Below, one piece after another: positions 1-64,000 of a stretch of DNA of 64,000 nucleotides (its first letter is position 1; each line of letters begins with the position of its first letter). The position numbers and the translations under genes are program-made. Source of the DNA: Aegilops tauschii subsp. strangulata (lineage: Eukaryota; Streptophyta; Magnoliopsida; Poales; Poaceae); assembly GCF_002575655.3 (NCBI RefSeq), contig NC_053037.3, positions 325,031,294-325,095,293 on the forward strand, read 5' to 3'. The notes under the pieces were generated by a model. That model ran no database searches. It was not told where the DNA came from and worked only from the letters and a program-made list of their open reading frames with translations.

Positions 1-55
1 CTTCTAGAGGGCCTCAGACCTAGCCAACGTCACGAGGGAGGCGCTCGGGCACCAC

Positions 56-502
56 GTGGAGGCGTGCTTCGCTGCACGTTTCCCTCAAGAGGGCACGAGG
101 CGTGGAGTGCCTAGTGCCCGGGAGTTCATCACCACGATCCAGGAGCTTCAAGAAGCAAGGACCATACGCCGCACCCACCGCCCACCACCCGGCGCAGCTC
201 CCCATCCCGGAGAGGACGGCGGGCTGCGCGTCTGCGTCGACATTCCAGGGCTCAATAGGGCCGCATCTCAGGGACGTTTCTGGCCTTCGCGCGTTGGACG
301 GTGCGAGGGTCCACCTCACAGCTACGTTCGCATGCCATTCGGCTTGCCGAGCGCGGCTGTCACCTTCCAGCGCCATCCGCGGAGCATGCTGGCGGCTCAG
401 GAGGCCAGGCATCACGCTGTCCAGGAGAAGATCGCGACGGTTCTCCAGGAGCCACCGGGGGCCGCGACGCCTCCCGAGGCTCAGGACCCTGGCGGCTCGT
501 GA
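56..502 (+). pseudogene. Decayed gypsy reverse transcriptase fragment (element A)
   Basis: The frame contains RVCVDIPGLNRA, a decayed form of the RT motif usually seen as MCVDYxDLNKA, and further on YVRMPFGLPSAAVTFQR, matching the conserved MPFGLxNAxATFQR block. The expected YVDD catalytic box does not follow, so the palm domain is lost or rearranged. Only about 70 of the 148 codons are recognisable, and GC content is high in all frames. The fragment lies at the window edge and upstream gag and protease are not visible. It is non-functional. The identification as Ty3-gypsy RT is fairly safe; the lineage is inferred from context. Confidence 0.7.
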
Positions 503-585
503 GGAACAACTCTTCGGCATGCATCTTCGGCTACTCCAACATCACTGCAGCTACGTTATCAGATGACTCTTTCTAGTTCATTCAG

Positions 586-763
586 TTGGGGCGCCCCTCG
601 GGCAGCATACCCCAAGTCGCACGGGTTTGTCCCTGCGACGTGTATCCTTTTGCATATTTAGCTTACTCTGCTGGGAGCGCCCCTCGGGTTGCATCTTCCC
701 CAGGCCGCTCGGGTGCGTCCCAGTGGCATGTATCGTTCTTGCATCTATCTGAGCTAACCTGCC
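586..763 (+). repeat. Two-copy degenerate tandem repeat, period about 86 bp
   Basis: Two copies begin at about 586 and 672, each with GCGCCCCTCGGG followed by a similar run ending in GYRTGTATC and a TTGCAT-rich tail. No ORF is supported here. Short tandem repeats after pol are common in Tat-lineage gypsy elements. The rest of 503-855 holds no recognisable gene. Confidence 0.6.
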
Positions 764-860
764 CCTTCGCTTGAGTCATTTCATGGTTATCACCTGCTTG
801 CCTGTTACCATCGCGGCAACCCGCATTACCGAGCGCCCCCTGCTCATCTCGCAACGGGGG

Positions 861-2443
861 TGATACGTCTCCAACATATCTATAATTTTTTATTGCTTCA
901 TGCTATATTATATTCTGTTTTGGATGATTAATGGGCTTTGTCATACACTTTTATATTATTTTTGGCACTAACCTATTAACCGGAGGCCCACCCCAAATTG
1001 TTGTTTTTTTGCCTATTTCAGAGTTTCGCAGAAAAAGAATATCAAACGGAGTCTAAACGGAATGAAACCTTCGGGAACGTGATTTTCGGAACAAACGTGA
1101 TCCAGAGGACTTGGACCCTACGTCAAGACATCAACCAGGAGGGCACGAGGTAGGGGGGCGCGCCTACCCCCCTGGGCGCGCCCTCCACCCTCGTGGGGCC
1201 CACATTGCTCCACCGACGTACTTCTTCCTCCTATATACCTACGTACCCCCAAACCAACAGAAGCATCCACGAAAACCTAATTCCACCGCCGCAACCTTCT
1301 GTACCCGTGAGATCCCATCTTGGGGCCTTTTCCGGCGTTCTGCCGGAGGGGGCATTGATCACGGAGGGCTTCTACATCAACACCATACCCTCTCCGATGA
1401 TGTGTGAGTAGTTTACCTCAGACCTTCGGGTCCATAGTTATTAGCTAGATGGGTTCTTCTCTCTTTTTGGATCTCAATGCAAAGTTCTCCACGATTCTCG
1501 TGGAGATCTATTCGATGTAGTCTTCTTTTGCAGTGTGTTTGTTGAGACCGATGAATTGTGGGTTTATGATCAAGTTTATCTATGAACAATATTTGAATCT
1601 CCTCTGAATTCTTTTATGTATGATTGGTTATCTTTGCAAGTCTCTTAGAATTATCAGTTTGGTTTGGCCTACTAGATTGATCTTTCTTGCAATGGGAGAA
1701 GTGCTTAGCTTTGGGTTCAATCTTGCGGTGTCCTTTCCCAGTGACAGTAGGGGCAGCAAGGCACGTATTGTATTGTTGCCATCGAGGATAAAAAGATGGG
1801 GTTTATATCATATTGCATGAGTTTATCCCTCTACATCATGTCATCTTACTTAAAGCGTTACTCTGTTCTTTTGAACTTAATACTCTAGATGCATGCTGGA
1901 TAGCGGTCGATGTGTGGAGTAATAGTAGTAGATGCAGGCAGGAGTCGGTCTACTTGTCGCGGACGTGATGCCTATATACATGATCATACCTAGATATTCT
2001 CATAACTATGCTCAATTCTGTCAATTGCTCAACAGTAATTTGTTCACCCACCGTAATACTTATGCTCTTGAGAGAAGCCACTAGTGAAACCTATGGCCCC
2101 CGGGTCTATTTTCCATCATATTAATCTCCTGACAACAAGCTATTTCTGGCACCGTTTATTTTGCAATCTTTACTTTTAATCTTTATCATAAAAATACCAA
2201 AAATATTATCTAATCATATCTATCAGATCTCACTTTCGTAAGTGACCGTGAAGGGATTGACAACCCCTTTATTGCGTTGGTTGCAAGGTTTTTATTTGTT
2301 TGTGTAGGTGCGAGGGACTTGAGCATGGTCTCCTACTGGATTGATAACTTGGTTCTCAAAAACCGAGGGAAATACTTACGCTACTTTACTGCATCACCCT
2401 TTCCTCTTCAAGGGAAAACCAACGCAGTGCTCAAGAGGTAGCA
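861..2443 (+). repeat. 5' LTR of element B
   Basis: 1583 bp, starting TGATACGTCTCC and ending GGTAGCA immediately before the leader of the primer binding site. It is colinear with 7558-9119. It contains the core promoter and the likely polyadenylation region; short ORFs inside are not coding. Confidence 0.93.
1232..1237 (+). promoter_or_regulatory. TATA box of element B 5' LTR
   Basis: TATATA within CCTATATACCTACG, downstream of a GC-rich block. The same position in the 3' LTR (about 7911) reads TATATATA. It is placed as expected for the U3/R promoter of a plant LTR. Transcription start is inferred roughly 30 bp downstream. Confidence 0.6.
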
Positions 2444-2454
2444 AGAAGGATTTC

Positions 2455-2472
2455 TGGCGCCGTTGCCGGGGA
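2455..2472 (+). other. Primer binding site of element B (tRNA-Asp type)
   Basis: TGGCGCCGTTGCCGGGGA lies 11 bases after the 5' LTR. This is the sequence Athila-type elements use to pair with the 3' end of tRNA-Asp and prime minus-strand DNA synthesis. The same 18-mer occurs on the minus strand in element H. Confidence 0.85.
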
Positions 2473-2663
2473 GTCTACGCAAAAGTCAACATACCAAGTA
2501 CCCATCACAAACTCTTATCTCCCGCATTACATTATTTGCCATTTGCCTCTCGTTTTCCTCTCCCCCACTTCACCCTTGCCATTTTATTCGCCCCCTTTTT
2601 TCCGTTCGCCTCTTTTTCGCTTGCTTCTTGTTTGCTCGTGTGTTGGATTGCTTGCTTGTCACG

Positions 2664-3178
2664 ATGGCTCAAGATAATACTAAATTGTGTGACTTTACCA
2701 ATACCAACAACAATGATTTTCTTAGCACTCCGATTGCTCCTCTTACCGATACTGAATCTTGTGAAATTAATGCTGCTTTGTTGAATCTTGTCATGAAAGA
2801 TCAATTCGCCGGCCTTCCTAGTGAAGATGCCGCTAACCATCTAAATAGCTTCGTTGATTTGTGTGATATGCAAAAGAAGAAAGATGTGGACAATGATATT
2901 GTTAAATTGAAGCTATTTCCTTTTTCGCTTAGAGATCGTGCTAAAGCTTGGTTTTCGTCTTTGCCTAAAAATAGTATTGATTCTTGGAATAAGTGCAAAG
3001 ATGCTTTTATCTCTTAGTATTTTCCTCCTGCTAAGATCATCTCTCTTAGAAACAATATCATGAATTTTAAGCAACTTGATCATGAACATGTTGCACAAGC
3101 TTGGGAGAGGATGAAATTAATGATACGTAATTGCCCTACACATGGTTTAAATCTTTGGATGATTATACAAAAAATTAT
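2664..3178 (+). pseudogene. Gag N-terminal part, element B (one stop, one frameshift)
   Basis: ATG at 2664 opens a frame with the Athila-type gag core, including a segment with FSLRDRAKAWFSSLP typical of retrotransposon gag proteins that form the nucleoprotein particle. TAG at 3015-3017 interrupts it; the codon was probably CAG because the frame continues with YFPPAKIISLRNN. At about 3165-3178 the frame is lost near a run of A residues and continues one frame over in the ORF at 3131-4744. Gag therefore cannot be made intact. The 5' UTR from 2473 to 2663 is pyrimidine-rich and non-coding. Confidence 0.85.
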
Positions 3179-4744
3179 GCCAGATTGAATTTTGCTTCTA
3201 GAAATCTTTTAGATTCAGCCGCGGGAGGTAATTTTATGGAAATCACTTTAGGAGAAGCTACTAAACTCCTAGATAATATTATGGTTAATTATTCTCAATG
3301 GCACACAGAAAGATCTACTAATAAAAAGGTGCATGCGATAGAAGAAATTAATGTTTTGAGTGGAAAGATGGATGAGCTTATGAAATTATTTGCTACTAAA
3401 AGTGTTTCTTCTGATCCTAATGATATGCCTTTGCCTACTTTCATTGATAATAATAATGAATCTATGGATGTGAATTTTTTTCGTAGGAATAATTTTGGTA
3501 ACAACGCGTATAGAGGAAACTTTAATCCTAGGCCGTATCCTAGTAATTCCTCTAATAATTATGGTAATTCCTACAACAACTCTTATGGAAATTTTAATAA
3601 GATGCCCTCTGAATTTGAGACTAGTGTTAAGGAGTTTATGAATTCACAAAAGAATTTCAATGCTTTGCTTGAAGAAAAATTGCTTAAAGTTGATGAATTG
3701 GCTAGGAACGTTGATAGAATTTCTCTTGATGTTGATTCTTTGAAACTTAGATATATTCCTCCTAAGCATGATATCAATGAGTCTCTCAAATCCATGAGAA
3801 TTTCCATTGATGAGTGCAAAGAAAGAACCGCTAGGATGCGTGCTAAGAAAGATTGTTTTGTGAAAGCGTGTTCTTCTAATTTCTATGAAAATAAAGATGA
3901 AGATCTAAAGGTTATTGATGTGTCCCCTATTAAATCTTTGTTTTCCAATATGAATCTTGATAATGATGGGACTGAATATGAACCACCTTTACCTAGAAGG
4001 CGTTCCAAAAATTCGGAGTTGTTAGATCTTGATGCAAAAATTGGTAAAAGTAAGATTGAAGAGATCAAAACCCTAGATATTAATGAACCTACTATTTTGG
4101 ATTTCAAGGAATTTAATTATGATAATTGCTCTTTGATAGATTGTATTTCCTTGTTGCAATCTGTGCTAAATTCTCCTCATGCTTATAGTCAAAATAAAGC
4201 TTTTACTAAACATATCGTTGATGCTTTGATGCAATCTTATGAAGAAAAACTTGAGTTGGAAGTTTCTATCCCTAGAAAACTTTATGATGAGTGGGAACCT
4301 ACTATTAAAATTAAAATTAAAGATCATGAATTCTATGCTTTGTGTGATTTGGGTGCTAGTGTTTCCATGATTCCAAAAACTTTATGTGATTTGCTAGGTT
4401 TCCGTGATTTTGATGATTGTTCTTTAAACTTGCACCTTGCGGATTCCACCATTAAGAAACCTATGGGAAGAATTAATGATGTTCTTATTATTGCAAATAG
4501 GAACTATGTGCCCGTAGATTTTATTGTTCTTGACATAGATTGCAATCCTTCATGCCCTATTATTCTTGGTAGACCTTTCCTTAGAACGATTGGTGCAATT
4601 ATTGATATGAAGGAAGGGAATATTAGGTTCCAATTTGCGTTAAAGAAAGGCATGGAACACTTTCCTAGAAATAAAATAAAATTACCTTATGAATCTATTA
4701 TGAGAGCCACTTATGGATTGCCTACCAAAGATGGCAACACCTAG
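3131..4744 (+). pseudogene. Gag C-terminal region plus aspartic protease, element B
   Basis: 537-codon open stretch continuing gag after the frameshift. The true initiator is upstream at 2664, so the ATG at 3131 is probably not a natural start. Residues around 120-160 are Asn/Tyr-rich, and residues 200-260 are charged with heptad character. The protease is near residues 395-510, with active-site motif CDLGAS (Asp at residue 406) and the later ILGRPFL segment characteristic of retropepsins. The frame stops at TAG directly after protease. No RT, RNase H or integrase follows, which is unusual for Athila and indicates replication would need enzymes in trans. No CCHC zinc knuckle is visible. Confidence 0.85.
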
Positions 4745-7557
4745 ATCTATCCTTGCTTTTATGCCTAGCTAGGGGTGTTAGACGATAGCGCTTGTTGGGA
4801 GGCAACCCAATTTAGTTTTAGTTTTTGCTTTTTGCTTCTGTTTAGGAATAAATCTTTGATCTAGCCTCTGGTTAGATTTGTTTTTATGTTTTAATTTGTG
4901 TTTGTGCCAAGTTAAACCTATAGGATCTTCTTGGATGATAGTTATTTGATCTTGCTGAAAATTCCAGAAACTTTCTGTTCACGAAAATAACTGTTAAAAA
5001 TCACCTGAACGTGATAAAATATTGATTCCAATTGCTCTGATCAATAAAAAAATTGTCTAGGTCTTCCTATTTTGGCTGAATTTTTTGAGTTCCAGAAGTT
5101 TGCGTTAGTTACAGATTACTACAGACTGTTCTGTTTTTGATAGATTCTGTTTTTCGTGTGTTGTTTGCTTATTTTGATGAATCTATGGCTAGTAAAATAG
5201 TTTATAAACCATAGAGAAGTTGGAATACAGTAGGTTTAACACCAATATAAATAAAGAATTAGTTCATTATAGTACCTTGAGGTGGTGTTTTGTTTTCTTT
5301 CGCTAACGGAGCTCACGAGATTTTCTGTTAAGTTTTGTGTTGTGAAGTTTTCAAGTTTTGGGTAAAAGATTTGATGGATTATGGAACAAGGAGTGGCAAG
5401 AGCCTAAGCTTGGGGATGCCCATGGCACCCCAAGATAATCTAAGGACACCACAAAGCCAAAGCTTGGGGATGCCCCGGAAGGCATCCCCTCTTTCGTCTA
5501 CTTCCATCGGTAACTTTACTTGGAGCTATAATTTTATTCACCACATGATAAGTGTTTTGCTTGGAGCGTCTTGTATGATTTGAGTCTTTGCTTTTTAGTT
5601 TACCACAATCATATTTGCCGTACACACCTTTTGAGAGAGACACACATGATTCAGAATTTATTAGAATACTCTATGTGCTTCACTTATATCTTTTGAGCTA
5701 TATAGTTTTTGCTCTAGTGCTTCACTTATATCTTTTAGAGCACGGTGGTGGTTTTGTTTTATAGAAACTATTATTCTCTCGTGCTTCACTTATATTATTT
5801 TGAGAGCCTTAAACAGCATGGTAATTTGCTTCAATTGGGAAATTAATCCTAATATGCTAGGTATTCAAGACTAGTAAAAACTTTCTTATGAGTGTGCTGA
5901 ATACTAAGAGAAGTTTGATGCTTGATGATTGTTTTGAGATATGGAGGTAGTGATATTAAAGTTGTGCTAGTTGAGTAGTTGTGAAATTGGGAAATACTTG
6001 TGTTGAAGTTTGCAAGTCCCGTAGCATGCACGTATGGTAAACATTATGTAACAAATTTGAAACATGAGGTGTTCTTTGATTGTCTTCCTTATGAGTGGCG
6101 GTCGGGGATGAGCGATGGTCTTTTCCTACCAATCTATCCCCCTAGGAGCATGCGCGCAGTGCTTGGTTTTTGATGACTTGTAGATGTTTGCAATAAGTAT
6201 GTGAGTTCTTTATGACTAATGTTGAGTCCATGGATTATACGCACTCTTACCCTTCCATCATTGCTAGCCTCTTCGGTACCGTGCATTACCCTTTCTCACA
6301 TTGAGAGTTGGTGCAAACTTCACCGGTGCATCCAAACCCCGTGATATGATACGCTCTTTCACACATAAACCTCCTTATATCTTCCTCAAAACAGCCACCA
6401 TACCTACCTATTATGGCATTTCCATAGCCATTCCGAGATATATTGCCATGCAACTTTCCACCGTTCCGTTTATCATGACACGTTCATCATTGTCATATTG
6501 CTTTGCATGATCATGTAGTTGACATCGTATTTGTGGCAAAGCCACCGTTCATAAATTTTCATACATGTCACTCTTGATTCATTGTTATCCCGGTATACCG
6601 CCGGAGACATTCATATAGAGTCATACTTTGTTCTAGTATCGAGTTGTAATCATTGAGTTGTAAATAAATAGAAGTGTGATGATCATCATTCATAGAGCAT
6701 TGTCCCAAAAAAAAGAAAGGCCAAATAAAAAAAGGGAGGCCCAAAAAAAAGAAAATAAAAAGGGACAATGCTACTATCCTTTTTTTTTCCACACTTGTGC
6801 TTCAAAGTAGCACCATGATTTTCATGATAGAGAGTCTCTTGTTTCGTCACTTTCATATACTAGTGGGAATTTTTCATTATAGAAATTGGCTTGTATATTC
6901 CAACAATGGGCTTCCTCAAATGCCCTAGGTCTTCGTGAGCAAGCAAGTTGGATGCACACCCACTTAGTTTCTTTTGTTGAGCTTTCATGCATTTATAGCT
7001 CTAGTGCATCCGTTGCATGGCAATCCCTACTCCTTGCATTAACATCAATCGATGGGCATCTCCATAGCCCGTTGATTAGCCACGTTGATTTGAGACTTTC
7101 TCCTTTTTTGTCTTCTCCACATAACCCCAATCATTATATTCTATTCCACCCATAGTGCTATATCCATGGCTCACGCTCATGTATTGCGTGAAGGTTGAAT
7201 TTTTTTGAGATTACTAAAGTATGAAACAATTGCTTGGCTTGTCATCGGGGTTGTGCATGATGAGAGCATTCTTGTGTGACGAAAATGGAGCATGACTAAA
7301 CTATATGATTTTGTAGGGATGAACTTTCTTTGGCCATGTTATTTTGAGAAGACATAATTGCTTAGTTAGTATGCTTGAAGTATTATTGCTTTTATGTCAA
7401 TATTAAACTTTTATCTTGAATCTTTCGGATCTAAATATTCATACCACAATTAAGAGGGTTACATTAAGAAATTATGCCAAGTAGCATTCCGCATCAAAAA
7501 TTCTGTTTTTATCATTTACCTACTCGAGGACGAGCAGGAATTAAGCTTGGGGATGCT
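4745..7557 (+). other. Noncoding 3' half of element B interior
   Basis: About 2.8 kb with no supportable ORF where pol would normally lie. It begins with a conserved block (about 4760-4812) containing the stem TTGGG/CCCAA, then hairpins at 5409-5489, then AT-rich sequence with A-runs near 6705-6790. The section from about 4760 to 5600 matches the minus strand of element H (33930-34790). The interior ends in a purine-rich tract near 7543-7557 (AAGCTTGGGGATGC), the likely plus-strand primer. Confidence 0.75.
5409..5489 (+). other. Pair of conserved hairpins in element B
   Basis: Hairpin 1 (5409-5434) is CTTGGGG-A-TGCC paired with GGCA-CCCCAAG over a CAT loop, with one bulged A. Hairpin 2 (5466-5489) is GGGGATGCC paired with GGCATCCCC over a six-base loop. 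Both sit on the motif AAGCTTGGGGATGCC, which recurs at the purine tract before the 3' LTR. Element H has the same pair in the same order. Confidence 0.75.
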
Positions 7558-9119
7558 TGATACGTCTCCAACGTATCTATAATTTTTGATTGCTTCATGC
7601 TATATTATATTCTGTTTTGGATGATTAATGGGCTTTGTTATACACTTTTATATTATTTTTGGGACTAACCTATTAACCGGAGGCCCAACCCAAATTGATG
7701 TTTTTTTGCCTATTTCAGAATTTCGCAGAAAAAGAATATCAAACGGAGTCCAAACGGAATGAAACCTTCGGGAACGTGATTTTCGGAACAAACATGATCC
7801 AGAGGACTTGGACCCTACGTCAAGAAATCAACCAGGAGGGCACGAGGTAGGGGGGCGCGCCCTCCACCCTCGTGGGGCCCATGTTGCTCCACCGACGTAC
7901 TTCTTCCTCCTATATATACCTACGTACCCCCAAACCAACAGAAGCATCCACGAAAACCTAATTCCACCGCCGCAACCTTCTGTACCCGTGAGATCCCATC
8001 TTGGGGCCTTTTCCGGCGTTCTGCCGGAGGGGGCATTGATCACGGAGGGCTTCTACATCAACACCATAGCCTCTCCGATGATGTGTGAGTAGTTTACCTC
8101 AGACCTTCGGGTCCATAGTTATTAGCTAGATGGCTTCTTCTCTCTTTTTGGATCTCAATACAAAGTTCTCCATGATTCTCGTGGAGATCTATTCGATGTA
8201 ATCTTCTTTTGCGGTGTGTTTGTTGAGACCGATGAATTGTGGGTTTATGATCAAGTTTATCTATGAACAATATTTGAATCTCCTCTGAATTCTTTTATGT
8301 ATGATTGGTTATCTTTGCAATTCTCTTCAAATTATCAGTTTGGTTGACCTACTAGATTGATCTTTCTTACAATGGGAGAAGTGCTTAGCTTTGGGTTCAA
8401 TCTTGCGGTGTCCTTTCCCAGTGATAGTAGGGGCAGCAAGGCACGTATTGTATTGTTGCCATCGAGGATAACAAGATGGGGTTTATATCATATTGCATGA
8501 GTTTATCCCTCTACATCATGTCATCTTACTTAAAGCGTTACTCTGTTCTTTTGAACTTAATACTCTAGATGCATGCTGGATAGCGGTCGATGTGTGGAGT
8601 AATAGTAGTAGATGCAGGCAGGAGTCGGTCTACTTGTCGCGGACGTGATGCCTATATACATGATCATACCTAGATATTCTCATAACTATGCTCAATTCTG
8701 TCAATTGCTCAACAGTAGTTCACCCACCGTAATACTTATGCTCTTGAGAGAAGCCACTAGTGAAATCTATGGCCCCCGGGTCTATTTTCCATCAAATTAA
8801 TCTCCCGACAACAAGCTATTTCTGGCACCGTTTATTTTGCAATCTTTACTTTTAATCTTTATCATAAAAATACCAAAAATATTATCTTATCATATCTATC
8901 AGATCTCACTTTCGTAAGTGACCGTGAAGGGATTGACAACCCCTTTATTGCGTTGGTTGCGAGGTTTTTATTTGTTTGTGGAGGTGCGAGGGACTTGAGC
9001 GTGGTCTCCTAGTGGATTGATACCTTGGTTCTCAAAAACTGAGGGAAATACTTACGCTACTTTACTGCATCACCCTTTCCTCTTCAAGGGAAAACCAACG
9101 TAGTGCTCAAGAGGTAGCA
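7558..9119 (+). repeat. 3' LTR of element B
   Basis: 1562 bp, TGATACGTCTCC to GGTAGCA, followed directly by the GGGGG target duplication at 9120-9124. It is nearly identical to 861-2443 apart from scattered substitutions and a few indels. Confidence 0.93.
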
Positions 9120-9124
9120 GGGGG

Positions 9125-10276
9125 CTACTCACGCTGGCACGACGCTTGTGCTCGGGTCCGTCCCTGGAACGCCGACAAATCTGAGCGGTTGAGCTCTGGC
9201 TCGCGGCACGCCCCGTGCACGTCACCTCACCAGGCCCTCAGTGCCTTCATCTTCTTGCGGAATGACCAGTGGCAGACCGGCAAGCGCGGTTGAGACCTGT
9301 GTTTCTCCCTCGCGCTAACCTACAGGAACCCCTGGAGGCTGGCAGCGGGCGGCACCGCAGGCTCCTTCATTTTTCATGCAATTCGCTTGCGCGTTAAAGG
9401 TGGAGCTCCTGAGCATCACGACTCAGGAGCTCTTACTGGCTCTCCAGCCCTCACCCCTGGCCTTGACCATGGCATCGCGACCTGGCATACCAGCGGCGGC
9501 TGAGCTCGCTCGAGGGCCGGGACCCGAGGACGTAGAGCACACAGAAGAGCGTGTAAAAGAGGGGGAAGCTCGCATGGGCCTAACCCGGCTACACTATGGC
9601 CATTGACGCACGAATCGGGCGCTGCACAAGGGATCGACTCTGGACCGCTAAGATAAGTCTCGCACTCGAATGAACCAAGCGCTGTGACACAGAATTCCCA
9701 TCTCTTGCAGCCTTGCTACGGCGACGCCGCCTTCCTTTCCTACCTTCAGGTAGTTGCTTGCACGCTAAAGGGGACCTCTTGAGCATCGCGCCTCAGGAGC
9801 TCTTACTGGACCTCGGGCCGCTCACCTCCTGGCCTTGACCATGGCATCGCGACCTGGCATACCAGTGAGGGCTGCAGCCTACCTGGGGATCGGGACCTGT
9901 CGGTGTAGAGCACCAAGCTACTGCGAGGTTGGAAAGGGGGGACTGAGCCAAAGCAAGACACGCAGTCGTAAATCTTCATAATAAGGACAATATTAACAAA
10001 AGGCGCTATAGATCCTTTACATGCCCCCATGGGATTCATCTCGATTCCTCGCAGGGAACAAAAGAAGAAGGTTTCTAGGGGCCCTATCTACAAGCGTCGC
10101 TGTCGACGCCATCATCAACAGTGGGCCACGGGAGGCCGGCGCCAACCCCATCTAGATCAACGGTAGTGACGGGCGGACGCCGCTATTGCGCTCCGGGCAC
10201 GGCGAGAGCTTGGGGGCATGTAGCTGACGTCGCTCGTCTCCGAAGTCTCGTAGGGCTCGGGAGAGTCGGTGGACTC
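9125..10276 (+). repeat. Element A spacer with two long direct repeats
   Basis: GC-rich sequence without a supportable ORF. Two diverged copies of about 160 bp begin near 9381 and 9751 (period about 370), both containing CAGGAGCTCTTACTGG, then GGCCTTGACCATGGCATCGC, then GTAGAGCAC. They lie between the decayed pol and the antisense B3-like ORF, where Tat-lineage elements often carry tandem repeats. From 9914 to 10276 I see nothing else recognisable. Confidence 0.65.
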
Positions 10277-10972
10277 CTAAGCACCGTCGCTGCTATCGGA
10301 GGAACTACCGGCAAGGCCAGTGGCGGGCCTGGCTCCTGCCGCTGTGTCGTCCTGATGGCCCCCTACAGGGCAGCACTCCAGGTGGCGGCCTTCCTCGTCG
10401 AAGACCTTGAAGAACATCGTGGAGGCACCGTCGTATTCGAAGTGGATGGCGAGGGCGCCCTCCACCCGGCAAGCTCGGGCGACCTCACCCCATCCGCGGG
10501 TCATGAAGATCTTGCCCGAGGAGACGACCTCAACCTCCGCCCCCATTTCCGGGGCGTCACACTCGGTGTGCTGCAGCCACAGCTTGAGTGTCCCCCTCGG
10601 CAGCATCTCTACGGAGAAGAACCGCGGGAAGCAGATCCAAGAGCACGGTGGCATCGCCGCCCACACCACAATTTCACGCGAGGATCCCTCGGCGTGGGTT
10701 CCCGGTTCGGCGGCGCGCACCGCCACAGCACGGCCACCGCGGCAACGGCGCGATCGGCGCTGGTTGCTGCCTCCTCCTCCGGAGCCCTCGGCCTGGGCAT
10801 ACGAAAGCAGCAGATAGCCGGGGGGAGGCCGTTCATGCCAAGGCCTCATCACCTCTGGCCTCACGATGATGTCGCGGGAGCGGGCCAGCCTCTTCTTCGG
10901 CGGGAGTGGCCCCGGCTCTTCGCGGGGAGCTTTCCCCTTTTCAGCAGCAGAGAACCTCTGTATTGGCGCCAT
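10277..10972 (-). CDS. B3-domain-like protein encoded antisense inside element A
   Basis: 231-codon minus-strand ORF; I chose the ATG at 10972 (MAPIQRF) because a TATA box lies about 83 bp upstream with a pyrimidine-rich leader between. The N-terminal third is basic and proline-rich with a KKRLARS-like nuclear-localisation-type patch. Residues about 125-215 resemble a plant B3 DNA-binding domain: PRFFSVEMLPRGTLKLW, later GWGEVARACRVE, then a segment ending FFKVFDEEG, following the family pattern F, LP, GW-F, F-V-F. If real it would be a nuclear DNA-binding protein. It lies antisense between pol and the 3' LTR. The frame is open through a GC-rich region where chance ORFs are common, so the domain call needs a profile search. 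Confidence 0.55.
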   Translation of the reverse strand: MAPIQRFSAAEKGKAPREEPGPLPPKKRLARSRDIIVRPEVMRPWHERPPPGYLLLSYAQAEGSGGGGSNQRRSRRCRGGRAVAVRAAEPGTHAEGSSREIVVWAAMPPCSWICFPRFFSVEMLPRGTLKLWLQHTECDAPEMGAEVEVVSSGKIFMTRGWGEVARACRVEGALAIHFEYDGASTMFFKVFDEEGRHLECCPVGGHQDDTAAGARPATGLAGSSSDSSDGA

Positions 10973-11054
10973 GAGTGTCGCGGCAAGGAGGAAGAAGAAG
11001 CAGCAGGCGGAGCGGAGGAAAAGATGAGCAATAGGGGCTCCACCCCTCTCCCCA

Positions 11055-11060
11055 TTTATA
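11055..11060 (-). promoter_or_regulatory. TATA box for the antisense B3-like ORF
   Basis: On the minus strand the sequence reads GGCTATAAATGGGG, followed by a CT-rich leader and then the ATG at 10972. Spacing fits a plant core promoter. It is separate from and opposite to the LTR promoter of element A. Confidence 0.55.
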
Positions 11061-11302
11061 GCCAGAGGGAGGCCAATCGCCGGCCTCCATGATCGCAGGT
11101 AATGATGGTTTTTCAGCATGCAACAGGGACTCGTCAAGTCGGGCAGTTGCCGAGGCAGCGTGGGGAAGCGGAGACGCCCACGTCCTGTCAATCGCCACGC
11201 GGCAATCAAGGCCGCAGGCTATTGGGGCCCGCAGCGCTCCGCACTTGACCCTTGGCTTCACCTCGAAGCCAAGTACGAGCGCGCCATAGGCCCGGGGGCT
11301 AC

Positions 11303-12177
11303 TATCGGCATCCTAGGAACGGGGGTACCCAGACTTGCCTGCCTGCGGACCAGGGCGTGGCTCATCCAGCGGCCTGGTACGACCCATCTTCATCAACAAC
11401 CGCTCAAGACCCTCGCGAGGGGCCAAGCCTCGCGAGGCGGACGACGCCAAGACCTCCTTAGGGGCAGCCTCGCTAGGCTGGCTCCCGAGGAGTGGAGATA
11501 TCTATGCAAGGGGCACCTCGCGAGGTGCGCATGACGTGAGCATGACGACCAAGGCCAGGTGGGCGCCAGCGGGCGCAGAGTACTCGTTGCCTCTTTGGTG
11601 CTAAAGGGGCAAGCGTCAGGCAAAGGTTTCCATATCGGTGCAATGAGACCAAGACCAGCAGGACGGCAGGACGGAGGTCACCGCGGAGCCCACGACGGCG
11701 TCACCACCAGAGCCTTTGGCAGGCGAAGACCACCTTTTGTCAGGATAACTTGTACTAGTTGTCCCCCTTCAAATTGGCCATTATGGGATCCCTTCCCGCC
11801 TAATATTTGGGAAGAGGACCAGGGCCTCTATAAATAGGACTAGCCACCACCATAGGAGGCAATTGATCTGGAGACGGACCATTCAGATCATCCTCAACAC
11901 ACAAGCTCACCGAGCTCAAGAACACCTCTCCTCAGGAGGTTGTTCATCCCTTGTACTTGTTCGTCCCCGGCCTACAAGGAAATCCACCACACCACACTCA
12001 AGTAGGGTATTACACCACAACGGTGGCCCGAACAGTATAAACCCTCGTGTCTCTTGTTCTTTGGGTTCGGCGAGTGAGGCCTTGAGATCGTTGCGAGAGC
12101 GAGCTAGGGAGAGAGAGATCTTCGTGCGCACCCAAGTGTTCAAACCTCAAGGGTTTGCCGGAACCCAGAATTCGACA
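11303..12177 (+). repeat. 3' LTR of element A
   Basis: Preceded by a purine-rich tract CCCGGGGGCTAC. The expected TG start appears as TA, followed by TCGGCATCC. It contains a TATA box (TATAAATA, 11829-11836) and a downstream CGAACAGTATAAACCC block common near the end of Triticeae gypsy LTRs, and ends TTCGACA at 12177. About 875 bp. Element C sequence follows directly, so no target duplication can be checked. Confidence 0.65.
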
Positions 12178-12438
12178 GAGTTCAACTCTCAGTGAAACCC
12201 TAGCAGTTTCGGAGTCACCAAACTGTGTCTCGGTCTGACCAATTCCACTAGTTTAGACTCCAAAGTTGCTTCGGTGTCACCGAGTTTAACAAATCGGTAG
12301 CTCCGAAATGCTTTCTGTGGAAAACTAAAACTAAGGTTTTGATTCATTAGTTTTGCAAAACCTCTGCACTTTGTGATGCTCATCCACTCTATCTCATCTA
12401 TAACTATTCACAGGGTCAGCTGTCAGTTTGCAGTGTCA

Positions 12439-14517
12439 GACATGTCAGATCAGAGTGATAGCCAGAACAAGTCTGAGGAGCAGATAAATCTGAGTGAGGG
12501 CACTAGTCCCTCTGGCAGTTATGATGAAGGCAACAGAAGTACTCCTAGCAACCTGCCTAAGGCTGCTACTAGGCAGAGGAGAAAGAGAAATTCTGATTTA
12601 GAGTATGAAGACTATGTTGCTGCCGAGGAGGAGGTCAGCTCCAAGAAGAAGGTTGTCCAGAAGGAATTTGGCACAACTGCTTCAATAAAACCTGGTTTGA
12701 GAAAGAAGGCTCCTGCAAAGAGAGTGCCAATGTCTAAGGCCAGAGCCTCAACTCTTGAAACTTCCAAATCAACTGTTGGAGAGGCTGTTGGTGAGGGCAA
12801 GAAAAAGAAGGAATGAAAGAGAGGGAGATGGTGCAAGAAAGTAGATCCCATGGAAGAATTTGAGAAACACTTGTCTGATGAGGAAGAAGAGGAAGAAGAG
12901 GATGTTGCACCGGCACCTAAATCACAAAAGCTAATGGGGGATACCATCAAGTCTGGGGCTGCTTCATCTAAGGCCAAGACTGCCCCCAAAGCTTCTGCTC
13001 TAGCCCCCAACACTGCACCAAAGAGGAGCACAAGAAACATACCGGTTGCTAAGAAGAACAAGGCCCCAATGCCTGAAATTGAAGAAGAAGAAGATGATCA
13101 AGCCCAAGTGCTCAGGAAGCTAAAGCCAAAGATACCTGACCATGATGACAATCATCCAGTGGCTGAGAATATGAATGTCAGAAAGGATGCAAGTCTTAGA
13201 TTATGGAGACAATTAGATCCATATGCTGTGAGGAGAAGGACTGTTGTGGACTATAGATTTCACACCAAGGAGCAGCAGGACTTCTATGAGACAATTCTTT
13301 TGGATAAGAAGCCCATAGTGTGTGACATGAAGTGGGTAGACTGGAAATACATCAACAACAATGAAGACCACTTCCCAGGAGTGCATGAAAGTTTCAGACT
13401 CAATGGAGTAGACACCTTCGTGGGTCAGAAACTGACCAAGTGGAATGATGAGCTCATTATGCAATTCTATTCTACAACTCATTTCTATCCAGATGGAAGG
13501 ATTGTATGGATGTCTGAAGGTACAAGGTACCAATCAACAGTTGTTGAGTGGACCAAGCTAATCAATGCCCCTACAGAGCTTGAGGATGACATAGATGTCT
13601 ATGCCAAGAGAAAGAAAGATCACAACTCCATGGCCAACATGTATAAGGAGATTCCTGACAAAGCCTTGGAGACTCATAAGCTAGGCTCTGTATATTATCT
13701 GTTGACTGGACTGACCACTATTAACACCATCTTGAGGCACAGCTTGTTGCCCAAATCAGGAGATCACAAGATGATCAGAGGCCACTCCATCAATTTGCTT
13801 CAGTTGTTTGATGTTCCCCAGAAGTTTAAGGTGGTGAGTTTGATTGTTGAAACAACCAAGAGGACAACTGCAGACCAAAAGAGATCATGTGGGTACGCTC
13901 CACACATCCAGATGCTCATCAACTCCAAGATGGGCACAAGCACATACTTGTTGGATAAAGAACACCTTCCCTTGAGGCCTGACTTTGAGGACAACACAAT
14001 TGTCATGGATGCTGAAGATCCTACATCAGTAGAGGCTCAAGAAAAGAGGGAGAAAGCAAAAGCAGAAAAGGCAGCCAAGATGCCAAGTGCTGAAGAGGCT
14101 TCACAAGTTTTCCTCAAGTGAAAACAAGATCAACTTGGATATCTTATTCAAGCCACTTTGAGGATTGAGAAAGGATTGGCCACCCTGACTCAGAATCAAG
14201 AGAGCCTGGAGAGGATAGTTGAAACAAAGTTCTATGATCTAGACTTGAAGGTGACAGAAATGCAAACAGCTGTTGAGCAGCTCCAGGAAGAAGCTGAAGA
14301 GAGGAAAGGGAAAGCTACCACAGATGCTTTTCAGAGAGTGCCAAGGGCACAAAGATCTGCAGTAGTGCCTGTGACAGACACAAGAGCTACTACGTCAGCA
14401 CCTACAGCCACAACTTCAGTTGTCCCTTCGGTTGCAACTCCACCAGCTCCAACAACCTCAACATATGCATTTGTTCTAGGAGTCCTCTCCACGCCACCTC
14501 CCGAAGATCAAGCTTAG
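12439..14517 (+). pseudogene. Extra retrotransposon ORF of element C (putative plant transposon protein domain)
   Basis: One frame of about 692 codons from the ATG at 12439 (MSDQSDSQNKSEEQ), broken only by TGA at 12814-12816 and TGA at 14119-14121. The first 220 residues are acidic, Ser/Lys-rich and low-complexity. Residues about 260-520 form the globular part, with WNDELIMQFYSTTHF and a later W-TKLINAP segment; this resembles the domain I know as 'putative plant transposon protein' and matches the large ORF of element L. Residues about 570-640 look coiled-coil, followed by an Ala/Thr/Pro-rich tail. It lies between a lost pol and the polypurine tract, in the position used by env-like ORFs in SIRE elements. 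The function is unknown. Confidence 0.7.
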
Positions 14518-15041
14518 AGAGCCTCATAGCACTATGCACTTTCAAGTTTTTTGGTAACTTGTTGCCAAAGGGGGAGGAAGTGTATATATCATAGGCTTCG
14601 AGAGAGAGATTTGCTTCTTTTTGCTATCTCTTTTGCTACTTGTTTGATACTTATTTGTTTGCTTGTCTGCATGATACTTTGTATGTGTGTGAGATACTTG
14701 TATGGTCATGTGTTTGATCATATCATACTTTAATGCTTGTGCTTGAATGATGATATTATTTATCTCTCTTGTATGATCATTCACTTTGCCTTTGTGATGA
14801 GTGCATATTTTCATATTCCATCATTTTGAGCGCTCCACCAAGATGTATGTGACATGGAAGAGTAACCCATGATCCTAATCGATTGTGCATTTGCATTCAA
14901 AAGAAAATTTCAAATAATGCACAAATTTAGGGGGAGCTCTTACTTATCACATACTTGTTAAAGCGACGATATATTTCATTCTTATTATCATTTGTCGAAG
15001 CTTTGATCTAAATGTTGTCATCAAACCAAAAAGGGGGAGAT
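14518..15041 (+). other. 3' noncoding region of element C with two polypurine tracts
   Basis: No gene. The polypurine tract ending at the LTR (15025-15040, CCAAAAAGGGGGAGA) is the likely plus-strand primer. A second similar tract (CCAAAGGGGGAGG) lies 463 bp upstream at about 14565-14577. Element L has the same arrangement. Confidence 0.7.
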
Positions 15042-17986
15042 TGAAAGTGCAACTAATCCCTAGGTGGTTTTGGTAATTCTTAACAACATATAGCTCATTG
15101 AACTAATACTCTTTCAAGATGATCATTTCAGAAAGTTAAATGATTGGCATGGCATGGACTAGAGATGTGGACCCCTCAAAATGCTAAGGACACATATTGG
15201 CTCAAGCTCAAGACTCTACATTTTCATTTTAGTGATCCAAGATCACATTGAGTCCATAGGAAAGCCAATACTATTAAAAGGGGATGAGGTGTTGCTTAAT
15301 GGCTTGCTTGCTCAAAATGCTTAGTGATATGCTCCAAAAGCCCTCAACCACTTTCTCATATCCACATATGTCCCAAACCAAAAGGCAAACTCGGCCCCAC
15401 CAATTTGATCTATCCGGCGCCACCGAGTTCATTTGACATAGCCATAGCAAGAAACCCTAATCAGTTCGATCTCGCCGATACAGATCTCGGTCTCACTGAG
15501 ATGGGATTGCAAACTCTCTGTTTTCTCTTCGTAACATTTTGATCTCACCGAAATGAGCGATCGGACCCACCGACACCGAAAATCCTAACGTTCACATTTT
15601 GAACTAAATCGGTCCGACCGAGTTTCAGTATTCGGTCCCACCGAGTTTGGTAAATTGTGTGTAACGGTTAGATTTTGTGTGGAGACTATATATACCCCTC
15701 CACCCTTCCTCCATTCGGGCAGAAAGCCATCAGAACGTGCCTACACTTCCAGCATTCATTTTCTGAGAGAGAACCACCTACTCATGTGTTGAGACCAAGA
15801 TATTCCAATCCAACCACAAGAATCTTGATCTCTAGCCTTCCCCAAGTTGCTTTCCACTCGAATCATCTTTCCACCAAATCCAAATCTGTGAGAGAGTGAT
15901 GAGTGTTGGGGAGATTATCATTTGAAGCACAAGAGCAAGGAGTTCATCATCAACACACCATCTATTACCTTTTGGAGAGTGATAACCCACAAGTATAGAG
16001 GATCAATTGTAGCCTCTTTCGATAAGTAAGAGTGTCGAACCCAACGAGGAGCTAAAGGTAGAACAAGTATTCCCTCAAGTTCTATCGACCACCGATACAA
16101 CTCTATGCACGCTTAACGTTCGCTTTACCTAGAACAAGTATGAAACTAGAAGTACTTTGTAGGTGTTTTTGGATAGGTTTGCAAGGTAATAAAGAGCGCG
16201 TAAATAAAAAGTAGGGGCTGTTTAGATGAAGACACAACTAAATTAGTTTTAGTAAAGAGCTTTTTGTCACAAGAAAGTTATTTGTACCTAGGCAATTGAT
16301 AACTAGACCAGTAATCATTATTGCAATTTTATTTGAGGGAGAGGCATAAGCTAACATACTTTCTCTTCTTGGATCATATGCACTTATGATTGGAACTCTA
16401 GCAAGCATCCGCAACTACTATAGATCATTGAGGTAAAACCCAACCATAGCATTAAAGCATCAAGTCCTCTTTATCCCATACGCAACAACCCCCTTATTCG
16501 GGTTTGTGTTTCAGTCACTCACGCAACCCACTATAAACGAATCATGAACGTATTGCAACACCCTACAATGGGAATCCCTCACGCTTGCGCAACACGGAGA
16601 GCACCATAGGATAGCACCAATAATAAAACATGCAACTCAAACCAATCACGATCATCGATTAACCCATAGGACAAAACGGATCTACTCAAACATCATAGGA
16701 TAGCCATACATCATTGGGAAATAATATATAGAGTTGAGCACCATGTTTAAGTAGAGATTACAGCGGGTAAGAGACGGGTTACACTGCTGCATAGAGGGGG
16801 GAAGAGTTGGTGATGATGGGGGTGAAGTTGTTGGTGTAGATCGCGGTGATGATGATGGCCCCGGCGGCGTTCCGGCGCCACCGGAAGCGAGGGGGAGAGA
16901 GCCCCCTCCTTCTTCTTCTTCCTTGACCTCCTCCCTAGGTGGGAGAAGGGTTTCCCCTCTGGTCCTTGGTCTCCACGGCGTGGGAGGGGCGAGAGCCCCT
17001 CCGAGATTGGATCTGTCTCTCTGTCTCTCTCTGTTTCTGCGTTCCTGATTCTGCCCTTTCACCGTTTCTTTTATAATCGGAGATCCGTAACTCCGATTGG
17101 GCTGAATTTTGGACACGATCTCTATCCGGAAATTAGCTTTCTTGTGGCGAAAGAAGGGCTCCAACCGCCTTACGGGGTGGCCACGAGGGTCCAGGGCGCG
17201 CCCCCTGCCTCGTGGCCCCCTCGGGCATCATATCGCGTTGAGTCTTCTTACCAAAAATCATAAATATTCCAAAAAAATCTCCTTCAGTTTTTATCCCGTT
17301 TGGACTCCGTTTGATATGGGTTTTCCGCGAAACAAAAAACATGCAACAGACAGGAACTGGCACTGGGCACTGGATCAATATGTTAGTCCCAAAAATAGTA
17401 TAAAAAGTTGCCAAAAGTATATGAAAGTTGTATAATATTGGCATGGAACAATCAAAAATTATAGATACGACGGAGACGTATCAGAGAGTGGTGTCTCCTA
17501 GATTGGTTAGGTGTCACTTGGGAGCCTCCATCAAGATTGTTGAGTTGAACCAAGGAGTTTGTACGGGCTAGGAGATCGCCTACTTTGTGAAGATGTACCC
17601 TAGTGAGGCAAGTCCTTCGTGGGCGATGGCCATGGTGAGATAGACAAGGTTGCTTCTTCGTGGACCCTTTGTGGACTCGCGCAACCGTTACCCTTCGTGG
17701 GTTGATGTTTCCATCAACGTGGATGTACGATAGCACCACCTATCGAAACCACGGGAAAAATCTTCGTGTCTACATTGCGTTTGCTCCATCCAAACTCCTC
17801 CCCTTTACCTTCATATGAAATGATTTACATTCCACTGCTATACTCTTAGATTTGCATGCGTAGGTTGATTGTTTGACTTGTGTTAAGTTGCTAAAATCTG
17901 CCAAGACTTAAAATTGGGAAAAGGCTAGATTTTATTTGGTCAAGTAGTCTAATCACCCCCCCTCTAGACATACTTTCGATCCTACA
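15042..17986 (+). repeat. 3' LTR of element C, interrupted by solo LTR D
   Basis: Starts TGAAAGTGCAACTAATCCC and ends TTCGATCCTACA. Without D and one GAGAG copy it is 1436 bp. A TATA box (TATATATA) lies at 15687-15694 after a block rich in CACCGA/CCGAGTT repeats. The LTR abuts element E's RT sequence at 17987 with no partner junction in the window. Confidence 0.8.
15980..17483 (-). mobile_element. Solo LTR D
   Basis: 1504 bp. On the minus strand it starts TGATACGTCTCCGTCGTATC and ends TTGTGGGTTATCA. A perfect target duplication GAGAG flanks it (15975-15979 and 17484-17488). No internal domain or second LTR is present, so it is a solo LTR produced by recombination between the two LTRs of a former gypsy element. 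It lies inside the 3' LTR of element C and is therefore younger. Confidence 0.93.
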
Positions 17987-18735
17987 ACCTTCGGTAATAT
18001 CCTGCGAGCCCAAGGAAACTGTGTATCTCTCCGACTGAGGTTGGTGCCTTCCATTTGGTTACGGCTTCAACCTTAGAAGGGTCTACTGCTATTCCATCCC
18101 CTGTTACAACATGTCCGAGAAATTCGACTTCCTTCAACCAAAACTCGCATTTGCTGAACTTGGCGTACAACTGATGTTCCCTGAGCTTCTCCAGAACTAA
18201 GCGCAAATCTTCCTCATGTTCTTCCTCATTCCTTCGAGTAAACCAATATATAATCAATGAACACCACAAAAAATTTATCCAAAGACTCCATGAATAAATT
18301 GTTCATCATGCTCATAAAATAGGCAGGTGCATTAGTCAAACCTAAAGACATGACCATATAGTCATAAAGCCCATACCTCATGGTAAAAGCGGTCTTGGGT
18401 ATATCATGCTCTCCGATTTTCAACTGATGATATCTTGATCGAAGATCAATCTTGGAGAAGACTCTAGCTCCTTGTAGCTGGTCAAACAAATCGTGGATCA
18501 TCGATAGAGGATATTTGTTCTTGATAGTCACCTCGTTCAACACACGATAATCTACAACCATTCTCAAGGATCCATCCTTCTTCTCAACTAGAAGCGCTAG
18601 GGCTCCCCAAGGTGATGAACTCGGTCGAATATAACCTTTCTCCAATAATTCCTTAATCTGCTTCTTAATTTCCTCCAGATCATTTGTGGGCATCCAATAC
18701 GGTCTCTTGGATATTGGTCCAGCGCCTCGCAACAA
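17987..18735 (-). pseudogene. Reverse transcriptase fragment of element E, catalytic Asp lost
   Basis: Two overlapping minus frames join near 18230-18265 through a frameshift. The N-terminal part shows [19 protein letters not shown], then a [11 protein letters not shown] block, then an [12 protein letters not shown] block. The catalytic box reads [12 protein letters not shown] where gypsy RT has FIDDILIYS, so the second Asp is replaced by Tyr and the enzyme would be inactive. The connection region with [11 protein letters not shown] and [10 protein letters not shown] follows, and the frame ends at the junction with element C. Protease and the gag zinc finger are missing: only about 76 bp separate gag from RT, an internal deletion. 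Confidence 0.88.
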
Positions 18736-18810
18736 CCCCGATTAAAAATTCTATTTCTCGGTCCGGAGGCATGCCTGGCAATTCCTTCGGGAATACATTG
18801 GGATAATCCT

Positions 18811-19485
18811 TTACGATGGGTACTTCCTCTTGCAGTTCTCAATCTGATGTTGCTTGCCTTCAAGAATGATAGCCTTGTCAACCAATTCCCGGTAACTGTT
18901 AAAGGTAGCCATGGTCAACTGAAAACTTAGCTCATTGTTCAGTCCCTCCAGAAATTTCTCCTGTTTAGTGGCATTTGTGGCCACATCTCTTCGGGCATAT
19001 CGGGCTAACTGGCTGAACTCATCCACATACTGAGCCACTGAATGGTTTCCTTGGTGTAGGTTGCGGAATTCCCTCTTCTTCAGACTCATGGCTCTAGCTG
19101 AAACATGTGCGGTGCAGAAAGCCTGTTGGAACTAATCCACGGGGAAGGTGCAGGTGTAGTTCTCCCACCACAAAGCTGCTGGTCCATCCAGTTGATGTGC
19201 GGCAAAGCGCACCTTCTCAGCATCAGTGCATCCTATGGTGGTTAGTTCCCTTCCGATCCTGCGGAGCCAGTCATCCGTGACAATCTGCTCGGTGCAGCTT
19301 GAAAACATTGGGGGGTTCGACCTCAAGAAGCAGGTAAGGTTGTCAATCGGAGGTGGTGGCGGCGGGTTGTTGTTGTTGTTGTTGTTCTGGTTCTAGAGGA
19401 GCATCTGCATGAGTGCATTTTGGTTTTTGATCAACTGGGTAAGTTCCGGCGAAAAGTTGGATCCGGGGTCACGTCTCGGAGGCAT
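18811..19485 (-). pseudogene. Gag fragment of element E
   Basis: Minus-strand frame from the ATG at 19485 (MPPRRDPGSNF) through a short Asn-rich and Pro-rich stretch into the gag core: DDWLRRIGRELTTIGCTDAE, then a WWENY motif, then REFRNLHQGNHSVAQYVDEF. These are hallmarks of chromovirus-type gag. Two in-frame TAG codons (about 19393-19395 and at 19132-19134) interrupt it, both where CAG is expected. The C-terminal nucleocapsid part is deleted before RT. The protein would assemble virus-like particles in an intact element. Confidence 0.82.
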
Positions 19486-19720
19486 CTGATGGGTTTATAG
19501 TGCGTGAGAAAATTAGAATAGAATAGAGGCCTAATGATAAAATCACACTACCCATATGCAAATGAGACAAATAAATTCCAAATCACACCATTCAATTTCA
19601 AACAAGATTCACATAATCGATCCTAAGGTAATTACTACACTAAGTCTCACAAACGACATCGAACTGGTCGAAAAAATCTAATCGAGAATTCGAAATACTA
19701 ATATCTAAAATGGTGGTAGG

Positions 19721-19753
19721 CTAAAAGTTCTGGTCGATAGAAGACTCCATCAT

Positions 19754-19789
<36 letters not shown>

Positions 19790-20436
19790 TTTGTTATCCT
19801 TGTCTTGGCTGATGAAAGACCCGTCAGAGTCGTCCTCCTGAATGTTTTCTCCCTGATCCAGCTTTTCCTCGACTTCTTCCAGCTTCTTCTTCAGTTTATC
19901 ATACCTTTCCAGTAGTACGTTGATTTCCTCTTCATATCCATCGCGAGTTGCCTTGAGTTCTTCTTCCAACTCGATATTTTGGGTGATCAACTTCCTGGTG
20001 TCCCATGCAACTGAGTCTCAAATCGGCGGATGTGCTGCTTCAATTCATGTATGTATGATGCTATCGAGTCATCTTCCGAGGTGCGAACCATTTCCCCTTG
20101 GTGATCCCGGCGTCTGCATATCCTGTAGGTGGTATTTTCGAGGTCCTTGTGATACTCCTCACAAATGCGTCCAAAGGTGACATGTGCAGCAATACTCCTG
20201 CCTAAGCTCCAAGTTGGTGCATCCAAGTAGAAATCCATAGCCTCAGTGGTAACTCCAACAGTACGTCCGGGAACATGGACGTCAGTTCTCCAGCGTTTCT
20301 CCTCCAGCAAGGTTGTGGTGAACGTTCCGGTGAAGGTGGGCACGACGATGTTCAAGTACTTCACGATGTTCTTCAGGCATTGTCCGAAGGGCATGGTCTC
20401 ATCAGGCTGAGCAAACTTGGTCCTGGAGGTCGACAT
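19721..20436 (-). pseudogene. Unknown ORF upstream of gag in element E
   Basis: ATG at 20436 (MSTSRTKFAQPDETMPFG) lies just downstream of the primer site and before gag on the same strand. The first 149 codons form a compact domain I do not recognise. A frameshift near 19990 joins it to a second open stretch with strong heptad character (ELEEELKATRDGYEEEINVL), then an acidic tail with a run of 12 Asp encoded by a TCA/GAT microsatellite (19748-19790). The original protein was probably about 235 residues. A leader ORF before gag is unusual for Ty3-gypsy. An N-terminal gag extension is an alternative, but several hundred noncoding bases (19486-19720) separate the two. Confidence 0.6.
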
Positions 20437-20580
20437 CTGTATTGTTGAAATAGAGAAGAATTAGAAATGAATAGAGAAGAGCATAAGACCAACAGATATA
20501 TAGGAAAATTGAAAAATAAGATTTATTTTTTCATCCTATGGCTTTTCCATTCCTAGTGGTCGCGTCCTAGAGTCAACCTG

Positions 20581-20592
20581 GCTCTGATACCA
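20581..20592 (-). other. Primer binding site of element E (initiator tRNA-Met)
   Basis: On the minus strand TGGTATCAGAGC follows the 5' LTR. This is the classic site complementary to the 3' end of initiator tRNA-Met in plant retrotransposons, and it fixes the element's orientation. Confidence 0.88.
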
Positions 20593-21332
20593 TCTTATAG
20601 CAACCCGATCCCAATGGATTGGAGTCTCTATGCTTAAGTGTCATCCCTAGATCGGTATGCTGACACACGCAGTACTCGAGGAATTATAACAGAGTTCAAT
20701 CACACACTTTATTACATTGAAGTCCTTAAAAGAGTATTTATTACATAAATATGGCTGAAGGCCATCTAAATAAAATAACTGTGAAAGCTTCGTAGGTAAA
20801 TGAGTCCATCCAACTACACGGCAAAACTGAGTGCAGAACAACGACCTATCGCACCTCAATCCTCCTCGAAAAATTCTGCTACATGAGATTTTGCAGTCGT
20901 GTAGGTCACCACGTGGAATATGCTCACAATTTTACACCATAGAATAATGATGAAAAAGTCTATCTCTATATGCATATTTGGTTGGTGGAGGCTCTAAATT
21001 AAATTTTGCATAAAGCTAATTTTTCCCTACAACAAAGGAATTGATTTATTTACTAAAGTTTTTTCCATTATTGAGATGGTTCCTCCAACTCAATCCCAAA
21101 ATTCCCAAGTTATTAATAACCCAATTCATTAATTAAATAAAGTGACGAGATCAACCAATAATTCACTTCTAGATACTCAAATTTATCCATAATTGGGGAC
21201 ACGGCTAATCATGATTAGTTTATACACTCTGTAGAGGTTTGCGCACTTTTCCCCACAAGACTAGACCACCTCCATGATCGAAAGATCGAGACATAGTTTT
21301 TCTGAAGAGGTCCCCTTAACCCTGGGAAGTAC

Positions 21333-23503
21333 TGTAACGCCCCAAGACCGGCGCTCCAGATGCCTTCCATGTTTTGCATGACCGCCGTGTGTTTTATTTG
21401 TTTGTTGCATTCGTCATGTCATCATTTGCCTAATTATCTAGAAAATTGCATATAATAACTAATAAACCGTGCATTGGATTAAAATGAATTATTTGCCTAA
21501 TTTGTTGTTCCGACCTCATTTAAACTTACCTAAATAGATAGTTTACTTATGCCTCACCTCTTGCCATGTTAATCAACATTTAACATTGTTGGGTACATAA
21601 ACGAGAGAGAACTAAATATTGGATGTGGTATTTCGTCAATATGCAACTCGTTGCATATTGAGCTCCACTTAATTTGTAGTGTTGTTTGCTGCACTTTGCC
21701 ATGCCATGCATCTTTAAACCGGACATGCATCATCCTTGGTTGTGCATCATGCCATGTTTATGTGATGGTTGTTTACCATGTTGTTTGCTTCTCTCGTTAG
21801 CTTCGGTTTCGTTCCGGAGTTGTGAGGATTCGTTCGACTACGTCCGTTTGTCTTCTTCATGGACTCGTTCTTCTTCCTAGCGGGATTTCAGGCAAGATGA
21901 CCATTACCCTCGATATCACTTCTATCTTTGCTTGCTAGTTGTTCGCTCTATCGCTATGCTTGCGCTACCTACCACTTATTTATCATGCCTCCCATATCGC
22001 CATGTCAAGCCTCTAACCATCCTTTCCTAGCAAACCGTTGTTGGGCTAAGTTACTGCTTTTGCTCAACCCTTCTTATAGCGTTGCTAGTTGCAGGTGAAG
22101 ATGAAGTTGGTTCCATGTTGGAACATGGATATTTTGGGATATCACAATATCTCTTATTTAATTAATGCATCTATATACTTGGTAAAGGGTGGAAGGCTCG
22201 GCCTTATGCCTGGTGTTTTGTTCCACTCTTGCCGCTCTAGTTTTCGTCATACCGGCATTATGTTACTTGATTTTGCGTTCCTTACGCAGGTGGGGATTTA
22301 TGGAACCCCCTTGACAGTTCGCTTTGAATAACGCTCCTCCAGCAAGGCCCAACCTTGGTTTTACCATTTGCCACCTAAGCCTTTTTCCCTTGGGTTTTCG
22401 TGAGCCCGAGTGTCATCTTTATTTTAAACCCCCGGGCTAGTGCTCCTCCGAGTGTTGGTCCAACCTGGGCGATGTCCGGCACCCCCTGGGCAACCAGGGT
22501 CTATGCCAACCCGACGTCTTGCCCATCCGGTGTGCCCTGAGAACGAGATACGTGCGACTCCTATCGGGATTTGTCAGCACATCGGGCGGCTTTGCTGGTC
22601 TTGTTTTACCATTGTCGAAAAGTCTTGTAACCGGGATTCCGAGCCTGATCGGGTCTTCCCGGGAGAAGGAATATCCTTCATTGACCGTGAGAGCTTGTGA
22701 TGGGCTAAGTTGGGACACCCCTGCAGGGTATAAACTTTCGAAAGTCATGCCCGCAGTTATGTGGCAGATGGGAATTTGTTAATATCCGGTTGTAGAGAAC
22801 TTGACACTTGACTTAATTAAAATGCATCAACCGCGTGTGTAGCCGTGATGGTCTCTTTTCGGCGGAGTCCGGGAAGTGAACACGGTTTGGGTTATGTATG
22901 AACGTAAGTAGTTTCAGGATCACTTCTTGATCACTTCTAGCTTCTCGACCGTTGCGTTGCTTCTCTTCTCGCTCTTACTTGCGTAGGTTAGCCACCATAT
23001 TTTGCTTAGTGCTTGCTACAGCTCCACCTCATTACCTCATCCTACCCATAAGCTTAAATAGTCTTGATCTCGCGGGTTTTGAGATTGCTGAGTCCTCGTG
23101 ACTCACAGATTCTACCAAAACAGTTGCAGGTGCCGATGATACTAGTGCAGGTGATGCTACCGAACTCAAGTGGGAGTTCAACGAGGAACTTGGTCGTTAC
23201 TACGTTTCGTTTCCTGATGATCAGTAGTGGAGCCTAGTTGGGACTATCGGGGATCTAGCATTTGGGGTTATCTTCTTTTCATTTGTATTTGTCAATAGTC
23301 GGACTATGTGTGTACTTTGAATGATGTATGTTTAATTAATGTATTGTGTGAAGTGGCGATTGTAAGCCAACTCTTTATCCCATTCTTGTTCATTACATGG
23401 GATTGTGTGAAGATGACCCTTCTTGCGACAAAACCACCATGCGGTTATGCCTCCAAGTCGTGGCTCGACACGTGGGAAATATAGCCGCATCGTGGGTGTT
23501 ACA
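21333..23503 (+). repeat. 5' LTR of element F, with three internal deletions
   Basis: Aligns to the 3' LTR except for missing blocks corresponding to about 26940-28381 (1442 bp), 28405-28435 (31 bp) and about 28482-28775 (about 290 bp). The sum accounts for the length difference. The largest deletion removes the TATA box, so this LTR probably cannot start transcription. Confidence 0.9.
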
Positions 23504-23506
23504 AGT

Positions 23507-23520
23507 TGGTATCAGAGCCA
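23507..23520 (+). other. Primer binding site of element F (initiator tRNA-Met)
   Basis: TGGTATCAGAGCCA begins four bases after the 5' LTR end (GGTGTTACA|AGT). Same primer type as element E but on the opposite strand. Confidence 0.88.
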
Positions 23521-26500
23521 TCCCCGACTTAGGAGCCCCCTGCATGATCGAATCGCTGATGTTGTTGAGTCTAGAACAAAAATGTTTTGAGTCTTAGGAT
23601 TATATATATCGGAGAGTAGGATTCTTTTTACTCCTCAGTCCCTTTGTCGCTCTGGTGAGGTCTCCTGACGGAGATGTTTTGACTTTCCTCTCCTCAAATT
23701 TCACTAATTTTTTTTAGGATCACGCGGGTATCTGGGGATCGTTCTGACGAGAACATTGTTCTTGGTGCCTCCTGACATTTAGGGGTTGTGGCAGTGTCCC
23801 GGGGAGTTGAGCTCCGAGGTGTTGTCGTCACAATTTTATCATTGCAGTTCTGGAATACCTGAGTTTCGCCGACATCGAAAATCTCTTTTATGCAGCTAGT
23901 GGTGAGATAACCTCGATGCCACCCAGTACTGGGGCGGGAGTTTGGGAGTATTGCCATAACTCGTATAGCGGATGCTTTTTTGAAGGTTGAGGTGCACGAT
24001 TTCCGGAGTTTTCTTGGTTATGTGTTGACGGATGGATACAACTGGATGTAGGGATTGTTAGTTTGGGTGGGATATTATGCTTCCCCTGTATCCCCAACAC
24101 CAGATTGCATAACCAGAAAGTTGCGGGAGTTTATAGGTGGGAATTCAAGTAGCTCCTAGAATATCTTTCCGACAGATGCATGATATGGGATTGGGTAAAT
24201 CTCTATCATATGTATTTGTTCCTGCTTATTCTGCAACCAATCCTTGTTTTGTTTTGAGTTGTGGTATTCAAGTTGCTTCAATGTCAAGTGTTGATTCCAT
24301 ACCTTTTCCTAAGCGGTGTTCTCATATTTCTATGGGAGTGCTAACCCTTTCGATCATCAAGGTTGTCATGTTAATTCTTCTCAACCGGCGTGCTTCTCTT
24401 CAAGTTAACCCGATCCTTTCAATTTGTGCAAGACCAATTCTTGTTTTTCTCAATGATGTCTGTTTCGTTCATCCCAAGTTGTCTTTGTTTTTCCCCACCC
24501 CCACCCTTTTCTTCAAGGACTCGGATTTCTTAATCAAGTATCCTTTTTATTGATGGGAAGTCTCTCCATTCTTTTCCGTAAATGTTCTTATCCAGTGTTT
24601 CTCAGGAAGATACTAATGGAGCTTCAAGTTTATCATTCTTCGCTCTCTTTTCTTCTCCGGTGGATTTAATTCAAGATTTCGGTGTTGATCTTATCCCTTT
24701 TCCTCTTTTCACAATGCTTTCTCATTCCGGTGCACCAATTAATCATTCACCTCTCGCTATTCATTTGTTCCGGAGTGTTGAAGATATCTTAGAAGATTCG
24801 CATTTCCGTTCTTAATCCGTTCAAGCTATTTTGAGGTTGTTATCTCATTCAAGTCATTTAATTCAACTGGCGCAATCTCTCTTTTAAATCGTTCGACGGT
24901 GTATCTTTGAGTGGGCCCTAACCCACATGTCTTTTCCCAGGATCTTACCTGACTCTTCTAATTCTCCCGGAGTATCTCAACAATTCGTGGTGGTGTTTCT
25001 CGTCATCATTCTCAACATTTGAAGACCGAGGAAGAGATTTCTCCTAAAGTGTTGGTCTGTTCTTTTGAAGATTCATGGTTCTAGCTTCATGCCATCCTCT
25101 CATAATTGTTTTTTATTGCGAAAATTCTTTTCATAACCATCCGGAGCATTTCATGAGTTATTTCCATTTCCTTCCTCCGAAGGCCATCATTTCTCAATTC
25201 TTCATTCTCAGCGTGTAGCTATCATTCTCCAAATCTTACCGGTGCATCATTCAAGTATTCTCTAATCAGTTCGTGATCTCTTCGTTCTCTTGTATCAAAT
25301 TCCCTCAAGTAATTTCATTCATTTCTAATTCTTCCCGGTATTTCTTTATCTTTTCTTCGTTCATTTTCAATTCTTACGGTGGTTCGTTCAAGATTCCTCT
25401 TCCTATGTTCTCATATTAATTTATTCGTTGTTTCAATCCTTCCGGTGGTTTGCTGAAGACCTTATTCAAGTTTGCGCTATATCTCTCATCAATCCTTTCT
25501 ACGAGAATAAGTAGTATGCCAAATCCGTTGCTTGTCATCAATTTAAATTGGTGAAGGATACACATAACGTAATTCTTATTATTGTTTCATCAAAGTGATC
25601 TAGTTTCTTCTTTCCAGAGTTGTTCATCATGTCATTTTTCTTCGTTCGAGATGCTTCATCTTTTCTTTTCCGGAGTTCAAAGTTTTCCGCTTCACCTTGT
25701 GTTTTCAACTTCTCTTTCTTTTTATCATCCTTTCATTACCGGAGTTCTTCATGGAGGCTCTACATGGTGGTTCATCAAGGATTCTTTTCATTCTTCAATT
25801 GTTCTTCAAGATTTCTCTCGAAGTTAAGATCCGCCAAGCTATACTCTAAAATAAACATGGTGCTCAACACATGTTTTGTTTTGAGGAGTTCAAGCATTCT
25901 TCATCTTGCATTCCGAAGTGCAATTCTTCCTACCTTATCTTTTGAGGTGGTGTTATGTCATTCTGGATAATTTTCCTTCGGGTTTCATGATTCACAAGTT
26001 TTCAAGAGTGACATATTTAAATCCATCATTTTATCTTCGTTCAAGGGATCTTTTCCACTAATCAATCTTTTTGTTGGAGTTGTATTGGGTTATATTTCAC
26101 CTGTAGCCTTCCCTAAGGAATGTAGCTATTTGTGGTGTTTATCAATGATCAAATTTTCTCCTTCTCATCTTGGTGAAGAAGTTTTCATCTCCTTGTTGAT
26201 CTCAATCCAATCAACTGTTTCCGTTAGTGGCGGGTTGTCACCTCATAATTTTGAGATGTGTTCCATAAGCCCACAACAAGCTTGTTCTTTTCGTTGTTGA
26301 TTTTCCAACAACTCCGTTATAACCTTCTTGGAAGGGTGCTTTCCAAGCTCATTTGTGGCAGAAGTTATCATTTTCTTCTCCATTCTTTTATTCCAAGGAT
26401 CTATCTTCTATTATTTATTTCTTCCGGAGGCTTTGTGATGTTACTCTCTTTGACCCATCATCTCATTTTGTAAATATCATGTTCTTTTCCTTGCTTATCC

Positions 26501-26848
26501 GTTTAGCAGGAGTGTTGTGTCCTCTGCTCAAGTTCTTTTCATCTTATCAAGTCTTGCATCTCTTTTCAACCGGAGTGCTTGCATGTACTTCTTGTCCATT
26601 GTAACCCTTTTCTTATGTCTTTCAACCTACCAGGTTCTCATAATGTTGCTTGTTCCTCGTGTCTATCGGAGTGTTTTCAATCTCGTTCATCTCCCTTGTA
26701 TTCTCTCTTTTAGTTTGTTCAACCTCTCAAGGTTTTTGGTTTCACTTGTCTGTCAAAGAAGCAACTTTATTTTACCTCTTCCTCTTCCGTTTTCTCCCCG
26801 GTGCCATCCTAGATCTCGGGACGAGATCCTCTTGTAGTGGTGGAGTGT
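23521..26848 (+). other. Pyrimidine-rich noncoding interior of element F
   Basis: About 3.3 kb with no retroviral domain. From about 24200 to 26800 the plus strand is strongly rich in TTC/TCT with recurrent TTCTTC, TTCAAG, CCGGTG and CCGGAG patches. Several short plus ORFs are open only because purine-rich stop codons are rare on this strand. It ends GTAGTGGTGGAGTG before the 3' LTR, the likely polypurine tract. Confidence 0.75.
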
Positions 26849-29800
26849 TGTAACGCCCCAACACCGGCGCTCCAGATGCCTTCCATGTTTTGCATGACCG
26901 CCGTGTGTTTTATTTGTTTGTTGCATTCGTCATGTCATCATTTGCATTGCATCGGCACTCGTTGCCGTCATTGTTTTTAAAACCTGCATCCGCTCGTCGT
27001 TGCTGTTTCTCCCTTTGCCTTCATCACCTTCCCTCGGACCGCTTTGCCTTCGTTGACCGTTCCAGACCAATCGGGTTTTCGCTTCCCTCTTGACCGTGAC
27101 CGCCTAACCCCCTTTGCGTGTGCGACCGAAACTTACCCGAACCCGACCCGAGCAGTCGCCACCGTTGGGTTCGGATCATCCCCAAACATCCCCAAAATAT
27201 TTTCGGTTCTTTGTTGAACTCTCCTAAGTTTTTTATTCTCGCCCGCCCGATTACGATCGGAGGGACCGAGTAGCCCCTAAGCTAACCCTTCCTATAAATA
27301 GACGCCTAACCCTAGATCCTAGGGGCTTGTCTCATCCATCAAATCCTCCGCCGCCGCCACTGTCTTTCTCCCACCTCAGGATCCCCTTCGCACCAACCAG
27401 CCACCACCAAAACTTCCAAATCCATCGATCCCCACCAACCAGAGCCCGCACCCATGTTCCAAATCCTCTCCGACCAGCCTCCTCCTTCCTTGGGATCGAG
27501 CCCGAGCCAACGAGAACTGCTCCTGATTCCCTTGATCTCGTGTCTCCCTCCAACACCCTCGCTCGATCTGGACTAGGAGGGCCCTGAGCTCCTCGACCAC
27601 CGCCTCGCGCGCCCGATCCCCGAGCTGCCTCCTCTGCCTCATTCCCGAAGCCGTTGGCACCGAGATCCCCCTGCGCCGCCGTGCAACCCGCGTCTCCGAG
27701 CACCTCGTCGCTGCTGCCCAAATGATCGCCGGCGACCACCCGCAGGACCCTATCATGCCCATCACCTTCCTCCTCCTTTCTCTTTTCCATCTTCCCGCCT
27801 CTCATCTCTCCCATGTTTCTCTTGACAGGGAGCTGACACCCATGGAGCTTGCCGCTGCCTCCCCGTCACCGTCGCATTGCTAGAGGTGAGCTCCGCCGTC
27901 GAGCTGCGCCTTTGAGTCTTCTTCCTTTTCCTCCCCTCACGTCGCTCCTCGCTGACTGCCCAGCCACCGTTGCTTCTGCAGAGCCCAGGCCATGCCTGTC
28001 CTCTGTTCAGATCAAGGCGCCGACTGCCGGATCCGGCCCCCTCAGCATCCACATCGGGGTCCGGCCGATCTCCCCGCGCCCTGCCGTCCCGGACTTCCCC
28101 TGCTTCACCAAGCCTCGCTGCCGGTCTACACTTCCTCTGTTTCGAGCAGGAGGACGAGCGCGCTGCCCCTGCGTTGACCCGCGCCTGATCCTGCCTCGCT
28201 TGACCGCGCCTCCCCATCTCGCTCGGTCCAGCTGCGCGCCTAGCAGCCCAGGAACCGGCCTCCTCCAGCCTCTGCATCGACCGGGCCGAGGCCCATGGTG
28301 AGGCCACCCCCAGCACCTCGTTTTTTTCCTTCTGTTGGGCCAGTTAGTTTCGGCCCAGTGTAGTTTTTTCCCTTTCTGTGAATTTGCCTAATTATCCAGA
28401 AAACTGCATATTTATAGATTACCCCTCCATGTTCATGCATATAATAACTAATAAACCGTGCATTGGATTAAAATGAGTTATATATGTAAAATGCTTAGAA
28501 TTTTGTCTAGTTTCATAATATGCCACTTTCATCCATGTTAAAAATGTTTAAATGTTGTTTGATTAAATTTGCATAAATGCCATGCTAAAATGTTTTATTT
28601 CATAACTAAATAACCGTAGCTCCATTTTAAATAAACATTATATGTAAATGGGGTAGAAAAATGCCTAGTTTAACATGGTGCACTTTATTTTGCTGTTTAA
28701 CAACATTAAAATTGTGTTTAGGGCAGAACAGTAGCAAATTCGAAATACGCATATGAGGATTTTCCAGAATTGTTATTTGTTGTTCCGGCCTCATTTAAAC
28801 TTACCTAAATAGTTAGTTTACTTATGCCTCACCTCCTGCCATGTTAATAAACATTTAACATTGTTGGGTACATAAACGAGAGAGAACTAAATATTGGATG
28901 TGGTGTTTCGTCAATATGCAACTCGTTGCATATTGAGCTCCACTTAATTTGTAGTGTTGTTTGCTGCACTTTGCCATGCCATGCATCTTTAAACCGGACA
29001 TGCATCATCCTTGGTTGTGCATCATGCCATGTTTATGTGATGGTTGTTTACCATGTTGTTTGCTTCTCTCGTTAGCTTCGGTTTCGTTCCGGAGTTGTGA
29101 GGATTCGTTCGACTACGTCCGTTTGTCTTCTTCATGGACTCGTTCTTCTTCCTAGCGGGATTTCAGGCAAGATGACCATTACCCTCGATATCACTTCTAT
29201 CTTTGCTTGCTAGTTGTTCGCTCTATCGCTATGCTTGCGCTACCTACCACTTGTTTATCATGCCTCCCATATCGCCATGTCAAGCCTCTAACCATCCTTT
29301 CCTAGCAAACCGTTGTTGGGCTAAGTTACTGCTTTTGCTCAACCCTTCTTATAGCGTTGCTAGTTGCAGGTGAAGATGAAGTTGGTTCCATGTTGGAACA
29401 TGGATATTTTGGGATATCACAATATCTCTTATTTAATTAATGCATCTATATACTTGGTAAAGGGTGGAAGGCTCGGCCTTATGCCTGGTGTTTTGTTCCA
29501 CTCTTGCCGCCCTAGTTTCCGTCATACCGGCATTATGTTACTTGATTTTGCGTTCCTTACGCAGGTGGGAATTTATGGGACCCCCTTGACAGTTCGCTTT
29601 GAATAAAGCTCCTCCAGCAAGGCCCAACCTTGGTTTTACCATTTGCCACCTAAGCCTTTTTCCCTTGGGTTTTCGCGAGCCCGAGGGTCATCTTTATTTT
29701 AAACCCCCGGGCTAGTGCTCCTCCGAGTGTTGGTCCAACCTGGGCGATGTCCGGCGCCCCCTGGGCAACCAGGGTGTATGCCAACCTGACGTCTTGCCCA

Positions 29801-30778
29801 TCCGGTGTGCCCTGAGAACGAGATACGTGCGACTCCTATCGGGATTTGTCGGCACATCGGGCGGCTTTGCTGGTCTTGTTTTACCATTGTTGAAAAGTCT
29901 TGTAACCGGGATTCTGAGCCTGATCGGGTCTTCCCGGGAGAAGGAATATCCTTCGTTGACCGTGAGAGCTTGTGATGGGCTAAGTTGGGACACCCTTGCA
30001 GGGTATAAACTTTCTAAAGCCGTGCCCACGGTTATGTGGCAGATGGGAATTTGTTAATATCCGGTTGTAGAGAACTTGACACTTGACTTAATTAAAATGC
30101 ATCAACCGCGTGTGTAGCCGTGATGGTCTCTTTTCGGCGGAGTCCTGGAAGTGAACACGGTTTGGGTTATGTATGAACGTAAGTAGTTTTAGGATCACTT
30201 CTTGATCACTTCTAGCTTCTCGACCGTTGCGTTGCTTCTCTTCTCGCTCTTACCTGCGTATTTTAGCCACCATATTTTGCTTAGTGCTTGCTGCAGCTCC
30301 ACCTCATTACCTCATTCTACCCATAAGCTTAAATAGTCTTGATCTCACGGGTTTTGAGATTGCTGAGTCCTCGTGACTCACAGATTCTACCAAAACAGTT
30401 ACAGGTGCCGATGATACCAGTGCAGGTGATGCTACCGAACTCAAGTGGGAGTTCGACGAGGAACTTGGTCGTTACTACGTTTCGTTTCTTGATGATTAGT
30501 AGTGGAGCCCAGTTGGGACCATCGGGGATCTAGCATTTGGGGTTATCTTCTTTTCATTTGTATTTGTTTGTAGTCGGACTATGTGTGTACTTTGAATGAT
30601 GTATGTTCAATTAATGTATTGTGTGAAGTGGCGATTGTAAGCCAACTCTTTATCCCATTCTTGTTCATTACATGGGATTGTGTGAAGATGACCCTTCTTG
30701 CGACAAAACCACCATGCGGTTATGCCTCCAAGTCGTGCCTCGACACGTGGGAGATATAGCCGCATCGTGGGTGTTACA
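26849..30778 (+). repeat. 3' LTR of element F (full length)
   Basis: 3930 bp, TGTAACGCCCCAACACC to GGTGTTACA, followed by AGTAC. A GC-rich block at about 26960-28330 is unique to this copy and contains a TATA box and CT-rich leader-like sequence. Long minus ORFs in that block overlap each other in different frames and look like composition artefacts. Confidence 0.9.
27293..27300 (+). promoter_or_regulatory. TATA box in the 3' LTR of element F
   Basis: TATAAATA in CTTCCTATAAATAGACGCC, followed by a CT-rich, ATG-poor leader. This is the probable LTR promoter. Because the 5' LTR has lost this region, only the 3' LTR could initiate, directing transcription outward into element E. Confidence 0.6.
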
Positions 30779-32517
30779 AGTACCCATCCCAACTATAAAC
30801 CCCTACTTCCGTAGTACCACCCTGTAATGTTTCCTACAATGCACTCCACTATGGTAGAGCCCATAATGGCTTGTGGCTGCACACGGAAGCGTCTAGGCAT
30901 GAAGTATCATACGATCCCTTTGAGCCTGAGTGGCATTGCATAGGGTGATCTCACGGGTCCTCCGGGATCCCCTAGGGCAAGCACAAGTTTCTCCAGGTGC
31001 CCCAACCATTCCACCTAGAGTTGTGTTAATGTTGCCACCTTAAGGTTAACCCAAAGTTATTATTTCTCTCTCATAACTTCCATGAATCTCACATACCCCC
31101 GTCTACAAAAGCATGGCTAAGCAAAACTAACTTAACAAGAAATGATAATTCTCGAGGTGTTGTCAAGGGTGATAGGTTCCTACCTCAATGAACTACAGAT
31201 CATAACCACAATCTCAATTCCTACTCATGCAAATATTGGGTGGAACTAATGCATGGTAAAAACTAGGTAATAAAGTATGATCAAAGTGTGAACTTGACTT
31301 GCCGACAATCATTGCACTCTAGGGATTGGTAATACTCAGCCTCACACTCTGGACAATCTAGCATAATCAAACAATAACATACATAAGCAAACAATCAAAG
31401 ATCCAAAAAGAAAGCAAAGAAAACAATTGTGAAAAACTCAAAAAAAACAAATAAAGCTTCTAGACAGTGGCATGTTTTTAAGTGTAGCAAAATTATGTGT
31501 TTTGATCTTAACAGAAAGTACACGTCATAAGCTTCTATTTGCAAAATGAATCAATTAAACTGGAGTTATAAAACTCAAGTTATGGCCTTACGAAGTTTAA
31601 ATACAAATCTGATCGAATTCAAATATTAAAACTTTCAAAAATATTTTTAGTTTGGTTCTCTAGATAGATGGGATTTTTATGAAATAGTGGGAAAAAGTAT
31701 CAACTGAATTTGATTTGTAGATTTTAAAATATGCTAAAAGAAAAATCTCATAGAAATCTGAAATTGGAATTCTACTGAAAAGATTAAATATCGGCCAGAG
31801 ACCAAGTGACGCTCTCTGGTTAGCTGGAAGGTGTTTGCTATGAAGTGAAGAAGCGCACGATCGATTTGTAAGGAAAACGAATCGTGGTGGCTAAAAAAAT
31901 AAAACCGCAAGCCGGTTCGATCTAAACCGAAGAAAACCGATCTAACTGAACCGTATTTTTCTAACAGGGGTGAACAGAGGCGCAGGTGACTTACAGAGAA
32001 GTACGAGCGTGGACGACGGTGGTGGGGTGGCGATTCTGGTGATCGTGGGCGGCGACAAAAGTGTCGGGAGGATGCAGCGATGAGTGCGTCGTCCGATGGT
32101 GATGATCGGTGACGACGGACGGCGACGTAACGAAGTGGTGAACCCTGGGCACTCCGGGTGTGCTGGTGAAAACAGTGAGGTCGGGATGGCTTCTCTAGAT
32201 GAAAAGAGGTCGCAAGATCATGTCACAACAAATCTCACGATCGAGAGAAGTCAAACTACAGAAGGAGGAGGCTTGGGATGGCTCACTAGCGTGGGAAAAC
32301 GGCGATGAACTGCAGCGGCTTCGGCGAGATTGGAACAACGAGTGCGTGCGATTTGGGGTCATGCGTATTTATAGGACATAAAGCTTGGGGAGGGGGTTGA
32401 CTCGGAAGGTGAAATCCCGAGTTCAAATGAACTCGGGTGCGTGGCGTGAACGAGCAGGGCTCTGCCCTGTTCATGGGGAAGAAGAAGGTACATGGGGCCC
32501 AACGCTAGCGGGAGAGA

Positions 32518-32523
<6 letters not shown>

Positions 32524-32561
<38 letters not shown>
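32524..32561. repeat. (GA)n microsatellite
   Basis: About 19 uninterrupted GA units inside the LTR of element E. Confidence 0.95.
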
Positions 32562-32563
<2 letters not shown>

Positions 32564-33220
32564 GGGCAAGCGAGGGGTGCAGTGGGGCGATCGGCACGTG
32601 GAGTCTTGCGTGTGGAAGTGGCGGGTGGGCGAGCTGGTGCGTGTTGGCCAGGCCAGCTGGATCTCCCTTTTTTTAAAACAAAACTCGTTTTGTGTATTTT
32701 TTACACAAACATTAAAACACCAAAAAGGCAAACAAAAAAATTCTAAAAAATCCCAGAAAAATTCACATAATTATATGGTCTTATATATTACCTTGTGAAC
32801 TTGTATCTGGCCTAAAATGCAATTTTTTTTAAAAAAATAGACATTTTTGTTATGCTAATAAAATTTGTATCAAAATAATTTGCAAATAAAACCAAATAAA
32901 TAAATTTTGATTTCAAATTCAATTTTTAATATTTCCCTTATGTTTTTGAAGAAGTCCTTTTATCTTCTCTCTTTATTTTTACTTTTTTGAAATAATGGAA
33001 GTGAATTTTGGATGAAACCAAATTTGATCCGAATTCCAAATTTTGAAATTTCAAAAATGGATTTAGGGAAACTTCCAACTCTCTCTTTTTGGTCCTTGAG
33101 TTGCTCGAAGTCTCTTGGATCTGATTCAAATGAAAACCAGTGGAGGCAAAAATGCATAAATCATGGATGCATATGAACGATCTATTTATAAACATCCAAA
33201 TTGAAAATTGGGATATTACA

Positions 33221-33922
33221 TGAAGTTGTGTAGTTCTTCATGGATAGCATTTACCCAATCCGGGTCGTTGAGGGCTTCTTCCACCTTCATAGGTTCAATA
33301 CTAGATATGAATGAGTAATGCTCACAAAAGTTAGCTAATCGAGTTTTAGAGTGAGTGATTCTCCCGGATTTGATGTTGCCAAGGATTTGATCAACAGGAT
33401 GAATCTTGTCGACTCTTGCTCTAACTTGAGGTAGATTTTTCTTGGGTTGTGGTGGAACTTCCTCATCATCTTCTTCTTCCTCATTGTTGCTCACATTGTC
33501 ATTCTCTTGAGGTGGTAGAGAGGGAGGTTGAGGTGGATCTTCTTGTTGTACTTCCTCGTTTTCTTCATCTTGGCATGTACCACTTGTGGATGCCTCCATG
33601 TCATTTTGTGGTTCATCTTGACGTGAAGTAGGGGGCTTCCACTTGCATAGATTAAGTACTCTCCTACACCTCCACAGGGTGAATCTTGCCAATAGAGACG
33701 TCTTGAATTGCTTCTGAAGGCTCTTTGTCTCCTACATCAATTGGCAATTTCTCGACTTGCGAGCCGTTAATCTCATCAAACTTCACGCCTACCGTCTCTT
33801 CAATTTTTCATTTTAAGTTGTTGTAGACATGGTAAGTGTGAGAGTTTGATCCGTAACCAAGTAGAAAACCTTCATGTGATTTGGGGGCAGATATTAAATG
33901 ATGATGTTTATCAAGAATGCGA
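33221..33922 (-). pseudogene. Copia polyprotein fragment, element G: integrase C-terminus to RT start
   Basis: Minus strand. About 33830-33920 encodes APKSHEGFLLGYGSNSHTY, the conserved segment after the copia integrase core. A frameshifted acidic, proline-rich linker follows, then a segment leading to NDPDWVNAIHEELHNF, which marks the start of copia RT. It closely parallels the corresponding part of element L (62900-63400), so the lineage is probably also SIRE/Maximus-like. It is cut at 33220 by element E and at about 33922 by element H. The RT palm is missing. Confidence 0.8.
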
Positions 33923-34795
33923 CCCCGGCATCCCCAAGTAGAAAACAAGAAAAGACTCATATCATACAAGACGCTCCAAGCAAAACTCATAATATTTGAC
34001 GAATAAAAATATAGTTTCAAGTAAAATACCGATGGTTGTTAGAAGAAAGAGGGGATGCCACTCGGGCATCCCCAAGCTTAGTTGCTTGCTTCTCTTTGGA
34101 TAATAGCTTGGGATGCCATGGGCATTCCCAAGCTTAGGCTCTTCTTACTCCTTATTCCTTCATCCATCGTAAAATCACCCAAAACTTGAAAACTTCGATC
34201 ACACAAAACTCAACAAAACCTTCCTGAGATCCGTTAGTATAAGAAAGCAAATCACTACTATAAGTACTTTTGCAAACCCATTCATATTTTATTCTTGCAT
34301 TATATCTACTGTATTCCAACTTTTCTATGGCAAAAACTCTTCAAAGAAAACCATTGAATCATCAAAACAAGCACACAACAAAAGAAAACAGAATCTGTCA
34401 AAAACAGAACAGTCTGTAGCAATATGGATATTTTGAACACTTCTGTAACTCCAAAAATTCAGAAAAATTAGGACCACGTGAGAAATTTGTATATTAATCT
34501 TCTACAAAAAGAATTGGTATTTTATCATGCTTCTGTTAAAAAATTAGAATTATTTTCATGAGCGCAAAAGTTTCTGTTTTTCAGCAAGATCAAATCAACT
34601 ATCATCCAACATGATCCCAAAGGCTTTGCTTGGCACAAACACTAATTAAAACACAAAAAACACCATCATAGCAGTAGCATAATTGTGCAAACACTCAAGA
34701 ACAGAAAGCAAAAGACAAAAATAAATTTTATTCATTGGGTTGCCTCCCAACAAGCGCTATCGTTTTACGCCCCTAGCTAGGTATAACGCAAGGAT
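33923..34795 (-). other. Conserved noncoding block of element H with two hairpins
   Basis: Reverse complement resembles 4760-5600 of element B, including GCGCTTGTTGGGAGGCAACC just after the ORF and the paired hairpins. Hairpin 1 (34107-34132) is CTTGGG-A-ATGCC with GGCAT-CCCAAG over CAT. Hairpin 2 (34051-34073) is GGGGATGCC with GGCATCCCC over a five-base loop. No ORF is supported. Confidence 0.75.
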
Positions 34796-35497
34796 CTAAG
34801 TATTGTCATATTTATCCTTGATTTCCTTAGAGGTGTTTTTATCAAGAGGTTTTGAAAAGACAACATAAAATATATTATCCATGGAAACCTTAGCACTATC
34901 AAGTTGCTTATCATCGTAACCCCTTTGATTTCGGGCAACAATCCAAGAATAATGTTGATTAACATCATTGAAAACTTGTTGGATTATATCTAAAACAGGG
35001 ACTTCCTTTTTAAGATTGTCATCAAAGATTTGATTATCCCTAAGCAAATATCTTAACGCACAATCACTATTATAAAGTATTTCGTCTGTCACGGGTTTTT
35101 CACGATTCATACCATAAAAATCAAAGAGTTCCCTAGCTTCCCGTATTATGTAGTCAAATTCATTCATAAGAACAAGAGAGGCCAACTTTTTAGCCTTGGG
35201 ATTCTTTATTACGGGTAGCTCAAAAAACAATCTTTGCAAGGTAGGATGAGTACGGATAAATTTATTTTCAAGCTCCAGAATTGGTGCTGAAGTAGCTTAC
35301 GCATAGGATTTAGTCCTCTTAAGTATAGGAACATCATCAAGACTTAAATTTCCAACACAATTGAAAAATTCTTGGATACGTTCTTTTCCTATAGCATTCC
35401 CTTGCCCCAAAACAAAAGTTTTAGCATCCAGGTTGCCAAATCGTCCAATTTTAGGAGTTAGGCCATCATCTGTTTCTGCCATACCAAAGTCACTCAT
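34796..35497 (-). pseudogene. Orphan ORF of element H, one in-frame stop
   Basis: ATG at 35497 (MSDFGMAETDDGLTPKIG) starts a frame of about 233 codons broken once by TAA at 35297-35299; reading resumes in the same frame with APILELENKFIRTHP and continues with LVLMNEFDYIIREARELF to the stop at 34796. The protein is mostly helical in character and acidic, with no zinc knuckle, protease motif or membrane segment. I recognise it as an ORF type of Sabrina/WHAM-like Triticeae elements but know no function. It occupies gag's position between primer site and noncoding block. A derived, unrecognisable gag cannot be excluded. Confidence 0.65.
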
Positions 35498-35670
35498 GAT
35501 TGCAAACAAAGGGTAGATCTGACGAGAAAATGGCGAACGAAAAAGACGGCGAATAAAACGGCAATTTTTTGTGAAGTGGAGAAGAGGAAAACGAGAGGCA
35601 AATGGTAAATAATGTAAATTGCAAGGAGATGAGATTTATGATGAGGAACCTGGTAGATGTTGATGATGTC

Positions 35671-35738
35671 TCCCTGGCAACGGTGCCAGAAATTGGCAAG
35701 TTGACGGGAGACGTGAATCCTCCCCGGCAACGGCGCCA
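35671..35738 (-). other. Primer binding site of element H with degenerate upstream copy
   Basis: The functional site is 35721-35738 (minus strand TGGCGCCGTTGCCGGGGA), eight bases from the LTR. Exactly 50 bp further into the element (35671-35688) lies TGGCACCGTTGCCAGGGA, the same site with two G-to-A changes. Similarity extends a few bases beyond (AGAAATT on the plus strand), so this looks like a small tandem duplication. Confidence 0.75.
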
Positions 35739-35746
35739 GAAATTCC

Positions 35747-37282
35747 TGTTGATGTTTGCTTGAACTACGTCGGTATTTCCCCAAAGAGGAAGGGATGATG
35801 CACCATAGCAACGGTAGGCATTTTCCTCAGTGATGAGACCAAGGTTATCGAACCAATATGAGAACCACGCAACACCAGTAAACAACTCCTGCACACAAAG
35901 AACAAATACTTGCAACCCACGTAAGAGAGGGGTTGTCAATCCCTCACGGGTAAAAGATAGATAAAATTGTGGTAGATTGGAAATTGATCTCGCGGGAACG
36001 CGAGATAAAATAAATAAAAATAAATTGCAGCAAGGTTTTTTTGTATTTTTGGATTAACAGATCTGAAAATAAAAGCAAATAAAAATAGATCGCGAAGACA
36101 AATATAATAAAGAAGAGACCCGGGGGCCATAGATTTCACTAGTGGCTTCTCTCGAGAAAAATAACAAACAGTGGGTAAACGAATTAATGTTGGGCAATTG
36201 ATAGAACTTCAAATAATGATGACAATATCCAAGCAATGATCACTATATAGGCATCGCGTCCAAGATTAGTATACCAACTCCTGCCTGCATCTACTATTAG
36301 TACTCCACACATCTAGTGTATCTAGTGTATTAAGTTCATGGAGAAATGGAGTAATGCAATAAGAATGATGACATGATGTAGACAAGATCTATTTATGTAG
36401 AAATAGACCCCATCTTGTTCTCCTTAATAGCAACGATACATACGTGTCCGTTCCCCTTCTGCCACTGGGATCAAGCACCGTAAGATCGAACCCATCGCAA
36501 AGCACCTCTTCCCATTGCAAGATAAATAGATCAAGTTGGCCAAACAAAACCCAAATATCGGAGAAGAAATACGAGGCGAAGCAATGATGCATATAAGAGA
36601 TCAAAGAAGACTCGAATAACTTTCATGGATAAAAACATAGATCTGATCATAAACTCAAAGTTCATCGGATCCCAACAAACACACCGCAAAAAAGAGTTAC
36701 ATCATATGGATCTCCAAGAGACCATTGTATGGAGAATCAAAAGAGAGAGAGAGGAAGCCATCTAGCTACTAACTACGGACCGTAGGTCTACAATGAACTA
36801 CTCACACATCATCGGAGAGGCACCAATGGGCATGATGAACCCCTTCGTGATGGTGTCTAGATTGGATCTGGTGGTTCTGGAACTCATCGACTCCCCTAGG
36901 GTTTCTGGAATATTGGGGTATTTATAGAGCAAAGAGGCGGTGCGGGAGGCCGCCAAGGTGGGCACAACCCACCTAGGCGCGCCTGGGGGCCCATGTGCGC
37001 TCTGGTGGGTTGTGCCCCTTGAGGCACCCCCCAGGTGCTTCTCTGGCCCATTAGGTGTCTTCTGGTACATAAAAATTCCACAAAAAGTTTTGTTGCATTT
37101 GGACTCTGTTTGGTATTGATTTCCTGCGATGTAAAAAACAAGTAGAAAACAACAACTGGCACTGGGCACTATGTCAATAGGTTAGTACCAAAAAATGATA
37201 TAAAATGATTGTAAAACATCCCAGGATGATAATATAACAGCATGGAACAATAAAAAATTATAGATACGTTGGAGACGTATCA
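35747..37282 (-). repeat. 5' LTR of element H
   Basis: Minus strand begins TGATACGTCTCCAACGTATC at 37282. TATAAATA on the minus strand at 36919-36926. It ends near 35747 (ATCAACA). About 1536 bp. Same family group as element B but clearly diverged. Confidence 0.85.
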
Positions 37283-38551
37283 TGCATTAGGACCAAAAAG
37301 ATCCATATGAAGTAGCTCATGTGGTCTCCTTATAGTCATAATGTTCTTTATGGGATGACTTCCTCCAACTTGTTTTCCTGCCTGACAAGCACTACAAAGT
37401 CTATCTTTGTCAAAGATAACATCTTTAACACCAAGAATATGATCTACTTTAATAAGCTTATCAAGATTTAGCATACAAACATGTCCTGGCCTTCTATGCC
37501 ATAACCAACCATTAGAAGATTTTGTAATAAGACATGTGTGAGGCTGGAATCTTTTAGTGAAATCAATAATGTATAGATCACCTCTACGTATGCCAGTAAA
37601 GACCATGTTATGATTGTCTTCACGAAACACTTGGTAATCTACTTCGGTAAATAGAACATTGAAACCAAAATCGGCAAGTCTAGATACAGAAAGAAGATTG
37701 TAACCAAGGGATTTAACAAGCATGACATTTTTAATGGAGCTATCATGGGATATGATCACCTTACCAAGGCCAAGTATCTTACCCTTGGAGTTGTCTCCAA
37801 AAATCACATACTTGCATGGACCATCATTGTTTGCAAGCTTGCGGAACATGTCTTTGTCTCTGGTCATGTGAGCGGTGCATCAACTATCAAGAATCCACTC
37901 TTTTCCTTCGGATGTGTAATCTCGAAGATTTGCCATGAGACTAAGATTCCTTGTATTATTCATCAAATCCATCACTCTCATCATAGTAGCCATGTCCATC
38001 AATGTCATCATCACCAAGGGCGTGTTCACCATCATCACCTAAGGCATTGAACTTGTTAGTTTCATGGTCATGGCATTGTCCATGAGAATGAATTCAAATA
38101 GCTTATAAAATGATGTTTCTAGTAGTTCTAACCTCCTTTAGCACGCATAAGATCTCTAAGCTCGAAAATACATTCATCAAAGTTTGGATCACTAGGCTCC
38201 GTCTTATGAAAAGCAATAGTCTTGTGAAGAATCTCATCAAGATTCTTTAGAGAGTAATTTGGATATCGCTCTTCCAAGTCTTCCCACAAGGTCTAGGCAC
38301 ATCCAAAGTTTTGCATATATCCAAGAACAAGTTTTAGTAATCCTCTAACAATAAGATTGACGGTTCTAAGATTACGAAGCATGTCAAGTTCTTCCTCGGG
38401 AGTAGGGTGCAAGTGATCAATAGGAGGCACATAAGGACTATGAATGTCCCAGTCATACTCACTTTGACCAACTCCAAAAGTACAAACAAATTGTTTCTCA
38501 TCCTTATAATCATTATGCATTTTGAAAATGTTTTCTATGTGTGCTACTTCT
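37283..38551 (-). pseudogene. Copia polyprotein fragment, element G: gag end, protease, integrase start
   Basis: Minus strand, high to low: gag remnant (YKDEKQFVCTFGVGQSEYDW, 38293-38520), a broken spacer, then the copia protease motif EWILDS-stop-CTAHM near 37870-37900, where TGA replaces the Gly of the DSG active site. The protease body is followed by the pre-integrase zinc-binding region (LWHRRPGH, and CSACQAGK near 37390) and the beginning of integrase (HELLHMDLFGPN) where element H interrupts. Multiple disruptions make it non-functional. It joins logically to 33221-33922 once H is removed, minus a deleted integrase core. Confidence 0.85.
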
Positions 38552-39034
38552 TGAGCTTGCGTTGGTTTTTCCCTTAAAGAGGAAAGGGTGATGCAGCATA
38601 GTAGAGATAAGTATTTCTCTCAGTTAAGAACCAAGGTATCAATCCAGTAGGAGAAACACGCAAGCCCCCAATAGATGCATCTACACGAACAATTAAACAC
38701 TTGCACCCAACGCGATAAAGGGGTTGTCAATCCCTTCACACTCACTTGCAAAGATGAGATCTGATAGAGATAGATAAAACTGAACAAAAGATAAAATATT
38801 TTTGGGTTTTTTGGTTTATAGATCTGAAAATAAAAGATTGCAAAATAGTAGATCGGAAACTAATATGATGAAAAATAAACCCGGGGGCCATAGGTTTCAC
38901 TAGAGGCTTCTCTCTTGAAGGCAAATAATATGGTGGGTGAACAAATTACTGTCGAGAAATTGATAGAAAAGCACAAAGTTATGACGATATCCAAGGCAAT
39001 GATTATGCAATATAGGCATCATGTCCGTGTCAAG

Positions 39035-40613
39035 TGATGTCTACTACGCAACTTTATTCTTGTAGACACGTGTTGGGCCTCCAAGCGCAGAGTATTGTAG
39101 GACAGTGGCAATTTTCCCTCAAGGGGATGACCTAAGGTTTATCAATCCATGAGAGGTGTAGGATGAAGATGGTCTCTCTCAAACGACCCTGCAACCAAAT
39201 ACAAGAAATCTCTTGTGTCCCCAACACACCCAATACAATGGCAAATTGTATAGGTGCACTAGTTTGGCGAAGAGATGGTGATAAAAGTGTAATATGGATG
39301 GTAGAAATATATTTTTATAATCTGAATAAATAAAAACAGCAAGGCAACAAATAGTAAACGGGCACAAAAACGGTATTGCAATGCTTGAAAACAAGGCCTA
39401 GGGTCCGTACTTTCGCTAGTGCAATCTCTCAACAGTGCTAACATAGTTGGATCATATGATTATCCCTCAAAGTGCAATAAAGAGTCACTCCCGAGTTCCT
39501 ATTAGCGGAGAACAAAAGATCAAAATTGTTTGTAGGGTACGAAACCACCTCAAAGCTATTCTTTCCGTTCGATCTATTCAAGAGTTCGTACTACAATAAC
39601 ACAAAGTTATTTTTTTAGTTTGATCTATCCTAGAGTTCGTACTAAAATGACACGAAAGCAAATTCATATTCATAACACTCAATCCACACAAAGAACTACA
39701 AAGAGACCCCAAAGTTTCTATCGGAGAAAAGATAATAAAAACGTGCATCAACCCCTATGCATACATTATACCAATATCACCTCGGGAATCCGCAAGTTGA
39801 GTGCCATAACATACATCAAGTGAATAAATATGATACCTCATTGTCACCTCAAGTATACCGCAAGACATACATCATGTGTTCTCATATCTGAATATTCAAT
39901 CCGACAAGACAAAACTTCAAAGGGTAAAGATTCAGTTCATCACAACAAGAGTATAGAGGGGAGAAACATGATATGATCCATCTATGTTAACAAAGCCCAT
40001 GCTATAGATCACGAGAGAGAGAGAGAGAGAGAGATATTAAACACATAGCTACTAGTACAAACCCTCAGCCCCGAGGGTGGACTACTCCCTCCTCATCGTG
40101 GTAGCCGCCAGGATGATGAAGATGGCCACCAGTGATGATTCCCCCCTCCGTCAGGGTGCCGGAAAGGGTCTAGATTGGTTTTCGGTGGCTACAGAGCCTT
40201 GCGGCGGCGGAACTTCTGATCTAGGTTAACCCCGAAGGGTTTCGAAATATTTGGGAATTTATAGTGCAAAGAAGGGGTGCGGGAGGCCACCAAGGTGGGC
40301 ACAACCCACCTGGGCGCGCCATGGTGGGTTGTGCCCACCTCGGGGCACCCTCCAGGTGCTGCTTTGGCCCATCGGGAGTCTTCTGGACCATAAAAAATCT
40401 CCAGAAAGTTTCGCGGTGTTTGGACTCCGTTTGATATTGATTTCCTACGATGTAAAAAACAAGCAAAAAACAACAGTGGCACTAGGCACCGAGTCAACAG
40501 GTTAGTCCCAAAAAATGATATAATGTTGCTATAAAATGATTGTAAAACATTCAAGAATGATAATAAAACAACATGAATACTTCATAAATTATTGATACGT
40601 TGGAGACGTACCA
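39035..40613 (-). mobile_element. Solo LTR J
   Basis: 1579 bp with TCAAG target duplications at 39030-39034 and 40614-40618. The plus-strand left edge is TGATGTCTACTACGCAAC; minus strand starts TGGTACGTCTCCAACG, a one-base change from the usual TGATACG. No internal domain is present. It sits inside LTR fragment I, which reads through when J is removed. Confidence 0.92.
40013..40034. repeat. (GA)n microsatellite
   Basis: About 11 GA units inside solo LTR J. Confidence 0.9.
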
Positions 40614-41117
40614 TCAAGTAGACCGTCTCCCGCCTGCATCTACTACTATTACTCCACACATCGACCGCTATCGAGCGTGCATCTGGAGAATTAATTTCAT
40701 AAACAATGGAGTTACACCTTAAGTAAGATGACATGATGTAGAGGAATAAACTCAAGCAATATGATGAAAACCCCATATTTTTATCCTCGGTGGCAACAAT
40801 TCAATAGGTGTATCGCTACCCCTATTTTGTCACTGGGCGAAATTACGCAAGATTGACCCAAAGCTAAGCACCTCTCCCATTGCAAGAAAAACCAATCTAG
40901 TTGGCCAAACCAAACCGATAATTCGAAGAGAAATACAAAGATATCAAGTCATGCATATAAGAATTCAGAGAAGATTCAAATAATATTCATAGATAAGCTG
41001 ATCATAAATCCATAATTCATCGGATCTCGACAAACACACCGCAAAAGAAGATTACATCGGATAGATCTCCAAGAACATCGAGGAGAACATGGTATTGAGG
41101 ATCAAAGAGAGAGTAGA

Positions 41118-41790
41118 CACTACTGCGGGATGCTGCTAACGTGACACTACGATCAGAGACCCTTTGATGAAACTATGTGCGATGCATTAATCGCAAACGG
41201 TGATGTAAAAAACCATCAAAAAAGATGCAAAACATTTGCGATGGTGGAGCCATCAAGCACGGTTCCAATTTTAATTGCGTGTGCGATGCAGGGCACACGG
41301 TTGATCCATTCGAACGGTTTGCAATGAGGCAGAACAACAAAAACCGACAGCCATATCAATGTGTGTGCGATAAACAGCACACAATTCACTCCGATGAACT
41401 GTTTGCTATTAGGGAGTGCAACAGAAACGGTTAGCCAGATCAAGGTGTGTGTGATTTACGGCATACGGTTCACTCGGACGAACTGTTTTCGATTAGGGAA
41501 CACAACAGAAACGGTTCAACTTAACAAGATATGTGTGATATGCGGCATATAGTTCACATGGATGAACTATTTGCGATGAGCCAAAAGAACAAAAATGAGT
41601 TGTGTAAACAAGATGTGTGTGATACGCGGCAAACAGCCGACTCGGATGAACTGTTTGCAATGAGAAATTACAACACAGACGGTTAATACAGTTAGTTCAT
41701 GTGCGATTCTGTGTGTACAAAAAACTTTGATAAATGCAAACTAGTTGCTTGCGGTGGCTAGGAGTATCACACACGATTCGTCTCTGTCAC
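41118..41790 (+). mobile_element. Fragment K: CACTA-like terminal region
   Basis: Starts CACTACTGCGGGATGCTGC at 41118, which fits the CACTA terminal motif of En/Spm-type DNA transposons, followed by GCGAT-rich short inverted motifs and a regular tandem array. No transposase and no opposite terminus are visible before element L's LTR begins around 41790. The call rests on the terminal pentamer and the subterminal-repeat style. Confidence 0.5.
41281..41707 (+). repeat. 84-bp tandem array (five units plus partial)
   Basis: The GTGYGAT motif recurs at 41281, 41365, 41449, 41533, 41617 and 41701, exactly 84 bp apart each time although unit sequences have diverged. Each unit also holds a GTTCA/TGAAC-like inverted pair, a TTTGCGATGAGG-like block and a mostly AACRGAAACGGTT-like end. 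Short ORFs across it are not coding. Confidence 0.85.
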
Positions 41791-42216
41791 TGAAGAAATT
41801 GACTGAACTGTATGAGATTTCCAATGGCTTCACTTGAAGGGATTGGTAGGTGTAGGATTTTGAGATGAGCACCACTTGGAAACTTTTCCTTAGTTTTTCC
41901 TCGACCCCCCTTAACAGTACGGTGTTTCCTATGACTCAAGAAAGGGAAAATGAAACTACAAAAACAAAAGTCTTCACGCTTCATGTTCCTCGCATGAATA
42001 TCAAGTCTGCACGGTCACACCAATTTCTTCACTTTCAAAGTCTTCAGAAAGCCGAAGTCTTCAGTTGAAGACATTTTTTTTAGGGGTCGACTTTCTCTGT
42101 AAATATCGAACTCCTCATAGACTTATAGACCTGTGTACACTCACAAACACATTAGTCCCTTAACCTATAAGTCTTCAATACACCAAAATCACTAAGGGGC
42201 ACTAGATGCACTTACA
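41791..42216 (-). repeat. 3' LTR of element L, truncated
   Basis: Minus strand starts TGTAAGTGCATCTAGTGCC at 42216, directly after the polypurine tract. Only about 430 bp remain; the lower boundary against fragment K is approximate. Sequence is rich in GAAGAC/CTTCA motifs, as is the rest of element L. Confidence 0.7.
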
Positions 42217-42741
42217 ATCTCCCCCTTTTTGGTGATTGATGACAATATAGGTTACGTTTTCAATGGGGATAAACATATGAAGTGTAAATACTGATGTTGA
42301 GGAATTTGATTGCAAGATATAGAAGAACTCCCCCTGAAGATGTGCATATGTGAGGAATTTGCTTTTGAAAAGCAATGCACATTGAAGAGTAGAATCATAG
42401 AGATCTCCCCCTATATCTTGTAATTCATACATGCATTTAACATATAATATGAAGAGTTTGAAATGCATGATGAAATACGGTGACTGATGTAATTCAGCAT
42501 GCGTGCATTAACATATATGAGGAAATGGCGTGCAGAAGAACATAGCGAAAGTATCAGACCACCATCGGAGTTAAGATTACAACTCGATCCAACAAAGTTT
42601 TCAAAAGAATGAGAGTTGTAACTTAGCAAAAAAAACGCCCACATATAGACCCGCTTGAAGACTAACTTAAATTTCTCCCCCTTTTTCATCGAATGACCAA
42701 AAGGGACAAAAAATGAGGATTAACGCCCCTGAAGAATATCA
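42217..42741 (-). other. 3' noncoding region of element L with two polypurine tracts
   Basis: No gene. Minus-strand AAAAAGGGGGAGAT at 42218-42230 precedes the LTR. A second AAAAAGGGGGAGA lies at 42674-42686, 456 bp upstream. Weaker copies (AGGGGGAGAT) occur near 42404. Element C shows almost the same spacing. Confidence 0.75.
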
Positions 42742-45700
42742 TCATGAAGTCGATGGAGGAGCGCCAATGTTGTTGGGGTCGGTTATTGAAGTAGGGCCTG
42801 CCGCAGTGTCATCCAAGTCTTCATTTTCATCAGTCTCGCGCGATGAAGAATAAGAGCTGGCCACCAAGTGAGGAACTTTGACCTTCTTGAATTTCTTCGA
42901 AGGAGGCCGAGACCAGTCAAAGTCCTGCTTGAAGCCCATCTATTTTAGATCTTCTTCACCGTAGAGATGAGATAGAACAGCCTAGGTGCGATCAGAGACT
43001 TCATGGAGATAGTAATGGTTCTTCTTCACTGAATTCTAAGTGATGGTCATGTTCTGAAGAATTGAACCAAACTTTCTCTTGACCCACTTGTGGTTGCGAG
43101 CGACCTTCTGGTGAAGACTGAGGAGAAGCTCACGATAAGTCATCACCCTTGGAGCTCTGCCTTGAGGATTTTGCTTAGAAGCATTGGCGGCAGAGTCATG
43201 AGTGGCAGAGTCATCATTTGTGGAGTAGGATGCAGCTTTGCGAAACTGTCCATCCAATGGACGAATGCCTTCATCAATAATTGCAGTCGCCTTGCCCTTC
43301 TCATCAGCTGAGGAAAATGTCCGCTTAAGGACTTCAATAGGGGGCAAGTAGCTGCCATGGTTATGAGTGTCAGCCTTGTAATTGATTGAAGACCTTGATT
43401 TAAGGAATCTCATAATCCAAGGAGCGTAAGGCTTCAACTCAAAAGGTGACAATGAAACATTTGCCAGAGTCCTTATGAAGAAATCATGGTAGTTGATTGG
43501 AACGCCATGAATGATGTTGAATAGCAAATTCTTCATGATGCCAACGACTTCTTCATTAGAATCATGACCTTTGATAGGACTCAGGGTCTTGGTCAGAATT
43601 TGATACACAGTCCTCGGCACATATTGCAATTCCTTCACAAGGAATTTGGTTCTGGGGGCTTGACCAGGCTTCAGCGGCTTCATCAACACTTGCATGTAAT
43701 GATCAGATAGCTCAGGTTCATGGTAGATGAGTTGCGCACCTTCAAGGGGAGGACTGACAGGCAGGGCATGAAGCAATTCAGAGGCCGGTGCTTTATAGTG
43801 CATGTTTTCTGTCATCCAATCCAGCACCCATGAATTCACATCTTCAGCATTGCCGGTGATATGCAGTGTGGCGTAGAACTGAAGAATTAGTTCTTCATTC
43901 CAGTCAACAATGTCAGTGCAGAAGTTGAGCAGCCCTGCGTCATGAAGAACACTAAGGACTGGGGTGAAGCAAGGCAGCGACTCTATATCAACATGAGGAA
44001 TATGCTCATGGTCGAAGATCTTGTCTTTGTCGAAAAGGAGTGAAGAGTAGAAGTTCGCCTGGCTAGCTATCCAGAAACGCTTCCTTCGAAGACGAGCAGA
44101 GTCATATGGGTTGTAGTCAGTGAAGAATACATGCTTGTGAAAGAAGTCATCAGCCTTGAACTTTTGCTTCTTTGAGAAAGGATTCTTCAGCTTGGGCTGA
44201 GGAGTATCAGTCAATGTCTTCCCAGCCTCAGGAATCACAGCCTCAGCAGCCGCAGGCTGAGGAATTTTGGTGCCAACATCTTCAGTGGCAGCCTGGGTCT
44301 CCATCTCTTCAGCAGTGTTAACATCAGCACTAGTGGCTGGAATAACTTCAGGAACGGTAAGAAGTGAAGCTTGAGGTTCATCAGAGCCCATATGAATTTC
44401 TTCAGTCTGGATAGGGGACTGAGGAATCTGTTGCAGTGGGGTGAACATTGGAGAGTTAGGGTGATGACTTTCCCAATAGTCATCGTTCAGAACAGGAGTG
44501 GTGCTCCCAATATCCACGTCTTCATATTCTTCATTAATTTCTTCAACGCCTGCCTCTTCAGCGGTGAACTGAGGCATGGGCGATGATACCTGTGGGGTTG
44601 AAGGGATATCATCCACTTCAATTTCTTCGTCCAACTGCTCTGACGAAGCAACAGAAGGAATATCTTCATCAGATCCGCTTGGGATCTCATAATCCTCACC
44701 AAAGGGAACGATTTCCTTTGATGGCATGCTCGAAACAGGAATATCATCAATTGGATTCTCAAATGAGCTTGTCAAAGTCTTTGTCTTCTTTGGTGCTGAA
44801 TACTCTGAGGAAGCAGATGCTTTCCTTTTCTTCACAGCTGCTCGCTCCGCAGCTTTGGTTTTCTTCGCTTCTGAAGCAGAAGGAAGAACTGGACTAGGCG
44901 TTGCTGCAGGAGGAGCAAAGGAAATTGGTTCATTTTCCTCAGCCACAACCGATGCAGTTGCCCTGGCTTGTTCAGGTTCTTCAGGCGTAGCGACAGATGC
45001 TTCAGCTGGCCTGGCTTGCTCTTCAGGCACAACACTAGTGGTTGCCCTGACAATTTCATCAGCGGCTGGAATAGCTTCATCAGCCCTGGTACTTGCAGTT
45101 TCATCAGCAGCCTGATTTTCATCAGCGGTGCTGGCATGTTCTTCAGTGGGCTGAGCAGATGCTTCAGCCTGAGGAGATTCATGTCGCGATGAAGCAGCAA
45201 CATTTGAAGTGAATTTTTCAGCTATCTTTACAAATCTAACTTTGGCTCCAAGCCAATCTGCATGGTAGGCTTGGAATTCATCATTGAGTCCCTTGATCTC
45301 TGCTTGTGCAACCACAAGTTCATCAGTTTTCATTTTGACAATGTTTTTCTTCAGAAAGCGCTCCTTTTTGTATTGAGCTTTCTTTAGCTGTCTGGCCTTC
45401 TCATATTTCCACTTTTCTTCGCCAATGAAGGCGGTCAGCATGTGACTCTGGCCAGGAGTGAGCTTGAAGTCTGGCATAGGTGTGTAGGGGTCCTTGTGCC
45501 AGAGATCAATGTACTCAAGGATCAACTTGGGATCCAGACGAAGAGGCACTTCACTTCCTTTGGCTCTAGCGACCCTTTGTTGTCTATCTCTGATGATTTC
45601 AGCGAGTTCTTCATCATCAGCTTCGTCATCACTGGACGGCACATGAAAGGCAACCTGCTTCTTGTGAGGACTTGGTCTAGAGCCTCGTCCAGCAGTGGCC

Positions 45701-46336
45701 TTGGTCTTCAGCAGAGTGGGGCCTGTTCAGGATTGCAGAGGAGCTGAAGAACTTGCAGTGGCTTTGACACGAGGCAAGATGCACAGGTGCTGAGGACTTT
45801 GCCGGAGGAGCTGAGGGCTTTGCAACTTGAGAAACTGGAGTAGCGTGAGGAATTTGCCGTGAGGGCATTGATGAGCTGGGCCTTGAGGGCATTGTTGAAG
45901 AACTGGGCTTGCGAGTTGGCTTCTTTTGCATAGATTTCCTGGGCTTGCTAGCAGAAGCCTCAGCAGTAGCAGCAGCAGAGTCTTCATTGAATTTCCTCAC
46001 TGCTTCTTCAGCCATTTTGGCTAGCTTCGCTTGCCATTTTGCCCATTCATCAGGATAGTCCTCACCGCGCTTGAGGCTGGTGGGATCAGCTTCTTGGCCA
46101 GGTGCCAATGGAGGTCTTGGGCAAGGAGGGTGAAGAGCGAATTTCTTCATGTACTTTGGAGTGACATACCTGTACTTCCTCCATTCCCGTGCCCATCTCC
46201 GTTCAATCCTTTGTATGCACACCTTGCCCTGATTCTTGTTCTCCTTGCCATGTTTGGCCTCATCAGGAGTACAATATTCTTCATAAATGTCCTCAGGGAT
46301 TTCAAATGCTGTGTTGACTTCCAGTTTCTTGCCTCC

Positions 46337-46857
46337 TGTTGGGGATATTACCACTGGGCGTAAACCGGCCAGGAGAGGCCGGGTTAACCCCATGGTAGTT
46401 CACTATATCTGAAGCCCATGAAGACAGACGGTGACGCTTTATGAAGGCCCAGGGCCCAAAGCCGGTTTAAGGCCTGTGGACATAAACCGGCATTGATATG
46501 TAAACTTGTGTTGTAAGATAGAAAGAGTAGAGACCGAGCCGGACACGTTTATGAGCCGGCCTCGGGATTCTGTAAACCGACGGGCGTCAACCCATGTATA
46601 TAAGGGGACGACCCGGCGGCGGTTCAAGAACAACAGACAATAACTCGAGACTCAGGCAAAGCGTATTCGCTCCCTGGTCATCGAAACCCTAGCAATTCCA
46701 CAACAACTGGATTAGGCTTTTACCTTCACCGCAAGGGGCCGAACCAGTATAAACTCTCTGCGTCCCTTGTCCTCTTTAACCCCTTTAAGCTAACCCGCGC
46801 GATGGCTCCACGACTAAGTCCTTTCCTTAGGACATCTGCCGTGACAAAACCACGATC
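46337..46857 (+). repeat. 5' LTR of element M
   Basis: 521 bp, colinear with 59338-59858. The last two bases read TC instead of CA. TATATAAG at 46597-46604 in CATGTATATAAGGGGACG is the LTR TATA box. Confidence 0.92.
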
Positions 46858-46859
46858 GT

Positions 46860-46877
46860 TGGCGCCCACCGTGGGGC
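46860..46877 (+). other. Primer binding site of element M
   Basis: TGGCGCCCACCGTGGGGC lies two bases after the 5' LTR. It differs from the tRNA-Asp site of elements B and H and from the initiator-Met site of E and F. I do not assign the tRNA with certainty; tRNA-Arg is the usual primer reported for RIRE2-like Tat elements. Confidence 0.75.
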
Positions 46878-46945
46878 TATCACACGATGGTTTCGAGTTC
46901 TTAGAGGGCAGCTTCGAAGGACTCAAGGGCTACGCTGTAGGCCGG

Positions 46946-49365
46946 ATGACCAAGAGTCATCGCGGCAAGGTCTACATCGACGATGCAGGCTGGGGCCCCG
47001 AGGCCGGCTCAATCGAGTATGGGTACCAGGTCCCCTTTGGTGGCATACACGTTTTCATTGGCAAGATCGGCGAACCGGGCCCTGAGCCGGACATCTGCAC
47101 CGACCTCATCGAAATGGCTCAGCGTGCGAGATCTGCCCGGGTCAAGCCTGTCATGAAGCGTGCCTTCGTGGGAGTCATCCACAGAGGGGAATCTGAGGAT
47201 AGATCGGACTCTGGTGGTGAAACCGTCGTTTATTCCGGCGATGAGTCATCGACTGGAGAGATCGAATCGTTATATCAGTTGCAAGATGGCCGGATTGGGG
47301 GCAGTTCCGATGGCGATAGTATTCCGGACCCCTTTGATCTGCCAAACCGGGTTGCGATCTTCATGGCTGGTACACAACCAGCGCTCCACTCTTCGACCGC
47401 AGCGGCGGTGATTTCCGGATCAACAGCGGTGACAGCAGCCAGGGCAGGAGGCCCTGTGTGACCGCCAGCTCTGGTTCTGTCTGATTTGTTTGACACTTTG
47501 GCAACGCTGATGGCGGAGGTTAACCCGGCGGATCAAGACGCACATAATGCAGAGATCGCGAAGGTGAAAGATCAGATCACCCAGGCCAAGGCCGACCTGG
47601 CAGCAGAGGATACCAGGATGGCTGCAGAATGAGCCGCATTGGATGCACAGGCTTACCGGCTTATGCTGGATCAGAGTGCATCGAATGATGTCCTGAAAAG
47701 GAGGTACCGATCTCGCCTGCCGCCGGTTTATGAAGCTAGGAACCTCTTTAATACCCCAGGAGCAGGGACCAGTAATCCGCCGGTGGTAAACCGGGCGGAG
47801 GCACCTGGAGCGGGGGCGCCGGTTCAGCCGCATTCCGTGGATCCGCCTCGCCAGAACAACATTGTAACACAGCATGTCCCGACACCACCAGGTCATTACT
47901 CTAACCCGATGGACAACATTGTCGCTGCCGCTTCATGGCTGGCGGCCATCCCGATCGAAGGCGAGTCTCCGGCGGCGGTCGAGACACATCGGGTTAGGGA
48001 GCTTCTTCAGACAGCCTTGGTTCAGCAGGAGGCTTATTCATATAGTCGCGATCAGATCCATTCCACTCCCCACCCAAGCCGGAGTTACAGCAGGCGTATG
48101 GATGAACCGGCAGTGTCAAGCAACGCGCGGAACCGTGATCCGCCCCGTGGCAATAACCCGGTGGGTTGTGCTGGTGATGCTCAGGAGGTGGTGGACCGGG
48201 TTCGAGCACGTAGAGAGGCCGAGTTAGCGACGCAGCATGAAGCCCGTCAGCTTACTCCGGTTCGTCCAACCACGTCGGTGGAACCAGAAGTTACTTCTAG
48301 TTCTTTGGGAGTACCGTGTCTTGTCCCAGCGTTGCGCAATGTGCGCCTGCCCAAGGATTTCAAAGGCCCGCGCAAGGTGCCGAATTACACCGCCGATTTG
48401 TCCCCTGAGACATGGGTCAAAAGCTATGAGATGGCCATGGAGATGCTGGATGTGGACGATGCGGCGTGTGCGAAATACTTCACTATGATGCTAGAGGGGA
48501 CGGCCCGCACTTGGCTGAAGAGCTTACCGGCTAATTCTATCAGGTCATGGGGCTGAGTTGAGAGCCCGGTTTATCCAGAATTTCAAGGATGCATGCAAGC
48601 AGCCCATGTCGATTATGGACTTAGCTGCCTGTGTCCAGGAAGAAGGAGAGTCAACAACCCGTTGGGTGCGCCGGGTTTCAGAGATTTTGCATTCATCGGA
48701 CCGCATCAACGCTGATACCGCAGTTTTAACATTGGAAGGCAATTGCCGGTTTGAACCCCTGAAGTTGAAGTTGGGACGGCTCAAACGTCATTGTAATGAC
48801 ATGGGAACTCTCATGGCCGCTCTGGTGAAGTATGCCGACTCTGATAGTACCAAGGATCCCGAGTCTGACGATGATAAGACAGGGAAGGGAAAAAGGAGCG
48901 GCAACGCCAAGGGACAGCACCACAACCCGGCGGGTCATGGAAACGGCGGCAAGCGTAAGGCGGACCACAATTTAGACTTTGTGGCTAATACCAACACACA
49001 GGACATGGGCCGGCGGCGTAAGGGTAAACCGCCCCAGCGCGGTGGAGGGCCAAGTCCTAATCCGGACCGCATGTCTTATCTATTGAATCAGCCTTGCCCA
49101 AAGCATGGGACGAAGGAGAACCCGTCTACACACCTCTGGAAAGATTGTTACATCATGCAAGAGTTCAAAAACTCTGATGTTTCCGGTATGATCATGGACC
49201 GGGTGGCGGTTCAGGCTCCGGATCTCATGGGCCGGGTTACGGTGGTTATAATAATCATGGGAATCAGCAACAGCAGCAGCATCAATCGGGTTACCAGAGC
49301 AACCTGAAACAATTGAATAGCGGGCAGTATCATGTCTTCACCACTAGCCTGGACGAGCGCCATTA
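46946..49365 (+). pseudogene. Gag of element M
   Basis: The likely start is the ATG at 46946 (MTKSHRGKVYIDD); the earlier ATG at 46802 lies inside the LTR. TGA codons at 47459-47461 and 47630-47632 lie in the same frame, an extra G near 48545-48550 shifts it, and a second frameshift lies near 49185. The core around 48340-48760 contains LPKDFKGPRKVPNYTADLSP, TARTWLKSLPANSI and FIQNFKDACKQP, typical of retrotransposon gag, and a later CPKHG-x-THLWKDC block resembles the zinc-binding motif of Tat elements. A Gly/Gln-rich tail ends near 49365. Broken, but every part is recognisable. Confidence 0.85.
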
Positions 49366-49513
49366 AAAGCTTCATAAAAGGGCAGTGAACTCCGTTGAAC
49401 CGGCGGTTCCCCAGTACTTACGTTGGTCGGAATAGCCTATTGTGTGGAGTCGAGAGGATCATCCGCCCCGGGTTGATAATCTGGGCCATCTGGCATTGGT
49501 GGTGGCACCTTAG

Positions 49514-50125
49514 GTGGGAGGTTATAAGTTCACCAAGGTACTCATGGACGGGGGGAGTAGTATCAATATCCTTTATTATGAGACCTTCCGTCGCATGGGG
49601 TTAACAGATAAAAATCTTAAACCGTCCAATACGGTGTTCCATGGTGTGGTGCCTGGTAAATCAGCATATCCTGTTGGTAAAATAGCTCTGGAGGTGGCTT
49701 TTGGAGATAAGCATGACTCAAGATCAGAAACTTTGACCTTTGAAGTGGTGAAAATCAAAAGCCCGTATCATGCCCTGTTTGGACGGCCAGCTTATGCTAA
49801 GTTTATGGCACGGCCTTGTTATGTCTATCTGCAGCTCAAGATGCCAGGTCACAAGGGAACTATAACAGTGCATGGGAGCCGCAAGATCGCTTTGGAGTGT
49901 GAAGAAGGTGATGCGACTTATGCTGAGTCGATTTGTGCAACAGAAGAGTTGAAGTTTTACAAAGACAATGTTGATCCGGCAGATATGACTTCATTGAAGA
50001 AACCAACTACAGAGCATGATCCGGCCCTGAAGTTAAAATCGGCTGATGAGACTAAGCTTGTTGACTTTGTGCCCGGCGATTCGTCCAAGCAGTTTAACAT
50101 CAGCGCTAACTTGGATCCAAAATAG
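49514..50125 (+). pseudogene. Aspartic protease region of element M
   Basis: Open stretch with the retropepsin motif VLMDGGSSINIL near its start, where the usual DTG/DSG is DGG, and HALFGRPAY further on, corresponding to the ILGRP-type segment. TAG at 50123-50125 separates it from RT in the same general reading direction; the codon is probably a changed CAG. The linker 49366-49513 carries further stops (about 49431 and 49509). In an intact element it would cleave the gag-pol polyprotein. Confidence 0.82.
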
Positions 50126-51092
50126 GAAAGCACGCTCACCGAGTTCATCTGTGAGAATCGGGACATCTTTGCGTGGAAGCCTTCTGACATGCCAGGTGTA
50201 CCGAGAGAACTCGATGAGCACACTCTCAATGTTGATCCCAAGTATAAACCGGTCAAGCAGCTTCTCCGCCGGTTCAATGAAGAAAGACGCAAGGCTATTG
50301 GAGAAGAAGTAGCCAGGCTCTTGGCGGCTGGATTTAGCGTTGAAGTATTTCGTCCTGAGTGGTTGACTAATCCAGTGCTGGTCCTTAAGAAGAACGGTAC
50401 TTGGTGTATGTCTGTGGACTACACAGATCTCAACAAAGCTTGTCCAGCAGATCCTTTTGCCCTCCCCCGTATTGATCAAATTATTGATGCTATGGCGGGT
50501 TGCGAGCGTTTAAGCTTTTTGGATGCATATTCTGGTTATCATCAGATCAAAATGGCAGTTAAGGATCAGGAGAAGACAGCCTTCACAACTCCCTTGGGAG
50601 CCTTCTGCTATGTGTCCATGCCCTTTGGGCTCAAGAGTTCCCAGGTGACTTATCAACGGTGTGTGCAGAATTGTCTTCATAAACAGATCGGCCACAATGT
50701 TCACGCCTATGTGGATGATATTGTGGTGAAATCAAGGAAGAAGGAGACATTGATTGATGACCTGAAGGAAACCTTTGATAACCTGCGGGTTTATAAAATG
50801 ATGCTTAATCCGGCCAAGTGCGTCTTTGGTGTACCTACAGGCAAACTCTTGGATTTTTTGGTGTCTAACAGGGGCATTGAAGCTCATCCGGAAAAGATCA
50901 AAGCCATCACCTCCTTGGCCAAACCGAAGTGTATCAATGATGTTCAACGCCTGGCAGGCCGGATTGCCGCGTTGAGCCGGTTTATCAGTCGCCTGGGCGA
51001 GAAGGCCATCCCTTTATATCAGATGCTGAAGAAAACGGATAACTTCGTCTGGAGTGACGCCGCTAATGAAGCATTTGAGGACTTAACGGCAG
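50126..51092 (+). pseudogene. Reverse transcriptase of element M
   Basis: Follows protease after one stop. The RT blocks are all present: KKNGTWCMSVDYTDLNKACP, SFLDAYSGYHQIKM, VSMPFGLKSSQVTYQR and the catalytic HAYVDDIVVKS with both aspartates intact, then the connection region to RLAGRIAALSRFISRL. A small indel near 51080 shifts the frame into RNase H. This is the best preserved RT in the window; the palm itself has no stop. Confidence 0.9.
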
Positions 51093-53326
51093 TTGGCTAA
51101 TTCGCCGGTTCTCGCTGCTCCGGTTGACAAGGAGCCATTGTTGCTATATGTGGCAGCTAATGCCCGGGCTGTTAGTGTGGCTATTGTGGTGGAACGCAAG
51201 GAGGCAGGAAAGGAATATCCGGTTCAGCGGCCGGTTTACTATATTAGTGAGGTACTTATTGAGTCCAAGCAGAGGTACCCGCATTGGCAGAAATTGGTGT
51301 ATGGAGTTTTCATGGCAAGCCGAAAGCTTAAGCAATATTTCCAAGGTCATCCCATCACGGTGGTCAGCTCTGCTCCTTTGGGGGATATAATCCAGAACAG
51401 GGAAGCAACTGGCCGGATTGCTAAGTGGGCTATCGAGCTTGGGCCTCACGGGTTGAAATACATACGCCGAACGGCGATCAAATCTCAGGCACTTGTGGAT
51501 TTCATCAATGATTGGACAAAACTACAAGCACCAGAAGAGAAGCCGGATCATACTTATTGGACTATTCATTTTGATGGGTCCAGGCAATTGGAGGGCTCGG
51601 GGGCTAGAGTCGTATTAACTTCCCCACGAGGTGATAAGTTTTGTTATGTTCTCCGTTTACTGTTCCCTTGCACTAACAATGCAGCTGAATATGAGGCTTT
51701 ACTCCATGGTCTTCGGATGGCTAAGGAGATGAACCTAAGCCGAGTTAAGTGCTTCGGTGGCTCGGATCTGGTGGCTCAACAAGTGTCCGACACTTGGGAT
51801 TCCAAGGACCCACTCATGGCAGCATATCGTCATGAGGTGGATATTGTTGCAGGTCACTTTAAAGGTTATCAGGTGGATCATGTGGACCGGCGGAAGAATG
51901 AGGCGGCGGACGCTTTAAGCCGCCTGGGTTCCCAACATAAACCGGTTCCACCTAATGTCTTCCTGGATGTTTTGCATAATCCGTCCGTCAAGCTCCCTGG
52001 TGAAGAGGATTTGGCTATTCCTGATCCGGAAGCTCAGTTGGTGGCGGCTCTTCATGTTATCCCGGATTGGACGGTTCCATATCTAGCGTATATGAACCGG
52101 GGCGAGTTACCAGAGGATGAAACTTTGGCCAGGCAGATAATCCGGCGGTCCAAGTCCATGACTATTATCAATGGAGAGTTACATCATTGCAGTGTGACAG
52201 GGGCGTTTCAACGATGTGTGTCTCCTGAAGAAGGCCGTGAAATTTTGCGTGAGATCCACAAAGGAGATTGTGGTCACCACGCCGGTTCAAAGTCTTGGGT
52301 GGCCAAGGCGTTTCGTCACGGTTTCTATTGGTTGACAGCTCATGCTGATGCCGAGGACTTGGTCAAAAGATGTGATGGCTGTCAGAAATTTTCAAGGCGC
52401 CCTCACGTACCAGCTCAAGAATTGAGAATGATTCCAATCACCTGTCCATTTGCAACTTGGGGGCTGGATATGGTTGGGCCTTTCAAGAGATCCAAGGGCA
52501 AGCAAACCCACCTTTTGGTGGCGGTTGATAAGTTCACGAAGTGGGTGGAGGCAGGGCCAGTTAGTAAGTGTGATGGAGCTACGGCGGTTCAGTTCATCAA
52601 AAAGGTGATCTTCCGGTTTGGCTTTCCACACAGCATTATAACAGACAATGGTACCAATCTGTCAAAGGGTGCCATGGAGGAGTTCTGTCAACATGAGCAC
52701 ATCTGGCTTGACGTGTCATCAGTGGCTCACCCCCAGTCCAATGGTCAAGCGGAGAGGGCCAATCAAGAGATCTTGTGAGGCATCAAACCCCGGCTTATGG
52801 TTCCTTTGCAACGGACGCCGGGTTGTTGGGTTGAGGAGTTACCTTCTGTGTTATGGAGCATCAATACCACACCCAACAGATCGACAGGATACACACCGTT
52901 CTTCATGTTTTATGGAGCAGAAGCGGTTCTTCCTAGTGACATCCGTCATGACTCACCTCGTGTAGCGGCATATGTTGAAGCTGACAACGAGAAGGCACAG
53001 CAGGAAGCTCTTGACCTGTTAGATGAGGAGCGTGACATGGCAGCAGCCCGTTCGGCGATTTATCAGCAAGATCTGCGTCGTTATCATAGCCGCCGGGTTA
53101 GAACCAGGACCTTTCAAGAAGGCGATTTGGTGCTTCGACTCATCCAGGATCAGACGGATATGCACAAGCTATCCCCCCTTGGGAAGGACCCTTTGTGGTC
53201 AGCAAGAATCTGCACAACGGGTCATACTACCTAATCGATGTTCGAGAGCGCAAAGACTCAGGTAAATCGGAGGACGAGACCAACCGGCTGTGGAATATTG
53301 CTCATCTTCGGCCCTACTATGCTTGA
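51093..53326 (+). pseudogene. Dual RNase H and integrase of element M
   Basis: The first part (to about 51450) is the standard Ty3 RNase H region with YYISEVL and FMASRKLKQYFQ, apparently degenerate. A second RNase H follows (about 51550-51960): WTIHFDGS, NNAAEYEALLHGLRMA and RRKNEAADALSRL. Integrase starts with an HHCC finger (HKGDCGHHAGS, CDGCQKF) and has D, D and E in WGLDMVGPF, IITDNGTN and NGQAERANQE. TGA at 52776-52778 lies right after the catalytic Glu; the same frame continues from 52779 through TGYTPFFMFYGAEAVLPSD. A frameshift near 53185 precedes the C-terminus at 53326 (LRPYYA). Dual RNase H is a Tat-lineage hallmark. Confidence 0.9.
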
Positions 53327-54700
53327 GCCATAGGCTCTGCTTATGTACATATTATGACATTGTATATATTATGATCAATATAATAAACCGGAGCCTCAGC
53401 TAAAGCGGGGTATCTGTTGTTTTTCTTACATCTTGTGTGGTTACATGGAGCTTTTAAAGCGGCGTCCGGTTTACCCCTTGATTTAGCTTTTCAAAGCTTT
53501 ATATTACATCACTTGGATGCTTGGTCGTATCGGAACCATAGCTACACCTCTTGATCGGTGCAATGCCACAGCATCACTTGGGGGCTTGGTCGTATCCAAA
53601 CCATAGTCACACCTCTTGATCGGCTCAAATCCAAATCAATCCGGGGCCAAAGAGAGTGTTGTAAAGCAATAACTCAAACATAGGCACCCACTGAGCACAG
53701 CTCAAAATGTTACTTGGGGATTCTTTGCTGTCGAAATGAACTAAGAATCTACACTTGTAATAGGCTATCAAGCCATGGCTTGGAAGCCTGGTGTATACAC
53801 CTAAAACCCCGGGTTAACCTGCCTATTTAAGTAAGTCACTCCGCCCAGGTAAACCTGGTATGACCCTTCGAACTTTGACAAGTTACTCTAAAATAAAGAC
53901 CCTGAACTTGTCAAGTTAAAACAATGATTGGTTAAGGATTGAGGACCATCTTAAAAGGCTTTGCAAAAATGTTTTAACTCAGTGGCTTGGCAAGCCATGA
54001 AAAGCGTCGAATTTGGGGCCTGGCAGCCCGTGAAAAGCCTCGACTACAACGGTTTTTTATTTGCCTTTTGCTAAGTTTTTCTTTCTTTTGATAAGATTTG
54101 TGATGTTTTCAAACCGGTGTTTATCAACCCGGTTAGGCTGTCAACTACAAGTTGTCAGTACATGATTAAGTTATAATCCGGAGACTATCAGCCCGGTCTG
54201 GTTTTGACTCAAAGTCACCAGTATGGAATAAACCGGTATTTATCACAACCCGGAACGGTTTTATTGTAAACCGGCATCATACAACAGGAGTTATTTATTC
54301 TCCGGAGTAGGGTTATGACCCTCACTACAAAGTTGGTCAGCCAACATTATGCCTAAAGGTCACAGGTATCATATATTTCCGTATTTGGTTATCTTTTACA
54401 ACCTTGGTTATAAACCTTGGTCATATATATATTTGGGTGTTGTGACCCGCCTGGTGGTAAACCGCCAGGGCGCTTTAAGCTTCTTATCTGTAGGGATGGC
54501 TTGAATAAATGGCTATGGATTATGAATATCATATCTTAAGCATGGCGGATTAGCAAGCATCAGTCGCAGATAAATATGCACGAAGGCATAACATACCAAG
54601 TATTTTAACTAGCCTATTACAAGGCGTTTCAGTGCCCAACAGGATAATTGTTTTCTCAAATACATGTTGCAGCATGTAGAAGACTAAACCGGCCTCCGGA
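53327..54700 (+). other. Post-pol spacer of element M with short tandem repeat
   Basis: No supported ORF. Two copies of a 64-bp unit (starting about 53509 and 53573, each with TCACTTGG, GCTTGGTCGTATC and CACCTCTTGATCGG) lie just after pol. The rest has scattered AACCGG/CCGGTTT motifs and ends where the antisense gene's stop codon lies. Confidence 0.7.
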
Positions 54701-57700
54701 TCATGATTCATCACCAGCTCGGCCTGACGGCTGCGGATCATCTTGCACCGGTTCACCTCCCTCCTCTCTACCCAGTGGCTGGAAGTCAATAGTTGCCCAG
54801 TCGATCCCAGTTAGGGCTTGGAATACAGCTTCATCGCTTATAAGCGTGGACAGTTCAATGTCAGGGGCATAAGTGTGCTTACGGATTGGTGGGATAAGAT
54901 TTTGTGCTTCTGGAATTGGTGCAGCAACCCGTCTGTTCTTGTCATCATAACTCGCCTGGTAGTATGAGAGATCCGCCGCTTCAGCCAGTTGACAAGCCAA
55001 TGGACGTACTTCCCGGTTTATGGTTCAGAGATCATCATTGCCAAATTCTGTTCCGTCTTCTTTCAAGCTGGGATAGCCTTGGGCCGCTTCCACTGGATCA
55101 AAGTCAGGTACCCATGCTTTTGCCCGGATTAGTGCGGTCAGAGCGCCCGTTCTTGCGGCAGACTTTTTTAGCTCTTCTACCCGGGCATGAAGCATAGATA
55201 ACCTTTCTAAGGTTTCCTTGATCAAGGTGGGAGGAGGATTATTATGTGAAGCGGTATAGATGATCCGCTGCGCACCGGTGTACAACTGCTCTATCAGAGT
55301 GTAGGCAGCCTTCAACTTCTTCTGCACATCAGAGCCCAGATGGCTAATGCGAGTTCCTGCACTATTGTACACATCAGTAAACCGACAACACATGGGAAGA
55401 CATGTTGAAAGTATTAAGGAAAAGATGTTTACCGAACACAGCAGCAGTCATGGCATGAATCTGCCGCTTTACACCGGTTAGTTCATCAACCACCGGCTTA
55501 AGAGCTGCTTCTGCGTTCTCGGCCCTTTTTATCAAAGTGGATTTTTCAATCTCCCAATCCGCCCGCTCCTTGTTGAAGCCCTCTTTCAGTTTCTCCATAT
55601 CGCCTAGAGCGCTGGTCAACTCTTCCTTGGCTTTGGAGGTTTCGGCTTGCTGGGATTTGAGGTTCTCTTGCAGATCAGCGGTTTGGCTTTCCTTCTTACT
55701 CAGCTCAGCCTGTAAAGAGACAGATATATCATGAGTTGACAGTACATATTTGAAGTACCAAGCCCATAACAAGTTATGCCCTTGGTACTTGGGGGCTAAT
55801 GCATATTTGCTCTTTATCAGAAATTTTTACAAGTCCCAAGCACAATACAAGTATTAATCTTGGCACTTGGGGGCTAATGTGTGTTTGCTCATAATTGCTG
55901 CTATGGAAATTCTTCTACAGTCCCGGTTCAGCTTTATAAAGTTAAACTGGCCCTTGGGGACTATACCAGTGAAAAAAGATGAAGTGTTGCAAATATAAAG
56001 ATTGTTATTAAAAGTCCCGGTTTAGATTGATATCTTAAACCGTCACTTGGGGGCTACTGGAGTTGATATTTGGAATTTACAAAGAAAGACATTTAAGCAG
56101 AGTTGAGTATTAATTACCTCATATCGCTCTTTCATCATATTTACCAAACCGGCTTCATAGTCACGGCTGGTGTACAGACGGTTCAAGAAGCCGGAGTGAA
56201 GGTCTTGAGCACTAAGATGGGCATAGTTTGACAAATCGGCGTTCCATTTGCCTTTGCCGATAGCAGAGAGCTCGTCCTTGGTAGTATGCTTTGACAAAGC
56301 GATAGGATTACCAGGAGTGGTGTGGCCAATACCAGTAATCATAATATCATCCTCTTTACCATCAGCAACTTTTGCTGGAGTTGGTGGTTTTTCGGTAGCC
56401 TTAACTGGACTAACCGGTTTGTCATCAGTCGGACAGGGCTGGTTGGCTGGTTAGCATGGCTTGTGGTGTCAACTTCTATCTGCTCAGCAACAAAGTCATG
56501 ATCTTGAGGCGGTGGGCCATTAAGCATGGCGTCAACATTGGTCTCTTCAGGATCTAGAGTTTTTTCCGGTTCAACAGCCACGTTATCATCGACCGGTTTA
56601 TTCAACCGAGCCTTCTTGCTAGGTCTGGGCTTGGCGCTGAGAAAAATAAACATGATGATCAGTACAGTATATAAAAATAACATATCAAGGATAAAAACAA
56701 GTGTATGGCTCACCCAAGAACTGTTTTGAGGGGTGGAAGCTTTGTGGCCGATGACTCGCCAGAAGATGAGTGAGAAGTACCCTGATAATTTGAATCAGAT
56801 GGGTTAAGAGGCTGACGAAAACAACCCGCTTTGGGGCATGAAGTGTCAAGGGGATGAGAGACCTCTGTTCGGCGTTTCCGAACCGGAGTGTTCGGTAAAC
56901 CGGCGGAGGTAACTACCTGGCCGCTGTGCCGGGTTGTGCGATGAGCTTCGTGCTGATGTGTCTTTAATAGAAAGTTTGGGTCCAAGTAAGCAAGGGGGTG
57001 AGAAAATTTTACTTTCCGGTTTGCTCGACGGATTTTTGATGTTGGCAGAGGATCTGAATCGGAGGAAAGAATAATTACCTCTACATCATCAGCATGACTG
57101 CCTTCAGCGTCATCCTGATAATAATCATTGTCAATGAGGTGTATGAAAAATGAACCAAGAGAGTAAAGTTCTACCTCTGATTCCGGGTTACCCATATCGT
57201 CATCAGCTGGTAGCTCGGCGGATGCAGTGGTCTTTTTCTTGCCAGGTTTCTTAACAACCTTGGTCTTTGGGCGAAGTGGCTTGGCCGGTTTGTCTTGCGG
57301 CTTTGCCGGTTTTTCTTGTGGTTTCTTGCTCCAGAACGGATCATTACCCTGTCAGAAGATAATCACAATTTCAGAAAATATTTGGACAGAAGCAACTTCA
57401 GGTAAAAAGATTATATGATTCTTACAGCTGGCGGTTTGTTGAAAGTGCAGAAAGGGAGTAGTCCGGTCTGGCCACAGACAGCCTCCGGTTCATTCAACAT
57501 CTTCTTTACAGCCTCGGTAACTTCCGCATCTGTAAGCTAAATGTCAATGTGTCGTTGAGCATCCTTCAAACTCCCTGTATACTCACACATCAAACCGGAG
57601 CGCCGACTTAAGGGCAGAATACTCCAGCTTATCCAGCAACAAGCAAGGTTAACTCCTGTCAAACCGTTCGCCATGAAGGCTCTAAGCTTTGATAACTGAG

Positions 57701-59030
57701 GGGCATAGTTGGCCCTTTCTTTTGCAGTCAACCTCTGGGGAAAAGGATCCGTGTTACTAAGGCGGTGAGGGCGGTAACCCGGCAAGGGGTTCTCATCGGT
57801 TGGAGATGTGTCTTTGCAGTAAAACCAAGTCTGGTTCCACTCTTTGGGGTGACTGTGGAGCTTGGGATGAGGGAAAGTAACTTCCTTCCTTTTCTGAACC
57901 GCCATTCCACCCAATTCCATATTGGGTCCATCCGTGAACTCTGTGCGACGGTTTAAGTGAAAGAAGTCCCTAAACAATTCAACCGTGGGCTCCTCTTGTA
58001 GATAAGCCTCACAGAAGACTTGGAAGTGGTAGATGTTGGTCACAGAGTTTGGACCGATGTCTTGAGGGTGCAGCTGAAAGCTGGCCAGTACATCTCGGAA
58101 AAATATTGAACCGGGTGGGCTGAAACCTCGACCCAGGTGATCAGCAAACACGACTACCTCTCCATCCTTGGGAGTAGGAGGATTTTCCGGGCCAGGGACC
58201 CTCCAGTGGATGGCATCTTTCTTGGCTAAAGCGCCCATTTTAACATAGTTGTTTAACTGCTCTTCGGTTACTCGAGAAGGAGCCCAATTACATTCATAGA
58301 CTTGCTTGGCCATGGCAATGAAAATCTGAAACATGATTATTGCCGGTTTAGGATTTGTAGTGGACAACTGTACAGCGGTATAAGGATCTAAGCATATTGT
58401 TAAACCGGAGCTGGTTATATGTAAACCGGAGTCTGACAATGGAGACAGTACAATGGTGAATGCAGTGGCGGTTCAACAGGGGACTAATGGTATCTACTGG
58501 GTCATCATTTTTTTCTATGAAGTTAAACCGCCTAATCTGGTATTGAAGATATAAGTTTAAAGATGCGTAAGTGAAGGAAAAACAAGTTTCACAGCTTGGC
58601 TTGGTAATTTCAGATCTACCGTGCGTTGGAAAATCAAAATAAATTCAGACCTAATTTCAAGAGTTTGAACAGTTCAGCAAGGTTCAGATGAGTTTTGTGT
58701 AAAGGAACAGATCTAACGAAAAGGGGATTATAGCTACAGCCGCGTAAGAAATATCGGATCCAGCTAGTTGTTTATGCTAATGAAAAGAACAGGAAAGAAC
58801 AATGGCGGAGATTGGATAGACTCCGATGAACATTGAAACCCTAATGGTGGATCTAGAGCAAAGAAAAGAAGAACTCACTGATGATGAGGGAACAGCAGAG
58901 GAGCGCCGCACTTTTCTGGTCCAGTCAGGTTGATGCAGCGGCCGTTGCGGAGGCAGAAACGAAGGTCAACGGTGGCGGCGGAGCTCCAAAGGCCGGACAT
59001 CGCGAGGAAGAAGATGAGGTGAAGAGATGC
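54701..59030 (-). pseudogene. Spliced antisense gene of element M (putative gypsy-type transposon domain plus coiled coil)
   Basis: Minus-strand gene with inferred exons: leader about 59030-58879; 58325-57426 (ATG at 58313, MAKQVYECNWAPSRVTEEQL); 57348-56714; 56636-56118; 55709-55433; 55356-54701. All five introns begin GT and end AG (553, 77, 77, 408 and 76 bp), and all four coding junctions keep the frame. Residues about 1-160 match the plant 'putative gypsy type transposon' domain: HWRVPGPENPPTPKDGEVVV, then RGFSPPGSIFFRDVL, then CEAYL. The middle is low-complexity; exons 5 and 6 are largely coiled coil (AELSKKESQTADLQENL). Damage: TAG at 57537-57539, a frameshift in exon 4, TGA at 55025-55027. 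The function is unknown. It opposes gag-pol, so transcripts would overlap the sense RNA's 3' part. Confidence 0.78.
55780..56055 (+). repeat. Degenerate repeats carrying CTTGGGGGCTA purine motifs
   Basis: CTTGGGGGCTA occurs at about 55790, 55866 and 56046, with CTTGGGGACTA near 55952, each in a similar context of about 75-95 bp with AAGTCCC or AGTCCCGG. The array lies in intron 4 of the antisense gene. The motif resembles the polypurine tract of element A (CCCGGGGGCTAC). Confidence 0.65.
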
Positions 59031-59063
59031 GGGGGGTGGGGGAATGGAAAGACCCCCTGGCCC

Positions 59064-59071
59064 TATTTATA
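59064..59071 (-). promoter_or_regulatory. TATA box for the antisense gene of element M
   Basis: Minus strand CCTTTATAAATAGGGCC, followed by a C-rich leader, a GC-rich leader exon and a GTGAGT donor at 58878. Spacing fits a plant promoter independent of the LTR. Confidence 0.65.
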
Positions 59072-59337
59072 AAGGCAAAAAGATAAGCGTCAGGCGCGAA
59101 AATCAAGGAGCCCAAAATTTGGATATGAGGCGGAGCTGTCGCCTCGATTGCCGGAGGCTCATTAATGAAGGTGGGTTATACACAGTTTTAAAATAACAGA
59201 TGATGTCATGGCGGTTTACCATGGTCCTAGAAGATGACGTCACGGCGGTTTACAAGATTACGTGAAGATGTGGAACAAGAAATTTGCTTAAGTATTGAGG
59301 ATTGACATGAACCAGTTCAAACCAATCTGGGGCCTAA

Positions 59338-59858
59338 TGTTGGGGATATTACCACTGGGCGTAAACCGGCCAGGAGAGGCCGGGTTAACCCCATGGTAGT
59401 TCACTATATCTGAAGCCCATGAAGATAGACGGTGACGCTTTATGAAGGCCCAGGGCCCAAAGCCGGTTTAAGTCCTGTAGACATAAATCGGCATTGATAT
59501 GTAAACTTGTGTTGTAAGATAGAAAGAGCAGAGACCGAGCCGGACATGTTTATGTGCCGGCCTCGGGATTCTGTAAACCGACGGGCGTCAACCCATGTAT
59601 ATAAGGGGACGATCCGGCGGCGGTTCAAGAACAACAGACAACACCTCAAGGCTCAGGCAAAGCGTATTCGCTCCCTGGTCATCGAAACCCTAGCAACTCC
59701 ACAACAACTGGGTTAGGATTTTACCTTCACCGCAAGGGGCCGAACCAGTATAAACTCTCTGCGTCCCTTGTCCGCTTTAACCCCTTTAAGCTAACCCGCG
59801 CGATGGCTCCACGACTAAGTCCTTTACTTAGGACATCTGCTGTGACAAAACCACGACA
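59338..59858 (+). repeat. 3' LTR of element M
   Basis: 521 bp, TGTTGGGGATATTACC to ACCACGACA, followed by CCTCC. Preceded by a purine-rich AATCTGGGGCCTAA tract. The interval 59072-59337 between the antisense promoter and this LTR holds no ORF. Confidence 0.93.
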
Positions 59859-59957
59859 CCTCCCTTCTGAGGTTTCTTTCCATCTGCCATATTCTTCAGC
59901 TGAGGATTTTGAACAATTGAGTTCTCTGAAGAGGTGTGCAATTTTTCTTTGAGGAAC

Positions 59958-60617
59958 ACTGCAAATGAGTTAAGTTGATGAGAACCTAGTGATTCAGCAG
60001 CGGACATGAGTACCTGTGAATAGAGTATAGGTGCGAAGAATTTGGAGAGGTCATATGCTTTCTCAGAAGTTTTTGCAAAAAGAAAAAGTTTGAGGAATTT
60101 GACCAGTGGTATCTTGAGGAATTGCACTAAGCGTTTTTGACTTAGGTTCCAGAGTTGTATAGATTGAAAATCCACACAATTGAGGAATCTTGAGGAAAAA
60201 TGTTGCTTAAGAGAAATAGATCAAGAGCGGATGCTCGTGTGAGGTGTTTAAAGTGTGGAGATTGAAGAATAAACACCTTTCGAAGATTTTGTAGAAAGCA
60301 TAAGAATCAACAAGGGCAGTAAAAGTTACTTTTAATTACCCTTGACGAAGAACACGACGAACTGGGAATAGTAGATTGGAAGTTCGTCAGTCCAGATCTT
60401 CCACGCCCTAACTTGGCAGAGGAAGACAGCTACGACGGCGGCGGAGTGAAGAAATCCGCGGCTGGCGCGAGTACGACGGCGATGAGGTCGAGGCAGTGAA
60501 GCTCTTCCTCACCGGCGACGATGGAAGTAGCAGCGGCGCTAGGTCAGGAAGCTCGAGCGAGGGGAGTGAGGTCGAGCAAGGTAAATGCAGTCTGAGAAGG
60601 GAAGGGGTATATATATA
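59958..60617 (-). promoter_or_regulatory. Internal promoter and leader intron before the second ORF of element L
   Basis: Minus strand GGCTATATATATACCCC (60608-60617) is followed by a CT/GC-rich leader without a sustained coding frame, a donor AAGG|GTAATT near 60339, and an acceptor CATTTGCAG ending at 59959, about 70 bp before the ATG at 59890. Element C has a similar acceptor, AGTTTGCAG|TGTCAGAC, just before its ATG. This suggests the second ORF is expressed from its own spliced transcript rather than from the LTR alone. Confidence 0.5.
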
Positions 60618-60998
60618 GCCGAGGTGAAAAATCGCTCGCCCGAGGAAATTGAACAAACGTGCCCCTGACACTTATCATCCTAGCGACTTGTGTCAGCCAC
60701 GTACAGAGCGGTGGAGATCGTGGGTGAATAGATAAATCCTATCATGGGAGGTGGAACGGTTTGAGTGGCAAAAGCCAAAATTTCAGAGTAGAATATTTTA
60801 ACGTTTCGTTCGCAAATTCTTCAGCTGACAAGGACATAGTGAAGATTTTGAACGGGTTTCAAATAGAACGCACATGAAGAATTTGTGAATAGATTGGATT
60901 GAGTATAGCATAGAAGGGGAAGCATCCGATCACATTCACTTAGCAGACAAAAGAAACTAGAAGAAATAGCAATAAGTGAATGCTATAGAGGACTTAAA

Positions 60999-61000
<2 letters not shown>

Positions 61001-61074
<74 letters not shown>
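61001..61074. repeat. (TA)n microsatellite
   Basis: About 37 uninterrupted TA units in the spacer between pol and the second ORF of element L. The surrounding 60618-61384 is AT-rich and holds no supported gene. Confidence 0.97.
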
Positions 61075-61077
<3 letters not shown>

Positions 61078-61384
61078 AATGAAGAAAAACGACGGAAAGA
61101 GTGAAGACATTGCAAAGTTGAAGAAATTGAACAACTGAGGAATTTCAAAACTGAAGAAAAACTCAAATTGAAGATTTTCAACTTTTGTTGGTGGCGTAAC
61201 CCACCGTATAAGAATGCTGATTTCAGGCACCGCGTACAATTTTCGTAGGGCTCTGAGAATCAAATTCCTCGTTAATTTATTCACACTTAGAGTGTTAGTC
61301 TTCATTGATTGAAGAAAAACGTTACTTCGTGTGTTGCACATCTAAGTCATCAATTTTGCATAAGTGTTAGGATGTGTGTCCTTT

Positions 61385-63999
61385 TCAAAGGACATTCGAA
61401 GATTCTAAGATATTTAGCTCACACCACAACTTGCTAAATCTCTTCTCATCAAACGGCTTTGTGAAGATATCGGCTAGCTATTCTTCAGTCTTCACGTGCT
61501 CGATGGAGATGTCGCCCTTCAACACATGATCATGAAGAAAATGATGACGAATCTGAATGTGCTTTGTCTTCGAGTGCTGAACTGGGTTATGAGCAATCTT
61601 GATGGCACTCTCATTGTCACAGTAGAGAGGCACATTCTTCACATTGATGTCGTAGTCCTTGAGGGTTTGCTTCATCCATAGCAATTGAGCACAGCACGAA
61701 CCAACAGCAATGTACTCAGCTTCAGCAGTAGAAAGTGATACGTAGTTCTGTTTCTTCGAGGACCAACATACCAAGGATCGTCCAAGGAAATGACATGTGC
61801 CTGATGTTGACTTGCGGTCCACACGATCACCAGCATAGTCAGAGTCTGAATATCCAATGAGATCAAAAGCCGAGCCCTTGGGATACCGTAATCCAAGTGT
61901 TGGAGTGTGAGGTAGATATCGAAGAATATGCTTCACAGCCTTATGGTGTGATTCCTTCGGTGTAGCTTTAAATCAGGCACACATGCAAACACTAAGCATA
62001 ATATCTGGCCTAGATGCACATAAATACAATAAAGAGCCAATCATGGAGCGGTATACCTTTTGATCGAAGTCAATACCATTTTCATCAGTGCATAGATGGC
62101 CATTTGTGGGCATAGGGATTTTGACTCCTTTGCAATCTTGCATGCCGAATATCCTCAATACATCCTTGAGGTATTTCTCCTGAGATATGAAGATGCCGTT
62201 TCGTTGTTGACGTATCTGAAGACCTAAGAAGAATTTCAATTCTCCCATCATAGACATTTGATATTCTTCACTCATCATATAGGTAAATTCATCACTGTAA
62301 CGTTGGTCAGTACAGCCAAAGATGATATCATCAACATATATTTGGCACACGAATAATTCATCATCATAAGTTTTGGTGAAAAGAGTTGGGTCAAGTTAAT
62401 CGGGTTTGAAGCCTTTCTTCATGAGGAATTCCTTCAAAGTATCATACCATGCCCGAGGGGCCTGCTTGAGGCCATAGAGGGCCTTATTGAGTCTGAAGAC
62501 GTTGTCAGGATGCTTTGGATCTTCAAAACCTTGGGGTTGAGCAACATATACTTCTTCCTCAAGCTTACCATTGAGGAATGCACTTTTCACATCCATTTGA
62601 TATAAGATGATATTGTGATGGTTAGCATAAGCAAGTAATATGCGAATAGCCTCAAGTCTAGCAACAGGTGCAAAAGTTCCATCGAAATCAATTCCTTCAA
62701 CCTGTGTGTAGCCTTGAACTACAAGTCGTGCCTTATTCCTCACCACAAGGCCATTTTCATCTTGCTTGTTGTGGTAGATCCATTTTGTGCTGATGATATT
62801 GTGCTTGCGAGGGTCTGGTCGCTTGACAAGTTCCCAGACATTATTGAGCTTGAACTGATGTAATTCCTCTTGCATAGCTTGAATCCACTCAGGCTCCAGA
62901 AATGCTTCATCTACCTTAGTGGGCTCTGTGATAGAGACGAAAGCAAAGTGCCCACAAAAGTTAGACAAATGTGAAGCTTTTGAGCGTGTGAGAGGACCTG
63001 GTGCGTTGATGTCGCTGATGATTTTCTCAATCTGCACTTCATTTGCAACGCGAGGATGTGCTGGTTGACGACGACGAATTTGCTCAGCATTTTCTTCAGA
63101 GCCATTTTCTTCAGGTGCACTAGCATGATGTTCTTCACGATCTGGAATGACTTCTTCAGCAGATTCTTCAGTAGGAATGACATCCTCAGTAGCCTTGAAC
63201 TTTATGGTTTCCTCAGGTGATTTTTCATCTAGCACAGGAGGTAGGTGCTCTCTTTGCGAGACATTAGCTTCATTGAACCGCACATCTACAATTTCAACAA
63301 CCTTGTGGTGAAAGTTGTTGAAGACTCTGTAGGTGTGCGAGTCCTTTCCGTAACCAAGCATAAAACCTTCATGTGCTTTCGGTGCAAATTTAGAATTGTG
63401 ATGAGGATCTCTAATCCAACATTTAGCACCGTAGACTTTGAAATAACTCACATTGGGTTTCTTGTCAGTGAGGAGTTCATATGCGGTCTTTTTGAAGAAT
63501 TTGTGAAGATATACCATGTTGATGATGTGGCATGCAGTGTCAATTGCCTCAATCCAGAAGTGACGAGGCATCTTGTATTCGTCAAGCATAGTGCGAGCCA
63601 TCTCAACAAGAGTCCGGTTCTTGCGCTCCACGATGCCATTCTGCTGAGGAGTATAAGGAGCAGATAACTCATGAGTAATACCAAGTTCATCAAGATAGTC
63701 ATCAAGACCAGTGTTCTTGAACTCAGTTCCATTATCACTTCTGATGTGCTTGTCTTCACACCAAAGTTGGTTGAAGCCCTCGAGGAAAATCGTTTGAAGA
63801 CTTCCTGCACTTCACGTTTGTAAGTGACGATATGCACCCATGTGTATCGAGAGTAATCATTAACAATAACAAAGCCATATAGAGATGCTTCATTAGTGAA
63901 TGCAGAATAGTGATTAGGAACAAAGAGATCCATGTGAAGCAATTCAAATGGACGAGTGGTAGTCATGATAGTCTTTGCAGGATGCTTGGCCTTGGTCAT
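61385..63999 (-). pseudogene. Copia pol of element L: integrase, RT and RNase H
   Basis: Minus strand, entering from the window edge. Integrase core: FELLHMDLFVPN and, after a frameshift near 63775, a frame into [15 protein letters not shown] with the catalytic Glu. Then [20 protein letters not shown], an acidic linker, and RT from [13 protein letters not shown] through [12 protein letters not shown] and [13 protein letters not shown] stop and frameshift near 62350-62396 precede the catalytic QIYVDDIIFG, which is intact. RNase H has YSDSDYAGD and YCDNESAIKIA. TAG at 61478-61480 precedes the conserved end (LADIFTKPF) and the final stop at 61385. Domain order integrase-RT-RNase H proves copia. 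Gag and protease lie outside the window. Confidence 0.92.
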
Positions 64000-64000
64000 C

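Follow-up and report, generated by a model that had tools for sequence, protein, structure and literature searches.

A conserved and probably spliced antisense gene, decayed in this copy, within a Tat/Retand-type retrotransposon of Aegilops tauschii

A complete LTR retrotransposon of the Tat/Retand type encloses a multi-exon gene on its opposite strand (54,701-59,071(-)) in the window, the 64,000-nucleotide stretch of Aegilops tauschii subsp. strangulata DNA that was analysed. The gene model consists of a TATA box, a leader intron, five coding introns, an N-terminus with a PF04195 domain and a coiled-coil C-terminus (Table 1). We consider it probable that this is a decayed copy of a conserved, spliced, protein-coding accessory gene, lying antisense between pol and the 3' LTR, whose product would have a nuclear regulatory role. 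That the family carries a conserved spliced protein gene is very likely; the nuclear-regulator role, which rests on analogy with other families, is a tentative assignment.

All features named in the original prediction were found at their positions, including the TATA box TATAAATA and the terminal stop codon. The five introns that it listed all have GT-AG borders, and the model now holds a leader intron plus five coding introns. Four coding junctions had been described as phase-preserving; the reading frame is kept across all five. Without the 60-nt intron the coding sequence has 972 codons, and with this intron retained (2916+60)/3 = 992, which fits the predicted length of about 990. The main ATG is found in all 30 aligned sequences (the window and 29 copies). 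A more upstream ATG, at 59,000, was discarded as start codon, occurring in only one of the 30, the window itself. Also discarded was a 57-nt intron (57,586-57,530) spanning the first in-frame stop, because relatives encode protein across this stretch.

Table 1. Features of the antisense gene and its host element, in window positions listed low to high. Optional introns are in frame.
Feature	Position	Strand	dN/dS	Remarks
Retrotransposon, complete	46,337-59,858			Tat/Retand type, 13.5 kb; encloses 54,701-59,071(-)
Target-site duplication, 5' side	46,332-46,336	.		CCTCC
5' LTR	46,337-46,857	+		begins TGTTGGGG; end inferred from 3' LTR length
Sense pol, open stretch	50,126-51,100	+		reverse transcriptase (PF00078)
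Sense pol, open stretch	51,087-52,778	+		RNase H, second RNase-H-like (RVT_3), integrase zinc finger and core
3' LTR	59,338-59,858	+
Target-site duplication, 3' side	59,859-59,863	.		CCTCC
TATA box	59,064-59,071	-		identical 8-mer in 26/29 other copies
Leader exon	58,879-59,040	-		inferred; start approximate, ~30 nt from TATA box, no transcript mapping
Leader intron	58,326-58,878	-		553 nt, GT-AG; GT in 27/29, AG in 27/29 copies
Exon 2	57,426-58,325	-	0.19	CDS from ATG 58,313-58,311
PF04195 (Transposase_28 / TRP28) domain	57,951-58,154	-		in exon 2
Lesion, in-frame stop TAG	57,537-57,539	-		window copy, exon 2
Intron I3	57,349-57,425	-		77 nt, GT-AG
Exon 3	57,175-57,348	-	0.40
Low-diversity block	56,962-57,174	-		213 nt, lowest diversity in gene; I4, short exon and optional intron A
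Intron I4	57,115-57,174	-		60 nt, GT-AG; in frame, stop-free here, optional in relatives
Exon 4	56,714-57,114	-	0.30	value for constant parts; holds two optional in-frame introns
Optional intron A	56,962-57,078	-	0.48 (0.22-1.30)	117 nt
Optional intron B	56,782-56,862	-		81 nt
Intron I5	56,637-56,713	-		77 nt, GT-AG
Exon 5	56,118-56,636	-	0.31; 0.19	before; after length difference
Lesion, length difference	between 56,390 and 56,450	-		window copy, exon 5; one, frame-changing
Intron I6	55,710-56,117	-		408 nt, GT-AG
Exon 6	55,433-55,709	-	0.16	coiled coil
Intron I7	55,357-55,432	-		76 nt, GT-AG
Exon 7	54,701-55,356	-	0.25	terminal stop 54,703-54,701
Lesion, in-frame stop TGA	55,025-55,027	-		window copy, exon 7

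The host element has both paired LTRs and a 5-bp target duplication, and a Pfam domain scan gave the Ty3/gypsy pol order RT-RNaseH-INT. Its LTRs differ at 20 of 525 aligned bases (K2P 0.039). With the rate of 1.3e-8 substitutions per site and year used in LTR dating, the insertion would be about 1.5 My old. The pol also contains a second RNase H domain of the RVT_3 type, which is a mark of the Tat group. The distinguishing antisense ORF of Tat/Retand elements, with a TRP28 domain, is present as well. Taking the end of pol, set by eye, near 53,325, the POL-3'LTR stretch is about 6.0 kb long, within the range of 2.9-6.6 kb given for Retand elements in the accessible part of PMC11963269. The predicted label 'Tat-type' fits the domain content.

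To compare copies, 34 of 6,280 candidates were scored and 29 other copies were used. Conservation of the splice sites in related copies had been set as a test beforehand: the dinucleotides of the five introns taken as constitutive were kept in 278 of 290 cells, while random intron dinucleotides gave a mean of 231 and reached 278 in 13 of 5000 draws. Judged by the conservation of splice sites, TATA box and frame in the 29 copies, the predicted gene is more than a chance arrangement.

The ratio dN/dS among related copies, proposed as a check with the original prediction, was well below 1 in every exon; in the gene's own frame it ranged from 0.16 to 0.40 across seven exons or parts of exons. Control values were 0.90-2.89 in shifted antisense frames and 0.93-1.09 in intron I6, and control frames in the leader intron gave 0.66-0.72 rather than 1. 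One sense-strand frame per exon, tested for three exons, also gave 0.23-0.34, but these frames contain stops. Pooled over 767 codons, with parts of exon 4 and exon 5 outside the pool, dN/dS was 0.22. Intron A (0.48, 0.22-1.30), intron B (0.35, 0.13-1.56) and I4 (0.32, 0.11-1.61) are short, as is exon 3, and the interval for intron A is wide. These ratios show strong purifying selection on the predicted amino-acid sequence in copies that left descendants. For the same seven sequences (the window and six copies, out of 11 of which four fetched stretches had no matching reverse transcriptase), dN/dS was 0.23 for reverse transcriptase versus 0.18 for the antisense gene, suggesting that the two are selected about as strongly. 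The closest third of pairs (91-97% identity) gave 0.22 and the closest 5% gave 0.34; constraint therefore persisted to recent times.

Support for splicing came from related proteins. The relative P0005 is an uninterrupted protein of 845 aa from a 4,258-base contig and is without insert at all five coding junctions, P0087 crosses three of the coding junctions, and P0127 and P0130 cross I6 and I7. Since P0004, P0072 and P0082, from the same kinds of source, read straight through introns, the gene caller apparently worked without splicing, and relatives such as P0005 have the appearance of spliced transcripts. A single wheat contig carries four gene models whose sole differences are segments of 20, 39 and 27 residues, corresponding to the 60-, 117- and 81-nt introns of the window; the wheat isoforms retain I7-derived residues. 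The best relatives are gene predictions, and their junctions were placed in part from the same splice signals. Under a stricter count, allowing no gap within 30 residues on either side, the junction was supported by 39 of 50 proteins for I6 and 34 of 43 for I7, and by 9 of 64, 2 of 60 and 2 of 46 for I3, I4 and I5. Indels and optional introns are frequent in the middle of the gene.

One scan of viral contigs gave no relative. The same genome harbors a second PF04195 family (L001-L008, with the 10-kb stretches L009-L011), which has a median dN/dS of 0.37 over 28 pairs of eight copies that were chosen by domain score and of which some frames run into shifted tails. In L009 its TRP28 frame is likewise antisense to frames that look pol-like. 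It differs in being only 35-42% identical over 61-110 residues and in having the L009 domain in a single open frame of 440 aa. Belonging to another family, L001-L008 were rejected as a set for splice-site comparison.

The N-terminal likeness to the 'putative gypsy type transposon' family was borne out by a PF04195 match with an E-value of 4.2e-19 and 69 bits against a curated cut-off of 26.2. The N-terminal fold was predicted confidently (pLDDT 82.9, pTM 0.82). Sequence and fold searches of the PDB gave no convincing match and no solved relative for the TRP28 domain, so the structure supports no activity. The predicted C-terminal coiled coil is supported by a model of the relative P0101, in which one helix spans residues 107-229, with block pLDDT values of 87-95 over 131-210; apart from the coil this C-terminal-half model is poor (mean pLDDT 57.5, pTM 0.22). 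Pfam scans revealed no catalytic transposase domain in the window pieces scanned or in P0005 and P0043, and no other family above cut-off in the pieces of the antisense gene and relatives scanned. Matches to coiled-coil families were below cut-off and the bZIP family was absent from the scans.

We propose that RNA polymerase II would transcribe the antisense gene independently of the LTR and that the mRNA would be spliced, three in-frame introns being optional. The template for reverse transcription would be the sense RNA, in which the introns are reverse-complemented and would go unrecognised by the spliceosome; this could explain their persistence. Antisense orientation may thus allow a retroelement to keep an intron-bearing gene, whereas a sense gene would lose its introns when the element transposes. 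The product would comprise the TRP28 domain, a charged middle with short basic clusters and a long coiled coil. Its most likely function would be that of a nuclear multimerising regulator of the element, acting in transcription, silencing or a pre-integration step.

The original prediction left open whether the gene acts as a protein or as an antisense regulator; selection on the encoded amino acids speaks for a protein role over one as RNA alone. The transcript might instead work mainly as RNA, forming dsRNA with the sense genomic RNA for small-RNA silencing or self-limitation, the frame being incidental. Its sequence would complement the 3' portion of the sense genomic RNA, dsRNA regulation is proposed beside a protein role in the accessible part of PMC7264820, and the 213-nt block is more strongly conserved than the remainder of the gene. 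However, dN/dS is low in the gene's own frame but no longer so in shifted antisense frames, and a pure RNA function would leave amino acids unprotected, which makes this quite improbable. Even less can be said for a foreign mobile element nested in antisense and unrelated to the retrotransposon life cycle, as the Pfam name of the domain might suggest. In all 29 copies the fetched flank contains a 3' LTR, with its relative orientation unchanged, the domain is antisense in 97% of Retand clusters according to the accessible part of PMC11963269, and PF04195 is the only Pfam family above cut-off in the pieces of the gene and relatives scanned; such an origin is very remote. That GT-AG signals and open frames came together by chance, with no gene present, is refuted. 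GT and AG are common and the window copy has three lesions, but the match of P0001 (6.6e-279, covering 98% of the first query), the conserved splice sites, TATA box and frame, and dN/dS all argue against it.

A somewhat better case, though still an improbable one, can be made for a once-useful gene that now only hitch-hikes, with selection in the past and copies decaying in the genome. None of the 29 copies has a lesion-free frame, each carrying 1 to 11 lesions, so a source that still works was not seen in this set; the window copy, whose insertion would date to roughly 1.5 My ago, has two stops and a frameshift. On the other hand, the scored copies are 34 of the 6,280 candidates, the closest pairs are still constrained, and relatives in wheat and Aegilops have long, open gene models. 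The predicted 'retained accessory gene' is supported for the family, by its splice sites and dN/dS, but not for the window copy with its three coding lesions. A conserved, spliced protein gene, decayed in this copy, remains the preferred reading.

Retand elements are already known to be characterised by antisense TRP28 genes, and what appears new here is the multi-exon spliced model and the evidence for selection. The available part of PMC11963269 (Vicient 2025) reports antisense TRP28 in 97% of clusters of recent Retand insertions and describes TRP28 as predicted to bind DNA. This survey took ORFs of at least 600 bp plus shorter ones with TRP28, whereas here one multi-exon unit with conserved splice sites, a TATA box and dN/dS estimates is described. 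The element resembles those in the accessible part of the survey in its LTR of about 0.5 kb, an internal region near 12 kb (here 12.5), a POL-3'LTR stretch near 6 kb and the antisense TRP28 ORF; the closest rows there are Triticum aestivum 10 (LTR 528, internal 11,996) and Aegilops umbellulata 1 (504, 12,140). The word 'intron' is absent from the accessible text of this survey and of a second paper on these genes, and no paper on splicing of the Retand antisense gene was found among the matches listed from the open-licence literature. Grande gene23 of maize, in the accessible part of PMC7264820, is likewise antisense, lies between pol and the 3' LTR, is transcribed from its own promoter and encodes a nuclear protein, a likeness at the level of description. 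HTLV-1 HBZ and HTLV-2/3/4 APH are antisense genes with spliced forms (HBZ also unspliced), and the HBZ and APH-2 products are nuclear, as given in the accessible part of PMC10186651. They may work alike as retroelement antisense genes; no homology is claimed. HBZ is driven from the 3' LTR, whereas the TATA box found here, at 59,071, is in the internal region, 267 bp from the LTR boundary at 59,338; HBZ is also a bZIP factor, a family that did not turn up in the present scans.

In the 213-nt block, A/T-site and transversion diversity are several times below those of the introns taken as constitutive. Intron A encodes VIILSSDSD (57,078-57,049), which we take to be of the SUMO-interacting type and whose first codons double as splice donor, and RKVKF (57,015-57,004), presumably an RVxF-like motif of the phosphatase-docking type. 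A built-in splicing switch is conceivable but doubtful, in which two classes of one nuclear protein would be made, one that retains the 117-nt segment and could dock on SUMO/PP1 machinery and one that could not. If true, such a switch could not survive retrotransposition in a sense-oriented gene.

Viewing such genes as single ORFs obscures the likely product, a protein whose roughly 970 codons are spread over seven exons. The gene model would also explain why some cereal database entries misnamed M-line assembly protein, SETD2 and titin homolog match pieces of the gene. For this family of retrotransposons it offers a possible reason for the antisense orientation and a short, conserved, optionally spliced block in which to search for function.

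The TATA box and the leader intron of the original prediction were recovered on the minus strand, together with a leader exon and five coding introns (I3 to I7; 77, 60, 77, 408 and 76 nt). The GT-AG dinucleotides are intact at all five introns that we took as constitutive (the leader intron, I3, I5, I6 and I7). Exon 4 holds two more in-frame GT-AG introns of 117 nt (A) and 81 nt (B). The features named in the prediction stood; what it left unmentioned is that the window copy is broken: its coding sequence has two in-frame stops, and in exon 5 a single length difference changes the frame. The computed coding sum of 2,916 nt counts the stop and one base past it. A profile search supported the proposed N-terminal 'putative gypsy type transposon' domain, as PF04195 (TRP28) was found in the first protein piece with an E-value of 4.2e-19. 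No further Pfam family exceeded its cut-off in the antisense-gene pieces of the window that were scanned or in the relative proteins P0005 and P0043; matches below the cut-off were mostly coiled coils, with UstYa for one piece.

Features of the antisense gene and of the element that carries it
Feature	Position	Strand	Remark
Element	46,337-59,858		bounded by two LTRs and CCTCC on each side
Antisense gene	59,071 to 54,701	-	order: TATAAATA, leader exon, leader intron, ATG, coding exons, stop
TATA box TATAAATA	59,071	-	5' end of gene model
Leader intron		-	553 nt, between leader exon and ATG
Start codon ATG	58,313	-	
Coding exon 2	58,313-57,426	-	
Coding exon 3	57,348-57,175	-	
Coding exon 4	57,114-56,714	-	
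Coding exon 5	56,636-56,118	-	
Coding exon 6	55,709-55,433	-	
Coding exon 7	55,356-54,704	-	stop directly after

The LTRs of the element differ at 20 of 525 aligned bases (K2P 0.039). With the grass substitution rate of 1.3e-8 this would put the insertion at about 1.5 million years ago. A Pfam scan of the sense pol returned reverse transcriptase (RT), RNase H, a second RVT_3-type RNase H and integrase. Two overlapping open stretches, 43036-45726 (-; 896 codons) and 45677-46399 (-; 240 codons), directly adjoin the element and gave no Pfam match at the thresholds applied. Two direct-repeat pairs, 861-2443/7558-9119 (96%) and 21500-23506/28775-30781 (98%), each resemble the LTR pair of another element, and a copia-type pol piece at 62396-63811 (-) has RVT_2, SH3 and integrase parts.

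From the source genome (4.10 Gb, 692 contigs) a DNA search, with 34 of 6,280 candidates scored and 36 matches, provided 30 loci, the window among them. The 29 other copies were 84.5-94.7% identical; the 3' LTR lay in the same relative orientation within the fetched locus in all 29 and the pol end in 17. Splice sites were conserved in these copies: donor and acceptor were kept in 27 and 27 of the 29 for both the leader intron and I3, in 29 and 28 for I4 and intron A, in 29 and 29 for intron B and I6, and in 29 and 27 for I5 and I7. For the constitutive introns 278 of 290 splice-dinucleotide cells were conserved, against a mean of 231 for dinucleotides drawn at random from those introns, which reached at least 278 in 13 of 5000 draws. 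The contrast with intron-internal GT or AG was smaller in some introns, e.g. I5 (body GT mean 26.0/29 versus 29 for the donor). Each of the 29 copies has at least one lesion (range 1 to 11), counting stops, exons with changed frame and broken splice sites of the five constitutive introns.

Selection was estimated as pooled Nei-Gojobori dN/dS over 435 pairs. Across the predicted exons it was 0.16-0.40, not near 1: 0.19 (0.15-0.23) for exon 2, 0.40 (0.23-0.64) for exon 3, 0.30 (0.17-0.52) for the constant parts of exon 4, 0.31 (0.18-0.51) before and 0.19 (0.14-0.32) after the lesion in exon 5, 0.16 (0.11-0.24) for exon 6 and 0.25 (0.17-0.33) for exon 7, the codon-bootstrap intervals being rough due to non-independence of pairs. 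The optional segments gave 0.48 (0.22-1.30) for A, 0.35 (0.13-1.56) for B and 0.32 (0.11-1.61) for I4. Controls were 0.93-1.09 in I6, 0.66-0.72 in the leader intron and 0.90-2.89 in shifted antisense frames. In three exons dN/dS of the sense-strand frames was 0.92-2.60, save one frame per exon at 0.23-0.34; these low frames contain stops (30 to 515 cells) and are read as mirroring the antisense wobble position. In the same seven sequences (the window and six copies) dN/dS was 0.23 for RT versus 0.18 for the antisense gene. These values suggest that transposing lineages are constrained and that copies decay once inserted, in which case dN/dS should rise in the closest pairs; the closest 5% indeed gave 0.34.

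Two protein searches with exon pieces returned 99 and 63 proteins, and a third with P0005 as query returned 62; organism names among the labelled rows were Triticum, Aegilops and Hordeum, and many rows carry none. Among the first 153 proteins, counting those whose alignment spans a junction, the alignment was gap-free exactly at the junction in 60/64 (I3), 54/60 (I4), 45/46 (I5), 44/50 (I6) and 42/43 (I7), of which 22, 13, 24, 15 and 24 had 5 or more identities out of 12 on each side. Alignments gap-free across 30 residues on each side numbered 9, 2, 2, 39 and 34, and inserts of at least 10 residues placed exactly at the junction 3, 4, 0, 0 and 0; the I7 figure for gap-free alignments takes in at least four models with residues retained from I7 (P0015, P0016, P0035, P0044). 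Thirteen of 74 proteins from unnamed sources span a junction. P0005, a single 845-residue protein, spans all five without insert, P0087 spans I3-I5, P0127 and P0130 span I6 and I7, and P0108 and P0141 span I7; these six appear to derive from spliced cDNA. At I3, 26-27 intron-encoded residues occur in P0004, P0072 and P0082, and the 20 residues of I4 are present in P0136, as would be expected of a non-splicing gene caller. P0015, P0016, P0035 and P0044 come from one wheat contig as named isoforms X6, X4, X8 and X7, begin downstream of the TRP28 domain and differ only by 20, 39 and 27 residues where the window has the 60-, 117- and 81-nt introns. RefSeq isoforms normally have RNA-seq support. 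Cereal entries matching antisense-gene pieces (P0015, P0044, P0140, P0099, P0090) bear names such as M-line assembly protein unc-89, SETD2, titin homolog and cell surface glycoprotein.

The optionally spliced region is unusually uniform. In a scan with length fixed to the span from I4 donor to intron A acceptor and position left free, the lowest-diversity 213 nt of the whole stretch were 57,176-56,964 (0.037; next lowest elsewhere 0.057; mean 0.107), at most 2 bases from that span. Base composition accounts for this only in part: diversity in I4 and intron A versus the five constitutive introns was 0.018-0.019 versus 0.069-0.134 at A/T sites, 0.031 and 0.054 versus 0.099-0.228 at G/C sites and 0.007-0.010 versus 0.026-0.067 for transversions, and A/T third positions gave 0.128 in exon 2 and 0.191 in exons 6-7. 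At G/C third positions, however, diversity is not reduced in intron A (0.088) relative to intron B (0.073) or the remainder of exon 4 (0.087), and low values are also seen in intron B (A/T 0.043, transversions 0.014), so that coding constraint on the segments that are retained may explain much of the effect. The retained intron A segment of the window encodes VIILSSDSDPLPTSKIRRANRKVKFSHPLAYLDPNFLLK, to which the SIM and RVxF motif definitions were applied. Its FSHPLAY anchor is kept in 13 of 168 proteins; in the 12 besides P0016 the SSDSE and KVxF cores persist and the hydrophobic part varies from VTII to VTTL and VMSL. Because our own strict SUMO-interacting pattern matches 1 of these 13, there is little support for this motif beyond close family members. 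A second low-diversity stretch, 58520-58461 (-; 0.029-0.039), lies within the leader intron, which is more variable elsewhere.

A recognised hallmark of Retand elements is an antisense TRP28 ORF, found in 97% of clusters (PMC11963269). In the two open-licence papers searched (PMC11963269, PMC7264820) the word 'intron' is absent, and PMC7264820 calls for examining antisense and spliced transcripts. As far as these papers show, what is therefore added to this known kind is the multi-exon model, the conservation of splice sites and TATA box, the RT-like constraint and the conserved block with its optional splicing. A second PF04195 family occurs in the same genome (L001-L011). In L009 the domain sits within one open frame of 440 residues, so Retand families may not all share the same exon structure.

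An element-internal promoter would drive an antisense pre-mRNA, and splicing would yield a protein with the TRP28 domain, a long coiled coil and, in its middle, a charged part where basic residues form short clusters. The fold of the TRP28 domain is predicted with confidence, and a fold search returned no solved counterpart. The antisense introns would persist because the sense RNA alone would be reverse transcribed, leaving them unspliced in the transposition intermediate; their splice sites are intact in most copies examined. By analogy, and with no membership claimed, with gene23 of maize Grande, described as having a nuclear product (PMC7264820), and with the retroviral HBZ/APH genes (PMC10186651), our best guess is that the product would act as a nuclear regulator.
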